The notes beneath the pieces are model-generated. The model saw only the letters and a program-made list of their open reading frames with translations. It was not told the origin of the DNA and did no database searches. The translations under genes and the position numbers were made by a program. A stretch of 54,281 nt of DNA from a virus. Within the stretch, counting starts at the first letter, position 1. The number at the start of each line of letters is the position of its first letter. Location of the stretch: positions 1 to 54,281 of IMG/VR virus record IMGVR_UViG_3300030294_000048. The stretch is one strand, 5' to 3'. Below, piece after piece: positions 1 to 54,281 of this stretch.

Positions 1-193
1 GAGTATAATTCAATACTTTATTTTCAGCATATAATTCAATACGGAAAAGTAATTCTTTATAAATAGCTGAATAATTACTGTTTTTCAAAGCAATCATTAA
101 TGCTTTTTTTCCTGGTGAATTTACTTTTTTTAATCTTTGAATTAATTCTAATTCATTTCCAATAACATTGGATATTTTCAAACTTAGTGTCAT
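1..193 (-). CDS. Partial hypothetical protein, continues past left edge
   Basis: The reading frame opens at an ATG at 193 on the minus strand and stays open for 64 codons to the window edge, so the C-terminus is missing. The visible peptide begins MTLSLKISNVIGNELELIQR and is mixed charged and helical, with no signal peptide or membrane segment. It follows the 629-residue gene by only about 12 nt, so it belongs to the same minus-strand structural operon. I do not recognise a family. Position downstream of a tail assembly gene would suit a tail or tape-measure component, but nothing in the visible part shows this. Confidence 0.7.
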   Translation of the reverse strand, partial: MTLSLKISNVIGNELELIQRLKKVNSPGKKALMIALKNSNYSAIYKELLFRIELYAENKVLNYT

Positions 194-205
194 TTTATTT
201 TAATA

Positions 206-2095
206 TTAGTATTGTGTTTGTGGAAATTTTATTGAATCAGTAAGTAAACCTGTTTGGTCACAAAGATTATCAAAACTTAAATCACGATAAATATGTTTCT
301 TTTCACCAACTTTATATTCAATTTGAAACATATAATTACGAGCATTATAATTTCTTTCAACTCCTTGTTTCTTTAAAATAGTTTTTTGTCTTTCTTCATA
401 TTCACGACGATCTTTAACATCATATTTATCATAATATTGATCAGTTGTTATATAATCAGCACCTTTTCTTTTATCTCCTCCAACAATTATTATTGCTAAA
501 AATGATAATATGAAATAATTCATAAATTCTGTTTTACCAATAATGGCTTCACAATCATAAGCATCATTAATTGATTTTGCTGTATCTTGTTTAGATAATG
601 TTTCTTTTAAAACAACTCCAATTTCAGGTTGTTCTAAACGAACTTCATTAAGTTTTATTAAAGCTTTTTTAAGTTTAAAATGTTTTAATTTATCATATAA
701 ATAATAAAAATTATCATCTTCATCTTTAATATCTAATTCTTTGCTCCAATCTCGATTGAAACAAGTTCCGAGTATGTCGTAGAAATTTTTCAATAAAGCT
801 CCTAAAGTAACATTTTTTGAAATTTGATATTCCCAAGTTTGATCAGCTGTATTTTTAGCAATAATATCATAAATACCTTTAACATCTGATTCAATTATTT
901 GTATATATAACCACTGATTATTATCATCTTTTGAAATAAAATCAATCGCAAATATATTACTTTCATCATCAGTATAAGGTTTAGCTTTATATTCATGTGT
1001 TCCAACAATATTATTAATTACTTGCATTAATGGATTATTGGTTTTTCTTAATTCAAATTTTTTCAAAACAATTACATATCCTGAAACATAATATTCAACA
1101 ATTCTATCACCAATAAATTGATTAAATAATTCAATGCTTTCAAAATCTTTACTTGTAATTTCAAGAATTTTTTTTGCTCTTGATTCTTGCATAAAGATTA
1201 ATAAATTTCCTGTTGAATCATAATTTTCAGGAACAGAAATCATTATTCTTGTGCCTTTATTTACTTTTAATTTTTCAAAATCTGGTTTAAAAACAACACT
1301 AATTGCACCTAATTTTAAAGATGATCCTTTTAATTGAGTTTTATTTGTATTTCCAATAACCCTCGGATCACATTTCCGAGGAAAGATTAATCCTTTTGTT
1401 TTTTCTTTAACATATGATGCTATTGAATTTATTTGAGCTGGAAAATTTTCACCTTTAATACTAACAACTGTTTTAAAATAACCTGATTTATCTGTTTTTG
1501 TTGGTATTGCTTTAATATCTAAATCACTAATAGAAAATTCTGAACCATTAGGTATTTCAGATAAAGCTGATTGTATTTGTTCTTCAAGTTCAACAACATT
1601 AATATTTTCAGGTAATTCTTTACCAATAATTGATTCAATATTTTGTTTAACAATTTCGTTATGTGTTGAAAAATATTCTTGTTGAATTAAAACAGTTTTT
1701 TGTTTATTTATTGGTATAAGTTGTGGTTGTACTTGTGGCACAACTTCTTGAACTGATTTAATTTTATTTAAATCATTTATTTGTGAAATAATTTTTTCTT
1801 GATATTCTTCACCTATTGGTTTTGAAATTATTATTTCAGGAATTTGTTCTTGGATTTGTTGTGGAATAATTTCTTGTGGAATAAATTGAGCAACAACTTC
1901 AGAAATTAATTCAATAGTAGGTACTTGTTTATCTATTTGTTTTATTATAACATCTTCATCGAAAATTGATGTTTTTTTCTTTTTCTTATTTGCATTTCCA
2001 CTATATAAAATTGTACTAATATCAGGAATTAAATTTTTATCTTCAATACTGACATTTAATAAATCTTGAATACCTGCTTCGTTTAATTTTTTCAT
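206..2095 (-). CDS. Hypothetical structural-operon protein, 629 aa
   Basis: This is a complete frame with AT-rich codon use like its neighbours. The first ~40 residues hold a run of five lysines. Residues ~60-180 are low-complexity, rich in Ile, Gln, Pro and Glu with recurring PQ/PE patterns, which suggests an extended or coiled linker. The rest (~190-629) looks globular and mixed alpha/beta, with one hydrophobic stretch late in the protein (FILSFLAIIIVGG) that could be a buried strand or helix. The gene lies downstream of the tail tube and tail assembly genes, where a tape measure often sits, but it lacks the long alpha-helical repeats and membrane segments expected of one. I do not recognise the family. 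A virion role is inferred from the operon only. Confidence 0.65.
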   Translation of the reverse strand: MKKLNEAGIQDLLNVSIEDKNLIPDISTILYSGNANKKKKKTSIFDEDVIIKQIDKQVPTIELISEVVAQFIPQEIIPQQIQEQIPEIIISKPIGEEYQEKIISQINDLNKIKSVQEVVPQVQPQLIPINKQKTVLIQQEYFSTHNEIVKQNIESIIGKELPENINVVELEEQIQSALSEIPNGSEFSISDLDIKAIPTKTDKSGYFKTVVSIKGENFPAQINSIASYVKEKTKGLIFPRKCDPRVIGNTNKTQLKGSSLKLGAISVVFKPDFEKLKVNKGTRIMISVPENYDSTGNLLIFMQESRAKKILEITSKDFESIELFNQFIGDRIVEYYVSGYVIVLKKFELRKTNNPLMQVINNIVGTHEYKAKPYTDDESNIFAIDFISKDDNNQWLYIQIIESDVKGIYDIIAKNTADQTWEYQISKNVTLGALLKNFYDILGTCFNRDWSKELDIKDEDDNFYYLYDKLKHFKLKKALIKLNEVRLEQPEIGVVLKETLSKQDTAKSINDAYDCEAIIGKTEFMNYFILSFLAIIIVGGDKRKGADYITTDQYYDKYDVKDRREYEERQKTILKKQGVERNYNARNYMFQIEYKVGEKKHIYRDLSFDNLCDQTGLLTDSIKFPQTQY

Positions 2096-2168
2096 AAAAA
2101 TGATTTTATTGGAATATATTCAACTCCTGAAATTAGTTTTATTTTAATTATATAGTAATAATAAATAT

Positions 2169-2562
2169 TTATTTTTTAGGCATTTTCATACCACTTAATT
2201 TTTGATTTTTCATCATTGATTTTGCATTACTCATAGATGAAGTAAATTGTTTTGAAGCTGATTCTTGAGGATTTTCAGTTGTTTCTTCATTTCCATTTTT
2301 TTCATTTAAAAATTCATAAAAATAAACCATATAATTATTAAAATACCAAAATGACATTTCATCAATATTTCTTTGATTATTTGAACTATTCATTGATATT
2401 AATGCACATGTTTTACCATATGATTCAAGATTTATTATTGAACTTGTGTAAATATAAGTTAATAAATCAATCTGAGGATAAAAATAACTGAAATTTAATT
2501 TTGTATGGAAATTATCAATCGAAATATCCTGTAGTATCTTCTTTGCTGACAAACATACTTTT
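2169..2562 (-). CDS. Frameshift-dependent C-terminal extension of the tail assembly chaperone
   Basis: This frame has no ATG that would include its clearly coding-like first part (residues around KLNFSYFYPQIDLLTYIY). The only upstream ATG, at 2627, lies inside the preceding gene in a stretch with codons atypical of this genome (CTG, CTC, AGG). It overlaps the 3' end of the 324-residue gene in the +1 frame. A +1 slip on AAA at 2562-2560 would append about 129 residues to the first 310 residues of that protein, giving a ~439-residue fusion. The tail of the product is polar and rich in Asn, Ser, Lys and Met. In tailed phages the gene before the tape measure is commonly expressed as a short and a frameshifted long chaperone (G/GT type), so I infer the same here. 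Independent translation from a rare start is the alternative. Confidence 0.5.
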
Positions 2563-3489
2563 CCAACCTCCTGGAAATCGAATTTGAGTCTCCTCCAATG
2601 ACCCACAAATAGGACAAACAGTTTCAATATAATCTAAATTATCTAATTTTAATTTATTTATTATTTCAAGATATGCTTTAAATCTTAAATCATCTTCTTG
2701 AAGTTTTTTAAATTTTTGAATCAATTCTTTAACAGATTCATTTCCTCTTTCGTATAAATATGGTGCTACAAGTAAAAATTGTTTATCATAAACTATTTTA
2801 TCTTCTTTATTTTCTCTGTCATTTTGACTATTGCGATAAACATTAACCACATATTTAAAAATTCTACCACTTATTTCAATTGTTGGAATTAAAAATTCAA
2901 TAGGTTCTTCAACCTTTGGCATTTTTAATGAAAATTTTCTGCCATCAAAAGAATTTATCAAATTTTTATTTAATTCTTTAAACAATAATTTGAAAGCATT
3001 TAATTCAATTCCAATTTGTTCTTTATGTATTGAACAAATAGTATCATATGTTATTGGACTTCCTGGAAGATAAAACTCTCTTAATAATAATAGAAAGAAA
3101 GTTCTATGAGCATCATTAATTTGACCTGATGAAATTTGATTATTTGTTTCAGAATCAAAAATAACGAAACATTTACGAATTAAATCTTCTATTGCGGCAA
3201 CAATAGCTGGTTTATCATTTTCGTCTATTGTTGAAAAATTAGCAACTTCTTTTGATGTTGGACAACGATAAGCAAAATTCCAAGTTTCAGGATATAAAAT
3301 ACCTTCTTGTGGCATATCAATTCTTTCAAGAATTTTAAAACCATCAACAATATTTGCATTTACTTTTTGGACATTTTCTTTTGTCATTATTGAATCTAAT
3401 GATTCATTATCAATTGTTGATTGTTTTGAATTATTTTCCAATTCACTTAAAGCTTTAAGTTCTTTTTCGTCATTATCTTTTTTATTCAT
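2515..3489 (-). CDS. 26: Tail assembly / baseplate hub protein, T4 gp26-like
   Basis: The protein has 324 residues. Residues ~55-200 show the pattern I associate with the T4 gp26-type base plate family: MPQEGILYP, then a short strand, a switch-like helix (PTSKEVANF), a helix ending LIRKCF, and a segment FFLLLLREFYLPG followed by a cysteine. The C-terminus carries one zinc-ribbon half, CPIC, at residues 292-295. Family members help assemble the baseplate hub or act as tail chaperones and are usually absent from the mature virion. The start overlaps the stop of the upstream 114-residue gene by 8 nt, indicating coupled translation. The 3' end is unusually GC-rich and overlaps another coding frame, with a slippery site at codon 310. 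Family call is moderately sure; exact equivalence to gp26 rather than gp51 is not. Confidence 0.6.
   Translation of the reverse strand: MNKKDNDEKELKALSELENNSKQSTIDNESLDSIMTKENVQKVNANIVDGFKILERIDMPQEGILYPETWNFAYRCPTSKEVANFSTIDENDKPAIVAAIEDLIRKCFVIFDSETNNQISSGQINDAHRTFFLLLLREFYLPGSPITYDTICSIHKEQIGIELNAFKLLFKELNKNLINSFDGRKFSLKMPKVEEPIEFLIPTIEISGRIFKYVVNVYRNSQNDRENKEDKIVYDKQFLLVAPYLYERGNESVKELIQKFKKLQEDDLRFKAYLEIINKLKLDNLDYIETVCPICGSLEETQIRFPGGWKSMFVSKEDTTGYFD
2558..2572 (-). promoter_or_regulatory. Candidate programmed +1 ribosomal frameshift site
   Basis: On the minus strand the order is AGGAGG, TTGG, then AAA-A-GT, with AAA as codon 310 of the 324-residue frame. tRNA-Lys on AAA can re-pair with AAA one base downstream, after which GTA TGT TTG continues in the overlapping frame. 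A strong anti-SD match 4 nt before the slip codon resembles the arrangement that drives +1 shifting in bacterial RF2 mRNA, where the spacing is 3 nt. AGGAGG is otherwise almost absent from translation starts in this genome. The product is inferred, not demonstrated. Confidence 0.45.
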
Positions 3490-3826
3490 TTTTATTATTT
3501 TTAAAGTATTGAAATAAATTATTTAATTTTTGTGGTTCATTATTTGAAATAGGATTATCTATTTTCTTATTTATGTTTTTATTAGATTCAATAAATTTTG
3601 ATTTTAGATTTTCAGAAAGTCTATTTTGTTTTTTAGTTTTCAAATACATTCCAGGATAATTATTAACATCATAAATATTAACCCCTGATTTATCTAACAT
3701 ATTTAAAATCAAAATTGATTCATCTCTATAAGATTTTAATTCTATTTCATCTAAAATTGTTGAGTGTGAAACAGATTCAATATCTGTTTCACTCTCAACA
3801 ATATCTTTATTTCTCTTAATAATCAT
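3482..3826 (-). CDS. Hypothetical protein, 114 aa
   Basis: A small, highly charged protein rich in Lys, Asn, Ser and Asp, with a serine/acidic N-terminal third and a basic, asparagine-rich C-terminal third. No signal peptide, membrane segment or motif is visible. It sits 1 nt after the tail tube gene, and its stop overlaps the start of the gp26-like gene by 8 nt, so all three are almost certainly co-translated. The position suggests a tail assembly accessory factor. No family is recognised. Confidence 0.65.
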   Translation of the reverse strand: MIIKRNKDIVESETDIESVSHSTILDEIELKSYRDESILILNMLDKSGVNIYDVNNYPGMYLKTKKQNRLSENLKSKFIESNKNINKKIDNPISNNEPQKLNNLFQYFKNNKNE

Positions 3827-3827
3827 T

Positions 3828-4412
3828 TTATACTAATCTTGGGTCATTAGTTACATCTGAAACATAATCAACATTAAATGTAACAGATAATTCAATCATT
3901 TCATGATTAGTATAATCAGCAGCTTGGTCATCAATATCGTTCATTGGAAAAACATGATGTCCCATACGTCTCCAATAAATAGTAGAATCTCTATTAAATT
4001 TTTCAACAACAATTGCAGCATCAGCATAATCTTTTTTTAAACTTTTTTCTCCTGTTAATGGATTAAATTTAAAGCGAGACCAAGCAACCATTTTATTATA
4101 AATAAATTGACGAGACTCATTATCTAAAAAATTAAAGAATTGTACTTCAACATCATAAAATGTTTCTTTTTCATTAGAATCATATCGAAATTTAGTTGTT
4201 TTATAACCTGCTTCAGTTACTCCTCCAGCTTTTTCAATAAATAAACCAGTTACAGATTTTATATATTCTCGAAGATCAGTATAATCTCCAAGTTTATCTT
4301 TTAATTTACCCATCAAAACAAAATGAGCATTAAAATTACTTGCTACTACTGGTTCGTATTTATTAACAGCCGCAGTTGAATTAGTAACATGTGGAAATGA
4401 AGTTGTTGCCAT
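3828..4412 (-). CDS. 19: Tail tube protein, T4 gp19-like
   Basis: The 194 residues match the size (T4 gp19 is about 160) and pattern of contractile-tail tube subunits: a flexible N-terminus (MATTSFPHVTNSTAA), a strand with NFNAHFVLMGKL, then 'YIKSVTGLFIEKAGGVTEAGYKT'-type sequence around residues 45-75 corresponding to the inner-barrel strands, and a C-terminal strand ELSVTFNVDYVSD. Subunits stack as hexameric rings to form the DNA-conducting tube inside the sheath. The gene lies one gene downstream of the sheath, close to the 18-19 order of T4. The leader is A/T-rich with no Shine-Dalgarno sequence. The family call is fairly sure from pattern and context. Confidence 0.72.
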   Translation of the reverse strand: MATTSFPHVTNSTAAVNKYEPVVASNFNAHFVLMGKLKDKLGDYTDLREYIKSVTGLFIEKAGGVTEAGYKTTKFRYDSNEKETFYDVEVQFFNFLDNESRQFIYNKMVAWSRFKFNPLTGEKSLKKDYADAAIVVEKFNRDSTIYWRRMGHHVFPMNDIDDQAADYTNHEMIELSVTFNVDYVSDVTNDPRLV

Positions 4413-4463
4413 AATATTTTCTTTTTATATATTTAACTTTAGTTTAAAATAATAATTTATTTA

Positions 4464-5720
4464 TTAAAATGAATTTTTGAATTTATTTGATTTATGTTGT
4501 TCAATAAGAACTTTTTCTGTTGAGGCCAATAAATTCATTGTTTTTGTGAAATAATTATTAATTACTTTTCTTAAACGTAAATTAAATTCAGTTTCAGCAC
4601 CTTTTATAATATGTAACATATCAACAGCTGAATTAAGTCTAATTGGGTATGTGTAAATATCTACTTTTTTTGGATCAATAATAAAATTATTGAAAATTTG
4701 AGAATATTCACTACCTTCAAAACCTGATATTGGTTCTTGATTTTTATTTAAATTATCTTTACCAATAGCAATTTTTGATGATAAAGATGAACTTGAAATA
4801 GCTGAAAATAATGTTTTGGTTGCAGCAAGATAATCATTAAAACTATTGCGATTTATGTATTGGATAGAATATTGGTTTGATGATATATAGTTATGTATTA
4901 ATAACATACAATCAAAAATCAATGTTTGAATATCGGGAATTAATTTTTTCAATACATCAATACTTCTATACATTGGATTAAGTTGATTTTGAGTTATGAT
5001 TTGATTAATTAAATCCATTTCAAAATTATCTTCAATAGTATACACATTGTCAATATTTGTAAGTTCTAAAATTTCTTTATCAAGATATTCTGTAATTGCT
5101 GTATAAGCATTATCAAGATGATAACTATATCCCCAACTTTTATTATTTTTTGCTAAAATTTCTCTTAAACTTTCAAATAATCTTTTATTTTCAATTGCAT
5201 TAATAACATTTACTTCTTTCGTATTTGTTTTTGAAACATTAATTTTTTTGAAATCAATATTTTCATTTTCAAATAAATCCTGAGTATTTTTACCAAAACC
5301 TATTGTATTTGCAACTTTTTTGAAATTATTATCTCTATCATTAAGTAATAGAATATAACAAATTATTTCAATAAGTGTTGGTGTATCAACTGCAATGCCA
5401 CAATTAATTTCAATTGCTTTAAACATTTCATCAGTAATACGTGCACGTGATTCAATATCATTTGTTGGTTCAACAATTTTTTTCGATAATTTAACAATCG
5501 TTTCTTTAAAATTTGTTAAATTAAAAGTATTTGATGTTGGATTAATAAAATCAATAAAATTTTCATTAATTTTTTTTAAATCACCATTATTCGATATTGA
5601 AAAATTTTCATAGAGTTTATTAACTCTTTCTTTTGATAATCCAGTGGAATTGACCATCTCATTAATGAGATGGTCTTTTCCTGTTGAATTAATGTTTTTT
5701 ATTTCTGAAAAATTTATCAT
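4464..5720 (-). CDS. Hypothetical structural-operon protein between sheath and tube, 418 aa
   Basis: A mostly alpha-helical, soluble-looking protein with an Asn/Lys/Ile-rich composition. A hydrophobic helix pair lies around residues 108-125 (PTLIEIICYILLL) and a serine run around residue 305 (ISSSSLSSK). Codons 16-23 contain a perfect inverted repeat flanked by two near-identical NSTG-encoding sequences. T4 has no gene between sheath and tube, so this is an insertion relative to that order. It could be a tail component, a sheath-assembly factor or, less likely, a packaging or connector protein. I do not recognise it; only its virion-operon membership is supported. Confidence 0.65.
   Translation of the reverse strand: MINFSEIKNINSTGKDHLINEMVNSTGLSKERVNKLYENFSISNNGDLKKINENFIDFINPTSNTFNLTNFKETIVKLSKKIVEPTNDIESRARITDEMFKAIEINCGIAVDTPTLIEIICYILLLNDRDNNFKKVANTIGFGKNTQDLFENENIDFKKINVSKTNTKEVNVINAIENKRLFESLREILAKNNKSWGYSYHLDNAYTAITEYLDKEILELTNIDNVYTIEDNFEMDLINQIITQNQLNPMYRSIDVLKKLIPDIQTLIFDCMLLIHNYISSNQYSIQYINRNSFNDYLAATKTLFSAISSSSLSSKIAIGKDNLNKNQEPISGFEGSEYSQIFNNFIIDPKKVDIYTYPIRLNSAVDMLHIIKGAETEFNLRLRKVINNYFTKTMNLLASTEKVLIEQHKSNKFKNSF
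5652..5675. repeat. Perfect 24-bp inverted repeat within a coding sequence
   Basis: Arms GACCATCTC (5652-5660) and GAGATGGTC (5667-5675) are separated by ATTAAT, itself a palindrome, so all 24 bases are symmetric. This is GC-rich for the genome. On the minus strand it lies 45-69 nt into the 418-residue gene and is bracketed by AATTC-ACAGGA-like direct repeats. It could fold as an mRNA hairpin near the start of the gene or be a protein-binding site. Confidence 0.8.
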
Positions 5721-5732
5721 ATTCTTTTTTAA

Positions 5733-8045
5733 TTAGTTAATTTTTAAATCAAACACAACTTTATCTAAAGCATCAACAGCAGTATATTCAATATGAACTA
5801 ATTTAATTTTATTTTTAGCTATTTCAGGAGTATTATTTGCTGCATCACATTGAACAATAATATTAGGATAAACTGCTCCAGCAAGTACTAAATTTGTCAT
5901 AAAATTAGTTGCTTCTGTTTCTGTTCTTAAATAATCTGCATAATTACCTTTTTTGAATGCTTCTGATTTTGAAAGGTTATATAATGATTCTTTAATAAAA
6001 CAAAGTAATTCAGAATTATGTATTTGTTGTAAAGAAGTTTTAGCTTTTTGTCCAGTTAAATTCTGATAAATTGTATTTCCTCCACCAAAATTAATAATTG
6101 GATTATAACCAAATTTTTCACATGAAACACGATCATCATCATCAATAACTATTTCTAATTCACTAATTCCATCCAAATATCCAGTTGAATTAGCTAAAAC
6201 ATCAAATGGTAATGTTTTTGTATAAAATAGATTTGAAACTAATCCAGATACTGGACGAGTTACTGAACCAACAATATTTCCAGGACCAAAATAGAAACAC
6301 ATATATGCTCCTGTTATGAATTTAGATAATAAAATACTTGAATAAATTTTATTTCCACCTTCAGGAACATAATTCCAATCAAAACTTTCTTCAGGACTAA
6401 CTTTAAATAATGGATTAGTTGAATTTTGTAAATCTTCAATAAATGGTTCATTTAAAATTGCACGAACAAATTTATTTCCATCATCTAAATCAACCATTAA
6501 TTGTCCAAATTGATATTTATAATTAGGTTCAACAAATGATTTAAAACAATCAATAACATAACGTATTCCTGTTGTTGATTTAATTCCTTTTGTAATACCT
6601 AAACTATTAATAACATCAAGAATTTCTTTTTGTTTAGTTGCTGTTCCGTCAGTAAATTGAGTTAACCGTGGTTTATAACTAATTAATTCAAAAGGTTTTA
6701 AAATTCCAATTTTTGTGAATGAATTTTCTTTAACAACACTAAATACACCGAGAGTTTCAACATATTTAATTAAACCTGAACAAGTATATTTTACTTCAGT
6801 AAAAGTTGAAGTACCAATTACTTTTTTATTGTTTAATATATCAATATTTTTTATTACAACTAATTTATTGTCAATACTTTGAATAAAATCACCAATTCTT
6901 AAACCTTGTTCAAATGAACTTTTAAATGAATATTCATCAATTTTTTCACAACCATAAGTTATTAAATTTGCTGTTACTGGAACAACATTATCGGTTTCAG
7001 TAAGTAATGGATAAATTGCAACTGATTTAGTTAAAATTTGTGGTACAACGTGTGATAATAAATAATTTGAAGTTTCAATAATTTTTGTTTCTGTTCCTTC
7101 AAAAAATTCATATCCTTTCATATCTAATAAGAATTTATTATCTATTTCAAATAATGAATCATTAATATATGAAATTATTCCTGTTGACATATATTTTTGA
7201 TTCATTAATGAATCAATAGATATATTGACAGTATTTTCTGATAATAAATTTGGTATTAATGAACCAGTAAATTTTTGTTGAAATCCTGATTCAGGAATTG
7301 CTATTAATTCATTAATACGTGTTAAATCAAGATTACCATTATTGTCAAACATTTGACCATAATATTGATTAACATTTGCTGTTACTCCAAATTTATTTGC
7401 AAAAACATATACATTTATGAAAGTATCTTTCAATAACATATTGAAATCAAGAGCAGGATATTCATCAATTTCTAAAATAGAATTAGCTAATGATTTTTCT
7501 CCTTCAGATGTTAATGTTAAAACATCAGCACTTGTTGCAATAGTTGCAATAATAGTTAAATCAGTATTTCCAATATTTCCAAAATTCAATAATTGATTTT
7601 TTTCTATACCGAACAAATTAACAATATTTTTAGCTTGTTGATTCCAAAAACCATTTGTATTAAATAATTTAGAATATTCTACAGTTGCTGAATCATGAAC
7701 TGTTATGTTTGGATTAATTCCAAGAATACCAGTAGTATCTTCAGAAGTAAATAAACGTAAATTTACTACTGAAATTGGACCAACTTTCAAAGCTTCTAAA
7801 CATGTCGATATGGAAAAATTTCCTCTTTTTTCTTGTAAACGTGTACCTCGACCAAATATTGAAACAAAACCAGCATTATCTCCTTTTGCAAATTTAAAAA
7901 GCATATTTGCTGGGCCTTTTTCAGTATTTATGAACAGTAATCTCATTTTAGATTCTGCTTCAATAGTAGCAACTTGTGAACTATCTGAAACTATGAAGAA
8001 AGTTCCTGCTGCTTTTGATAAAATTTGACTTAATTTGGCATCCAT
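5733..8045 (-). CDS. 18: Contractile tail sheath protein, T4 gp18-like
   Basis: The 770 residues are somewhat longer than T4 gp18 (659). The N-terminus has the 'VSDSSQVATIEAESKMRLLF' start and repeated glycine-bounded strands typical of sheath proteins. The C-terminal ~170 residues resemble the conserved sheath core: a G-x-NTIYQ segment, a helix rich in IHNSELLCFIKESLYNLSK, and final beta strands HIEYTAVDALDKVVFDLKI that form the inter-subunit handshake in known sheaths. The extra central sequence probably forms surface-exposed domains. The subunits polymerise around the tube and contract to drive DNA delivery. The A-rich leader, gene size and the nearby tube gene support the call. Confidence 0.78.
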   Translation of the reverse strand: MDAKLSQILSKAAGTFFIVSDSSQVATIEAESKMRLLFINTEKGPANMLFKFAKGDNAGFVSIFGRGTRLQEKRGNFSISTCLEALKVGPISVVNLRLFTSEDTTGILGINPNITVHDSATVEYSKLFNTNGFWNQQAKNIVNLFGIEKNQLLNFGNIGNTDLTIIATIATSADVLTLTSEGEKSLANSILEIDEYPALDFNMLLKDTFINVYVFANKFGVTANVNQYYGQMFDNNGNLDLTRINELIAIPESGFQQKFTGSLIPNLLSENTVNISIDSLMNQKYMSTGIISYINDSLFEIDNKFLLDMKGYEFFEGTETKIIETSNYLLSHVVPQILTKSVAIYPLLTETDNVVPVTANLITYGCEKIDEYSFKSSFEQGLRIGDFIQSIDNKLVVIKNIDILNNKKVIGTSTFTEVKYTCSGLIKYVETLGVFSVVKENSFTKIGILKPFELISYKPRLTQFTDGTATKQKEILDVINSLGITKGIKSTTGIRYVIDCFKSFVEPNYKYQFGQLMVDLDDGNKFVRAILNEPFIEDLQNSTNPLFKVSPEESFDWNYVPEGGNKIYSSILLSKFITGAYMCFYFGPGNIVGSVTRPVSGLVSNLFYTKTLPFDVLANSTGYLDGISELEIVIDDDDRVSCEKFGYNPIINFGGGNTIYQNLTGQKAKTSLQQIHNSELLCFIKESLYNLSKSEAFKKGNYADYLRTETEATNFMTNLVLAGAVYPNIIVQCDAANNTPEIAKNKIKLVHIEYTAVDALDKVVFDLKIN

Positions 8046-8071
8046 ATTTTTATTTTTATTTATTAAATAAT

Positions 8072-8830
8072 TTATTTTTCTAATTTAGCTGTTCTTTTTT
8101 CCAATATGTTTTTTAAAAATTGTTTACCATTATTGAATTGTGTTTCATTAATATCTTTTGTAATTAAATCATTTTCAATTTCATTATCTTCAATTTCTTG
8201 ATTACATATAATTTCAGCTTTCATTTTTTTCATTGTTGCTGGAATTGATTTATAAACATTTTGAAGTTCTTTTATAAATTTTAAATGTTGATTAGCTAAA
8301 TTATTATAGGTATTTATTATTGAATAATCTTCCGATTGTGTTGCATTTACTCTTGCGATAATATTATTCAACATTAATTTATTAATTGATGTTAATGATA
8401 ATAAATCACTTAAATGTTGAACTTGAAATTTACCAACTTGTTTAAGATAATTTTTATGTTCTTCCGTTAAAGCAACATCATTAAAATCAATTACAAATTT
8501 AGTTATTTTGGTTACGAATTTTTGAGCTTCAAGTTGATGTTTTTGACCAATATTTTCAGCATCAATTTCTTTATATTCAGCTACAATATAATTGTTTGTA
8601 TTTGCAATTGAATTTTCTTTATTTCCATCGTATGCTGTTAATTCTAATACTTCTGAAAAATCTTGATTTTCATCTTCAAAAATATCTTCACCTTCAACAG
8701 TTTCAATATTATCTTCTTCAGAATAAAAATTATTTTCAGTATTTATTATTTTTGTATTGTTTTCTTTTGATTCAATTTTATCCCAAGCTTCAGGATTATT
8801 GAATCCTTTTGGATTACTATTACCTTCCAT
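8072..8830 (-). CDS. Acidic/helical protein, possible small terminase subunit (T4 gp16-like)
   Basis: The 252-residue protein has a strongly acidic, disordered-looking N-terminal half (many Glu, Asp, Asn, residues ~15-75). A helical region follows (~100-215) that could form two long antiparallel helices (around IINKLMLNNIIARVNATQ and YNNLANQHLKFIKELQNVYK), then a charged tail. Small terminases of the T4 type have a central pair of long antiparallel helices, and in T4 gene 16 lies between the neck genes and the sheath, where this gene lies. That is position plus secondary-structure reasoning only; no motif proves it. An assembly scaffold is the alternative. No large terminase follows it here, unlike in T4. 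Confidence 0.3.
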   Translation of the reverse strand: MEGNSNPKGFNNPEAWDKIESKENNTKIINTENNFYSEEDNIETVEGEDIFEDENQDFSEVLELTAYDGNKENSIANTNNYIVAEYKEIDAENIGQKHQLEAQKFVTKITKFVIDFNDVALTEEHKNYLKQVGKFQVQHLSDLLSLTSINKLMLNNIIARVNATQSEDYSIINTYNNLANQHLKFIKELQNVYKSIPATMKKMKAEIICNQEIEDNEIENDLITKDINETQFNNGKQFLKNILEKRTAKLEK

Positions 8831-8867
8831 ATTATTATAAATTATATGTATGAATAAACATACGTTA

Positions 8868-10625
8868 TTAAAATTCTTTCATTATTAATAAAGGATTAAC
8901 ATAATCTTTCATTATATTTTTATCATTTATGTTTAACCTAATATCATTTGAATAAAAATTTCCACCAAATAAATGAATATAACAAATTTCAAATTCCATA
9001 TTATTTGCTTCATTAATTATATATATGTTTTGATAATCTATTAATTTTTCATTATTATTTAATCGGAAAATTTTTATTGAAAATTGTTTCATATTTAAAT
9101 CATAATTTAAAACAATATTATATAATTCTTTTTGTATTAATGTATAATCAATTAATATTGTTTTATTTACTCGATTATCAATTAGTTCTAATTTATTTCT
9201 ATTGCTTTTTAAAGTAAATATTGATAAATTTCCTGTTGAATTAAGTAAATCAAAAATTTCACCTACAAAATTATTCAAATAAACATAATTAAATGATAAT
9301 TCAAAATTTTTTGAAACTTTTATCGATATTTTATTTTTTGTTGTATAATCTTTTAAAAAATATTGCATTGCAACAGTACGTTTATCAACTGTTGAATTAT
9401 CATACATTGTTATTGGAAAATTTGAACTATCGGGATTAACAGATATGATTTTTAATCTATTATCATAAGAATCACGAATTTTTTCTGTTTCTTTTAATGA
9501 AATATAATGATTTGAATCGATTAATTTATTTGTGAAATTTTGTGTTACTTCCTTTTTTTCATCAATATTTTTTTCATCCAATTTTTCAACAGTAAGTAAA
9601 GTATTGCTTTCAAATTCATTTAATTCATTAAATATTTCTGATTTAATAGTATCATCAAATGTATCTATTGAATCAATAGCTAAATCAAAATCAGAATATC
9701 CTTCCATTGCTGTTTTTAAATCATCATTAATTGTAACACATTCATCTTCTTCAAATTTAGCCAAATATACTTCCCACCAACCAACTTTACCCATTAAACC
9801 ACTTTTAGGTTGAGAAGAAGCAACTCTGAATAATTTATTAATAATTGGAAGATATAAATAATCTTTTTCAATTGGTATTTTAAATTCACCAAAAGCTTGT
9901 TCAAATTTATTTTTAACAATATGTATTACGAAATCATCTTGTAATGGCATATCCCAATCAGAATAAATAACTCTATCTTGTGGTAATTCATTATTTGGAC
10001 TAAGAATGTGTAATTTTTTTATGTTTGTAACATTACGAAAAACATTATTTTTAAATGTATGTTCTATTTTTGATTCAATTGGTTCAGTTTTAAAATAAAT
10101 ACATGTATGACCATACATTTCAGAAATAGCATTTATTTGTTGTAACCAACGATTAATAGTTACTTGTTGATTATCATAAAAATTCCATCTTGGATATTGA
10201 TTTATAACCTTATATAGTGTTTCAAATTTTATATCTATTTCTGATTTTAAATCATATATTATTGAATCATATGTTAATGAATCAATTTTAATTTCATGTA
10301 AATTCGAATTTACGTTTTTTTGTTGATTAAATGTCAATACTTTTTGTAAATCAGTTGATTCAATTTTTTTAAAATGTATTCCAATGTAAATAGGAATATT
10401 TATATTATCTGGATTAATAAAATCCTTTAAAAATTTAAAATCAGCAAAATTAATTTGATCATAACTATAACTATAAAAAATCTGATAAAAATTATCTTCA
10501 TTTAATGAAGTAATTAATTTCAAATTTTCAATATCAAAAGTATCAATAGGTTTCTGAAGATACATAAAAGTATCTTCAGAAATATTAATTGCTGTGTTTT
10601 TTGTTGAATCAATACTTATTTCCAT
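8868..10625 (-). CDS. 14: Neck protein, T4 gp14-like core with added C-terminal lectin-like domain
   Basis: Residues ~145-300 follow the T4 gp14 pattern: a helix with a cysteine/tyrosine-rich strand (EMYGHTCIYFKTEP), an aspartate-rich strand (SDWDMPLQDDFVIHI), then F-E-x-A-F-G, a D-YLYLPI 'file' segment and a K-VGWWEVYLAKFE strand. gp14 helps close the head-tail connector. The protein is 585 residues against about 256 in T4. The extra parts are ~140 N-terminal residues and a C-terminal region (~405-585) of alternating strands ending GGNFYSNDIRL, which looks like a LamG/concanavalin-type jelly roll. Such domains bind glycans, so a neck-borne adhesin is a reasonable inference. The fusion is visible; both family calls are from pattern recognition only. 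Confidence 0.5.
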   Translation of the reverse strand: MEISIDSTKNTAINISEDTFMYLQKPIDTFDIENLKLITSLNEDNFYQIFYSYSYDQINFADFKFLKDFINPDNINIPIYIGIHFKKIESTDLQKVLTFNQQKNVNSNLHEIKIDSLTYDSIIYDLKSEIDIKFETLYKVINQYPRWNFYDNQQVTINRWLQQINAISEMYGHTCIYFKTEPIESKIEHTFKNNVFRNVTNIKKLHILSPNNELPQDRVIYSDWDMPLQDDFVIHIVKNKFEQAFGEFKIPIEKDYLYLPIINKLFRVASSQPKSGLMGKVGWWEVYLAKFEEDECVTINDDLKTAMEGYSDFDLAIDSIDTFDDTIKSEIFNELNEFESNTLLTVEKLDEKNIDEKKEVTQNFTNKLIDSNHYISLKETEKIRDSYDNRLKIISVNPDSSNFPITMYDNSTVDKRTVAMQYFLKDYTTKNKISIKVSKNFELSFNYVYLNNFVGEIFDLLNSTGNLSIFTLKSNRNKLELIDNRVNKTILIDYTLIQKELYNIVLNYDLNMKQFSIKIFRLNNNEKLIDYQNIYIINEANNMEFEICYIHLFGGNFYSNDIRLNINDKNIMKDYVNPLLIMKEF

Positions 10626-10627
10626 AA

Positions 10628-13063
10628 TTAAATCAATATTTTAAATATATTAATAATACAATAAGCTGAAACCCATTCATCAGTATTTGCTGTTTTTATA
10701 TTAACTCTAATATAATTGTCATTTCTTATTTCAATATGTGTTTTATAAAAATTAGTACTATTTTGTTCAAAAACAATATTATAATAATAACCTGAACTTG
10801 GTATTGCTATTAAGTTTTCTGGTATTACAAGTGATGATGAATATAATTTAATTCCAATTATTCCTTCACCAAATTTATCTATTATGATATTTTTAACATA
10901 ACTTGAAGATTTTGTCAAATCATGTGACCAATCACCACCAGAACCACCACAATGTATTTGTGCTATTAATGTACTTGATGTTGTAAATAAGTTATCTGAT
11001 TCTGTTTTACTATATGTATTTTTTAATCGAAATTTAATACTATTTATTGTTTTTATAATCCAATTAAATTGTAATCCGTTCAATATTTTCTTTTCACTAT
11101 TTGCATAATTTTCTGGAACAATATTAACATATGTATCTGTTGATGAAAATGGTACTGATGAATCAAGAATAGCATCTTCACAAATTGAATATTCATCAAC
11201 TCCTGTAGCAACTCTACCAAGATCATCAATAACTAATACAGCTTTAGTTGTATTTAATTTTGGTAATAAATGACCATAAACAAGAGCTTCTGAATTATCA
11301 TCTTTACCAATACTAACAATATTTTCGTTATTTGAAGCTGAAAATATTTTTTGATCTATTGGTAATTGTGAACCTATTGATATTGAATTATTTAATGATA
11401 TATCTGATATTGAAAAATCATTAAAATCATAAGTTGAAACAACAAGACCTGTATTATCAGTATATAATATTTTGTTTTTTATATAATTAAAGTATGTTTT
11501 ACAATTTAAATTCAATGTTGATTGATTATTATAACCAATACTAACCATACTTTCTCCGCCAATTGCTGAAATTAATGCATTTGTACCAGAATAACATATA
11601 TTTACATCACCATATGTTATAAGACAACCACTATTAATAATATCATTAACTAATCCATTAGTAAAATCATCTTTACTATAATAGTTTGTAAAATTAGTTT
11701 CAGTTAAATTAATTTTATCTGATAAACTATTGAATTTATTATAAATAAAATTTAAATAATTTGATGTCAATAATTTATTTGTTGTTACTCCACTTGGAAA
11801 ACCATCAGATATTGATAAATCTAAATTAATTGTTGGTATATGTATTGTTTCAAGAGAATATGATTTAGAAATATTACCACTTGCATCTGTTATTAAAACA
11901 TTACTTATAAATTTAGGTAATTGTATATTATATGAAATATTTCTTTGTATTGAACCAATTATTGTTGAACCTATTTCAATAGTATTTGCTGTTGTAAATT
12001 GATTTGTTCTAATATATTGATGTGAAATATTTCCACCTATTAATAAATTTCCATCAATAAGAAGTTCATCACCAAATTCAACACTTTTAGAATATTTTAA
12101 TCTTACTTTATTTATCAATAACTCTGAAAAATCATCAATTAAATTACCTGAATCAGATTTTATAACAACATTACTATCAGCATCTTTATAAATACTACCA
12201 AAAGCTTTAAGATTTGGATTATTTTTTAAACCAAATAAAATACAATTATTTGCTGTATCTTGTAAAAAAACAGCTGTTGGTATATTATTTGTTCCAGGAG
12301 CGTAATTACTTGTTAAATAATTAGTATTTGGGTCAATAGTTCCTTCAAGTAAATTAAAATATTGTCTTATTGAACCAAAAACTATTGTTCCATTAATTGT
12401 TTCAGGAAATTCAACTTCTGTAAATCCCCAATATTTATGGTCATTCAATAAATTTCCATTTATTGTTCCATTCAAATATGGTTCATAAATCGATGTTGGT
12501 GTGTTTATTATTGGCAAATTTGAATTTAATGGTAAATTTGTCAAATAACTTGAATATGTAGTGAATGTATTTGTTGTATTTATTATTGGATTTTGTGCAA
12601 GTTGTGCTGTTACTAATTCTTGTACTTTATTTTCAATTGATGAAAGTAAATTAATTTGATTATTAAAAGCTATTTTAGTATCTATGAATAAATTAGATAA
12701 ATCATTATAACTTATCATCATTGAATTAGTTAAAACAATAATATCATTTTTTACTAATTCATTAACTTCAAGAGCTAATAATAATTTTTGTTTATCAACA
12801 AAATCAGATAATTTTGAATTAATAAAATTTAAATTAATTTGAGAAGCTATTGTTATTTGTGTTGGAAATTGTTCATTAAATTTTAAGAAAGAAATAAATA
12901 AAAATTGTGATCCTCTTAAACCTATTGGACCAATACCACCTATCATTGTTCTTCCAGGTATACCTTTATACAATGGTGAATTTTGTAATACAGCAAAATT
13001 TCTATTAATATCAATAGTGAATTGTTCTATATTATTATATGTAATTTTTACTAATGTTTCCAT
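10628..13063 (-). CDS. Fibre-like virion protein with short collagen-like segment, 811 aa
   Basis: The N-terminus (residues 1-30, ITYNNIEQFTIDINRNFAVL) looks like a fibre-anchoring helix. It is followed by Gly-X-Y triplets at residues 34-53 (GIPGRT, then GGIGPIGLRG), a short collagen-like trimerisation stretch. The rest is a long Ser/Thr/Asn/Ile-rich beta series with repeated 'LLIDGNLLIGGNIS' and 'SIGKDDNSEALVYG' type turns, typical of trimeric phage fibres, and a C-terminal globular tip. It probably forms a whisker or side fibre. It starts 10 nt after the preceding gene and ends 2 nt before the neck gene, so it may be a neck fibre (a fibritin-like role), but this is inference. Confidence 0.5.
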   Translation of the reverse strand: METLVKITYNNIEQFTIDINRNFAVLQNSPLYKGIPGRTMIGGIGPIGLRGSQFLFISFLKFNEQFPTQITIASQINLNFINSKLSDFVDKQKLLLALEVNELVKNDIIVLTNSMMISYNDLSNLFIDTKIAFNNQINLLSSIENKVQELVTAQLAQNPIINTTNTFTTYSSYLTNLPLNSNLPIINTPTSIYEPYLNGTINGNLLNDHKYWGFTEVEFPETINGTIVFGSIRQYFNLLEGTIDPNTNYLTSNYAPGTNNIPTAVFLQDTANNCILFGLKNNPNLKAFGSIYKDADSNVVIKSDSGNLIDDFSELLINKVRLKYSKSVEFGDELLIDGNLLIGGNISHQYIRTNQFTTANTIEIGSTIIGSIQRNISYNIQLPKFISNVLITDASGNISKSYSLETIHIPTINLDLSISDGFPSGVTTNKLLTSNYLNFIYNKFNSLSDKINLTETNFTNYYSKDDFTNGLVNDIINSGCLITYGDVNICYSGTNALISAIGGESMVSIGYNNQSTLNLNCKTYFNYIKNKILYTDNTGLVVSTYDFNDFSISDISLNNSISIGSQLPIDQKIFSASNNENIVSIGKDDNSEALVYGHLLPKLNTTKAVLVIDDLGRVATGVDEYSICEDAILDSSVPFSSTDTYVNIVPENYANSEKKILNGLQFNWIIKTINSIKFRLKNTYSKTESDNLFTTSSTLIAQIHCGGSGGDWSHDLTKSSSYVKNIIIDKFGEGIIGIKLYSSSLVIPENLIAIPSSGYYYNIVFEQNSTNFYKTHIEIRNDNYIRVNIKTANTDEWVSAYCIINIFKILI

Positions 13064-13072
13064 TTTATCTAA

Positions 13073-16000
13073 TTATTTTCGTTTAAAAATAAATGTTAAT
13101 TTATTGAAATCCTGTATATATATTGTTGTATCTTTAAAATATATTAGAGTTGAAATTTTATTATCAATAGTATATAATAATTTTTGTCCATATTCATTTA
13201 TTACTGAATCAAGATTATAAAAATTTAATAATAAATAATTACAATAACTTTCCAATATATATTCATTTATGTTTTTATTAAATATTTCAATATAATTTGA
13301 ATTTAAATCTGTTATTATTAAATCATCAATATTCAATGTGGAAATAATTAATTTTTTATAATCAATTTGTGATTCGAAAGGAATTGTAATAACAATATTT
13401 TCTTCTTTACAAAATAATGATGAAACTAAATTACCTTGAACTTCTTTCCATATTCCTGTTGCTGAAATTCCTAATCCACCAAAATTTTTATCATAAATAT
13501 TGAATAATGAATTGAATTTTTTTAAATTATTTAATTGAAATTCTATTTCATTATTAAATAATTCCATATATGGTAAATAAGCTGTTCTGAATCTATTTAT
13601 CATAACTATTTTATTGTTATTTTGAAGATTCCAAACAACAATATTTCTATCAATATCATTTATTTTTAAATTAATAAATTCATCGGAATTATTAACAGGT
13701 AAAAAATTTATTGTTGAATAATCTATTAAATTAATAATCATTAATTTATTGATATATTTTTTTATTAATTCTTTTGAAGCATTTTTAAATTTTAAATCTG
13801 TTTTAAATAATGATTGTATTATATTCCATAATTGATTCCTATTAAATAATGATATTTTTGAATGTGATATTATTTTATCTGATTCATTTATTATTGTTGA
13901 ATATGTTTCATCATTATCGAAAGTTAAAATTATTTCATCATCAGTCAAATTTAAAATATTATCTGAAAAAGTAAAAACTTTTTTATTAATTGTTTTTTCA
14001 CCTAATGTATTTTGTGTTATTGTTTTTTCAATTGAAAAATAATAATCCTTTATCGATATTTCGGTATTTGGTAAAATTAAATCATAAATATTAGAATCAT
14101 TTAATATAGTTGTTTTTTTAATATAATCAAATATATTATTTACTGAACTATTATCAATTATTAAAGAATTTTTATCAACATCAATAAATACTATTTTATT
14201 CAATACATTATCAAATCTTTGTAATTTTATTATATCTGTATCAAAAAACTTAATATATATATTTTCACACCATAAATATTTTTCCTTTACATCAACAATA
14301 TTACTTAATCTAACACTCATTGAACAATATGTATATTCAATATTATTATAAACTATTTTTGAATATACGTAAAAATTTCCTTCAACTCCTGTTGTGAATA
14401 AAACATTGAAATCATTTATATTATTTTCAGAAAAATTATTTAATCTTAATGCAATATATTCATTTGTTAATGTTTTATATTTCCAATCATAAACAGGTGT
14501 TGATTCAAATAATATTGGTTGTTCATTTATTTCAAAATCAATACATAATTTTATTGAACTTGTAACAAAATCAGTAACATATTCTGATGTTGAATTAAAT
14601 GAATTATTTATTGAATAAAATAAACTTAAATCCAATAATGGTTCAGAATTATTTCCTCCTCTTAATAAATCATTAAAATCCAAATATTTGTTAATTGATA
14701 AATAAATTGTTTTATTTTCGTTATTTACATCAAATTTATAATTAACATTAATATCGGATTGTTTATTAAAATTCAAATAAGTTGCAAATTGAAAATCAAC
14801 ATATTTTATAGGTAATTGATACTTAACACCTAAAAATATTGTTTCACAATATTCTTCAGTAATTTTTATTAATGTTGATGTTATTTTTGGTTCAATAGTA
14901 AAATATCTTAATTCCCTTATATCTGATTTTAAATAATCAGGACAAATACCTTTTATTAAAAACCAATTAAATCGTAATGAATCATTATTTAATTTGTTTG
15001 TATCAATATTACCATTTTGAACATAAAATTTTTTATCAATATTTAAAATATTTGGAGTTAAATAAGTTGTTTGTCCAATAGAAGCAAATAACATATTCAT
15101 ACAAATATCATTATTATAATCAATATCTTGTATAACAATATTTGAATCATCAATTTCAATTTTATTATCATTAATATATTGAAAAGATGAAATTTCTTTA
15201 TTTATATTAAATAAATTTATTGAATCTTTTACTAATTGATTATTATTACTATCGAATTTTATTGATAATTCATCAACATATTTTTGTTGATCAAATGGTA
15301 AATAAGAAGTTAATGTTGAATTATAATTCAATAATGATATTGGATTTAATTCAATCAATTTTTCATATTTATCCTGATATATAATACACTCAGATAATTT
15401 TGTTATATTTGATTTTGTATCAAGTCTAATTATTGTTTTATCATCAAATTTAAATTTTTCAATTATATTGTATTGTTTATTTTCAATTTTTATTTGAGTT
15501 ATATTATTCAATAAATTAGGTTTACCACATAACCAAACATCATTTGAATTTATTCCACGAAATTTATTGAAATTATCATCAATTAAAAATCTATCAATAT
15601 TTTTATATTGAATAGGTAATTCAATTGTATATAATTCACATAAAATATCATGTAAATTCATAATTATTTTAATAATACATGATTTATCAGATAATTCTAT
15701 CACACTAAATATGAAATTATTTTTTGATTCTTTTGTTGCTGATTTACAAATGTTTTTAAATGTTTGATATAATGATTCATTAATTATATCAGTATTTTTT
15801 ATAACATATTGAAAAATAATATCATTATTTGGATGTTTTATTGTTATTTTATCATTAATTGATATATTTGATGTTGAAAATCTTATTTGTGGTAATTGTT
15901 CATTAATTTCCTGTATTGATCCATTATCAATAACATCCAAATATTTGTTTAAAATAAATTCATCTGTCGATACTTGTTGTTTCCAAATAATTGTATTTTT

Positions 16001-16810
16001 ATAATCTTGTAATTTAATATTATAATTTTTTATATCTGAAATTTTATTGAAATTTATTTCATTACTGTTTGATAAGTAACCATAAAAATTATTGAAAATT
16101 TGATATTCATTTGAATATTCGAATTCAAATTCAATATTAATAAATTTTGGAAAAAACATTTGTTGTTTAACAAATGTGTTCAATATATTATTATTTAAAA
16201 CTTCAAAATATGGTTGATTAGTTTGTGAATTATTTAAATCAAAAGTATGTTTTAATTCAATATCGTTTTTTATTGAATAACCAAAAATAGATATATTTGA
16301 TTCATCAAAATTAAAATATATTGGATAATCAAAATGCTTTTCTGATATTATTTCATTAAAAATATTTGTTAATCCTATTTTATCTAAATCAATTATTTGT
16401 TGAATTTTACCATATTTATATAAATTATCAATATTTGTTATTGTTTCATTTACGACACGACTTAAAACAAAATATTTTGGTAAATTATTATTAATTGAAC
16501 CTAAATATAATGGTATATGATAATATTTTTTTGTTGATTTTTGAAAAGCACCATATTTCAATATTGAATTATCTACAATTGTTGTTTGTATTTTTAAAAA
16601 TTTTGATACTTGAGATAAAAAATTTCTTGATTTATCAATTATTACTTTTCTTCCAGTATAATCATCAAGATATAAATTACCATCAAGACAAACAACTATT
16701 TTATATTGTCCAGATATTTTAATAGGTGCTATATTTAAAGCTCCAGTACATGTTTCAAAAATATTTGTTCCAAATATATTTGCTTGGTTATCATATTTTT
16801 TAATACTCAT
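13073..16810 (-). CDS. Giant hypothetical virion protein, 1245 aa
   Basis: One of three consecutive giant genes between the gp13-like and gp14-like neck genes. The composition is dominated by Asn, Ile, Lys, Tyr and Phe, with alternating beta strands and few helices. There are no obvious repeats, catalytic motifs or membrane segments. The N-terminus (MSIKKYDNQANIFGTNIFE) has no signal peptide. The size and beta-rich character suit a large peripheral baseplate, neck or fibre-attachment component. No family is recognised. Start is 6 nt downstream of the previous stop, so the genes are co-transcribed. Confidence 0.6.
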   Translation of the reverse strand: MSIKKYDNQANIFGTNIFETCTGALNIAPIKISGQYKIVVCLDGNLYLDDYTGRKVIIDKSRNFLSQVSKFLKIQTTIVDNSILKYGAFQKSTKKYYHIPLYLGSINNNLPKYFVLSRVVNETITNIDNLYKYGKIQQIIDLDKIGLTNIFNEIISEKHFDYPIYFNFDESNISIFGYSIKNDIELKHTFDLNNSQTNQPYFEVLNNNILNTFVKQQMFFPKFINIEFEFEYSNEYQIFNNFYGYLSNSNEINFNKISDIKNYNIKLQDYKNTIIWKQQVSTDEFILNKYLDVIDNGSIQEINEQLPQIRFSTSNISINDKITIKHPNNDIIFQYVIKNTDIINESLYQTFKNICKSATKESKNNFIFSVIELSDKSCIIKIIMNLHDILCELYTIELPIQYKNIDRFLIDDNFNKFRGINSNDVWLCGKPNLLNNITQIKIENKQYNIIEKFKFDDKTIIRLDTKSNITKLSECIIYQDKYEKLIELNPISLLNYNSTLTSYLPFDQQKYVDELSIKFDSNNNQLVKDSINLFNINKEISSFQYINDNKIEIDDSNIVIQDIDYNNDICMNMLFASIGQTTYLTPNILNIDKKFYVQNGNIDTNKLNNDSLRFNWFLIKGICPDYLKSDIRELRYFTIEPKITSTLIKITEEYCETIFLGVKYQLPIKYVDFQFATYLNFNKQSDINVNYKFDVNNENKTIYLSINKYLDFNDLLRGGNNSEPLLDLSLFYSINNSFNSTSEYVTDFVTSSIKLCIDFEINEQPILFESTPVYDWKYKTLTNEYIALRLNNFSENNINDFNVLFTTGVEGNFYVYSKIVYNNIEYTYCSMSVRLSNIVDVKEKYLWCENIYIKFFDTDIIKLQRFDNVLNKIVFIDVDKNSLIIDNSSVNNIFDYIKKTTILNDSNIYDLILPNTEISIKDYYFSIEKTITQNTLGEKTINKKVFTFSDNILNLTDDEIILTFDNDETYSTIINESDKIISHSKISLFNRNQLWNIIQSLFKTDLKFKNASKELIKKYINKLMIINLIDYSTINFLPVNNSDEFINLKINDIDRNIVVWNLQNNNKIVMINRFRTAYLPYMELFNNEIEFQLNNLKKFNSLFNIYDKNFGGLGISATGIWKEVQGNLVSSLFCKEENIVITIPFESQIDYKKLIISTLNIDDLIITDLNSNYIEIFNKNINEYILESYCNYLLLNFYNLDSVINEYGQKLLYTIDNKISTLIYFKDTTIYIQDFNKLTFIFKRK

Positions 16811-16815
16811 AATTT

Positions 16816-19800
16816 TTAATTAAGTAATGATTGTGATTCACCTGTGAAATTATTTGTTATTGAAGTTATATTTAATGAGTCAACTGTTTTTATTTTTGAT
16901 TTTAATTTAGAAGTAACATTAATATCGAATTTAAATGCTTGATTATTTATTAATAAGTCAATACCAATTTTTTTACTATATTCCAATATTGTTGTTGTAT
17001 CAAATAATTTAACACCATTTATAACACCTAATCTATCAATCATACGATATTCATATACAAAAGGAATTAAAATTTCTGATTCTTTTGGTATAATTAATAC
17101 TGATGATGTTGAATCACCAACAACTTGAATTGTTGACATTTTATTTATAATAGGATATAAAAAAGCTCCACATGTATTTTTACCTATTGCATAAAAATCA
17201 TTATCATCAAATCCAACAATTTCTGAATTTGCTGTTTGATATTGTTGTGCTTTAATTATATCAGTATAATTTTTTAACCTTTCAAATTCAGCAATTATTT
17301 TTGATGTATCATTTGAATCATATAAAGGATGTTCTTTTGTAAAAGCAACAAAATCATTTGAATAATTTTCAACTAAACCACAAATATTTACTACAGAATT
17401 TTGATTAAAATAAACAATATTTTTTAATGAATCAACAACGTTTTCAATTTTATCTGTATCATTTGGATATGTTTTTGAATCAATACCTTTTTCTTTAATT
17501 AATTTAAAAATATCCGATATTTGATTTGTAACATCAATATTTCTAAAATATAATATCTGTTTAATTTCTTGATTTAATGAATATTCAGTTGAATTTGGAT
17601 TTTTAATTGGCACATTATAATATAATGGTGCTGTTTCTGAACTAAAATTTTGTTGTCCTGGAATTAATGATTTTATTTCTATTGGTACTAAATTATCATT
17701 GGTTATTTTTATATAACCTTTTTTACGTATAATTGAACCCCAAGTATTATTATCCAAAATATTAATTGTGTCTGTATAATTACCAGCAAATAATTCCATT
17801 GTTGAATTATTTGTCACATTAAATGATTCACTATTAAAATCAACTAATTTTATTGTAACATTTGAAATTTCATTATTTTTTAAATCATTAATTTGTTTAA
17901 AAATATTTGAAATAACAATATCCATTGAAATATTTTTTTGTTCAGGAGTATATTGTCCAGAAGCTATATCTTTTGCTGAATGTAAATATGTTTTTTCAGC
18001 TTCTGTTATTGTTCCTGAAATATGTGTTAATAAACCATATGATTGTAAAATATTATCAAATTCAGCTTTATTTAAATCAATATTATTTTGATTTATTGTT
18101 GCTGAAATATTTGAATTTTTTAATTCAATAGGAAAATTAATCCTTATTATTTCTGACCATTCTGATTTTATTGGTGAAATAGGATAACCTGCTTCACTTA
18201 TTGCTCGAATTTTAATTTCAACTGATTCATTTTCATTTATTGTTATTGCTAATTGATTTATGTTTATTATATCAACACTATCTGTTGGTTTAATATCCCA
18301 AATTAATTTATTATTAATATCAATTATTTTATCCAATACTTGTGTTTGTAAATCATTCCAAGATGAAAAAACTACTGATACTGATTTACCTTCATTTGTT
18401 ATCATATTATATGATGTATTTTCAATAGTATCAATATTACTTGATAAATATCGATAATTAACTTCATATTTTATGATATTTTGTGGTTGAGTTAATGGAG
18501 AATAAATTGGATTTTGAATATCCCAAAAACCTATGATTTTATATTTCGGAACAATATTTTTTAAACCGTCTTTTATTGCTGTTGAATCAATATCTTGTGT
18601 TATATTTAATAAATTTGTTTTTAATGTATTTATGCTTTGTTTTAATGTGCTTATTTCAGAAATTTTATAATTTTTTTCAACAACAGATGAATATATTTGT
18701 GAATCAATTTCAGTTTGATATTTATTTATTTGTGTTTGTTTAAAACTAATGTCGTTTAAAATTACTTGTTTAGATTGATTTAAAACAGATATATCTGATA
18801 ATGCTTTTGTATCATTTAAATGTTTATTTATTTGAATTACTTTAAAATTAATTGTATTCAATATTGGTTTATTTGGAATTATACCTAAATTAACTGGTAT
18901 TGATGTTTCATTCATTAAAGCTAATAAATATTCTGAAAAATTCGTAACATAAGTGGAAAAGAATTCATCTAAAGTATATGTTTTATTATCATAAATTATT
19001 TTATAATCAGTAGTATTTATTTTAATACCAATAGATGGAAAAGATATGTTTTTAATATTTTCTGTTGATAAAAATACTATTATATTTTGAGCAGGTTTAA
19101 CAGGTATTCCAACAATATTTGCACTTTCAACAATAGTTTCATTAAAATATAAATTATCAATGCCTGTTGTTAATAATTCACTACCTGAAATACGTGTTAA
19201 AGTAACTGATTTTAAAACTTTATCAATTTGAGTTATTATATATTTTGATGAACCTGATTTTGAAACAAGAATATCATTTATTTTTAAATCAATTGAATTA
19301 CCTATTGTATTAATTCCAGTATATTTTATATCATTTAATAAAATACTATAAATATTTGCTGATATATTTATAATATGTTCAATCGTAAATTTACCAAAAT
19401 ATTTGATTTGATTTTTTTCAAGTTTTAAACTACGATTAACTTCCTTATATGAAATTATTCCTAATTGATTCAAATATTCAATATCAAGTATTGTTGGATT
19501 AATACCAATACTTTCCCATCCTTCAGAAATTTCAAATATTTTGCAATAAATATCTGATTTTAATTTTGAATCAATTGTTATTGGTATTTTAACATTTGGA
19601 AAAATTAAATCATCAACATGAGAAATCATATCTGTAACACATGTGTCACCAATAATAAAATTTTCCAAATATTCTGCATTTATGAAAGAAGTTTTTGTTT
19701 GTTGCGAAATACTTCCATCACTTTCCAAAGTATATGATAAATTATCAGCATTTGTTAATGATTTAAAATTAGCATCAATTCTCGATAATTCTTGTTGTAA

Positions 19801-19977
19801 TTGTTGAAATGAATTTATTTGTATTTGTTTAACAGTTCCATCCTGATTTTTTATCGGAACAAATATATTACTACTTGAATTTGCTGATGTTGCTTGTTGA
19901 AAACCATTTAATAAATTATATATGTTTTCAAATAAAATTTCCATTTTACCGAACAATACTTCTGTTGAACTTTGCAT
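16816..19977 (-). CDS. Giant virion protein with coiled coil and fibronectin-III-like domain, 1053 aa
   Basis: The first ~70 residues are Gln/Ser-rich and helical (LQQELSRIDANFKSLTNADNL). Residues ~375-455 form heptad-like helices rich in Gln, Ile, Leu and Lys, a probable coiled coil. Residues ~478-616 then read like a fibronectin type III domain: a WDIQNP strand, EVNYRYLSS, and the terminal VEIKIRAISEAGYPISPIKSEWSE motif. A further mixed alpha/beta region follows. Such domains are common surface decorations on phage tails, binding carbohydrate loosely. It is likely a large structural or fibre-anchoring protein of the neck or baseplate. The specific identity is unknown. Confidence 0.55.
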   Translation of the reverse strand: MQSSTEVLFGKMEILFENIYNLLNGFQQATSANSSSNIFVPIKNQDGTVKQIQINSFQQLQQELSRIDANFKSLTNADNLSYTLESDGSISQQTKTSFINAEYLENFIIGDTCVTDMISHVDDLIFPNVKIPITIDSKLKSDIYCKIFEISEGWESIGINPTILDIEYLNQLGIISYKEVNRSLKLEKNQIKYFGKFTIEHIINISANIYSILLNDIKYTGINTIGNSIDLKINDILVSKSGSSKYIITQIDKVLKSVTLTRISGSELLTTGIDNLYFNETIVESANIVGIPVKPAQNIIVFLSTENIKNISFPSIGIKINTTDYKIIYDNKTYTLDEFFSTYVTNFSEYLLALMNETSIPVNLGIIPNKPILNTINFKVIQINKHLNDTKALSDISVLNQSKQVILNDISFKQTQINKYQTEIDSQIYSSVVEKNYKISEISTLKQSINTLKTNLLNITQDIDSTAIKDGLKNIVPKYKIIGFWDIQNPIYSPLTQPQNIIKYEVNYRYLSSNIDTIENTSYNMITNEGKSVSVVFSSWNDLQTQVLDKIIDINNKLIWDIKPTDSVDIININQLAITINENESVEIKIRAISEAGYPISPIKSEWSEIIRINFPIELKNSNISATINQNNIDLNKAEFDNILQSYGLLTHISGTITEAEKTYLHSAKDIASGQYTPEQKNISMDIVISNIFKQINDLKNNEISNVTIKLVDFNSESFNVTNNSTMELFAGNYTDTINILDNNTWGSIIRKKGYIKITNDNLVPIEIKSLIPGQQNFSSETAPLYYNVPIKNPNSTEYSLNQEIKQILYFRNIDVTNQISDIFKLIKEKGIDSKTYPNDTDKIENVVDSLKNIVYFNQNSVVNICGLVENYSNDFVAFTKEHPLYDSNDTSKIIAEFERLKNYTDIIKAQQYQTANSEIVGFDDNDFYAIGKNTCGAFLYPIINKMSTIQVVGDSTSSVLIIPKESEILIPFVYEYRMIDRLGVINGVKLFDTTTILEYSKKIGIDLLINNQAFKFDINVTSKLKSKIKTVDSLNITSITNNFTGESQSLLN

Positions 19978-19998
19978 ATGATGATTTGTTTATTATTT

Positions 19999-20412
19999 TT
20001 ATTTTAACATTAGACAAGTATTTTTATAATCAATTAATTCAGTAAATCCAAATTTATTGTAAAATAATTTTAAAAAAAATATTGAAATTGATAATTCAAG
20101 TGGACAAGCAATTAAAACAAATTGATTATATTTAGGTAATTTTTTAAAACAATATTTTAAATATTCATTCATTAATTTATTTGCAATACCTTTTTTTCTC
20201 CAATTTTTATCTACATAAACTTCTTCAATATATAGATATTTATCTTCTATAAAAATATTGTTATATTCTTCTTCAGATAAATCATTTTCAAAATATCTAT
20301 AACCTCTTTCAATTTCTGAAAAATTAATATGAGCTATATCTAATCCATTATGAATTAATTCAAAAGTAATAGTATCATTATTTCGTGTTGCAGGAGTTAT
20401 TTTATATTCCAT
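19999..20412 (-). CDS. GNAT-family N-acetyltransferase
   Basis: The 137 residues cover one GNAT fold. The acetyl-CoA-binding motif A is seen as YIEEVYVDKNWRKKGIANKLM (residues ~61-81), with the pyrophosphate-binding R-x-x-G-x-A at 72-77. Motif B follows, with FYNKFGF (~117-123) in the usual place. GNAT enzymes transfer an acetyl group from acetyl-CoA to an amine, often a lysine, an N-terminus or a small molecule. The substrate cannot be told. It lies between the gp13-like gene (2 nt gap) and a giant structural gene, so it is expressed late with virion genes. It may modify a virion protein or a host target. The family call is secure. Confidence 0.78.
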   Translation of the reverse strand: MEYKITPATRNNDTITFELIHNGLDIAHINFSEIERGYRYFENDLSEEEYNNIFIEDKYLYIEEVYVDKNWRKKGIANKLMNEYLKYCFKKLPKYNQFVLIACPLELSISIFFLKLFYNKFGFTELIDYKNTCLMLK

Positions 20413-20413
20413 A

Positions 20414-21223
20414 TTAACGTTGCATTATAATATCACCAATTCCACCACTATTTTTCAATATATCTTCAACTTTTTCAACATCTTCAAGATTATTACATAT
20501 TTCATCAGCATTCAAATTTACTCCACCAGGAAGTTCAATTGTATGTCCAGCAATTATTCTTTTTAACTCTTGTTTACATCTTCCAACAACATGACGATTA
20601 TATAAATCATCCATATATAATAATTGAAGATCAACATTAACTAAACATTCTAACATCAAACTATTAATAGAACTTAATGTTTTATGAATATTTAATTTAT
20701 GAGCTAAATTATTGTAATTAAATGGTACAGATGTACCTAAAATTGAATCATATGCTTGATTTTCAATCATTCTACAAACAGCTTCTTCAATATATAATGA
20801 ATTATTTATACCTGCAATTGTACTACCATATGGTGCTGTCATTTGTAATAATTGAATATTTCCAAGTAATTCTTGCGATGTTGGCATTGAAACAGCATCA
20901 CATTCATGACATTCCCATACAACATTAACATAACTTGGTAAAGTAACTGTAAAATCACTTAATCCTGAACCATTTTGTGTTATTCCATTATTATTTGTAA
21001 AATCAAGAATGTCAGTTTTTCTTAATAAATAAAATGTTTTATGTGTTGCCTTATAATAATGTCTATAAAAATATCTTGCTGATTGTTTAATTATAGATAT
21101 AATTAATTTTTCAGGAACATTATATGGTATTTGACCAAATCCTGTTATTTGATCTGATACTGAATTAATAAATTCTCTATCAGCTTCAACTAATGATAAT
21201 TCTTTATTTACACTTATTGCCAT
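20414..21223 (-). CDS. 13: Neck protein, T4 gp13-like
   Basis: The 269 residues (T4 gp13 has 309) share the family's layout. An N-terminal helix (VPEKLIISIIKQSARYFYRHYY) leads to FYLL strands, central hydrophobic strands with a Met-rich loop follow, and a C-terminal helix runs into the hallmark LPGGV after 'CKQELKRIIAGHTIE' (about residues 220-240). T4 gp13 has nearly the same arrangement of K-EL-x-I-x-H-x-LPGGV near its end. gp13 with gp14 forms the neck that closes the filled head and joins it to the tail. A TATAAATA box and an upstream hairpin suggest this gene begins its own late transcript. The remote similarity is from memory of the family. Confidence 0.5.
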   Translation of the reverse strand: MAISVNKELSLVEADREFINSVSDQITGFGQIPYNVPEKLIISIIKQSARYFYRHYYKATHKTFYLLRKTDILDFTNNNGITQNGSGLSDFTVTLPSYVNVVWECHECDAVSMPTSQELLGNIQLLQMTAPYGSTIAGINNSLYIEEAVCRMIENQAYDSILGTSVPFNYNNLAHKLNIHKTLSSINSLMLECLVNVDLQLLYMDDLYNRHVVGRCKQELKRIIAGHTIELPGGVNLNADEICNNLEDVEKVEDILKNSGGIGDIIMQR

Positions 21224-21238
21224 TTTTATTTATGTTTT

Positions 21239-21246
21239 TATTTATA
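21239..21246 (-). promoter_or_regulatory. Candidate T4-type late promoter box for the gp13-like unit
   Basis: The minus strand reads TATAAATA, the T4 late-promoter -10 element, 15 nt before the gp13-like start codon. It lies just downstream of a minus-strand hairpin terminator at 21257-21288, so a terminator/promoter pair separates two units. In this AT-rich genome an 8-base AT match occurs by chance fairly often, so the position matters more than the match. Confidence 0.4.
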
Positions 21247-21256
21247 TATATACTTG

Positions 21257-21288
21257 AAAAGGATTGAAGAAATTTCTCTCAACAATCC
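21257..21288 (-). terminator. Probable intrinsic terminator
   Basis: On the minus strand GGATTG (21288 leftward) pairs with CAATCC (ending at 21261). An inner stem GAGAAA/TTTCTT lies between, and the hairpin is followed directly by TTTTC. It lies in the 87-base gap between the 116-residue membrane protein gene and the gp13-like gene, both on the minus strand. Confidence 0.5.
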
Positions 21289-21309
21289 CAAATAATTAAA
21301 TATGTTTTA

Positions 21310-21660
21310 TTATTTAACTTCTATTTTTTTATTAATTTCTTCAAAAACTTTATCTGCTATTGATTCTCTTTTTAAAATTAATTTACTTATAATTGTTGAA
21401 CCTATTAAACCCATAATAATACCAACAACATATAAAACCGGTTGTGATGTATTAAAAGCTAAACAAACAAACATTCCTAAAATTATTGAAATTGTTGTAT
21501 ATAAAAATTGTTGTAAATACCATTTAAATGTTTGTAATATTCTTTTTGGTGATAACCAATCAATAACTAATGTTAATACAAATACAAATGAGCCTAAAAC
21601 ATAAACCATTACAGTTGTGAAACTAAAAATCAGTTTAAAATTTATTAATATTGTTTCCAT
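21310..21660 (-). CDS. Small membrane protein, holin-like, 116 aa
   Basis: Three predicted membrane segments are visible: about residues 10-34 (a long hydrophobic run with VYVLGSFVFVLTLVIDWL), 50-68 and 74-94. A short charged C-terminus (ESIADKVFEEINKKIEVK) follows. Size and topology suit a class I-type holin or other phage inner-membrane protein. It is the last of three adjacent membrane-protein genes, 5 nt after its neighbour, and is followed by a hairpin terminator. The endolysin lies 20 kb away on the other strand, so a holin role is only a possibility. No family is recognised. Confidence 0.6.
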   Translation of the reverse strand: METILINFKLIFSFTTVMVYVLGSFVFVLTLVIDWLSPKRILQTFKWYLQQFLYTTISIILGMFVCLAFNTSQPVLYVVGIIMGLIGSTIISKLILKRESIADKVFEEINKKIEVK

Positions 21661-21665
21661 TATTG

Positions 21666-22247
21666 TTAATTTAAAGTTGACATAAAATTAGATAAATATC
21701 TTTTTGCTATAAAAATACAAACATATATCGATAATAATAAAAAATTAAAATATGATATTGAAAAAACTACAATTAATAATAATAATAAACCAATAATAAT
21801 TCCAAATATTTCAATAAATGTAAATAAAAATAAATTTTCTGATAAATAATTTTTAGTTATTTTAAAAACAAATTTATTAAATTTATATTCATCTAATTTA
21901 CAAATATATGTTTTATTTTCATTTAAATGTGATTCTTTCAAATATTTCAAATAACCTAAACTTAATTTATTTGATTTATACATTTCAAACATTATATACA
22001 AATTAATCAATATTGAAATATAATAAAAATTTTCAGGTATATAATCATGCAAAATATAATGAAAAGTATGTAATTGTAATATTCCCAAAAATATTAATTT
22101 TGTTAATAAAATAATCAATACTTTTGGTACTATTAAAGTATGTTCTTTAAATTCGCCAACAACATAAATAATAGATGCAATATTATATAATGTGAATAAA
22201 GTTGGTACAATTATTGCTGTGACATAATAAAAGAGTTCCTTTTCCAT
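21666..22247 (-). CDS. Multi-pass membrane protein, 193 aa
   Basis: Four to five hydrophobic segments: roughly residues 8-30, 40-62, 74-90, and two close together in the last third (FTFIEIFGIIIGLLLLLIVVFSISYFNFLLLSIYVCIF). A soluble loop rich in Lys, Glu and Tyr (~92-130) separates the two halves. No transport or enzyme motif is visible. It lies in the cluster of three membrane proteins upstream of the gp13-like gene. Possible roles include membrane anchoring, superinfection exclusion or lysis timing; none is shown. Not recognised. Confidence 0.6.
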   Translation of the reverse strand: MEKELFYYVTAIIVPTLFTLYNIASIIYVVGEFKEHTLIVPKVLIILLTKLIFLGILQLHTFHYILHDYIPENFYYISILINLYIMFEMYKSNKLSLGYLKYLKESHLNENKTYICKLDEYKFNKFVFKITKNYLSENLFLFTFIEIFGIIIGLLLLLIVVFSISYFNFLLLSIYVCIFIAKRYLSNFMSTLN

Positions 22248-22290
22248 AAAATTAAATTAATAAATGGTTATTTTATATTATAATAAATTA

Positions 22291-22668
22291 TTACTTATCT
22301 ATAATTGTTGTATCTTTTAATTCTTCTGATAGATCAATTCCAGAAAGTTTTTTAACAATTTTGGTAACAATATTGTTGAAATTATTTCCAATAACTAAAA
22401 ACATTTTGGCAATATGTTCAGATAATGTTGTAACAACTAAACCTAAACAAAAAGCCATAATATTATTAAGTTCGGTAAAAAATAATACAATCATTGTAGA
22501 TATTGTGAAAATTATCATTGTTGATAAATACAATATCTTTCCAATTTTTGTTAATTTAAACCCATTAGCTATTTTACGAAAGTATTGTAAAAAACCTATT
22601 ATAAGTAAAATTAATGTAAATATGAAAAATTGATTTTTACGTTGTTCCATGTCCATAACTTTTTCCAA
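22291..22668 (-). CDS. Small membrane protein, 125 aa, holin candidate
   Basis: A short basic N-terminus (MEKVMDMEQRKNQ) is followed by three hydrophobic segments, about residues 13-31, 45-65 and 70-92. The last is amphipathic, ending SEHIAKMFLVIGNNF, with a charged C-terminal tail. Length and layout are like small phage holins, but no family is recognised. ATG codons at residues 5 and 7 are alternative starts. It begins the run of three membrane proteins, separated by about 43-45 nt from its neighbours on both sides. Confidence 0.55.
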   Translation of the reverse strand: MEKVMDMEQRKNQFFIFTLILLIIGFLQYFRKIANGFKLTKIGKILYLSTMIIFTISTMIVLFFTELNNIMAFCLGLVVTTLSEHIAKMFLVIGNNFNNIVTKIVKKLSGIDLSEELKDTTIIDK

Positions 22669-22713
22669 TTTTTTAAAATAAATTCAATATAATATTAAAT
22701 ATTGAAATTATAA

Positions 22714-23088
22714 TTATTTGTAAGTTGTAAGTGTAATAAATTTTCTAACTTTATGGATCATTTCATCAACTAAAGCAGATAAACTACAAAATTCAATATT
22801 TTTAATCAGTAATATTTTATTTTCCATTAATAATGCAAGTAATTCATTTAAAGCACTTATTGTTGTCTGAGAATAATTTAATTCAGGAATAAATTCACCT
22901 TGATTAAATTTTTTAAAAAATGTAAAACCTTCTTCAGCAAAATTATCTTGAAAATTTATAATACTATCCATAATTTCATCACATAATACATGTTCTGATT
23001 TTAATTTTGCATTCCAATGCAATTCACGAAATTTTGTTTTAAATCCTTCAAGATAACAAATTAATAATAAAAAATCTGATTTATTCAT
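22714..23088 (-). CDS. Ferritin/Dps-like small helical protein, 124 aa
   Basis: The sequence is a bundle of helices. The first contains KTKFRELHWNAKLKSEHVLCDEI (residues ~18-40), in which LHW, then H and a D-E pair, resemble the Dps-like proteins found in many large phages (the DUF5856-type pattern, from memory). A second helix holds NFAEEGF, and a third ends DEMIHKVRKF. Ferroxidase or DNA-binding activity cannot be claimed from the residues seen. It lies between an unknown gene and the membrane-protein group. The fold is a tentative call; function unknown. Confidence 0.45.
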   Translation of the reverse strand: MNKSDFLLLICYLEGFKTKFRELHWNAKLKSEHVLCDEIMDSIINFQDNFAEEGFTFFKKFNQGEFIPELNYSQTTISALNELLALLMENKILLIKNIEFCSLSALVDEMIHKVRKFITLTTYK

Positions 23089-23139
23089 AGCATTGAATTA
23101 TTTAATGTTTGTTAATTTATATATTAATTATATTTATTT

Positions 23140-23559
23140 TTAATTTTCATCAATTAAATCCCAATCTTCTGTATCAAGTGACCAAATTTTTGAATCAACA
23201 AATGTTATTTCTTCTGTTCTTGTTTGATTTTCTTCTGTTATTAATTTATCAGATATTGATATTAATTCTAATAAACCAATAGTAACCAATATTGTTAATC
23301 CTTCTTCATTTTTTGTTTTTCCAAAAACAATATAATCAAAAACATTTGTTTCACAAAAATTTATTTCTTCTTTTAAAATTGATGAATTTATCATTTCAGA
23401 AACATAATCTGTTATATCTATTTCTATAACTTTAATAAAAAATTCTAATTTATTTTTAGATGTTATTTTTAAGGATTTTAATGATTTATATTCAACCATT
23501 CCTGTATTAATTGCATTAATTATGAATTTTAATGACTTATCTGAAAAAATTTTTTCCAT
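23140..23559 (-). CDS. Hypothetical protein, 139 aa
   Basis: An acidic, mixed alpha/beta protein ending in a Trp/Asp-rich tail (SLDTEDWDLIDEN). The central part contains a hydrophobic strand pair (GLTILVTIGLLELISI). The start ATG lies immediately after the RuvC-like gene (1 nt gap), so the two are probably translationally coupled. It might be a partner of the nuclease, but nothing in the sequence shows this. Not recognised. Confidence 0.6.
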   Translation of the reverse strand: MEKIFSDKSLKFIINAINTGMVEYKSLKSLKITSKNKLEFFIKVIEIDITDYVSEMINSSILKEEINFCETNVFDYIVFGKTKNEEGLTILVTIGLLELISISDKLITEENQTRTEEITFVDSKIWSLDTEDWDLIDEN

Positions 23560-23560
23560 A

Positions 23561-24259
23561 TTATTTATTTTTAATTATTTTTGAATAACCATTTAACATT
23601 AATGAAAAACTATCTACTAAATCATTAATTAAATGTACTGAATTTTCATCAGTAGATGGTAATAAAATATTACCATTATAATTATTGAAAAAACATTTAA
23701 CCATTAATGTTTTATCAGCTTTTCCATTTTGAGTAAAAAATAATTTATTTGAACTTGGTGTTGGTGTATATAATTTGAATTTAATTTTTAATTCTAAACA
23801 AAGACGAATAGATATTTCTCTAACATATCCTTGTAAAGTTATTAAACCACCAACAGTTTTTAATTGACTTGAACCTGAAAATGTTGGCATAATATAATTT
23901 TCAATTGAAAAAATAACTTCATCAGGATTAAATTTATTTAATGAATCAGAAATAATTATTCCAATTTTTTTACTACACATTAATGCTTTAATAGTTGATT
24001 CACATTGTTGAATATTATTTTTATCCGACATATCAATAATTAAATCTTTTATTTGTAAATTTGCTGGTAATCTATATGTAAGTATATTTACGTTTTTTAT
24101 TTGTTGTGGTGTATATTTTTTTGATGTTTTATTTGAATTTTCATCAAAAATAACTTTATGAAATTGTATTGTTTTACCAACATAATCTTCTAAATATGCA
24201 ATTGTTATGCCTGTTGAACTAAATGAAAGATCAAGTCCAATTATTAATGATTTAATCAT
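23561..24259 (-). CDS. RuvC-like Holliday-junction resolvase / structure-specific nuclease
   Basis: The 232 residues have the RNase H-like fold order of RuvC. The first strand has IIGLDLSFSSTG with Asp10. A second acidic strand, VIFSIENY, carries Glu120. A G-G and Q-rich helix region follows, and a C-terminal N-D-x-V-D motif (Asp213 and Asp216) supplies the last metal ligands. Enzymes of this type cut four-way or branched DNA, which large phages must resolve before packaging. T4 uses an unrelated enzyme (endonuclease VII, gp49) for that step, so this may fill its role. It is notable inside a structural operon, coupled to an unknown 139-residue gene. The family is fairly sure; the substrate is inferred. 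Confidence 0.68.
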   Translation of the reverse strand: MIKSLIIGLDLSFSSTGITIAYLEDYVGKTIQFHKVIFDENSNKTSKKYTPQQIKNVNILTYRLPANLQIKDLIIDMSDKNNIQQCESTIKALMCSKKIGIIISDSLNKFNPDEVIFSIENYIMPTFSGSSQLKTVGGLITLQGYVREISIRLCLELKIKFKLYTPTPSSNKLFFTQNGKADKTLMVKCFFNNYNGNILLPSTDENSVHLINDLVDSFSLMLNGYSKIIKNK

Positions 24260-24284
24260 TTTATTATTATATAGTTATTATTAA

Positions 24285-24620
24285 TTATTCATCAATTAAT
24301 TCAACTGTTTGTCCAGCAAGTTCATGTGTACAATCAGTTAAAAATTCTATTTTTCCGTCAGTTATATATGAATGACAAATCATTTTTTTACGTGTTTCTT
24401 CAATTGGTTGTTTTGTTTCTTCATTCCATTTACAATATATCCATTCAACTTTTATTGATGGAGAAAAAGTTGGTTTTTCAAAATTTCCATTAAAAGACCA
24501 TGTTGGCCCTGTATATCCTTCTTTTTTTATCCAAACACCATGATGACATTTACAACCAGGACAATAAAAAGAATAATCAGAAACACCAATACGTAAATCA
24601 GAATTTATTATTAATTTCAT
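24285..24620 (-). CDS. DUF6527-like small zinc-ribbon phage protein
   Basis: The 111 residues show a CPGCKCHHG knuckle near the N-terminus, WSFNGNFEKPTFSPS in the middle, and the C-terminal CHSYITDGKIEFLTDCTHELAGQ segment. This set is characteristic of a small protein found in many phages, often mislabelled as ammonia monooxygenase in databases. The cysteines and histidines suggest zinc binding. No activity is known to me. It sits 1 nt after the giant FISUMP-bearing protein, so it is co-translated with it, and 25 nt before the RuvC-like gene. Confidence 0.75.
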   Translation of the reverse strand: MKLIINSDLRIGVSDYSFYCPGCKCHHGVWIKKEGYTGPTWSFNGNFEKPTFSPSIKVEWIYCKWNEETKQPIEETRKKMICHSYITDGKIEFLTDCTHELAGQTVELIDE

Positions 24621-24621
24621 A

Positions 24622-27600
24622 TCAATAAATTATTTTATTAAAACTTGAAAATAATGATTTTTTAAATATATTATAATTTATTGAATCTATTATAAAATCA
24701 CATGAAATATCATAACATATATTATCATCAATTCGATATTTTAATGTTAAATCAGTTGTTTCAAATAAAATATCATTTGTAAATGAATTTATTATTTTCC
24801 AATTAATATCTTGTTCATTAATAACATATTTATTATCTAATTCACATACAAAAATATCACCTAATTTAAGATTATAACAAGCATCAGGATTTTCATCAGA
24901 AATTTTTATTAAACGTGGAAAAATTGATTTAACAACAGGAAAAGTTATAGATGAAGCAGGAATTGTTTCTGAATTAGAAATAATATCATAAACATTTGTT
25001 TCATCAAAATCATATGAACAAACAGCTCCAATATTTCCATTAAAATCAGTACCAATTAAGTCTCCATTACTATAATGAATAACAGCTAAATTTTCAGTTG
25101 TATATATTTTACCCAATATATTTGTTGTACCATAAATATTTCCATCAATATCTGTAACTGTATCTCCTTCAACCCATGAACTTGAATCTTTCATCACTAA
25201 TCTTACTGAACTTGCACTTTTAACATATTCTGAAAGTACTAAACCATTAGAATTCATCTTATTTGATAAGTTATAAACTCTACCACATGGATATGATTCA
25301 CCATTAACATTTATGTATGTTAAATTAGGATTACTAAGACCTGTATTTATTCCATCTCTAATCCAAAAATTACAAGCTGTTTTAATACCGAAAAATCCTG
25401 TTGGATATACTGGTATTCCATTTATATCAAGTATATAATCATTTTTAAAATGCCCTCCAGGTAATAAATTAAGTGAATATTTACTATTTCCTGGATTATC
25501 TGTATATGTCCAATGTTCTGTTCCAACTTCTCTTAAAGCACATCCATCTTCTGGAATTGTTGTAACTAATAACCAAATATTGGCAATATCCCAACCAATA
25601 GGAGCTATGTCTCTTATATCATCAATAGCAAACCAATTATATAATCTACCATATTTTGATACTTTTTTATCTATTCCAATTGATTGTTCAGGAATTTCAA
25701 TTGTTTTAATATATCCTGTTAATGATTTATACGTATTGAAAATAGGAAATAATTCTGATTTTATTTCGAATAATGGAAAATCATAATTAACAGGAATTTT
25801 ATTTTCAAATGATTCAATAGTTGTGTTTAATATATCATAAATACTTTGAAAACTATTATCTAATTTATTAACTAAAACAAAATCAAATGTTAATTTATTT
25901 AAATCAATACCAACTTCAGTTGTTGTTATGAAGTAATATGGAGTTTTAAAATCCTGTAATATATTGTTTTCATCTCTATCGTAAATATCTAATAACATTA
26001 TATAAAGACAATCAAATATTTTATTATAATTTGATATTTCTGAATAATTTATTATTATATATTCATTTATATTTGGATCAAAAATTCTTAATTTTAATTC
26101 ATAATTATCATCATATTTAAAACATAAAATTGATAACCAATTATCTGTTAATTCTAATGGTATTTTTTCTGAAATATCATCTAATATTAAATTATCATTT
26201 AAACTTGGTAAAACATATGTTTTATTATCTGTTAACCATTTTAAAATTTGTTGATTATTTGAATCAACATTAAAATATTGTGATAAATCGTTTGGAATTA
26301 ATTCAATTGGTAAAACATAATTTGTTAAAACATTTGTAATAACTTTATCAATAACGATTTCATAAACATTTGATTCATCATTATTATATGAACAAACTGC
26401 GCCTATTGTTCCATTAAAATCTGAAAGTATTAATGAACCATCATTATAATGTAATGTTGCTGCGTTTTCTTGTGACCATACTTGTGTTCCAATTGTTACA
26501 GCATGATAAATATTTCCATCAATATCTGTGAAATTTCCATCATTTATTGAATTATTTTTTATATAACGAACAGGACTTCCAAATGAAGGGTTATAACTGG
26601 TAAATGACACTTTATTATTATAAGATCTTATAGCAAAAGCACTTCCCATATCATCAGAAACTAAGTAATTACAAGTGTCTTTGATATTGGTGAAGGATCC
26701 ATTATAAACACCTGCACCAACTGCATTAAAATTAGTATTATTAGTTACTAAATCAATATAATCACTGGTATTCCAATATTCAATTCCTATGGTTTTTATT
26801 TTTTCACCTCCATTTACATCAGATCCTGTAAAAGTATAGTCACCACTTATGAATATTGTTAGGTTTATCCAATCTTGTATTGAAGGAATATGCCATCCTT
26901 CAGGAGCAATACATCTTGGATCAGTTGCAGCATACCAATTATACAATCTACCGTATTTGCTTTTTTTAATTTCTATTTCATTTATTTTTTTAACTCCTGT
27001 CATAAATGATGGAGAATCAATTATATCTAAATCATTTAATGAATCTTGTATTTTAAAACTTGTAAATGATTCAATATCAATTCTTTGAATATCAATATTT
27101 ACATTGAAATCATAAAAATATTTTTCAATATTATTATAACAATCTGTTACTTTAATAGAAATTAAATATTCAGATGTTTTTTTAAGTACAATAACTTTAG
27201 ATAACAATGTTTGTATGAATATTTTATCGTATATTAATATGTTTTGTGAATCTAATTTATCTATTATTTCAATTTCAATATAAGTATTTGGTGAATTTAT
27301 ATCTATGTGTAAAATATTTCCAAATAATTTTTCAACTTTAGTTATATCTATATCTGTTGGTATAACATCATCAAATATTTCATAATCAATGTTATATGTA
27401 TTTGTATTTATTTTTGAATTTAAATCTTCCAAATATGATTTAACTTCTGTTTTAAATAAATTATTTGTATTTTGAATACAATTAGAAATAATCTTTGAAT
27501 AATTTATTGAATCAACATAATTTAAAATATCTATTTTTATATTTTTCCTAAAACCATACACATCATTTTCAAAAATCATATTCATGTTTGAAGTAATACT

Positions 27601-28419
27601 TTGTTCATATGGTATATTACTTGAATAAGTTAAACCAAAAAATGTTATATCTTGTTCATCTGATGTGAAATATGTGTTTGCTAATGAAATAGCATATAAT
27701 AAATGATTTTTAAAACTATCTAAAGCATCTATTTTTGTTTTTCTTATTGGTAAATTATTTGAATCATATTTTACTTCTGATTCCCAATTATCATATAATA
27801 CATGATAATTTCCTGTTTTTATATCAGTTTCTTTGTTAGGATTTATATTTAATGTATTTGTTGGACGATTTAAAAATTCTTCATATATTGATAAATTTGA
27901 ATCGTTAAATCCAATAAATTCAAGAAAAGTTTCTATTGATTTTTTTGTTCCTTTATGTTTTAATATATATTTAAAATCAAGAAGCAATCTTTTAATTAAT
28001 TCTGATTTATTAAATTCATCTGGAATTGCTTTTTCTAATTCAGCAAAATTTGGTAAATGATTATTATAAAGTAAATCTTTATAATGTTCATTTGTTTCAT
28101 CAATTATATTATCTAAATTTAAAGTAATATTATAAATTGAAATAATATTATCCATTGTTATTTCAATTTCAATAGATGTTTTATTTATTGGCAAATATAA
28201 AGTATATCCAAAATTATCTATCAAAGTTTCACCATTTAATGCTTCTTCAGTAGATAATATATTGTTTATTTTTTTTACAGAATAAAGTACACCTATTCCT
28301 GATAAAATTCTAACAGAAATATTTTTATATGAATAAAAATAAAAACAATTAGTTTTTGAAATTAATTTTTTTGTAATAATTTGTTTATCAATATTATATA
28401 AAATAATTGGAAAATCCAT
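24622..28419 (-). CDS. Tail protein I-like baseplate protein with two rearranged FISUMP domains, 1265 aa
   Basis: Residues ~125-171 include IKRLLLDFKYILKHKGTKKSIETFLEFIGF, the 'KGT + helix + G-F' hallmark of P2 gpI-type tail proteins that link baseplate wedge to fibres. Residues ~487-686 and ~921-1143 are two FISUMP modules, each in altered order. The half YGRLYNWYA..APEGWHIP..EYW..GSPVRYIKN comes first and the half TDIDGNIYHAVTIGTQVW..HYNDG..GAVCSYNND comes second. In the usual order, seen in the 254-residue gene of this window, the TDIDGN half is first. Copy 2 is more diverged (IGWDIA, GKIYTTENLAVIHYSNG). The linkers are beta-rich. FISUMP domains are surface-exposed in Bacteroidota. The gene directly follows the spike gene. 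It is very likely a baseplate-to-adhesin protein. Confidence 0.62.
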   Translation of the reverse strand: MDFPIILYNIDKQIITKKLISKTNCFYFYSYKNISVRILSGIGVLYSVKKINNILSTEEALNGETLIDNFGYTLYLPINKTSIEIEITMDNIISIYNITLNLDNIIDETNEHYKDLLYNNHLPNFAELEKAIPDEFNKSELIKRLLLDFKYILKHKGTKKSIETFLEFIGFNDSNLSIYEEFLNRPTNTLNINPNKETDIKTGNYHVLYDNWESEVKYDSNNLPIRKTKIDALDSFKNHLLYAISLANTYFTSDEQDITFFGLTYSSNIPYEQSITSNMNMIFENDVYGFRKNIKIDILNYVDSINYSKIISNCIQNTNNLFKTEVKSYLEDLNSKINTNTYNIDYEIFDDVIPTDIDITKVEKLFGNILHIDINSPNTYIEIEIIDKLDSQNILIYDKIFIQTLLSKVIVLKKTSEYLISIKVTDCYNNIEKYFYDFNVNIDIQRIDIESFTSFKIQDSLNDLDIIDSPSFMTGVKKINEIEIKKSKYGRLYNWYAATDPRCIAPEGWHIPSIQDWINLTIFISGDYTFTGSDVNGGEKIKTIGIEYWNTSDYIDLVTNNTNFNAVGAGVYNGSFTNIKDTCNYLVSDDMGSAFAIRSYNNKVSFTSYNPSFGSPVRYIKNNSINDGNFTDIDGNIYHAVTIGTQVWSQENAATLHYNDGSLILSDFNGTIGAVCSYNNDESNVYEIVIDKVITNVLTNYVLPIELIPNDLSQYFNVDSNNQQILKWLTDNKTYVLPSLNDNLILDDISEKIPLELTDNWLSILCFKYDDNYELKLRIFDPNINEYIIINYSEISNYNKIFDCLYIMLLDIYDRDENNILQDFKTPYYFITTTEVGIDLNKLTFDFVLVNKLDNSFQSIYDILNTTIESFENKIPVNYDFPLFEIKSELFPIFNTYKSLTGYIKTIEIPEQSIGIDKKVSKYGRLYNWFAIDDIRDIAPIGWDIANIWLLVTTIPEDGCALREVGTEHWTYTDNPGNSKYSLNLLPGGHFKNDYILDINGIPVYPTGFFGIKTACNFWIRDGINTGLSNPNLTYINVNGESYPCGRVYNLSNKMNSNGLVLSEYVKSASSVRLVMKDSSSWVEGDTVTDIDGNIYGTTNILGKIYTTENLAVIHYSNGDLIGTDFNGNIGAVCSYDFDETNVYDIISNSETIPASSITFPVVKSIFPRLIKISDENPDACYNLKLGDIFVCELDNKYVINEQDINWKIINSFTNDILFETTDLTLKYRIDDNICYDISCDFIIDSINYNIFKKSLFSSFNKIIY

Positions 28420-28429
28420 AGTTTTAGTT

Positions 28430-29143
28430 TTATTCGATGAATACTTTTTCAGATTTTATTGTTTTAGCTGAATCTTTAATACTTGTATTTTTTGCATTTA
28501 ATGTTTGTTCATCAACTGTTAAAAATGGTAATAAAGCTGCCTTTATTGGTGCTGTAAAAGGTGTGATACAGGCTTTTGATATTAAATTAAATAATTTAAA
28601 CATTTCAGATATTACGTTTCCTTGATGAATAAGCATTTCTTCAAGTTGATTAACTGTTTTATTTCCAAGTGGTGTTGGTTCTAAATTTTTATTTCCAAGA
28701 TCTATTCGTGAATCAGTCATAACAATACTATTTGCACCAACAAAATATGATAATTTATCTAATTCAACTTGAATTTTTCCATCACCATTAATAAATTCAA
28801 TGCCTTTTGATTTAGTATATGTTAATTGAATATTTTGATCATCTATTGTACGTTTAAATATTTCAAGATAATTAGCATAATCAGAATCAGTTAATTTTAA
28901 ATCTTTTAAATCAGTTTTAGAACCATAAAATCCTGTTGAAAAATTATTTTCAAAAATAATAATAGAAACAACATCATTTTTAATTGGTAAATAATTTTGA
29001 CCATACCAAGGAAAATACCAAGGTAAATCTTCTATTTTTATTTCATCTGTTAATCCATCAATACTAACCCTAATTCTATTGATTTTTAAATCATCTAAAA
29101 CATCAACAACTTTTCCAAAAAATATTTGAATATCTCCTATCAT
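28430..29143 (-). CDS. 5: Baseplate central spike protein, gp5 / gpV-type OB-fold
   Basis: Of the 237 residues, about 1-80 form the OB-fold of spike proteins: FFGKVVDVLDDLKINRIRVSI, then PWYFPWYGQNYLPIKNDVVSIIIFENN. A short beta stretch follows (KGIEFINGDGKIQVELDKL), then a C-terminal helical region. No lysozyme domain and no long beta-helix repeat is present, so the protein is much shorter than T4 gp5 (575 residues) and closer to small gpV-type spikes. The tip may be supplied by another protein. It is the second gene of the left-going operon, followed at 10 nt by the tail-protein-I-like gene, matching the V and I association of simple contractile tails. Confidence 0.65.
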   Translation of the reverse strand: MIGDIQIFFGKVVDVLDDLKINRIRVSIDGLTDEIKIEDLPWYFPWYGQNYLPIKNDVVSIIIFENNFSTGFYGSKTDLKDLKLTDSDYANYLEIFKRTIDDQNIQLTYTKSKGIEFINGDGKIQVELDKLSYFVGANSIVMTDSRIDLGNKNLEPTPLGNKTVNQLEEMLIHQGNVISEMFKLFNLISKACITPFTAPIKAALLPFLTVDEQTLNAKNTSIKDSAKTIKSEKVFIE

Positions 29144-29170
29144 TATTTGAATATTTTTATTTATTTTTAT

Positions 29171-30637
29171 TTAAAATCCTATTCTTGTATATATATTGGA
29201 TTTAATAAGTTGTGTTGTTTTTATTGAATTTTGTGTATTATTTGATGAAACTGTTGTTGAATTATTTTCAATTTTTTGTTCATTATTAATTAATTCAATA
29301 TTTGATGGTGTTTTTACTAAATATTTATTATATACATCAACAAAATTTTCTGAAAAATTATTCATAACAATATTGTTAATATTACTTACAAAACCATTAA
29401 TATATTTATCTTCCATATATGTTATACCTAAATCAATTGTATTCTTGGTCATTTTAGCTAATGTTGCTGGATCTGTAATAGTTTCAATTGCTGAACCTAT
29501 TGCACTATTTGGACCAAAAAAATTATTTGTATATTCTGCTGGTTTTGTTTTTAAATCATTTAATGTATCAATACCAACTTGTTTAAATGATTCACCAGTA
29601 TTTTGAAAATAATCTGAAAATTTTGCTTTTGTTTTTTCAGAAGCTGTCATATAAGGTTCAGTATTATTACCAGCTAATGTCATTTCTTTATTTAATTCTG
29701 TTGGTGACATAATTGACATTCTTTTATTTTCAACAGCAGCAATTGCCAATAAACTAACAAAATCAAATTCACCAAATATATTATTAAAATTACCTTTATA
29801 TGTTGCAAATCTAAAATTTAATGTCATTGAATTTTTTACTCCTTCATCTGACATTTCATTTGATAATGTTGCAAAGAAATTTTTTCCTGATTCTTCATTA
29901 TTAATTGAAACACTTTTCAACATTATTAAATGATGATTAAAATCATATTTGTTTGCATTTTCAATAAAATATTTATCAGATAATTTTTTAATAGTTGGAA
30001 ACATTTTTTTCTGATAATCGTCAGGATTTTTAACACTATTTGTTAACCCATTAAAAAATTGTGTTTCAATACTATCATAAATTGCTAAATTATAATAACC
30101 TGAATTAAAAATCAATATGTTTAAATCAAATTTACGTAAATTTGAAGGTATTACTTCAACACAACGAATATCATCAAACCATATATGTCTCCAAGTTGTT
30201 AATAAAGATTGACATAACATATCTGAAGTTTCACGAATATTTATTGTTATTTTAGCTTCATCAGTATACATATCACCTGTTTTATGATTAACTATTTCAT
30301 CGATTCCTTCTATTTCTTGAATTAAAAAATCAAAACCTTTAATAAAAATTTTAAAAACAGCAATCCATTTAACTAACATATTATATCTTTCATTTTCACC
30401 TATTCTTTTTAAATAAGCTAATGCTGAATCTTTGTGTTTATATTCATCAGCAAATAAACCTGAAGTTTTATCATAATCAACCATTAATTTAAAATTTAAA
30501 TTTAATGGATCTGAAAATTTTGACATATATGCTCTCATTTCTGAAGTAATTAAACTTTCAGAACTATCGTCAATAAAACCTGTTACTGATGTTACTTTTT
30601 TAGGTATTTTATATAATCCTCTACTATTTGTAGCCAT
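29171..30637 (-). CDS. Baseplate tube-initiator-like protein candidate, 488 aa
   Basis: This is the first gene of the leftward operon. The N-terminus (SDPLNLNFKLMVDYD, then ALAYLKRIGENERY) and the later series ITINIRETSDMLCQSLLTTWRHIW..EVIPSNLRKFDLNILIFNS resemble the strand-helix-strand layout of tube-fold proteins, to which T4 gp48 and gp54 belong. The C-terminal ~130 residues are Asn/Ser/Thr-rich with long helices (GITYMEDKYINGFVSNINNIVMNNF). Together with the downstream spike gene, it probably forms the baseplate-tube junction. A T4-late TATAAATA box lies 18 nt before its ATG. The assignment is tentative; a hub protein is the main alternative. Confidence 0.4.
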   Translation of the reverse strand: MATNSRGLYKIPKKVTSVTGFIDDSSESLITSEMRAYMSKFSDPLNLNFKLMVDYDKTSGLFADEYKHKDSALAYLKRIGENERYNMLVKWIAVFKIFIKGFDFLIQEIEGIDEIVNHKTGDMYTDEAKITINIRETSDMLCQSLLTTWRHIWFDDIRCVEVIPSNLRKFDLNILIFNSGYYNLAIYDSIETQFFNGLTNSVKNPDDYQKKMFPTIKKLSDKYFIENANKYDFNHHLIMLKSVSINNEESGKNFFATLSNEMSDEGVKNSMTLNFRFATYKGNFNNIFGEFDFVSLLAIAAVENKRMSIMSPTELNKEMTLAGNNTEPYMTASEKTKAKFSDYFQNTGESFKQVGIDTLNDLKTKPAEYTNNFFGPNSAIGSAIETITDPATLAKMTKNTIDLGITYMEDKYINGFVSNINNIVMNNFSENFVDVYNKYLVKTPSNIELINNEQKIENNSTTVSSNNTQNSIKTTQLIKSNIYTRIGF

Positions 30638-30655
30638 AAATTAAAAATTTTCAAT

Positions 30656-30663
30656 TATTTATA
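30656..30663 (-). promoter_or_regulatory. T4-type late promoter box, leftward operon
   Basis: The minus strand reads TATAAATA, with exactly 18 nt (30638-30655) between it and the ATG of the first leftward gene. The mirrored plus-strand box at 30720-30727 has the same spacing to its own ATG. In T4 this element is read by gp55 with the sliding clamp. The leader would be about a dozen nucleotides. Confidence 0.55.
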
Positions 30664-30719
30664 ACAAAATATATATACTTATCAAGAAATAAATTTAATT
30701 CAATAATTTTTATTTCAAA

Positions 30720-30727
30720 TATAAATA
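30720..30727 (+). promoter_or_regulatory. T4-type late promoter box, rightward operon
   Basis: TATAAATA ends 18 nt (30728-30745) before the ATG of the first rightward gene. It is the divergent partner of the minus-strand box at 30656-30663. The region between the two boxes is A/T-only apart from scattered C and G, with no Shine-Dalgarno sequence before either gene. Confidence 0.55.
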
Positions 30728-30745
30728 AAATAAAAATAAATCAAT

Positions 30746-31681
30746 ATGAATCTTCCAAATTTAAATGAATTAAAATCTGATCAAAGTACTTATATTGCTT
30801 TTAGTAAAGCTTTAGTTGATTTTGACAAAGCAATTGCAATAGGAAATCCATGTTATTTCACAAAAATGGTTACTTTAAATTTACCTATATGGTCATATCC
30901 TAATTTTTTTATAGATTTATCTGTAATAACTGATTCAGGAATAGCTCCTGATGCATCACCAAATTTAGTTTTTCCAAAAGCTATTCAATATTATATGGAA
31001 AATATTATTAGACAAAATACTAATATTGATGAAATTACTGAACTTGCTTTTTGGAAAATGTTAAATAAAATGGGATTAATTGATTATAAATCAACAGTAA
31101 CTTTTATAAATACAATAGCTTCATCAAATTATACATCAACTGAAAATAATAATGGTTGGAATGAAATTGTTTGTCAAATTCCAAATAAATGTAAATCATT
31201 AACATCTGTTTGGAAAACAACAGATATTGTTGATATAATTACAGATATTAAAACAGATATATGTATGTTTGATAATGGTGATAATCAATTTGATTTTGTT
31301 GGATTAAAAGATGTTATTGATTTTGATAATTGTATATATAATGAAATTGAAATTAAAGATTTTTCATTCAATATTATGTTATTATTTTATACTGATGAAA
31401 CAGGAATAAATAAATTACATGGAATAAATTTCATATATCCTTTTGAAGAATTATCAGTAACAGAAAAAAAATTACAAACTTTCATACAAAAAACAAATTC
31501 AAATAATACAATTGGTTATCAATTTAAATTTAATCAAAAATCATGTAATAATGAAGCAACACAAATTGCTGTTTATGCACAAGATGACCATACTCATTAT
31601 AATTCATTTTTAGATACTTTATCTAAATTGAATTCATTTCTTGAAGTAAAAATTAGAGAAACACCAACACAAATTTCATAA
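30746..31681 (+). CDS. Hypothetical virion protein, 311 aa
   Basis: This is the first gene of the rightward structural operon. It begins with a charged helix (MNLPNLNELKSDQSTYIAFSKALVDFDKA), followed by mixed strands with conserved-looking turns such as FTKMVTLNLPIW and a C-terminal region ending in a helix and short tail (FLDTLSKLNSFLEVKIRE). No signal peptide or membrane segment. It precedes the gp25-like gene by 4 nt, which fits a baseplate wedge component. No family is recognised; role inferred from operon position. Confidence 0.6.
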   Translation: MNLPNLNELKSDQSTYIAFSKALVDFDKAIAIGNPCYFTKMVTLNLPIWSYPNFFIDLSVITDSGIAPDASPNLVFPKAIQYYMENIIRQNTNIDEITELAFWKMLNKMGLIDYKSTVTFINTIASSNYTSTENNNGWNEIVCQIPNKCKSLTSVWKTTDIVDIITDIKTDICMFDNGDNQFDFVGLKDVIDFDNCIYNEIEIKDFSFNIMLLFYTDETGINKLHGINFIYPFEELSVTEKKLQTFIQKTNSNNTIGYQFKFNQKSCNNEATQIAVYAQDDHTHYNSFLDTLSKLNSFLEVKIRETPTQIS

Positions 31682-31685
31682 CAAT

Positions 31686-32075
31686 ATGACTACTGACATA
31701 CAATATATTGATTTATATTTACATGGTTCAAATAAAGAAGATTCAATTTTAACAGAAGATTTAGAATTATTTTTTCAAGAAATTGAATTAGCTGTTCAAA
31801 TTGCTCCAAATGAAATATGGAGTATTGCTGAATCAATAAATTTAAATCGTTATTTATTCAATCAATATATAACTATTACACAAATTAAAAATGAAATATC
31901 CAATTATGTTTCGAAAAATTGTCAACATGCATCTTATTTTAATTATTCTATTTCAATAGAAAATTTAGATAATTTAAATAATAAGGATTTAATATATATA
32001 GTATTTAATGTTGATGCAAAAGATCAAAATGGAAATAATCAACTATATAGACAAAAATTTTTAATTGGAAATTAA
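31686..32075 (+). CDS. 25: Baseplate wedge protein, gp25 / gpW-like
   Basis: The 129 residues (T4 gp25 has 132) run from a short N-terminal strand (DIQYIDLYLHGSN) through a helix ELFFQEIELAVQIAPNEIWSI to a segment rich in helix and strand, ending IYIVFNVDAKDQNGNNQLYRQKFLIG. The usual EPR-type motif is not evident, so the call leans on size, the C-terminal strand pattern and position: W-type genes precede J/gp6-type genes in contractile tails, and a gp6-like gene follows at 26 nt. gp25 is a small core wedge protein that contacts the sheath. The first helix is close to many gp25-like proteins, but the resemblance is weak. Confidence 0.45.
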   Translation: MTTDIQYIDLYLHGSNKEDSILTEDLELFFQEIELAVQIAPNEIWSIAESINLNRYLFNQYITITQIKNEISNYVSKNCQHASYFNYSISIENLDNLNNKDLIYIVFNVDAKDQNGNNQLYRQKFLIGN

Positions 32076-32101
32076 AAACATACTTATAATTAATATTTAT
32101 T

Positions 32102-33619
32102 ATGGATAGAATATCGGTAATTTTAAAAAAATATATTTCAGAAAGAATTCCTCAAAAATCTACAAATATATTTTGGCAAATGTTCAATGGGATTGAAGCT
32201 ATGTTTGTTAATTTAGAATATAGATTAGATATATCTAAAAGAGAACGAAATATATTGACAGCACAAAATTTAGCTTCATTAAGAAATTTATCTGCACAAA
32301 ATGGATTTGAACCAAAATTGAAAGTTCCTGCTAAAGGATTACTTTCAATTAAAATTAATCCAAAATTATTCAATAGATGTGGGTATCCATTATTTTTACC
32401 ACCATATTCTATTTTTACAGATAAATTAACGAAATTAAATTATTATTATAATTCAGATAAAAGTTTTTTATTATCAAATAATAATTTAACTATTCCTGTT
32501 ATTGAAGGTGAAGTTAAAACAAAAACAGTATTAAGTACAGGAAATTTTATTGAAAAATTTTATTTGTCTGAAGAAAATATTGCTGAAAATTCAATATCTG
32601 TTGAAGTTAATGGTTATTATTTTACTGAACTTAAGTCATTTTATGATAATAGTAGTGCAAATATCATTGAAGATAAACAATTCATTGTTAAGTTTTCAAA
32701 TGATATGCAAAATCCAATAATTATATATATTAAAGGATTATTATTAAATGATACTATTAATATTGTTTATAGATTAACATCAGGTGAATTTGGAAATATT
32801 GATAGTAAACATGATTTTGAAACACAAAATATAATAAATAATATTGGTAATATTATTGATGTTGATGAAACAGAAATTTCAATTCAAAATTTATCTGGTT
32901 TTGAATTTGGTTCAAATGGAACTGATGAAAATTCTTTAAGAGCAAGTATTGGATATAATCATGGTAAAAATTTATTATTTGATAACACAAGTTATTCAAA
33001 TTTTTTAATGAAATATTCAACATTATTGATTCAAAATATAATTAATTCCCCATTAGAAAAATCAATAAATAATATATATTTATTGAAAAAACAATGTGTT
33101 AATAATGAAACAAATAATAAAAAAGATTTTATTTCACAATATAAAAACATTATTGATACAAAAGCATATTTCTTATCAAATGTTGAAAAATTAAGTTTAA
33201 ATAAAATTATTGATGAATTTGAATTTAGTTTGAGTTCACACAATATATTTAATGGTAAAATTTGTAATTTTGCATTTCAAATTTCAATGGAAAATCAAAA
33301 TGATGTTATTAAATATGGTGATAATATTCAAGAATTAATATATACTGAATTTGCAAAATTCTTATACATTAAAAATAATATTTTAAATATTGAAAATATT
33401 TTTGAAAATTTCATGATAACAAATAATATTAAATTTGATTATATGATTTTTAATGAAATAATTGAAAATAATAAAATTAATCAAAAAATTGATTTAGTAA
33501 CTCCATATGTTATAAAACATGATGAATATTTACCAATATTGAAAGGTAATTTTTCTATTTGTGATTCAAATTTTAATTCAATTGATTTATTTTTTGATAT
33601 AAATATGGTTTCAAAATAA
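32102..33619 (+). CDS. 6: Baseplate wedge protein, gp6 / gpJ-like
   Basis: The 505 residues start with ILKKYISERIPQKSTNIFWQMFNGIEAMFVNLEYRLD, the helical opening of Baseplate_J / gp6-type proteins. Strands follow (PAKGLLSIKINPKLF, then LPPYSIFTDKLTKLNYYYNSDKSF), a typical 'SIFTD..GL.Y.' core. The middle has 'GSNGTDENSLRASIGYNHGKNLLF', an ENSLR segment of the family's conserved helix turn, and the end is beta-rich. gp6 dimers form the continuous inner wedge ring that triggers contraction. T4 gp6 is longer (660). Order after the gp25-like gene, as W-J in P2, strengthens the call. Confidence 0.65.
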   Translation: MDRISVILKKYISERIPQKSTNIFWQMFNGIEAMFVNLEYRLDISKRERNILTAQNLASLRNLSAQNGFEPKLKVPAKGLLSIKINPKLFNRCGYPLFLPPYSIFTDKLTKLNYYYNSDKSFLLSNNNLTIPVIEGEVKTKTVLSTGNFIEKFYLSEENIAENSISVEVNGYYFTELKSFYDNSSANIIEDKQFIVKFSNDMQNPIIIYIKGLLLNDTINIVYRLTSGEFGNIDSKHDFETQNIINNIGNIIDVDETEISIQNLSGFEFGSNGTDENSLRASIGYNHGKNLLFDNTSYSNFLMKYSTLLIQNIINSPLEKSINNIYLLKKQCVNNETNNKKDFISQYKNIIDTKAYFLSNVEKLSLNKIIDEFEFSLSSHNIFNGKICNFAFQISMENQNDVIKYGDNIQELIYTEFAKFLYIKNNILNIENIFENFMITNNIKFDYMIFNEIIENNKINQKIDLVTPYVIKHDEYLPILKGNFSICDSNFNSIDLFFDINMVSK

Positions 33620-33625
33620 TTAAAA

Positions 33626-34135
33626 ATGGCTATAAATATATCAGATAAACAATCAAAACAAATTGATTTTCTGATTCAACAAAATATAACAGAAGTTGGA
33701 TTAGGATATAGAGGTTTGATTGCTAAAAATGATGGTTTTTATCAAAGGTATGACGGAATATCAAGTAAATTGCTTGATATAAATGATTTCACATATGCTC
33801 CTATAAAGAAAATCATAACAAATAATGATTTTTTCTTGAGTATTGACATACAGAAAAATATAATAAATACTATTTCAATAGATAGTATAGAAACATTTTT
33901 TAAAAATAAATATTCTGAACAAGTAATTCAATTAGTTTTACTTGGTGAAGTAAATAATATTAATAAAATATTTTCAACTCCTTTTCCTTATATTAGTGGC
34001 ACTATTTCGATTTTTTGGAATGGTATAAAAGAAAGAAATTTTAAAGAAATATCTGATACTGAAATAGAATTAGAAAAACCACCATTATGTAATGGTTTTT
34101 TAGATTGTATTGAGGCAATTTTCACGAGTAAATAA
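33626..34135 (+). CDS. Hypothetical wedge- or fibre-associated protein, 169 aa
   Basis: A small, mixed alpha/beta protein starting MAINISDKQSKQIDFLIQQN, followed by a strand-turn region with YRGLIAKNDGFYQRYDGISS and a C-terminus with two short cysteine-containing helices (PPLCNGFLDCIEAIF). It lies 6 nt after the gp6-like gene and 40 nt before the first fibre gene, so a connector between wedge and fibre is plausible. Not recognised. Confidence 0.6.
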   Translation: MAINISDKQSKQIDFLIQQNITEVGLGYRGLIAKNDGFYQRYDGISSKLLDINDFTYAPIKKIITNNDFFLSIDIQKNIINTISIDSIETFFKNKYSEQVIQLVLLGEVNNINKIFSTPFPYISGTISIFWNGIKERNFKEISDTEIELEKPPLCNGFLDCIEAIFTSK

Positions 34136-34175
34136 TTATTATTATAAATTGATATGAAAAAAAAATTATTAAATT

Positions 34176-36476
34176 ATGGCCATTCAAACTGTAATTCGTT
34201 CAAGTACTCAATTATATATTGATGCTAATTTAGATTTTCGTAATAAACAAATAATAAATTTAGCTCCTGGTGTTTTATCCAGTGATGGTGTGAATTTATT
34301 ACAAGTACAAGGATTAATTTCCACAGCTGTATCTGGTATAGGTAGTTCAATACATGTTCCAGTACAAAATGTTACAGCTGCTGTTGCTGTAATTGCAACA
34401 GATAGACAAGATAAGATGATTATGCTTATCGAAGATTTTGGATTATATCACTTTGACTCACAAAGTACGGTAACATCCAATAATGCTGCCAGTAATCCAA
34501 CCGTAATTCGACCTACTGATATAGCAACAGATGCTGGTGCTGGTAGATGGATAAAAATGACATCAGTATTAACTGATCACAATTCATTAAGTTCATTACA
34601 AGGTGGTAATGGTACTACTGAATTTTATCACTTAACAAATACAGAATATGTTGGTACTGGTAGTGGTACATTTGTTAGACAAACTTCACCTACTTTTATT
34701 ACTCCAATATTAGGTATTGCTTCAGCAACTTCAATAAATGGATTAATATTAACTGCATCAACAGGAACTTTTACATTAGGAAATACAAAAACTTTTACAG
34801 TAAATAATAATATAACATTATCTGGTAATGACGTTGGAGTTTCTTTCGTTATGCCGGCAATTAATGGAACACTTGCTTTAAATAATCAAACATTTACTTT
34901 AGGTTCAACTTCAATTGCTATTAATGGTTCAGTATCGGCTATTTTAGGAATGACTGGTGTTGGATTTACAAATAGTACATTTAATGCAAATATAATTTCA
35001 GGAACATTAGCAAGTAATATCATATTGACATTACCAACAACAACAGGTACATTAATAAGTACTGGTAGTATAGGTATTATTACAAGTTCAATGATATTGG
35101 ATGGTACAATAGTTGATGCCGATATTAATGCAACAGCAAATATTGCAATAACTAAATTACAATATCATACAATATCTGGTCATGATTTAGGTACTGCATT
35201 ATCATTGTTAACTATAGGTTCAAATTTAACAGGAACTAATTATGATGGTTCTGTAATAAGTACTATTGATGTTGATTTAACAAAAATTGCTGGATTAACT
35301 AATGTGTTGACAATGACAAATAAAACATTGACAACTCCAACATTGACAACTCCAATAATAAATGGAACAGCAAGTGGAACAGGTGTCAGTGTTGTATCAA
35401 ATGTAAACACATTACTGTTACGTGATGCTAATGGTAATGGTTTTATTGACAACTTAATTGAAGGTTATTCAACAACAGTAACAGTTGCAGCTGCTACTAC
35501 AACATTAACAGCTGCAAGTGGATATTTACAATTCTTTACAGGAACATTATCACAATCTGTTGTATTACCTGTTACTTCAACATTGTCATTAGGATTACAA
35601 TATAGAATTTGTAATAATAATACTGGCACAAGTGGAATAATTACTGTTAAATCTTCTGATGGTTCATCTGTTGTTGCGATTTTATATCCTGGAAGTGATG
35701 TCTTAGTTACTTGCATACTTGCTTCAGGAACAACTAATTTATCATGGGATGCAAGATATTTAGGTGTAAATGTTACACAAGGTAAAATATTGAACATTAA
35801 TAATACAATGACAATATTAGGTACTGATGGTGCAAGTTTAAACATTGGTTCAGGTGGTACTTTAGCATCAGGTGCATATGCAAATATTTCAAATTATGCA
35901 ACATTAGCACAAACTATGTATATTGGTACAACTGTATTTGCTATTAATCGTGCAAGTAATCCAATAGCATTAACAGGAATTACAAGTATTGATGGTTTAG
36001 CTGCAAAAGCAACAATATTAGCAACAACAAGAGCAATCAATGGAGTTAACTTTGATGGTTCAGCAGCAATAACTATTACAGCAAATACAACAAATGCATT
36101 AACAGCTGGAACAGGATTATCAAGTACTGGAACATTTAATGGTTCAACAGCAACAACATTTAGTTTAGATACTGCTTATTTAGGAAATACATATGCTTCT
36201 TTACCAGGAAGTCGTAGGATTTATCGTATGAGTCCTACAACTGGAACTGTAAATGGTTCAAATACAATATTTACATTTAATCCAACAATAGTTGCACAAG
36301 TAATTGCTGGTTCAGAAGAAATATTTGTAAATGGTCAATTATGGAATGCTGGTGGAACAAATGATTATACTGTAACTTATTCAAATACAACACCTTTTAC
36401 AATGACAGTAACATTTTTAACAGCACTTTCAAATACACCATTTGTTGATATTTTATTGGCAAATTTTTCTGTATAA
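34176..36476 (+). CDS. Long tail fibre protein, 766 aa
   Basis: The N-terminus (MAIQTVIRSSTQLYIDANLDFRNKQIINLAPG) is the fibre-anchor type. A 'DHNSLSSLQGGNGTTEFYHLT' segment around residue 130 and 'TSPTFITPILG' are characteristic of phage tail fibres. Long stretches of Thr/Ser/Gly/Ala-rich beta repeats (TLTTPTLTTPIINGTASGTG) and a probable C-terminal tip ending in SNTPFVDILLANFSV follow. A tandem 15-nt duplication lies in the repeat region. The composition is higher in Thr and Ala than in upstream genes, as fibre repeats often are. It recognises the host surface as a trimer. No chaperone domain is at the end. Confidence 0.72.
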   Translation: MAIQTVIRSSTQLYIDANLDFRNKQIINLAPGVLSSDGVNLLQVQGLISTAVSGIGSSIHVPVQNVTAAVAVIATDRQDKMIMLIEDFGLYHFDSQSTVTSNNAASNPTVIRPTDIATDAGAGRWIKMTSVLTDHNSLSSLQGGNGTTEFYHLTNTEYVGTGSGTFVRQTSPTFITPILGIASATSINGLILTASTGTFTLGNTKTFTVNNNITLSGNDVGVSFVMPAINGTLALNNQTFTLGSTSIAINGSVSAILGMTGVGFTNSTFNANIISGTLASNIILTLPTTTGTLISTGSIGIITSSMILDGTIVDADINATANIAITKLQYHTISGHDLGTALSLLTIGSNLTGTNYDGSVISTIDVDLTKIAGLTNVLTMTNKTLTTPTLTTPIINGTASGTGVSVVSNVNTLLLRDANGNGFIDNLIEGYSTTVTVAAATTTLTAASGYLQFFTGTLSQSVVLPVTSTLSLGLQYRICNNNTGTSGIITVKSSDGSSVVAILYPGSDVLVTCILASGTTNLSWDARYLGVNVTQGKILNINNTMTILGTDGASLNIGSGGTLASGAYANISNYATLAQTMYIGTTVFAINRASNPIALTGITSIDGLAAKATILATTRAINGVNFDGSAAITITANTTNALTAGTGLSSTGTFNGSTATTFSLDTAYLGNTYASLPGSRRIYRMSPTTGTVNGSNTIFTFNPTIVAQVIAGSEEIFVNGQLWNAGGTNDYTVTYSNTTPFTMTVTFLTALSNTPFVDILLANFSV
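35325..35354 (+). repeat. Tandem 15-nt repeat in fibre gene
   Basis: ACATTGACAACTCCA occurs twice back to back (35325-35339 and 35340-35354), encoding LTTPTLTTP. It looks like recent slippage or duplication in a repetitive fibre shaft. Confidence 0.85.
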
Positions 36477-36522
36477 AAATAAATATACTGAACATAATAT
36501 ATATAATTACAAATAAATAATA

Positions 36523-39500
36523 ATGGCTAAAACACAACAAAAAGGTACAAGTATTGGTGATGGTACTATAACGGAAGTTGATATTAACATATCAGGTGCA
36601 ACAGTAAAATCACCACTATTAGGTAGTGATTATTTATTTATTCGTGATTCTGTATTAAATACTACTCAACAAATATTAGTAAGTACTTTAGATGATTATT
36701 ATGCATCTAAGTACTTTCCAAGTGCTGATAATATGTCATATGCTGTTTCTGCTGGTAGTTATTCATTTGTACCAACAACAGCATATGGTCGTAGTTTATT
36801 AGGTGCTGTTAGTGGTACTATGTTTACTGGTTTAAATGCTGATACCGTTGATGGTTTTCAGCATAATCAAAGTTTACTGACAACTGCTACACCAACTTTT
36901 GCCGGTTTAAATGTTGGTACAGTAGGTAAAATAGCAACATTTGGAGATGCAACAATAACTTCTAAATGGATATCAATTAGAAATGCAGATACTACAGGAA
37001 TTGCTATTGGTTTATTACAAACAACAACCCTTGGAGGTTTAGATGGTATTGGTTTAATAAGAACAGGTTCAAGTAAAGGTTTTGGTATCAGTGTCAATAA
37101 TCTAACAGCTTTTAATTTAGTTACAACAGTAGATTTTTCAATAAATTATCAAACAAAATATGTAACCATAAATTCTGCTGTTGCAACATCTTCAGTTGGA
37201 ACAGGAGCTTTAGTGGTTGGTGGTGGTGTTGGTATCAATGGTGGTATAACATTAAATGGAACAATTGTTGGAGCAACTACAATTACAGGAACTTCATTTA
37301 ATGGAATAACAGGATTAACAACAGTTATATTACCATTAGCACCAGCAAGTACAGCAGTAGTAGGTACAGCAACACTTGTTTCCAGACAAGATCATAGACA
37401 CCCATTACAAACTGGATATGCTATAACTACAACAACAACAGGTATTTCAATAACAAATGGTGCCGGAGCTTCATTGGTTACAGGAACAGCAATTAACATA
37501 GGTTATGCAAGTACAAATGTTACTGGATTATTAACAGCAACTGATTGGAATACTTTTAACAATAAAGGTACTTTTCCAGGTTTTGGTACATTGGATACTA
37601 CAAATGAAGATGGTACTTTAATACAAGATATTGGTGAATCATTTGGTGGTACAATTATGTTACATATGGTTTCAAAAACCGGAAATTATAACGATTTAGT
37701 AGGTAAACCTACATCTTTATCACAATTTACGAACAATTTAGGAAATTATGGTGGATTCTTAACATCAGAAACTGATACATTAAATACTGTTACAAGTAGA
37801 GGAAATTATACTACAGGTAAAATGTTTGTTAATGCAACTTTAGGAACTGTACCAGGAATTTCATTAGCTATTGGTGATACTGATACAGGATTTAACTGGA
37901 TTGCTGATGGAAACATTGAGTATTGGAAAAACAGTGCAAAAATGTACAGTATGGATGCAGTTTGGCATTCAGGAAATTTTAATCCAAATGGTAAATTAGA
38001 TTGGAGAACATTTGGAACAGCAGCAAATTATAATACAGGTGATTTTTTATATTACTGTGGAAATTTATCATCAAATGTAAATGCAGATACTGTTGGTAAT
38101 GGTATGTGGCTTAATACAGTTGGAAATGGAACAGGAAATTCAGGATTTGCAAATCAATATGGTGCATTTATAGGATTCGATAATGGATTTGGAGGTTTTC
38201 AATTTGATATTAGTAATGATAATGTTATGAAAACCAGAAGTAAATGGAATAGTTCTTGGTCAGCTTGGCAAACAAGTTATAATTCAGGCAATCTTACAAA
38301 TACTTTAACTACAAACTATTTACCTAAATGGAATGGTAGTAGTTTAGTTAATTCATTGATAATGGATGATGGTACAAATGTTATTATAAAGAATGGTACA
38401 AGTATTCACTTTAATGCAGTCGGTGATGGAATATTTTTAAGTAGGTCTAATATTGGAGCAGAAAGTGTATTAGTATCAGATGGTTCATATAACATACTGT
38501 TAGGAGCAGGTGCAGATTGGAATAAAATTATTACTAATAAGATATTTAATATTACCAATACTACTGCGTCAAATTCTGTCACAACAGGTGCTTTAGTTGT
38601 TAACGGTGGTGTTGGTATTGGTGGGAGTGTTAATGTAAGTGGAAACATTACAGCAAATGTTTTTAATGGTTCTGGTGTTGGATTAACAACATTACCAGTA
38701 ACAATTGATACCGCTGCAAATTCAACTTATGGTGGTATATTAAGACTTGGTGGTGATAGTCTTGCATCTGGGGTTAGTACTATAGCATCAGTTATGACAA
38801 CTAATGGAAATTTACATTTAGATGCCGGTACTGGTAATAAAATATACCTTAATTTTTATCAAGGTGCTGGTATTAATTTTGGTAATGGTGCATCGGCAAT
38901 TGTTATGACTATAGATACTAATGGTTCAATAGGAACATCAGGTAATGTGAGTGCATTGGGATTTTATGGTGATGGTACTAATTTAACTGGAAGAGCTATG
39001 TCATTTACTACAGCTTCATCATATAACATGTATCAAGGAATATCAGTTACTGATCGTGATCCGAATACATTTTTTACTGAAACACAACCAGGTTCAAGAT
39101 CATATGCTGAAGGTGCAAATGCAACACCTAATGGTGCTGGAGGTTCATGGTGGTTTTATGAAAACATTAGACATACAAATGCTTCAAATATATGGGGTAA
39201 ACAATATGCTCATGGTTGGGAAGATAATGCAAATAGATTAAAAGTTAGGAATGTATCATCAGGTACTTGGGGTGGTTGGGTTGAATTTATAACAACAGCA
39301 AACATAGGGACTCAAAATTGTTTAAATATCATAGGACCAGCACATACAAATGGAAACGATGGTTGGTTTAGATCAGATGGTGACTGTGGTTGGTATAGTC
39401 AAAATTATAATGTTGGAATTTATGCAACAGAAACAGGAAATGTAAGAACTTATAATAATGCCAATTTTATTGCAAGTGATATAACTGCACAAGGTGGTAT

Positions 39501-40524
39501 TAAAATGATTACACACCGAACAACTGAAACAACAGGTTTAGGTAATGCCATAATGTTCACAAATAATATAACTGTTTATGGTATAAATGATATAGCAAGT
39601 ATTAGATTAAACACAGAATCTATGAATGGTTCAGAAAGTGGTGGATTAACTTTCAATACTAAACCTAATATAAATTCAACAAGTTTAGTTGAAGCTATGA
39701 GATTAGCAGCGAATGGTAATGTTATTATAGGAACTACAAATGATCGTGTAGGTAAACTACAAGTTCAAGGTGATACTTTTCATGTTTATTCTTTAAATAA
39801 TCCTGATAGTGTTACAAATGCAAGACAAATTGTAATTGGTGAAGCATCAGCAAATACAGTTTATGATTTATCATTAGGTTATTTTAGTGATGGAACTGGT
39901 TGGAAAGGATCAATTCAAGTTGTTGCTGGTGGTGTACCAGCCACTTTAGTTATTAATGGAAATGGTGGTAGTGTATTAATTGGTCAAACTAATGGCAGTA
40001 ATAGTTCAAAATTACAAGTTAATGGAACTATTAATGCTGTTGGATATTCAACTTCATGGTCTGGAACTAATAGTGTTAATACAGGTGGTTTTAATACAAT
40101 TATGGGAATTGGTGCATCAGCAACTTGGTTATTATCCGGAACATCAAGTGGAACATTTAGATATGGTATTCAAGGATTAGATAGTGGTGGTGCATTAAAA
40201 ATTTATGTTGGAACAGCAAATGTTTCAATAGATTCAATTGCCAACATAACTGCAAATAACTTCATATTAGGGTCTGATAGACGAATTAAAACAAATATAG
40301 AACCAATTAATATAACAAATCTTGACATTAATTATAAGGAATTTGAAATGTTATCAAATGTTGGCGAAAAACGTTATGGTGTTATTGCTCAAGAATTACG
40401 TGAAATTGCACCTGAATTAGTAATGGAAGATAAACAAGGTATGTTATCAGTAAAATATGTTGACTTACTAATAAGAGAAGTTGCAAGTTTGAAAAATAGA
40501 ATTAAAGAATTGGAGGATAAATAA
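36523..40524 (+). CDS. Long tail fibre with self-cleaving S74 intramolecular chaperone, 1333 aa
   Basis: The shaft is a series of Gly/Thr/Ser-rich beta repeats, including two TGALVV-GGVGI-G units (near residues 230 and 690). Further on are an adhesive, Trp-rich middle (WYSQNYNVGIYATETGN) and, near the C-terminus, a variant tip. The last 83 residues (1251-1333) are a Peptidase_S74-type chaperone: SDRRIKTNIEPI, the YGVIAQELREIAPELV core and the closing helix LLIREVASLKNRIKELEDK. Ser1251 and Lys1256 sit in the S-x4-K arrangement of the self-cleavage site. The domain templates trimeric folding and then cuts itself off. The following gene starts 1 nt into the stop codon, so the two are translationally coupled. 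Confidence 0.8.
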   Translation: MAKTQQKGTSIGDGTITEVDINISGATVKSPLLGSDYLFIRDSVLNTTQQILVSTLDDYYASKYFPSADNMSYAVSAGSYSFVPTTAYGRSLLGAVSGTMFTGLNADTVDGFQHNQSLLTTATPTFAGLNVGTVGKIATFGDATITSKWISIRNADTTGIAIGLLQTTTLGGLDGIGLIRTGSSKGFGISVNNLTAFNLVTTVDFSINYQTKYVTINSAVATSSVGTGALVVGGGVGINGGITLNGTIVGATTITGTSFNGITGLTTVILPLAPASTAVVGTATLVSRQDHRHPLQTGYAITTTTTGISITNGAGASLVTGTAINIGYASTNVTGLLTATDWNTFNNKGTFPGFGTLDTTNEDGTLIQDIGESFGGTIMLHMVSKTGNYNDLVGKPTSLSQFTNNLGNYGGFLTSETDTLNTVTSRGNYTTGKMFVNATLGTVPGISLAIGDTDTGFNWIADGNIEYWKNSAKMYSMDAVWHSGNFNPNGKLDWRTFGTAANYNTGDFLYYCGNLSSNVNADTVGNGMWLNTVGNGTGNSGFANQYGAFIGFDNGFGGFQFDISNDNVMKTRSKWNSSWSAWQTSYNSGNLTNTLTTNYLPKWNGSSLVNSLIMDDGTNVIIKNGTSIHFNAVGDGIFLSRSNIGAESVLVSDGSYNILLGAGADWNKIITNKIFNITNTTASNSVTTGALVVNGGVGIGGSVNVSGNITANVFNGSGVGLTTLPVTIDTAANSTYGGILRLGGDSLASGVSTIASVMTTNGNLHLDAGTGNKIYLNFYQGAGINFGNGASAIVMTIDTNGSIGTSGNVSALGFYGDGTNLTGRAMSFTTASSYNMYQGISVTDRDPNTFFTETQPGSRSYAEGANATPNGAGGSWWFYENIRHTNASNIWGKQYAHGWEDNANRLKVRNVSSGTWGGWVEFITTANIGTQNCLNIIGPAHTNGNDGWFRSDGDCGWYSQNYNVGIYATETGNVRTYNNANFIASDITAQGGIKMITHRTTETTGLGNAIMFTNNITVYGINDIASIRLNTESMNGSESGGLTFNTKPNINSTSLVEAMRLAANGNVIIGTTNDRVGKLQVQGDTFHVYSLNNPDSVTNARQIVIGEASANTVYDLSLGYFSDGTGWKGSIQVVAGGVPATLVINGNGGSVLIGQTNGSNSSKLQVNGTINAVGYSTSWSGTNSVNTGGFNTIMGIGASATWLLSGTSSGTFRYGIQGLDSGGALKIYVGTANVSIDSIANITANNFILGSDRRIKTNIEPINITNLDINYKEFEMLSNVGEKRYGVIAQELREIAPELVMEDKQGMLSVKYVDLLIREVASLKNRIKELEDK

Positions 40525-41288
40525 TGTCAGTACCAACAGGAAATATAGGTTTATCAAATGTTACTAATGAAATTTACGGTGATTATTGGAACACCAGGAA
40601 TTTAAGACAATGTTTTATTGATGCTACGGGAACATTTGATCCAGTATACCAAGGTTCTAAGGATTCATTATCAAATTTTCAGAATTATAATCATGCTCTA
40701 TTACCTTTAGTATATGATTATGATGGAAATCCTTATCAACCAATTAGAATTGGAACACAAATATGGCTTAATAGTTGTTTCAAATGTACACATTTGAATA
40801 ATGGTACAGTTATTAATTCTTGTAGTACAGCATTACAATTGTATAATTATGCCGTTGCAAATACAGCTGCATATTATAATTATGCTTCTAATGATAGATA
40901 TTATAATAAGATAGCTATTATGAATGCTAATTTTGCAATAAGTGGTTGGCATGTACCAACATACACTGATTTAAATACTTTAGGTGCATATCTTGGTGGT
41001 GGTAATGTTGCTGGAGGACATTTAAAGAAAACAGGCACAACACGATGGAGTAGTAATGTTGGTGCAGATAATTCAACCGGATTTAATGGTGAACCGAGTG
41101 GTTATTCTGGACAAAATGCAATTTATGAAGCAGCAACAAGAATGTATTTTTGGACAACTACACAACATGATATTGGTGGTGGAACAATGGCATGGTATAT
41201 GGCTACTTTATATGCAGAAGCAGCTAATCTTGGTGCAACAGATAATTTAGGATGGAATGGATTACCAGTAAGACTAATAAAAAATTAA
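40524..41288 (+). CDS. FISUMP-domain adhesin, 254 aa
   Basis: Residues ~1-60 (MSVPTGNIGLSNVTNEIYGDYWNTRNLRQCF) form an anchoring segment of the type seen at the start of phage tip proteins. Residues ~67-253 are a FISUMP domain in normal order: YDYDGNPYQPIRIGTQIWL, then HLNNGT, GWHVPTYTDL, HLKKTGTTRWSS, the WWTTT-like tip YFWTTTQHDIGGG, and finally LPVRLIKN. Five cysteines, three of them early, could form disulfides. FISUMP domains are found on surface proteins of Bacteroidota, suggesting contact with host surface glycans. The start overlaps the fibre stop by 1 nt, with a rare GGAGG upstream, implying coupled, balanced synthesis with that fibre. Confidence 0.72.
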   Translation: MSVPTGNIGLSNVTNEIYGDYWNTRNLRQCFIDATGTFDPVYQGSKDSLSNFQNYNHALLPLVYDYDGNPYQPIRIGTQIWLNSCFKCTHLNNGTVINSCSTALQLYNYAVANTAAYYNYASNDRYYNKIAIMNANFAISGWHVPTYTDLNTLGAYLGGGNVAGGHLKKTGTTRWSSNVGADNSTGFNGEPSGYSGQNAIYEAATRMYFWTTTQHDIGGGTMAWYMATLYAEAANLGATDNLGWNGLPVRLIKN

Positions 41289-41317
41289 CAAACACTTTTT
41301 AAAAACAAATTAATATT

Positions 41318-41662
41318 ATGGCATTAACAAAAAGAATTGACTTCAAAAATGGAGTAGTAACTGAAGCAGCTTACATGGAAGTAAGTAATATTGCTATGGA
41401 TTTTATCAATAAAACTGTATCATTTTCACTGAAGACTTGGCTTAATCAAGCTGTTATGGAACAAGGGTTATTGACAATTATTCCTGATCAGATGTTTAAC
41501 ATCGGAAATTCAAACATGTATGTGAATAATGGAATGCCTTCTCCAATTCCTGCTGACAGTACACTGTTTGACACTTATTTTAACAATGGTACATCACAAG
41601 CTGATGCTGAATCTTATCTTAAGACTTTACCAGCTTTTGCAGATTGTGTTGATGTAATTTAA
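41318..41662 (+). CDS. Hypothetical small virion-operon protein, 114 aa
   Basis: It starts MALTKRIDFKNGVVTEAAYMEVSNIAMDF, then has a short strand pair and an Asn/Gly-rich middle (NIGNSNMYVNNGMPSPIPAD), and a C-terminal helix (ADAESYLKTLPAFADCVDVI). Higher GC and a higher proportion of C-ending codons than its neighbours are noticeable. The protein could be a short tail-tip or fibre attachment protein, as it lies between the FISUMP adhesin and the endolysin. No family is recognised. Confidence 0.6.
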   Translation: MALTKRIDFKNGVVTEAAYMEVSNIAMDFINKTVSFSLKTWLNQAVMEQGLLTIIPDQMFNIGNSNMYVNNGMPSPIPADSTLFDTYFNNGTSQADAESYLKTLPAFADCVDVI

Positions 41663-41672
41663 ATTATTTATT

Positions 41673-42095
41673 ATGGCTAAATTAATTATTGCTATTAATC
41701 TGACATTTAAAGAAGAAGGACTTTGGTCAGATGGAAAAGGTAAAAATGCAAATGATTCAGGAGGAAGAACTTATAAAGGAATTGCAGAAAATGCTAATAA
41801 AGATTGGGGAGGTTGGATTATTATTAATAAACATTTGAAAGATAAAAACTTTCCACAATGTTTGGAAGATATTCCTGAATTACAAATCCTTACAGAAACT
41901 CGTTATAGGGTAAAATATTGGAATCCTTTTTGGGGTGATAAAATATTGAATCAAAATACTGCAAATAATTTATTTGATACTTCTGTTAATTTTGGAGCTT
42001 CTGTAGCTATTAAAATGATGCAACAAGCTGTTAAATTAAAATCAACAGGTATTATGGATGAAATAACTTTAACAAAATTAAATGATATTGTATGA
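41673..42095 (+). CDS. GH108-type endolysin (N-acetylmuramidase)
   Basis: The N-terminal region has the family's pattern: 'FKEEGLW' with Glu15 as the candidate catalytic residue, then NDSGGRTYKGIAENAN, equivalent to the usual DPGG-T-YGIT. The region ETRYRVKYWNPFWGDKI follows as in the conserved 'Y...YW....' helix. The C-terminal ~50 residues (NNLFDTSVNFGASVAIKMMQQAVKLKSTGIMDEIT) are the peptidoglycan-binding PG_binding_3-type domain. At 140 residues it is shorter than typical members (170-190). It cleaves the glycan strand of the murein. There is no signal peptide, so it would need a holin. The overlapping lipoprotein gene downstream supports a lysis cassette. Confidence 0.72.
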   Translation: MAKLIIAINLTFKEEGLWSDGKGKNANDSGGRTYKGIAENANKDWGGWIIINKHLKDKNFPQCLEDIPELQILTETRYRVKYWNPFWGDKILNQNTANNLFDTSVNFGASVAIKMMQQAVKLKSTGIMDEITLTKLNDIV

Positions 42096-42460
42096 AAAAA
42101 TTAATTTTTTTATTTGTGATTATAACTTTATGTTTTGGTTGTAATGCAAAAAATTATAATAATAGAACTATTTCAATTATTGATTCAACAGAAATATATA
42201 AACAACAAATTGATTCAATTAAAAATATTAATAATATATTGAAAGATAGTTTTATTGTTCATAAAATGATAATAAAAAATTTAACAGATAGTTTGGATTA
42301 TTTAAATAAAGTTAATTATGATGAATATAATAATTATTTTGCTTTGATTAAAATAAAAAGATATGTTGATATTTGTTATTCAAATAGTAAAAACAATGTT
42401 TTTCTTAAAGGTTGGGTTAATCGAGCATTAAAGAAAGTAAATTTTTATGTCATTAAATAA
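42092..42460 (+). CDS. Lipoprotein, probable spanin-like lysis protein
   Basis: The N-terminus MKKLIFLFVIITLCFGC is a lipoprotein signal peptide with cysteine 17 as the likely lipidated residue. A helical, Ile/Asn/Lys-rich region follows (QQIDSIKNINNILKD, then LTDSLDYLNK), and a C-terminal basic motif FLKGWVNRALKK that I have seen in similar small lipoproteins of Bacteroidota phages. The ATG overlaps the endolysin stop (ATGA), so translation is coupled. A lipoprotein following an endolysin fits an outer-membrane spanin, which fuses the membranes during lysis. The partner inner-membrane subunit was not identified. Confidence 0.55.
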   Translation: MKKLIFLFVIITLCFGCNAKNYNNRTISIIDSTEIYKQQIDSIKNINNILKDSFIVHKMIIKNLTDSLDYLNKVNYDEYNNYFALIKIKRYVDICYSNSKNNVFLKGWVNRALKKVNFYVIK

Positions 42461-42491
42461 TCAAATACTATCAACTAATTATTAATAAAAA

Positions 42492-42502
42492 AATAGGATA
42501 TA
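42492..42502 (+). promoter_or_regulatory. Shared AATAGGATATA element, copy 1
   Basis: AATAGGATATA occurs 41 nt before the ATG of the 151-residue gene and runs into TATAAATA (42501-42508). Three related copies precede other genes on the same strand (43042, 47697, 50243). GG is scarce in these leaders, so repeated AGGATATA is notable. Its role as a promoter is inferred. Confidence 0.5.
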
Positions 42503-42543
42503 TAAATAGTATAATTAAAAATAATCATTATAAAATAAAATTT

Positions 42544-42999
42544 ATGAAACATCAGGAAGTAAAAGGTCTTCAACAACAATTAATAATGTTGTTAAATGAA
42601 TGTGTTGAAAAGAAAATATCTATTTTCCATTTAAATTGGGGACTTGATAAAAATTTAGTTAAAATAAATAAAGCTGTTGAAGAAATAAATAAAAGTATTT
42701 CAAAAGAATTAATTGAATTAGATCAAAAAGCTTTAGATCTTGGTAAAGAAGCTAATCAAAGATTAGAAGTTTCTGAACAAACAACAGACGATAATATATT
42801 ATTTAATGCTGGTTTAATTCTATTATCTGAAGATGAACAAGCAAAAAGAATTGAATTAAGTAAGGAATTTGTTAAATCAATGGAAGAAGAAAATGATTTA
42901 AAATTATATATTCTTGATCCATCAAAATTAGAAAACTTAAATCTCGAATATCCGTATTTTTTAATTTTAAAGAAATTTCTTCCTGAAGAAGTAGAATAA
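42544..42999 (+). CDS. Hypothetical helical protein, 151 aa
   Basis: A highly charged, helix-rich protein (EEINKSISKELIELDQKALDLGKEANQRLE), with acidic C-terminal half and the end YPYFLILKKFLPEEVE. No membrane segment, signal peptide or catalytic motif. It lies just after the lysis cassette but behind its own AATAGGATATA element, so it is probably expressed with the replication-side genes rather than the late operon. Not recognised. Confidence 0.6.
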   Translation: MKHQEVKGLQQQLIMLLNECVEKKISIFHLNWGLDKNLVKINKAVEEINKSISKELIELDQKALDLGKEANQRLEVSEQTTDDNILFNAGLILLSEDEQAKRIELSKEFVKSMEEENDLKLYILDPSKLENLNLEYPYFLILKKFLPEEVE

Positions 43000-43041
43000 A
43001 TCATTAAAAATATTTAAATATCATTCTATTTAATACAATAT

Positions 43042-43052
43042 AATAGGATATA
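43042..43052 (+). promoter_or_regulatory. Shared AATAGGATATA element, copy 2 (upstream of gp32-like gene)
   Basis: AATAGGATATA followed by TATTTAAAG lies 78 nt before the gp32-like ATG. It is the same 11-base core as copies 1 and 4. A long leader without G follows from 43060. Confidence 0.5.
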
Positions 43053-43059
43053 TTTAAAG

Positions 43060-43130
43060 CAATTCAAATATCAAATTAAAAAAAAAAACAATTTTATTAA
43101 ACAATTTATTAAACATTTAAAAAAAATTTT
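43060..43130 (+). promoter_or_regulatory. G-free leader with tandem repeats, candidate gp32 translational operator
   Basis: No G occurs from 43060 to the ATG at 43131, so the mRNA leader would be almost unstructured. It holds a run of 11 A (43078-43088) and two 12-nt units, TTTTATTAAACA (43092-43103) and ATTTATTAAACA (43104-43115). In T4, gp32 represses its own mRNA by binding an unstructured A/U-rich leader with UUAAA-type repeats. Autogenous control here is inferred by analogy. Confidence 0.4.
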
Positions 43131-44246
43131 ATGGAAACTCCTAATGATGCTCTAAAAAACGCTTTTTTACAAAGTACTTTCGAAATTTATGGTGAAAACA
43201 TTGCAGTAAAAGCTGAAGATGTTCAACAGAATGGTGGTATTGATTTTTCAAAACATTATTTTGAAGCAAAAGTTGGTTCAACTTATTTGATTAAGTTTTT
43301 ACCAAATATCGGAGGTGACCCTATTGTACATCGTTCACTTTACAAAAATCTTCCTGACCCTGAACGTAAAGGTAAAACTTTTCACTATGTTAGTTCAGGA
43401 AATGCAAAAACTTGTAAAGCACTTGATTTATTTTTCGAACTTTTTGCTTTGAAAAAAGATGGTGATGCAATTGCCGATAAGAAAATTGAAAAATATATGG
43501 GTAGAACAAATCAAGGTTGTGCTAAAATACAGATTTTACAATCTCCTGTAAAGGAAGAAATTGGAATGATTCGTATGATTACATTTGCAACTTATGGGCC
43601 AAATGCTACTGTATCTAATCTGCTTAAGAAAAAAGTTAGTCCAACAAAAGAACAAGTAGCACAAGATTTTGAGAAAGAAGATATTTTCAATATTTTTGGT
43701 TCTTCAGTAATGTCTCTTGTTTGTGAAGAAGCAATATATGATGGTGTTAAGGGTCGTGATTTTACGAAATCTGATTGGGCTCCAAAACCAAAAGGTGCAA
43801 TTGCAATTTTACCAACAGGTGAATCAAGAGCTTTTGTTGCAACTGATTTAGTTAATGGAGTAATTATTCCTGAAGCTCAGCCTTTTTTCAATGCATTTGT
43901 TGATGCTGTTATGAATGAAGATTATGATATTCGCAAATATTTCGCTTATAAGGAAATTGACGATAAACTTAATGATAAGGACACTAATGATTACTTGATT
44001 AGTACTCAAGCAAAAGTTGATGAAATTATTCCAATTATTCGTACAAAAACTTTAGCTGAAATTGCAGCTTATGGTAAAGCAGATTCAACTTCAAAGGATA
44101 AGAAAACTGATGCAGCAAAAAATATTCTTGCTGATTCAATTCCTGAAGAACTTGCTGGTTCTGTAATGAGTGCTGTTGATAATACAACAAAAATAGAAAC
44201 AAAAACTGAAGAGAAATCTGAAGTTGATGATGTTTTAAACTCATAA
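43131..44246 (+). CDS. 32: Single-stranded DNA-binding protein, T4 gp32-like
   Basis: The 371 residues (T4 gp32 has 301) open with a short N-terminal region and then follow the gp32 core: ISTYLIKFLPN-like 'STYLIKFLPNIGGDPIVHRSLYKNLPDPERKGKTFHYVSS', a helix LFFELFALKKDGD, then GRTNQGCAKIQILQSPVKEEIGMIRMITF. The zinc-binding His-Cys-Cys-Cys set of T4 gp32 is not seen. The C-terminus is acidic (EEKSEVDDVLNS) with long Lys/Ala/Asp-rich linker, as expected of an SSB that recruits partners. It coats ssDNA during replication and recombination. It is preceded by a G-free repeat leader and followed by a strong terminator, which fits a highly expressed monocistronic gene. Confidence 0.68.
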   Translation: METPNDALKNAFLQSTFEIYGENIAVKAEDVQQNGGIDFSKHYFEAKVGSTYLIKFLPNIGGDPIVHRSLYKNLPDPERKGKTFHYVSSGNAKTCKALDLFFELFALKKDGDAIADKKIEKYMGRTNQGCAKIQILQSPVKEEIGMIRMITFATYGPNATVSNLLKKKVSPTKEQVAQDFEKEDIFNIFGSSVMSLVCEEAIYDGVKGRDFTKSDWAPKPKGAIAILPTGESRAFVATDLVNGVIIPEAQPFFNAFVDAVMNEDYDIRKYFAYKEIDDKLNDKDTNDYLISTQAKVDEIIPIIRTKTLAEIAAYGKADSTSKDKKTDAAKNILADSIPEELAGSVMSAVDNTTKIETKTEEKSEVDDVLNS

Positions 44247-44279
44247 TATCTGATTTAGCTTAGTATCATCGAAAGCTTG

Positions 44280-44324
44280 AGGGGTTAAGTCAAGATTTAA
44301 AAATCTTTACTTAACCCCTTTTTT
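44280..44324 (+). terminator. Strong intrinsic terminator after gp32-like gene
   Basis: A 19-bp stem with a single mismatch (AGGGGTTAAGT plus AAGATTT pairing across an AA loop with AAATCTT plus ACTTAACCCCT) is followed by TTTTTT. The GC base of the stem is exceptional for this genome. It stops transcripts from the gp32-like gene before uvsW. Confidence 0.85.
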
Positions 44325-44345
44325 CATCAAATAATAAATCATAAT

Positions 44346-45857
44346 ATGAAATTCAAAGTACTTGTAGGTAAAAATTTCAAAAATTTTATTGTTATTTCTG
44401 ATTTGAAAAATTCCAAAGATTTTGAAATTTATGAAGTAATTAAAAAGGTTTTAACTCGTTCAGAATATTTTCCATTTATGCAAGGTTTTAATAAAACTAT
44501 ATCATATACATATCTTTTTAATGATTTTGTTTTCCCTATTCAATTTTGGCCTGATGTTAAAAAACAAATTGATAAATTTGATTCTGAAATATCTGTTTTA
44601 GAAAATGAAGAATTAATGTATCAGAATGATATTAATAGAGAAGATTTTGATAATTGGTTAACATCTTGTAAATTTCCAGAAGAAATTACTGTTGATTCTG
44701 AAAATTATTTATATCAAAGAGATTCAGTTTTTTTAGCTATTCAAAATAAAATAGGTAGAATTGAAGTTGCAACATCAGGTGGAAAAACATTCATAACTTA
44801 TCTTTATTGTAGATACTTATTTGAACATTTTATACACGAAACAAAAAAATTTTTAATTGTTGTACCTTCAAAAGTTTTAGCTAATCAATTAAAATCTGAT
44901 TTTTTTGGTTATGATAAATATTTTGAAAGACATTTATGTGTTGAAACAATTTTTGCTGGTTCTAAAAAAATTGTTGATGCAGATATAATTTGCGGCACAT
45001 TTCAATCTCTTGGAAATTATGAACAAGAATATTTTGATGATTTTGGTATTTTAATTTGTGATGAAACACATAGAGCTAAAGCATATACTATCAGAAATGA
45101 AATTTTTGCTAAACTTTTAAATTGTGAATATTATTTCGCTATGACTGGTACAATGCCAAAATATAATACATTGGATTATTTACATATTGTGTCAATGTTT
45201 GGAAATGAATTAGTTAAACGTACTGCTTTTGAAAATATTCGTGACGGAGTATCAACACCTATAAAAATAAATGCAATACAAATAAAATATCTTACAGAAA
45301 ATGATTATTCTGAAAATCTAATAGATAATGGAGTTGTTGGAATAGAAAAATTTCGTGCTGAAAAAGAATTTTTTCATTTATATGATAAAAGAACAAAATT
45401 AATATCTAAATTATTAAATAATTTTTCAGGAAATAGTTTGATTTTAGTTGATACTGTTGAATATTGTGGAATACTTTTTGATTTTCTTTCAAAAGAATGT
45501 GTTGGTTGGGAATTTTACATAATTACTGGTGATGTGAAAAATCGCGAAGAAATTATTGAAAATATGAGACAAACAAAAGATCATTATTGTATAATTGCAA
45601 CCTATGGAACAATGTCTACTGGTGTAAGTATAAAAAATATTGAATATTTATATTTTCCTGATGGTGGAAAATCAGAAATTAGAATACGTCAATCATTAGG
45701 TCGTGGTATGAGATTATTTCCAAACAAAGAATTTTGTACTGTATTTGATTTTCAAGATCAAATTCCAAGATGTGCATTTAGAAGTCATTCACGAGAAAGA
45801 ATGCGTATTTATAATGAACAAGGATTTCCTGTTAAAATAACAAAAGTTGAAATATAA
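44346..45857 (+). CDS. uvsW: Recombination/replication DNA helicase, UvsW-like
   Basis: The 503 residues match T4 UvsW (503). Superfamily 2 motifs occur in order: Walker A VATSGGKTF (141-149), DEAH-type DETH (239-242), motif III AMTGTMP (265-271), motif V-like ATYGTMSTGVSIKN (418-431) and motif VI QSLGRGMRL (449-457). The first ~120 residues form the specific N-terminal domain with YLYQRD just before the helicase core. UvsW unwinds R-loops and branched DNA, and switches replication from origin- to recombination-driven initiation in T4. It follows a terminator, so it must have its own promoter in the short gap. Call is confident. Confidence 0.85.
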   Translation: MKFKVLVGKNFKNFIVISDLKNSKDFEIYEVIKKVLTRSEYFPFMQGFNKTISYTYLFNDFVFPIQFWPDVKKQIDKFDSEISVLENEELMYQNDINREDFDNWLTSCKFPEEITVDSENYLYQRDSVFLAIQNKIGRIEVATSGGKTFITYLYCRYLFEHFIHETKKFLIVVPSKVLANQLKSDFFGYDKYFERHLCVETIFAGSKKIVDADIICGTFQSLGNYEQEYFDDFGILICDETHRAKAYTIRNEIFAKLLNCEYYFAMTGTMPKYNTLDYLHIVSMFGNELVKRTAFENIRDGVSTPIKINAIQIKYLTENDYSENLIDNGVVGIEKFRAEKEFFHLYDKRTKLISKLLNNFSGNSLILVDTVEYCGILFDFLSKECVGWEFYIITGDVKNREEIIENMRQTKDHYCIIATYGTMSTGVSIKNIEYLYFPDGGKSEIRIRQSLGRGMRLFPNKEFCTVFDFQDQIPRCAFRSHSRERMRIYNEQGFPVKITKVEI

Positions 45858-45858
45858 A

Positions 45859-45907
45859 TATTGATATTAATATCAATACTTGAATAATATATATGTTTTA
45901 ACATATA
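45859..45907. repeat. Two inverted repeats downstream of uvsW
   Basis: A perfect 20-bp palindrome (arms TATTGATATT and AATATCAATA, 45859-45878) begins 1 nt after the uvsW stop codon. A second hairpin TATATGTT-TT-AACATATA follows (45890-45907). Neither has a following T-run, so they may protect mRNA ends or bind a regulator rather than terminate transcription. Confidence 0.6.
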
Positions 45908-45928
45908 ATAATATAAAATAATCAAATT

Positions 45929-46405
45929 ATGGCCGAAGAAAATACACAATCATTAGAAATTTCAAATTTATTACAAGGTGAAATAACAAATATTTATGCA
46001 AAATTATCGATAGAAGATAATTTTGATTTTGATACAAAAGAAGAAATAAAACTTGTTGAAAAATGTATTGAAGAATGTTATGATAATAAATTTAAGCAAA
46101 TTAGTACCGATGTATTACAAGAAAATGATGAATTAATAAACAATACATTTGTTGTTTTATTGAAAAGTTGTGTTGGAAAAAATTTCAAAAAAGTTGGTCA
46201 AATATTTTTAGTTTATTGTGATTATTTTGATTTAGAATATAATAAAACTTTTGAAAAATTACATGAAAAATTACAAAACTTAATAAAAAATTCATGTAAA
46301 CATTTAATTGGAAAACAATGTTATGCCAAATATGTTAGGAAAACAAATAATAATCATAAACCTATTTTCACTTTATTTGATTTAGTTGAAAATAAAAAAT
46401 CATAA
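45929..46405 (+). CDS. Hypothetical protein, 158 aa
   Basis: An acidic N-terminus (MAEENTQSLEISNLLQG) leads to a helical, cysteine-containing region (five Cys, including CIEECY and NSCKHLIGKQCYAKYV), and the C-terminus ends with PIFTLFDLVENKKS. T4 gp33 and gp55 end in short hydrophobic-acidic clamp-binding peptides, and FTLFDL is reminiscent of one, but it is not at the very end and nothing else supports the comparison. Its neighbours are uvsW and a gp15-like candidate. Unknown function. Confidence 0.55.
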   Translation: MAEENTQSLEISNLLQGEITNIYAKLSIEDNFDFDTKEEIKLVEKCIEECYDNKFKQISTDVLQENDELINNTFVVLLKSCVGKNFKKVGQIFLVYCDYFDLEYNKTFEKLHEKLQNLIKNSCKHLIGKQCYAKYVRKTNNNHKPIFTLFDLVENKKS

Positions 46406-46408
46406 TTT

Positions 46409-47107
46409 ATGCCAATTTCTGAAAATATTAAATATGATTTTAATCAAACATTAACAGGTTTAATAGCCTTTGTTAGTAATATTGAATTAAAATTACATGA
46501 AATTATTCCTGATCTTCCTGTGTATGTTTTACAAACAGGTGATACAAGTTATTTTTTAGATTCCAAATTTGAAGATCCAAAAAATCCAAATCAAGAAATA
46601 ATCCAAAAAATCCCAAGATTTGTAATTAATTTTGATGATCCTCAACCAATGAATGATCAAAATACGAATCAATATAATAAAATAACATTTTTAAAAGAAG
46701 ATAAAACATATATTACAACAGGAAGACGTATTGCAATTCAATTAACAGCAAATACTGATTTTGTTTCATCTAATTTTATTAAAGCATTAGAAAATTTCGA
46801 AATAATTTCAACAATAACAGCAAGACAAAATGCTTTCACATATGAGTTTATGGGAAATACTATTGAAGGTGCTTATAATATATCGGCAAATTCAACTGAA
46901 AAACCACCAATGGAAATATCATCTGGAACAAGAAATTTCATTGTTAAAACGTCTTTTGAAGTTCAATTACATTTATTAATTCCAAGAATAGAAACAATAA
47001 AATTATTATCTGAAACAGGATTTAATAGTATTGGTTTTGATATTATTTCAAAAGGATTAATAAAACAATTAGATGATAATATTCAATTAAATATTGATAA
47101 TAATTAA
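46409..47107 (+). CDS. Tail terminator / sheath stabiliser candidate, T4 gp15-like
   Basis: The 232 residues resemble T4 gp15 (272) in architecture: an N-terminal helix and strand (GLIAFVSNIELKLHE), KIPRFVINFDD-P like gp15's ILPRINLHL, then TGRRIAIQLTANTDFVSSNFIKALENFE like its IYELSIFTRYEDDMFQIVEQ, and a final basic-strand FIVKTSFEVQLHLLIPR like its RRIEWSLTFEVNGWMYP. gp15 caps the finished tail. The similarity is layout-level only. It lies away from the other tail genes, with replication genes either side, which is unusual. Treat as a weak call. Confidence 0.35.
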   Translation: MPISENIKYDFNQTLTGLIAFVSNIELKLHEIIPDLPVYVLQTGDTSYFLDSKFEDPKNPNQEIIQKIPRFVINFDDPQPMNDQNTNQYNKITFLKEDKTYITTGRRIAIQLTANTDFVSSNFIKALENFEIISTITARQNAFTYEFMGNTIEGAYNISANSTEKPPMEISSGTRNFIVKTSFEVQLHLLIPRIETIKLLSETGFNSIGFDIISKGLIKQLDDNIQLNIDNN

Positions 47108-47116
47108 ATAAAAAAT

Positions 47117-47698
47117 ATGTACACAATTTTTAATTTTTTAGAGAATTTTACAAATCCAGTAAAATCAACAAAATTTAAGCGATTCATATATAATATTTTA
47201 TGTCCAATATTTTTCTTGTTGGAATATTTATGTTATATTTATTTTTGGAAAAATATTGTTATTAAAGAAATGTTAAGTTCAGATGAAATAGTTGATTTTT
47301 TAGATAAAAATGAATTTGGTTATACAGGTAATTATGTTTTAAAATCTGATTTATTATCAAATAATGAATTTTATGAAAGATTAAGTTTAGATGAATCAAA
47401 AGAAATAATTAAAAAAGATTTTGTTGAAGCTATAAGCAATTTAATAACGAATAATATATCCATAAATATTGAAGATTTTATTAGTTTATTAGTTATTACT
47501 GAAATAAAAATTATTAAAAAAGATGCTGATACATATAGGGAAAAAATATATACTGTTAAATTACAATTTTCAAGATATTATTATCTTCAACAAATAATAA
47601 GAAAATTCTATATTTGGTTAATTTCAGTTATTTTATTAACAACAGGTTTATGGTTATCATATATTTATGTTTTAAATCATTTAATAATTATGAAATAA
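47117..47698 (+). CDS. Membrane protein with a cytoplasm-sized central domain, 193 aa
   Basis: One hydrophobic segment near residues 22-46 (FIYNILCPIFFLLEYLCYIYFWKN) and another near 160-190 (FYIWLISVILLTTGLWLSYIYVLNHL) enclose a soluble, acidic/helical domain of ~110 residues. Both ends would lie on the same side. No motif is recognised. It starts 9 nt after the gp15-like gene and is followed by the third shared promoter-like element, overlapping its stop codon. Function unknown. Confidence 0.6.
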   Translation: MYTIFNFLENFTNPVKSTKFKRFIYNILCPIFFLLEYLCYIYFWKNIVIKEMLSSDEIVDFLDKNEFGYTGNYVLKSDLLSNNEFYERLSLDESKEIIKKDFVEAISNLITNNISINIEDFISLLVITEIKIIKKDADTYREKIYTVKLQFSRYYYLQQIIRKFYIWLISVILLTTGLWLSYIYVLNHLIIMK

Positions 47699-47708
47699 TT
47701 AGGATATA
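47697..47708 (+). promoter_or_regulatory. Shared element, copy 3 (AATTAGGATATA variant)
   Basis: AATTAGGATATA starts within the stop codon of the preceding gene and lies 50 nt before the ATG of the 528-residue gene. It shares AGGATATA with copies 1, 2 and 4, with T added before it. The gene's unit begins here by inference. Confidence 0.4.
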
Positions 47709-47758
47709 ATTAATCATAAGTTTAAACAATTTAATAATTTTAATAATTAAAACAAATT

Positions 47759-49345
47759 ATGAATCAAAAAAAATTATCAGAACAACAAGAGCAAATACAG
47801 CTCGAACAAAGTTATAAACAACAACAAAATTTTTTTTATGAAACTATTTCTGAAAAGTTAACATTCTTCAAAGATCGTGAAGAAAAATATGCTGTTGAAT
47901 TAGAATTAATTGAATCAGGAAAAGATTTAACATTAGAACAATTTGAATTAATTGGATGTTTATCATATTTGGTTGGTATTGATTATACAAATCAACAATT
48001 TCTTAAAGAAAATATTTGTAATAATGTGCAAAAAAGATTTTTAAAATATGCTTTTTCTGAAGATTTATTATTTCATTATGTAAAAGCATTGAATAATATA
48101 TCAGAAGCAACATGTTTAAAAGCTAAAGATGAATTAAAAAATAAATTTGATTCAGTTATATTAATAAAAACAGAAGAAAAATTATTATTTAATAATATCA
48201 GATTAAGTATAAAATCAATTATAAATAATTCTATTATACCAATAAATATGGTTGTTGGAAGTAATGAAATTCTTGTTAAAACAGAATATACTTATCAGGA
48301 TATTATTAAAATTAATTCATTGATTAATCGTCAATGTAAATTTAATGGTAGTAAAGCAATAGTTTCAATGATGAAATTATATTCTGATTCTTTATGGCAA
48401 AAACTTTTAACAAAAGCTTCAAAACTTTTTGATAATCAAAAATTTGCTGTTGTTTATTTGGATGGTATTTTATCTGTACTTGAAGTAAATAAAAAATTCG
48501 GAAATAATTTATTAACTATTCTTCAAAATGATAAAGAAATTGCATATGATTGGGAAAGTATTGAAAAAGAATTCAATCTTGGTTTAGCTTCTATTCCTGA
48601 AGTGATTGAAGAAATTATTACAGAAGTTGTTGAAGAAGAAAAATATTCTCGTTTACCAACAGAAGTTATTTCAAAACTTCAAGAAAATTTACCATTTGAT
48701 TTTATTTTAAATGTAATTGGTGATTTATGTGGACATTTTCCAAAAACAACTGATGATTTACTTTTAGGTATTGATAAGATTTTTGAACAAACAGATTATT
48801 ATCAAAATGTTTATCATTATTTGAAAGCTAATTTGAAAAAAGTTTCAACTGAAACAGACAGAAATAATTTAAATGTTGATGAAATTTTATCTAAATTAAT
48901 TAACATTGTTGAAACATCAGGATTAGAATATAAAGTTTTAATGGAAAAATCTTGTCAAGATATTCCTGAAGATATTAAACAAAAAATTGTTACTCTTGTA
49001 AATAATTGTATTAATAATTTATTACTTGTTAATGACGAACAAAAACAATATCTTATTTCTCAAATTATTGAAAATAATATTACAACATATCAACATTTAC
49101 AACAAATACTTACATTAATTGAAACTTGTGATATTAATGGTAATGGATTAATATCTTATGTTGATTTGAATAATTATTTGATAACAAATACAAATATTAT
49201 TGATATTTTTGATATGTTTGAAAAAATTGAACCAATACAAACAAAATTAAGTTTTGTTGCTGGATTTACTGATTTTTTCAAAGCATTAACAACAGAACCA
49301 GTTAAAGTTTCTGAAACAACTGAAACAACAACTGAAGCAAAATAA
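47759..49345 (+). CDS. Helical protein with one EF-hand/dockerin-like loop, 528 aa
   Basis: Helix-rich throughout, beginning with a Gln/Glu-rich stretch. Residues 458-469 form a canonical calcium-loop pattern, DINGNGLISYVD (Asp458, Asn460, Asn462, Gly463, Ile465, Asp469), like EF-hand or dockerin type I loops. Only one copy is seen. The C-terminus is an acidic Thr/Glu tail (TTEPVKVSETTETTTEAK). No enzyme motif or membrane segment is seen. A terminator-like hairpin follows. Function unknown; calcium binding is inferred from the loop only. Confidence 0.6.
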   Translation: MNQKKLSEQQEQIQLEQSYKQQQNFFYETISEKLTFFKDREEKYAVELELIESGKDLTLEQFELIGCLSYLVGIDYTNQQFLKENICNNVQKRFLKYAFSEDLLFHYVKALNNISEATCLKAKDELKNKFDSVILIKTEEKLLFNNIRLSIKSIINNSIIPINMVVGSNEILVKTEYTYQDIIKINSLINRQCKFNGSKAIVSMMKLYSDSLWQKLLTKASKLFDNQKFAVVYLDGILSVLEVNKKFGNNLLTILQNDKEIAYDWESIEKEFNLGLASIPEVIEEIITEVVEEEKYSRLPTEVISKLQENLPFDFILNVIGDLCGHFPKTTDDLLLGIDKIFEQTDYYQNVYHYLKANLKKVSTETDRNNLNVDEILSKLINIVETSGLEYKVLMEKSCQDIPEDIKQKIVTLVNNCINNLLLVNDEQKQYLISQIIENNITTYQHLQQILTLIETCDINGNGLISYVDLNNYLITNTNIIDIFDMFEKIEPIQTKLSFVAGFTDFFKALTTEPVKVSETTETTTEAK

Positions 49346-49354
49346 ATTCAATTA

Positions 49355-49413
49355 AAAAAGTCTCCGTAAATATAAATAACTATTAATAGTGTTATTATTT
49401 ATGGGGACTTTTT
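49355..49413. terminator. Large bidirectional hairpin with A- and T-tracts
   Basis: AAAAAGTC-CC-TAAATA pairs with TTTAT-GGGACTTTTT with two G-T wobbles, enclosing a short AT-rich loop region. The T-run at the right end makes it a likely terminator after the 528-residue gene, and the A-run makes it effective in the other direction. A TATAAATA at 49371-49378 lies inside the left arm. Confidence 0.6.
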
Positions 49414-49428
49414 CATAAAAAATTTGAA

Positions 49429-50208
49429 ATGAAAAATATAATAAAAAAATTTAAAACAGTAATTAGATTCATTGTAACATTATTTGCTTCAAGAGAATTT
49501 GCATTTATATATTGTGTTCTTGGTGTATTTGCTCAGATTGCTCACACATATTTTTTAACAAATTCAATATCAAGTTTTACTGGAGGATTTAAAATATTTC
49601 AATCAGTTTTATTATCAGCTTTTATAAGTAGTTCTCTTTTATATTTTGTTGCTATTGTCGATAATTCAGATACTAAAGAAAATAAACGAAATAAATTAGC
49701 TACCAATATTTTTATGCTCATTGAGATATTGATAAATATATATTATTATAGCAGACATTTACTTATAGATGCTCCAGAAATTAAGTTTTTTGATTTTATT
49801 TTTGCTCTTCTCATATCTGGATTAATACCTGTAACAATAAAATTATATGGTTCACATATTCGTGCTCATGAATGGCAAATTGATAATATTGAAAAACCTG
49901 AACAATTATATATTGATGAAAATGAATATAATGAAATAATATCTGAACAAATTGATAAAAAGTTTGAAGAATTTAAAGCAAGTCAATTACCAATTGAAGA
50001 AGGATTAAGTTTTGAAGAAAAATTTAAAATATCTATGCAAGAATATTCTGAAAAATTACGTGAAGAAATTATGAATAATTTTGATTCTGATGTTAGTAAA
50101 ATTTTTGAAAAAAGTCAAACTTTATTCTTAACACAATTCGAAAATAAATGTCAATTATTATTGAAAGAACAAATTAAACAAATTCCGGAAATTTTAGTTC
50201 AACCTTAG
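49429..50208 (+). CDS. Four-segment membrane protein with cytoplasmic coiled-coil tail, 259 aa
   Basis: Hydrophobic segments lie near residues 22-45 (SREFAFIYCVLGVFAQIAH), 55-75, 85-105 and 115-135. The remaining ~120 residues are helical, acidic and Lys/Glu/Gln-rich (YIDENEYNEIISEQIDKKFEEFKASQ), typical of a coiled-coil tail. No family motif seen. It sits between the EF-loop gene and the clamp loader. Could anchor a phage structure at the membrane; unknown. Confidence 0.6.
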   Translation: MKNIIKKFKTVIRFIVTLFASREFAFIYCVLGVFAQIAHTYFLTNSISSFTGGFKIFQSVLLSAFISSSLLYFVAIVDNSDTKENKRNKLATNIFMLIEILINIYYYSRHLLIDAPEIKFFDFIFALLISGLIPVTIKLYGSHIRAHEWQIDNIEKPEQLYIDENEYNEIISEQIDKKFEEFKASQLPIEEGLSFEEKFKISMQEYSEKLREEIMNNFDSDVSKIFEKSQTLFLTQFENKCQLLLKEQIKQIPEILVQP

Positions 50209-50242
50209 AAATAAATAAAATTCAACCAATATTTTAACAAAT

Positions 50243-50253
50243 AATAGGATATA
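50243..50253 (+). promoter_or_regulatory. Shared AATAGGATATA element, copy 4 (upstream of clamp loader)
   Basis: AATAGGATATA lies 27 nt before the ATG of the clamp-loader gene, followed by TATAAATA at 50257-50264. It matches the 11-base core of copies 1 and 2. Confidence 0.5.
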
Positions 50254-50280
50254 TTTTATAAATAAATAATACATTCTTTA

Positions 50281-51231
50281 ATGGAACAGAAAAAAATTAC
50301 TTTACTTGAAAAATATTTTCCTAAAACATGGGATGATTTGATATTACCTAAAAGAATTAAAAAAATTCTTTCAGAAAATCGTGAAAAATCAGGATATAGA
50401 TTATTATTACATTCCAGTCCAGGAACAGGTAAAACTACTACATCAAGATTGATTTGTCAAGGAACAGAAAATGAAATAATGTATTTATCAGGTTCAAATG
50501 ATTTTAATATTGAATTATTTCGTTCAAAAGTAATGTCTTTTGCATCAGCAATGTCTGTTTTGAAAAAACAAAAAACAATTATTATTGATGAATCAGAAAA
50601 CATTCGAGATAATCTTCAGGATGCATTTAAAATAATACTTGATAAATGTGTTGGAGTAAATTTTATATTTATAACGAATGAAGTTGAAAAAATAAATGAT
50701 GCTATTCGTTCACGTTGTACAAATATTGAATATGATTTTGGAAATGATGATTTAATTGAACAAAAACAAAATTTTATTGCATTTGCTATTAAAATTTGTA
50801 AGGATGAAAATATCTTATATGATAATAAAGGTTTAAAAGCTTTGTTTAATTTAAATTTTCCTGATTTCAGACATCTATTGATTAATTTACAACAAATTCA
50901 GGATGCAAACGAAAACGTTACATTTGAAAATGTTAGTAAATTTTCAGAATCAGGAAAGCAAATAATTGAATTATATGAAATTGTTGAAAATCCAGCAATT
51001 AATGGTAAGGATTTATATTCTGAATTAACTAAATTTAAAGGTAAAGAAAAAGAATGTTTTTTAAGTTTAGGTGAACCATTTTTTACATATTTGAATAAGA
51101 AAAATTTATTTGATAAAACATTATCAGTTGCTATTATTGTTAGTAAATATTCTGATTCATATGTAATATCAATAAATAAATTCGTTACTCTTATGGCTTG
51201 TATTATTGAATTAAAATCTTTATTTAAATAA
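50281..51231 (+). CDS. 44: Sliding-clamp loader large subunit, T4 gp44-like AAA+ ATPase
   Basis: The 316 residues match T4 gp44 (319). Walker A is SSPGTGKTT (45-53), Walker B IIIDES (~100-105), sensor 1 FIFITNE (~128-134) and the SRC arginine-finger motif (144-146) marks clamp-loader subunits. The C-terminal collar is helical (FLSLGEPFFTYLNKKNLFDKTLSVAIIVSKYS). It uses ATP to open and load the sliding clamp at primer ends. In T4 gp44 works with gp62, which is not evident here; the two small genes that follow are too short to be an obvious match. Confidence 0.85.
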   Translation: MEQKKITLLEKYFPKTWDDLILPKRIKKILSENREKSGYRLLLHSSPGTGKTTTSRLICQGTENEIMYLSGSNDFNIELFRSKVMSFASAMSVLKKQKTIIIDESENIRDNLQDAFKIILDKCVGVNFIFITNEVEKINDAIRSRCTNIEYDFGNDDLIEQKQNFIAFAIKICKDENILYDNKGLKALFNLNFPDFRHLLINLQQIQDANENVTFENVSKFSESGKQIIELYEIVENPAINGKDLYSELTKFKGKEKECFLSLGEPFFTYLNKKNLFDKTLSVAIIVSKYSDSYVISINKFVTLMACIIELKSLFK

Positions 51232-51234
51232 AAT

Positions 51235-51429
51235 ATGGAAAAATTTGAATATAAATATGAAGACGTTAAAATATGTGATATGATAACTGAATTTCAATTA
51301 TCACTTGAAGATTTAAATAGGATTGGAAATTATAATTTTAAATTATTTGAATATCCTAAACAAGAACTTTTAAAATTAAATTACAATACTCTTAGGAAAA
51401 TTTCATTATTGTTCATAAAAGAAAAATAA
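51235..51429 (+). CDS. Small hypothetical protein, 64 aa
   Basis: A 64-residue helical peptide, acidic near the N-terminus (MEKFEYKYEDVKICDMI), with Leu-rich helices (EDLNRIGNYNFKLFEYPKQELLKLNY). It starts 3 nt after the clamp-loader gene, so it is probably co-translated. T4's gp62 is much larger (187), so equivalence cannot be claimed. Not recognised. Confidence 0.55.
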   Translation: MEKFEYKYEDVKICDMITEFQLSLEDLNRIGNYNFKLFEYPKQELLKLNYNTLRKISLLFIKEK

Positions 51430-51445
51430 ATTTAAATCAAATATT

Positions 51446-51688
51446 ATGGAATCAATTACATGTACAAGTTGTTCTGGAGATATTAATTCAGATAAAAAAT
51501 GTTTATCCTGTAATGGTACAGGTTCAGTAATAATAAAGAAATTTATTTATATAGTTCCTTCTGATTTTAATGAAAATATTTTAAAAATTTATGATGATAG
51601 AATTGATAGAACTTTAATTGAATTGCATAATTTATCAAAAATTGATATTAAATTAAAACAAGAGACAAATAATTATAATAAAGGATAA
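51446..51688 (+). CDS. Small protein with DnaJ-type half zinc finger, 80 aa
   Basis: Residues 6-26 carry CTSCSG and CLSCNGTG, that is, two CxxCxG units (Cys6, Cys9, Cys19, Cys22), as in the cysteine-rich domain of DnaJ chaperones. The rest is helical with a strand IYIVPSD. It likely binds one zinc. No J-domain is present, so it is not itself a co-chaperone. It lies between clamp-loader genes and the dNMP kinase; function unknown. The small size and spacing (16 nt, then 2 nt to the next gene) support it as a real gene. Confidence 0.6.
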   Translation: MESITCTSCSGDINSDKKCLSCNGTGSVIIKKFIYIVPSDFNENILKIYDDRIDRTLIELHNLSKIDIKLKQETNNYNKG

Positions 51689-51690
51689 AT

Positions 51691-52218
51691 ATGATTTATG
51701 TTATGCTATCTAAAAGTAATTCTGAATTACAACGAAATATAATATTATTTATTAAAAATTTAATTAAAAATAATAATTTCGAGTATAATCTTATTTTTAA
51801 TAATAAACATATTTTTGAATCAGATTTAAAACATATTGATTCATTAAAAGATATTGTTTTATGGCATCCAAATATTGCATCAGATAATCTTGATTTAGTT
51901 AAAAATTTTTCAAATTCAATAGTAATTCTTGATAAACCTTCATTATACATACAAAAAATTTCCGAGTTCAACCCAGTAAATGAAAATCTTGCAATAAATA
52001 ACGGATTTTTCATAATATATATTAATCCAAGTACAACAGATATTACAAATGATGAATGGAAACTTGTTGTACAAGAAGATATGTATTTAATGACATCAAA
52101 AAGTTTAATTGAATTAATTAATACTGATGAAACAAATATTTGTAAGGAAAAGATTATTGTTGAAGATATTTTCGAATCAATCACAGATATTATTAAAAAT
52201 CAAATAAATTTAAGTTAA
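51691..52218 (+). CDS. Hypothetical protein, 175 aa
   Basis: A mixed alpha/beta sequence beginning MIYVMLSKSNSELQRNIILFI, with repeated Ile/Leu strands (DIVLWHPN, SIVILDKPS, GFFIIYINPS) in an order that could be a Rossmann-like domain but without a visible nucleotide-binding motif. The C-terminal helix ends in IFESITDIIKNQINLS. It lies in the same operon as the dNMP kinase (4 nt gap to it). Not recognised. Confidence 0.6.
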   Translation: MIYVMLSKSNSELQRNIILFIKNLIKNNNFEYNLIFNNKHIFESDLKHIDSLKDIVLWHPNIASDNLDLVKNFSNSIVILDKPSLYIQKISEFNPVNENLAINNGFFIIYINPSTTDITNDEWKLVVQEDMYLMTSKSLIELINTDETNICKEKIIVEDIFESITDIIKNQINLS

Positions 52219-52222
52219 CCTT

Positions 52223-52957
52223 ATGAAAAAAATATTTACTTATGGATTAAGTGGTTCTGGAAAAGATACCATTGCTAATTATTTGAATAAAAACAATAAT
52301 TTTATTAAATTACGTATTGCTGATACTATTAAACGTATTATATGTGAAGCAAAAAATCTTACTTTTGATGAACTTGAAATACAAAAACGTACAAATCCAG
52401 AATTAAGAGAATTACATCATAAGGTTAGTCAAATACTTGATGATATTGCTGGAATGAAACAATCATCATTAAATAGATTAGAACAATTAATTAATGGTAC
52501 TGCATTTGATTATGAAATAAATAAATTTCATGATAGATGTAATAAAATAATTTTTGATGTTCGTTCTAAAGAAGAAATGATAATGTTATTAAATGCTGGT
52601 TGGGTTGGTATTTTTTTATCAAGAACATCTAATGAATATAAACATTCAGGACATTTTACTGAAAATGATGCTTTTAAAAATGGTTTTATTAATGAACTTG
52701 TTAAAACTTATGGAGAACAAATTTATGTTATTTATAATGATGATGATTCACAAACAACTATTAAATTAAATGATATAATAACAAAAAATTCACAAATTAC
52801 TGATGGTTCTGAAAAAGAATTATTGAGAATAATTGATATTATTTTAGATGAATTATCTTGTTGTACTGGTATTAAAGAAACTGAAGAATCAATAAATGAA
52901 ATAGTACATACTTCTGAATATTATGATACAGAAAGAAATGGAGCTTTCAGATTTTAA
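52223..52957 (+). CDS. 1: Deoxynucleoside monophosphate kinase, T4 gp1-like
   Basis: The 244 residues match T4 gp1 (241). The P-loop GLSGSGKDT (residues 8-16) opens the protein, with GKD instead of GKS as is usual in this family. A helix FIKLRIADTIKRIICEAK follows and the substrate-binding segment FDVRSKEEM (~113-121), then LSRTSNEYKHSGHFTENDAF in the lid-like region. It phosphorylates dNMPs to dNDPs to support DNA synthesis. It is 4 nt after the unknown 175-residue gene. Confident. Confidence 0.78.
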   Translation: MKKIFTYGLSGSGKDTIANYLNKNNNFIKLRIADTIKRIICEAKNLTFDELEIQKRTNPELRELHHKVSQILDDIAGMKQSSLNRLEQLINGTAFDYEINKFHDRCNKIIFDVRSKEEMIMLLNAGWVGIFLSRTSNEYKHSGHFTENDAFKNGFINELVKTYGEQIYVIYNDDDSQTTIKLNDIITKNSQITDGSEKELLRIIDIILDELSCCTGIKETEESINEIVHTSEYYDTERNGAFRF

Positions 52958-52978
52958 AATAAAAACAAATAATATATT

Positions 52979-54196
52979 ATGAAAAAACGAATTTTAACAA
53001 TAGATGGTAATTATTTCGCTATGCGCGCATTGGGCACTTTAAATATTGGCGAAAAATCAAATAATCTTGAATCAATATTTGAAAAAGAATCATTTACAAA
53101 TCAATTAAATTCAGCATTAATAAATTTATATTTAGCTTTTGAACCATTTGTTGACAATATTGTTTTTTGTACAGATAATTATTCTTGGAGAAAAGATATT
53201 GAACCACATAAACCTTATTGGATTACAGATGATAGGCCAATAAAATATAAGGAAAATCGTAAAGAAAAGAAAGAATCTTCTTCAATTAATTATGATAATT
53301 TTTATGAACTTTACAGAGAATTTATTGGAACAATTAAAACAAAAATGATTGTTTTTGATATTAAAGGTCTTGAAGGTGATGATTTACTAATGTTGATTGC
53401 AAATAAATTAACAGATAATAAAGATATTGAAATAATTACTTTCTGTACTGATGGTGATTTGATGCAGATAGTTAAAAATAATTCATTATTGATGAGAAAT
53501 ATTCGTTCAACAGATGCTCCATTTGGAGAATTTGTCATTAATTATTCCAAATATTGTGAAATTTTTGAACAAGATGCAAAATCACAATTATTAGGTAATG
53601 GTTTATCATCAATTGATTCACAATTTTATCGTAGTTTATTTTCAATGTCATTATTTGGAAATCAAAAAGTTGAAAGATCATTACATAAAGGAATTAATAT
53701 AGCCACACCATTTAAAGTAGCATTATTGAAATCAATTTGTGGGGATAAAAAAGATAATTTATTTTCTGTTCTTGGATGGAAATCAACAACAGGTAATCTT
53801 GAATATAAAATTACTGAAAAACATATTATAAAAGCTTTAGATCGTCATCGTTATAAATTAACTGAACAAGTTTGTCAACAAATATTAATTGATAAAGAAT
53901 TATTGACAAATTTAATAATTACTTTAAAAGATATTTGTAAACAACCAGATGTTCCTTTAAAACAAATTGGTATACATTTGAAACATAATCTTCAAATGAA
54001 TGTTTTAAATAGATCAAATATACCTGTGAAATATGTTGATGAATTTGATATTATGTGGAATTCTTTTAAAGATGAAATTTTTAATAAAAATTTCAACATA
54101 TCACAATTTAAAGGAATGGATGTGAATAAAAAAGATTCAGCAACAAATATTTTACAACAATCAATTCCAGATTTAACAAGTATTTTATTAGGATAA
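52979..54196 (+). CDS. rnh: 5'-3' exonuclease / RNase H, T4 Rnh-like FEN nuclease
   Basis: The 405 residues (T4 RNase H has 305) show the FEN/PIN core in order: TIDGNYFAMRA with Asp9, FCTDNYSWRKDIEPHKPYW around Asp66, YKENRKEKK (substrate-binding 'YKxNR'), LEGDDLLMLIA with Asp134/135, and CTDGDLMQIV with Asp158/160. The C-terminal ~100 residues form a longer helix-hairpin region than in T4. It removes RNA primers and 5' flaps from lagging-strand fragments. In T4, rnh lies near 32, 33 and 59; here it is in the replication side with clamp loader and dNMP kinase. The family is sure; gene identity likely. Confidence 0.78.
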   Translation: MKKRILTIDGNYFAMRALGTLNIGEKSNNLESIFEKESFTNQLNSALINLYLAFEPFVDNIVFCTDNYSWRKDIEPHKPYWITDDRPIKYKENRKEKKESSSINYDNFYELYREFIGTIKTKMIVFDIKGLEGDDLLMLIANKLTDNKDIEIITFCTDGDLMQIVKNNSLLMRNIRSTDAPFGEFVINYSKYCEIFEQDAKSQLLGNGLSSIDSQFYRSLFSMSLFGNQKVERSLHKGINIATPFKVALLKSICGDKKDNLFSVLGWKSTTGNLEYKITEKHIIKALDRHRYKLTEQVCQQILIDKELLTNLIITLKDICKQPDVPLKQIGIHLKHNLQMNVLNRSNIPVKYVDEFDIMWNSFKDEIFNKNFNISQFKGMDVNKKDSATNILQQSIPDLTSILLG

Positions 54197-54231
54197 AACA
54201 ATTAAATTACATAAATATATAAATAAGAAAT

Positions 54232-54281
54232 ATGGAAAAAGAAAATATTGTTATTGATAATAATCCAAATATTAAAAAACT
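54232..54281 (+). CDS. Partial hypothetical protein at right edge
   Basis: An ATG 36 nt after the RNase H stop opens a frame (MEKENIVIDNNPNIKK) that continues past the window edge. A TATAAATA lies 6 nt before it (54218-54225), too close for a standard late promoter. Too short to assign. Confidence 0.5.
   Translation, partial: MEKENIVIDNNPNIKK

Follow-up and report, generated by a model that had tools for sequence, protein, structure and literature searches.

A gp26-type tail assembly gene of T4-type phages with a probable +1 frameshift at UUU_C into a gp51-like extension

The window (the whole stretch of 54,281 nt analysed, IMG/VR virus record IMGVR_UViG_3300030294_000048) carries on its minus strand a gene whose end overlaps a second open reading frame. 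The features of the locus are listed below; clades A and B are two groups of relatives, and L numbers denote individual relatives.

2515–3489, minus strand: frame-0 gene encoding the short product (ATG at 3489, TGA at 2515, 324 aa)
2169–2573, minus strand: +1-frame extension of 134 codons and a stop, with a gp51-like C-terminal domain, QEVGKVCLSAKKILQDISIDN...KMPKK, open in all relatives
2574–2577, minus strand: proposed slip site UUU_C at Phe305 (mRNA CGA UUU CCA), where the dual-frame constraint starts in clades A and B
2585–2605, minus strand: candidate 5' hairpin UGGGUC(AUUGGAGGA)GACUCA, 6 bp, ending 7 nt upstream of UUU_C and carrying GGAGG in its loop
2592–2596, minus strand: GGAGG in place of the conserved GAGG loop element, ending 14 nt before UUU (17 nt in most relatives)
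2567–2572, minus strand: AGGAGG within Pro-Gly-Gly codons, not conserved beyond the closest relative
2559–2562, minus strand: AAA_A, found also in L002, L013 and L028/L031, absent in clades A and B and not the start of dual coding there
3828–4412, minus strand: probable tail tube gene, upstream (phrog_32623; phrog_45 tail tube, E = 0.0012)
5733–8045, minus strand: tail sheath gene, upstream (phrog_34521 tail sheath, E = 1.4e-98)

The +1 frame has no stop codon from 2633 to the TAA at 2169. It overlaps the frame-0 gene by 116 nt and continues for 115 codons beyond it; the only start codons of this frame in or near the overlap are TTG, with no ATG. A preliminary description of this DNA, made from the sequence alone, had noted an overlap of about 100 nt, a second frame with no sensible start and a fusion of about 439 residues, and the present analysis agrees with it on each of these points (the computed fusion is 439 aa). 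The stretch had also been called GC-rich, which is true in a relative sense only (33.6% at 2501–2640 versus 23.3% across the window). Among 86 other frame-shifted readings over the gene ends of the window none shows both a 50-nt overlap and 50 downstream codons. Because of this control, and because the +1 ORF recurs in every related locus examined, a chance origin is very unlikely and the overlap is genuine.

Relatives were collected by tblastn and by scans of contigs. The gene is present in Tenacibaculum phages PTm1, PTm5 and pT24, in Chryseobacterium phages MA9V-1 and MA9V-2, in Prevotella Lak phages, in several huge uncultured phages and in more than 100 IMG/VR contigs, the identity to the window protein being mostly 18–25%. 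A +1-frame ORF runs over the frame-0 stop in 109/109 loci (about ten lineages, hence not 109 independent events), always in +1 and never in +2, and extends at least 51 codons past the stop. In the Lak phages L007 and L009 the extension is open only when TAG is read as an amino acid (Gln), and frameshifting and stop-codon recoding would coincide there in one gene. No phage match was obtained by tblastn with the +1 product of the window, and a search for the signal of the window in bacterial and archaeal genomes gave no match.

The frame-0 family aligns with the T4-type gp26/gp51 set over nearly the full length (hhalign, 97.5%, E = 5e-12), which bears out the earlier designation of the gene as gp26-type. 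The relative L005 scores above the PF12322 (T4_baseplate) cut-off (29.4 versus 24.5 bits) and phrog_150 is matched by 4/11 family members; the window protein and L002 have no direct Pfam match to gp26. Two Cys-pair (zinc-ribbon-like) regions are found in the frame-0 protein. The structure predicted by AlphaFold for the window protein (pLDDT 78) resembles baseplate hub proteins of T4-type phages in BFVD, with E-values from 4e-9 to 1e-3, and its comparison with the PDB gave no significant match. As judged from the profile matches, the short product is a member of the T4 gp26/gp51 family (PF12322, phrog_150), and phrog_36717 ('unknown function'), which is this short product, can be named a gp26-type tail/hub assembly chaperone.

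The +1 products of L003 and L005 match phrog_634 'baseplate hub assembly catalyst' (E = 1.9e-6 and 8.7e-4, respectively), and the +1 products as a group match the set of −1 and gp51 C-terminal sequences (hhalign, 94.7%, E = 6e-8). These matches indicate homology of the +1 extension with the C-terminal part of T4 gp51 and with the −1 products, described below, of further T4-type phages. The predicted fold of the extension alone is poor (pLDDT 49). In T4 itself gp26 and gp51 are paralogs of one family, gp51 being the form with an extra C-terminus. The +1 products of the window and L002 have in addition about 35 residues ahead of the shared domain that are missing from other relatives.

Selection on both frames was tested directly in two well-sampled clades, A (around LR756502) and B (around L003). 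The codon identity among amino-acid-identical pairs is 0.55 (A) and 0.52 (B) for the whole gene, and it reaches 0.935 and 0.851, respectively, between TTT and the frame-0 stop; the maximum over upstream segments of equal length (~220 per clade) is 0.596 in clade A and 0.623 in clade B. In both clades the variable base upstream of this block is the third base of frame 0, inside the block all three codon positions are constrained, and downstream of the frame-0 stop variability moves to the third position of the +1 codons. The block of codon identity taken together with the variability per position therefore argues that the +1 ORF is a translated protein and that the overlap is read in both frames from TTT on. 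Codon statistics of the two frames and conservation of both frames among relatives had been named earlier as ways of checking the proposal; the former reveal selection on both frames over the overlap in clades A and B, and the latter holds for the downstream frame in all 109 loci processed. The only close relative of the window is L002, and the data for this pair are consistent with dual coding without being decisive.

The block of dual constraint begins at a distinct sequence. An in-frame TTT followed by C is found in 62/62 distinct overlaps, the background being 0.0067 per codon. Six lineages have UUU_C at one and the same codon of the alignment (window with L002, clade A with L015, clade B, the L005/L028 group, pT24 and Lak); its positions in PTm1 and the Chryseobacterium phages are different, and it could be due to chance there. 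At this site the P-site tRNA-Phe would slip from UUU to UUC (+1), so that pairing stays good. The A-site codons among relatives are CCA, CCG, CGC, CCC and CAA, with no stop codon. The codon after UUU in clade B is CGC in 20/24 sequences (0.72 per 1000 codons, as compared to 26.5 per 1000 for the usual Arg codon AGA) and in clade A it is CCC (1.12 per 1000 codons); both choices retain the C and place a rare codon in the A site, which may aid the slip in these two clades. CCA, the A-site codon of the window, is common. The +1 site of influenza PA-X is UUU_CGU. The proposed site resembles it in the P-site slip from UUU to UUC and, in clade B, in the sequence UUU_CGC with its rare A-site codon; it differs in the position of the hairpin, which is upstream here, and in the CCA of the window, which is not rare, and the two sites do not share common descent. 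The junction predicted from the slip at UUU_C in the window is ...IRF-QEVGK....

The only other strongly conserved silent positions in the two clades are found five codons before TTT, in GAG GAG GTC (A) and TGC NGT GCN GAG GTC (B). The mRNA can form there a hairpin, GUG[U/C]GG(UGAGGAGGU)CC[A/G]CAC in clade A and GC[A/G]GUG(CUGAGGU)CAC[U/C]GC in clade B, whose 3' strand ends ~10 nt before UUU. Standard pairs occupy 92.7% (A) and 100% (B) of the cells, and sliding the partner by 1–3 columns lowers this value to 18–77%. Compensatory changes with G-U intermediates are observed in two pairs in clade A and in one pair in clade B. The covariation exceeds that in 500/500 shuffles in clade A and in all but 5 in clade B, where it should be kept in mind that the shuffles do not control for kinship. 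The hairpin is kept despite other sequences in L028, L031, L088 and L124. L088–L092 and L007 have lost the first cysteine, or both, of the C-terminal CxxC pair, and in the L088 group the mRNA hairpin at the place of the lost cysteine is maintained by compensatory changes. In the window the hairpin is weak (−5.7 kcal/mol, 140/200 shuffles being equally good) and L002 favours another register of it; we infer its role in the window from the relatives. A 3' stimulatory structure is unsupported, with z-scores from −1.6 to +1.2 in 12 representatives. A possible pseudoknot between the GAGG loop and a downstream CCUC was spotted by eye in clade A only. The upstream hairpin is probably a stimulator of the slip: with its GAGG loop it would re-form behind the ribosome at the mRNA exit and would resist backward movement or drive forward movement.

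The preliminary description had placed the slip at AAA_A, with AGGAGG 4 nt ahead of it as a stimulator in an RF2-like arrangement. Both elements are indeed present (2572–2567 and 2562–2559). A +1 shift at AAA_A stimulated by AGGAGG in the small clade of the window would give the junction IRFPGGWK-VC, and it is compatible with AAA_A and GGGAGG in L002, with AAA_A at the same codon in L013 and L028/L031, and with the single change between UUU_C and AAA_A that separates the window from L002, which is silent in frame 0 and converts a +1 residue from Q to R. However, AAA_A is absent from L005 as well as from clades A and B, whereas UUU_C is common to all, and the dual-frame selection in these clades starts upstream, at UUU_C. 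AGGAGG coincides with the codons for a conserved Pro-Gly-Gly and is not conserved next to AAA_A. Neither element is thus general among relatives, and the pair was rejected as a general signal since dual coding begins upstream of it. Shine-Dalgarno sequences are, furthermore, hardly used by this phage. AGGAG or GGAGG is found at most 20 nt upstream of the start in only 1/44 genes of the window, and a Shine-Dalgarno mechanism of the RF2 type is therefore a poor prior. We consider a slip at AAA_A unlikely to explain the locus, though AAA_A may conceivably act as an additional or local site in the window/L002 pair.

The +1 site of E. coli RF2 (prfB) consists of an A-site stop codon and a Shine-Dalgarno element ~3 nt from the slip codon. 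The signal at UUU_C shares with it the direction of the shift and an upstream element of the GAGG type, and differs from it in having no A-site stop and in the location of GAGG, which lies within a hairpin loop at a distance of 14–17 nt. This spacing and location led us to drop GAGG as a simple Shine-Dalgarno element of the RF2 kind. A 5' hairpin also plays a role in the bypassing of T4 gene 60. There, as proposed here, the ribosome moves forward on a phage mRNA (PMC5009743), by a 50-nt hop in contrast to the 1-nt shift at UUU_C.

Three further readings of the overlap should be weighed. The gp51-like ORF may be a second, overlapping gene which is translated by coupled initiation at a TTG, or at an ATG in the phages that have one, with no fusion being made. 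This would agree with an ATG 10–11 codons past UUU_C in clade A, a TTG at 13 codons in clade B, an ATG right after the gp26 stop in P-SSM2-like phages, and the separate gene for gp51 in T4. But the constraint on the +1 frame starts at UUU_C, ahead of the candidate starts of clades A and B; the +1 frame has no ATG, GTG or TTG for 25 codons past the slip site in L002, L005, L028, L015, L011 and Lak; in S-P4 and S-RIM2 no usual start codon precedes the midpoint of the domain; and two separate genes would leave the retention of UUU_C and the hairpin without purpose. Coupling from an own start is accordingly regarded as quite improbable. Entry into the +1 frame by a −2 shift at downstream U-runs finds a precedent in phage Mu (PMC5009743) and possible sites in several relatives, which have AUU UUC or CUU UUC 7–9 codons past UUU_C. 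The window, L002, L013 and L028 have no such sites, and the −2 shift, which we rate as highly improbable, was dropped once the start of the dual-frame constraint had been located upstream of them. For an error of sequencing or assembly, or for gene decay, no supporting point was found; the recurrence of this overlap across 109 independent contigs and isolate genomes, with purifying selection in both frames, refutes it and leaves it a negligible probability.

The reading that we prefer, and hold to be very likely, is that one tail-assembly-chaperone gene gives two proteins by a +1 slip at UUU_C, a frameshift of the G/GT type in the T4 lineage. Most ribosomes would stay in frame 0 and produce the short gp26-like protein, and a fraction of them would slip at UUU_C and produce the 439-aa fusion, which adds a helical gp51-like domain; both the occurrence of the shift and its rate are inferred. 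The programmed frameshift with a net shift of +1 suggested in the preliminary description is thus supported at the sequence level by the dual-frame selection and by the +1 ORF present in all 109 loci.

A similar arrangement in the −1 frame is found in other T4-type phages. A gp51-like ORF in the −1 frame is present in P-SSM2, S-B43, S-P4, S-RIM2, S-WAM1, Ochrobactrum phage OC, Vibrio phage ValKK3, Rhizobium phage Y68 and AF3, where it comes after U UUU UU(C/U/G), three codons before the gp26 stop; in Vibrio phage D510 the gp51-like ORF follows CUU UUC. The heptamer UUUUUUC is found in 80/80 P-SSM2-like contigs. Given the ATG just after the gp26 stop in these phages, coupled initiation is possible in them. 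The 'gp51' annotated in S-P4 and S-RIM2 is a fragment that begins inside the domain, and more generally the published 'gp51' of cyanophages and their relatives (L017–L026, L134–L213) is often a fragment from an internal ATG or is missing. No joined gp26/gp51 gene was found among the annotated records fetched. The locus studied here is like cyanophage gp51 in that the +1 extensions match phrog_634 (L003, L005), and unlike it in that the cyanophage ORF is in the −1 frame after UUUUUUC and appears in annotations as a gene of its own, which is often truncated. Cyanophages, Vibrio ValKK3-like, Ochrobactrum and Rhizobium phages would make the same pair of proteins by −1 slippage at the U-run.

In T4 (L010) gp26 (3303–3929, minus strand) and gp51 (3980–4729, plus strand) are separate genes on opposite strands, in contrast to the single overlapping locus described here. 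The likeness is in the proteins: gp26 matches the short product, and gp51 is composed of a gp26-like part and the domain of the +1 extension. T4 would thus make the same pair from two paralogous genes, 26 and 51. T4 gene 26 ends with GAG TTC TTT GAG and has no slippery run; this end resembles a U-run that lost its slipperiness. The simplest history suggested by these comparisons would be an ancestral frameshifted gene that was kept in the −1 or +1 form and was replaced by duplication in the branch of T4.

Frameshifts in tail assembly chaperone genes, lambda G/GT and P2 E/E+E', were reportedly described by Xu, Hendrix and Duda in 2004, and a review of them is available (PMC5009743). The present locus is similar to both systems in combining, here at the level of sequence, a short protein with a frameshifted longer form that has an extra C-terminal domain, in following a (here probable) tail tube gene, and in being conserved in distant phages with varying slip sequence and direction. 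The gene that comes next in the window (206–2095) gave no match and is the last before the contig end; in MA9V-2 the following long gene is similar to a tape measure family (E = 9.6e-7). The differences from lambda are that the family is that of T4 gp26/gp51 (PF12322) and not of G, that the signal is UUU_C with a 5' hairpin, and that the lineage has been termed an exception: a 2016 review describes frameshifting of the G/GT type as broadly conserved among long-tailed phages 'except T4' (PMC5009743). The HK97 chaperone (2ob9) ranked second in the Foldseek comparison with the predicted fold, a match that is not significant (E = 2.0, probability 0.08). In lambda the short protein attaches to the tape measure, and tube subunits are bound by the part that the frameshift adds (PMC5009743). 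T4 gp26 and gp51 are counted among the hub assembly chaperones, and gp51 is not found in the particle (PMC3004832). By analogy, a chaperone pair made in a fixed ratio is the most likely function: the tape measure would be covered by the short product, and subunits of the tail tube or of the hub would be brought in by the long one.

Frameshifted tail chaperones as such are known. A frameshift in the gp26/gp51 family and the T4 lineage, or one with a UUU_C/5'-hairpin signal, is new within the literature covered: searches of open-licence papers yielded no account of frameshifting in gp26/gp51, in line with the earlier statement that none was known for a gp26-type gene. What the preliminary description had missed is the wide distribution of the locus and its apparent place as the equivalent, in the T4 lineage, of the known G/GT system. 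With moderate confidence we propose that gp26/gp51 serves all of the T4-type lineage as its G/GT chaperone system, in a −1 U-run form or a +1 UUU_C/hairpin form, and that the branch of T4 switched to duplication. The preferred reading, if right, also provides a conserved +1 signal that is preceded by a hairpin, as well as natural +1 and −1 solutions within one gene, and a correction of the gp26/gp51 annotations sampled here would follow from it. If the proposal is true, the T4-type lineage has G/GT frameshifting too, T4 gp26 and gp51 are the split short and long forms, and the gene duplication in the branch of T4 would explain its apparent exception. The function of the T4 hub chaperones gp26 and gp51, the roles of which have long been unclear, would then be directly testable.
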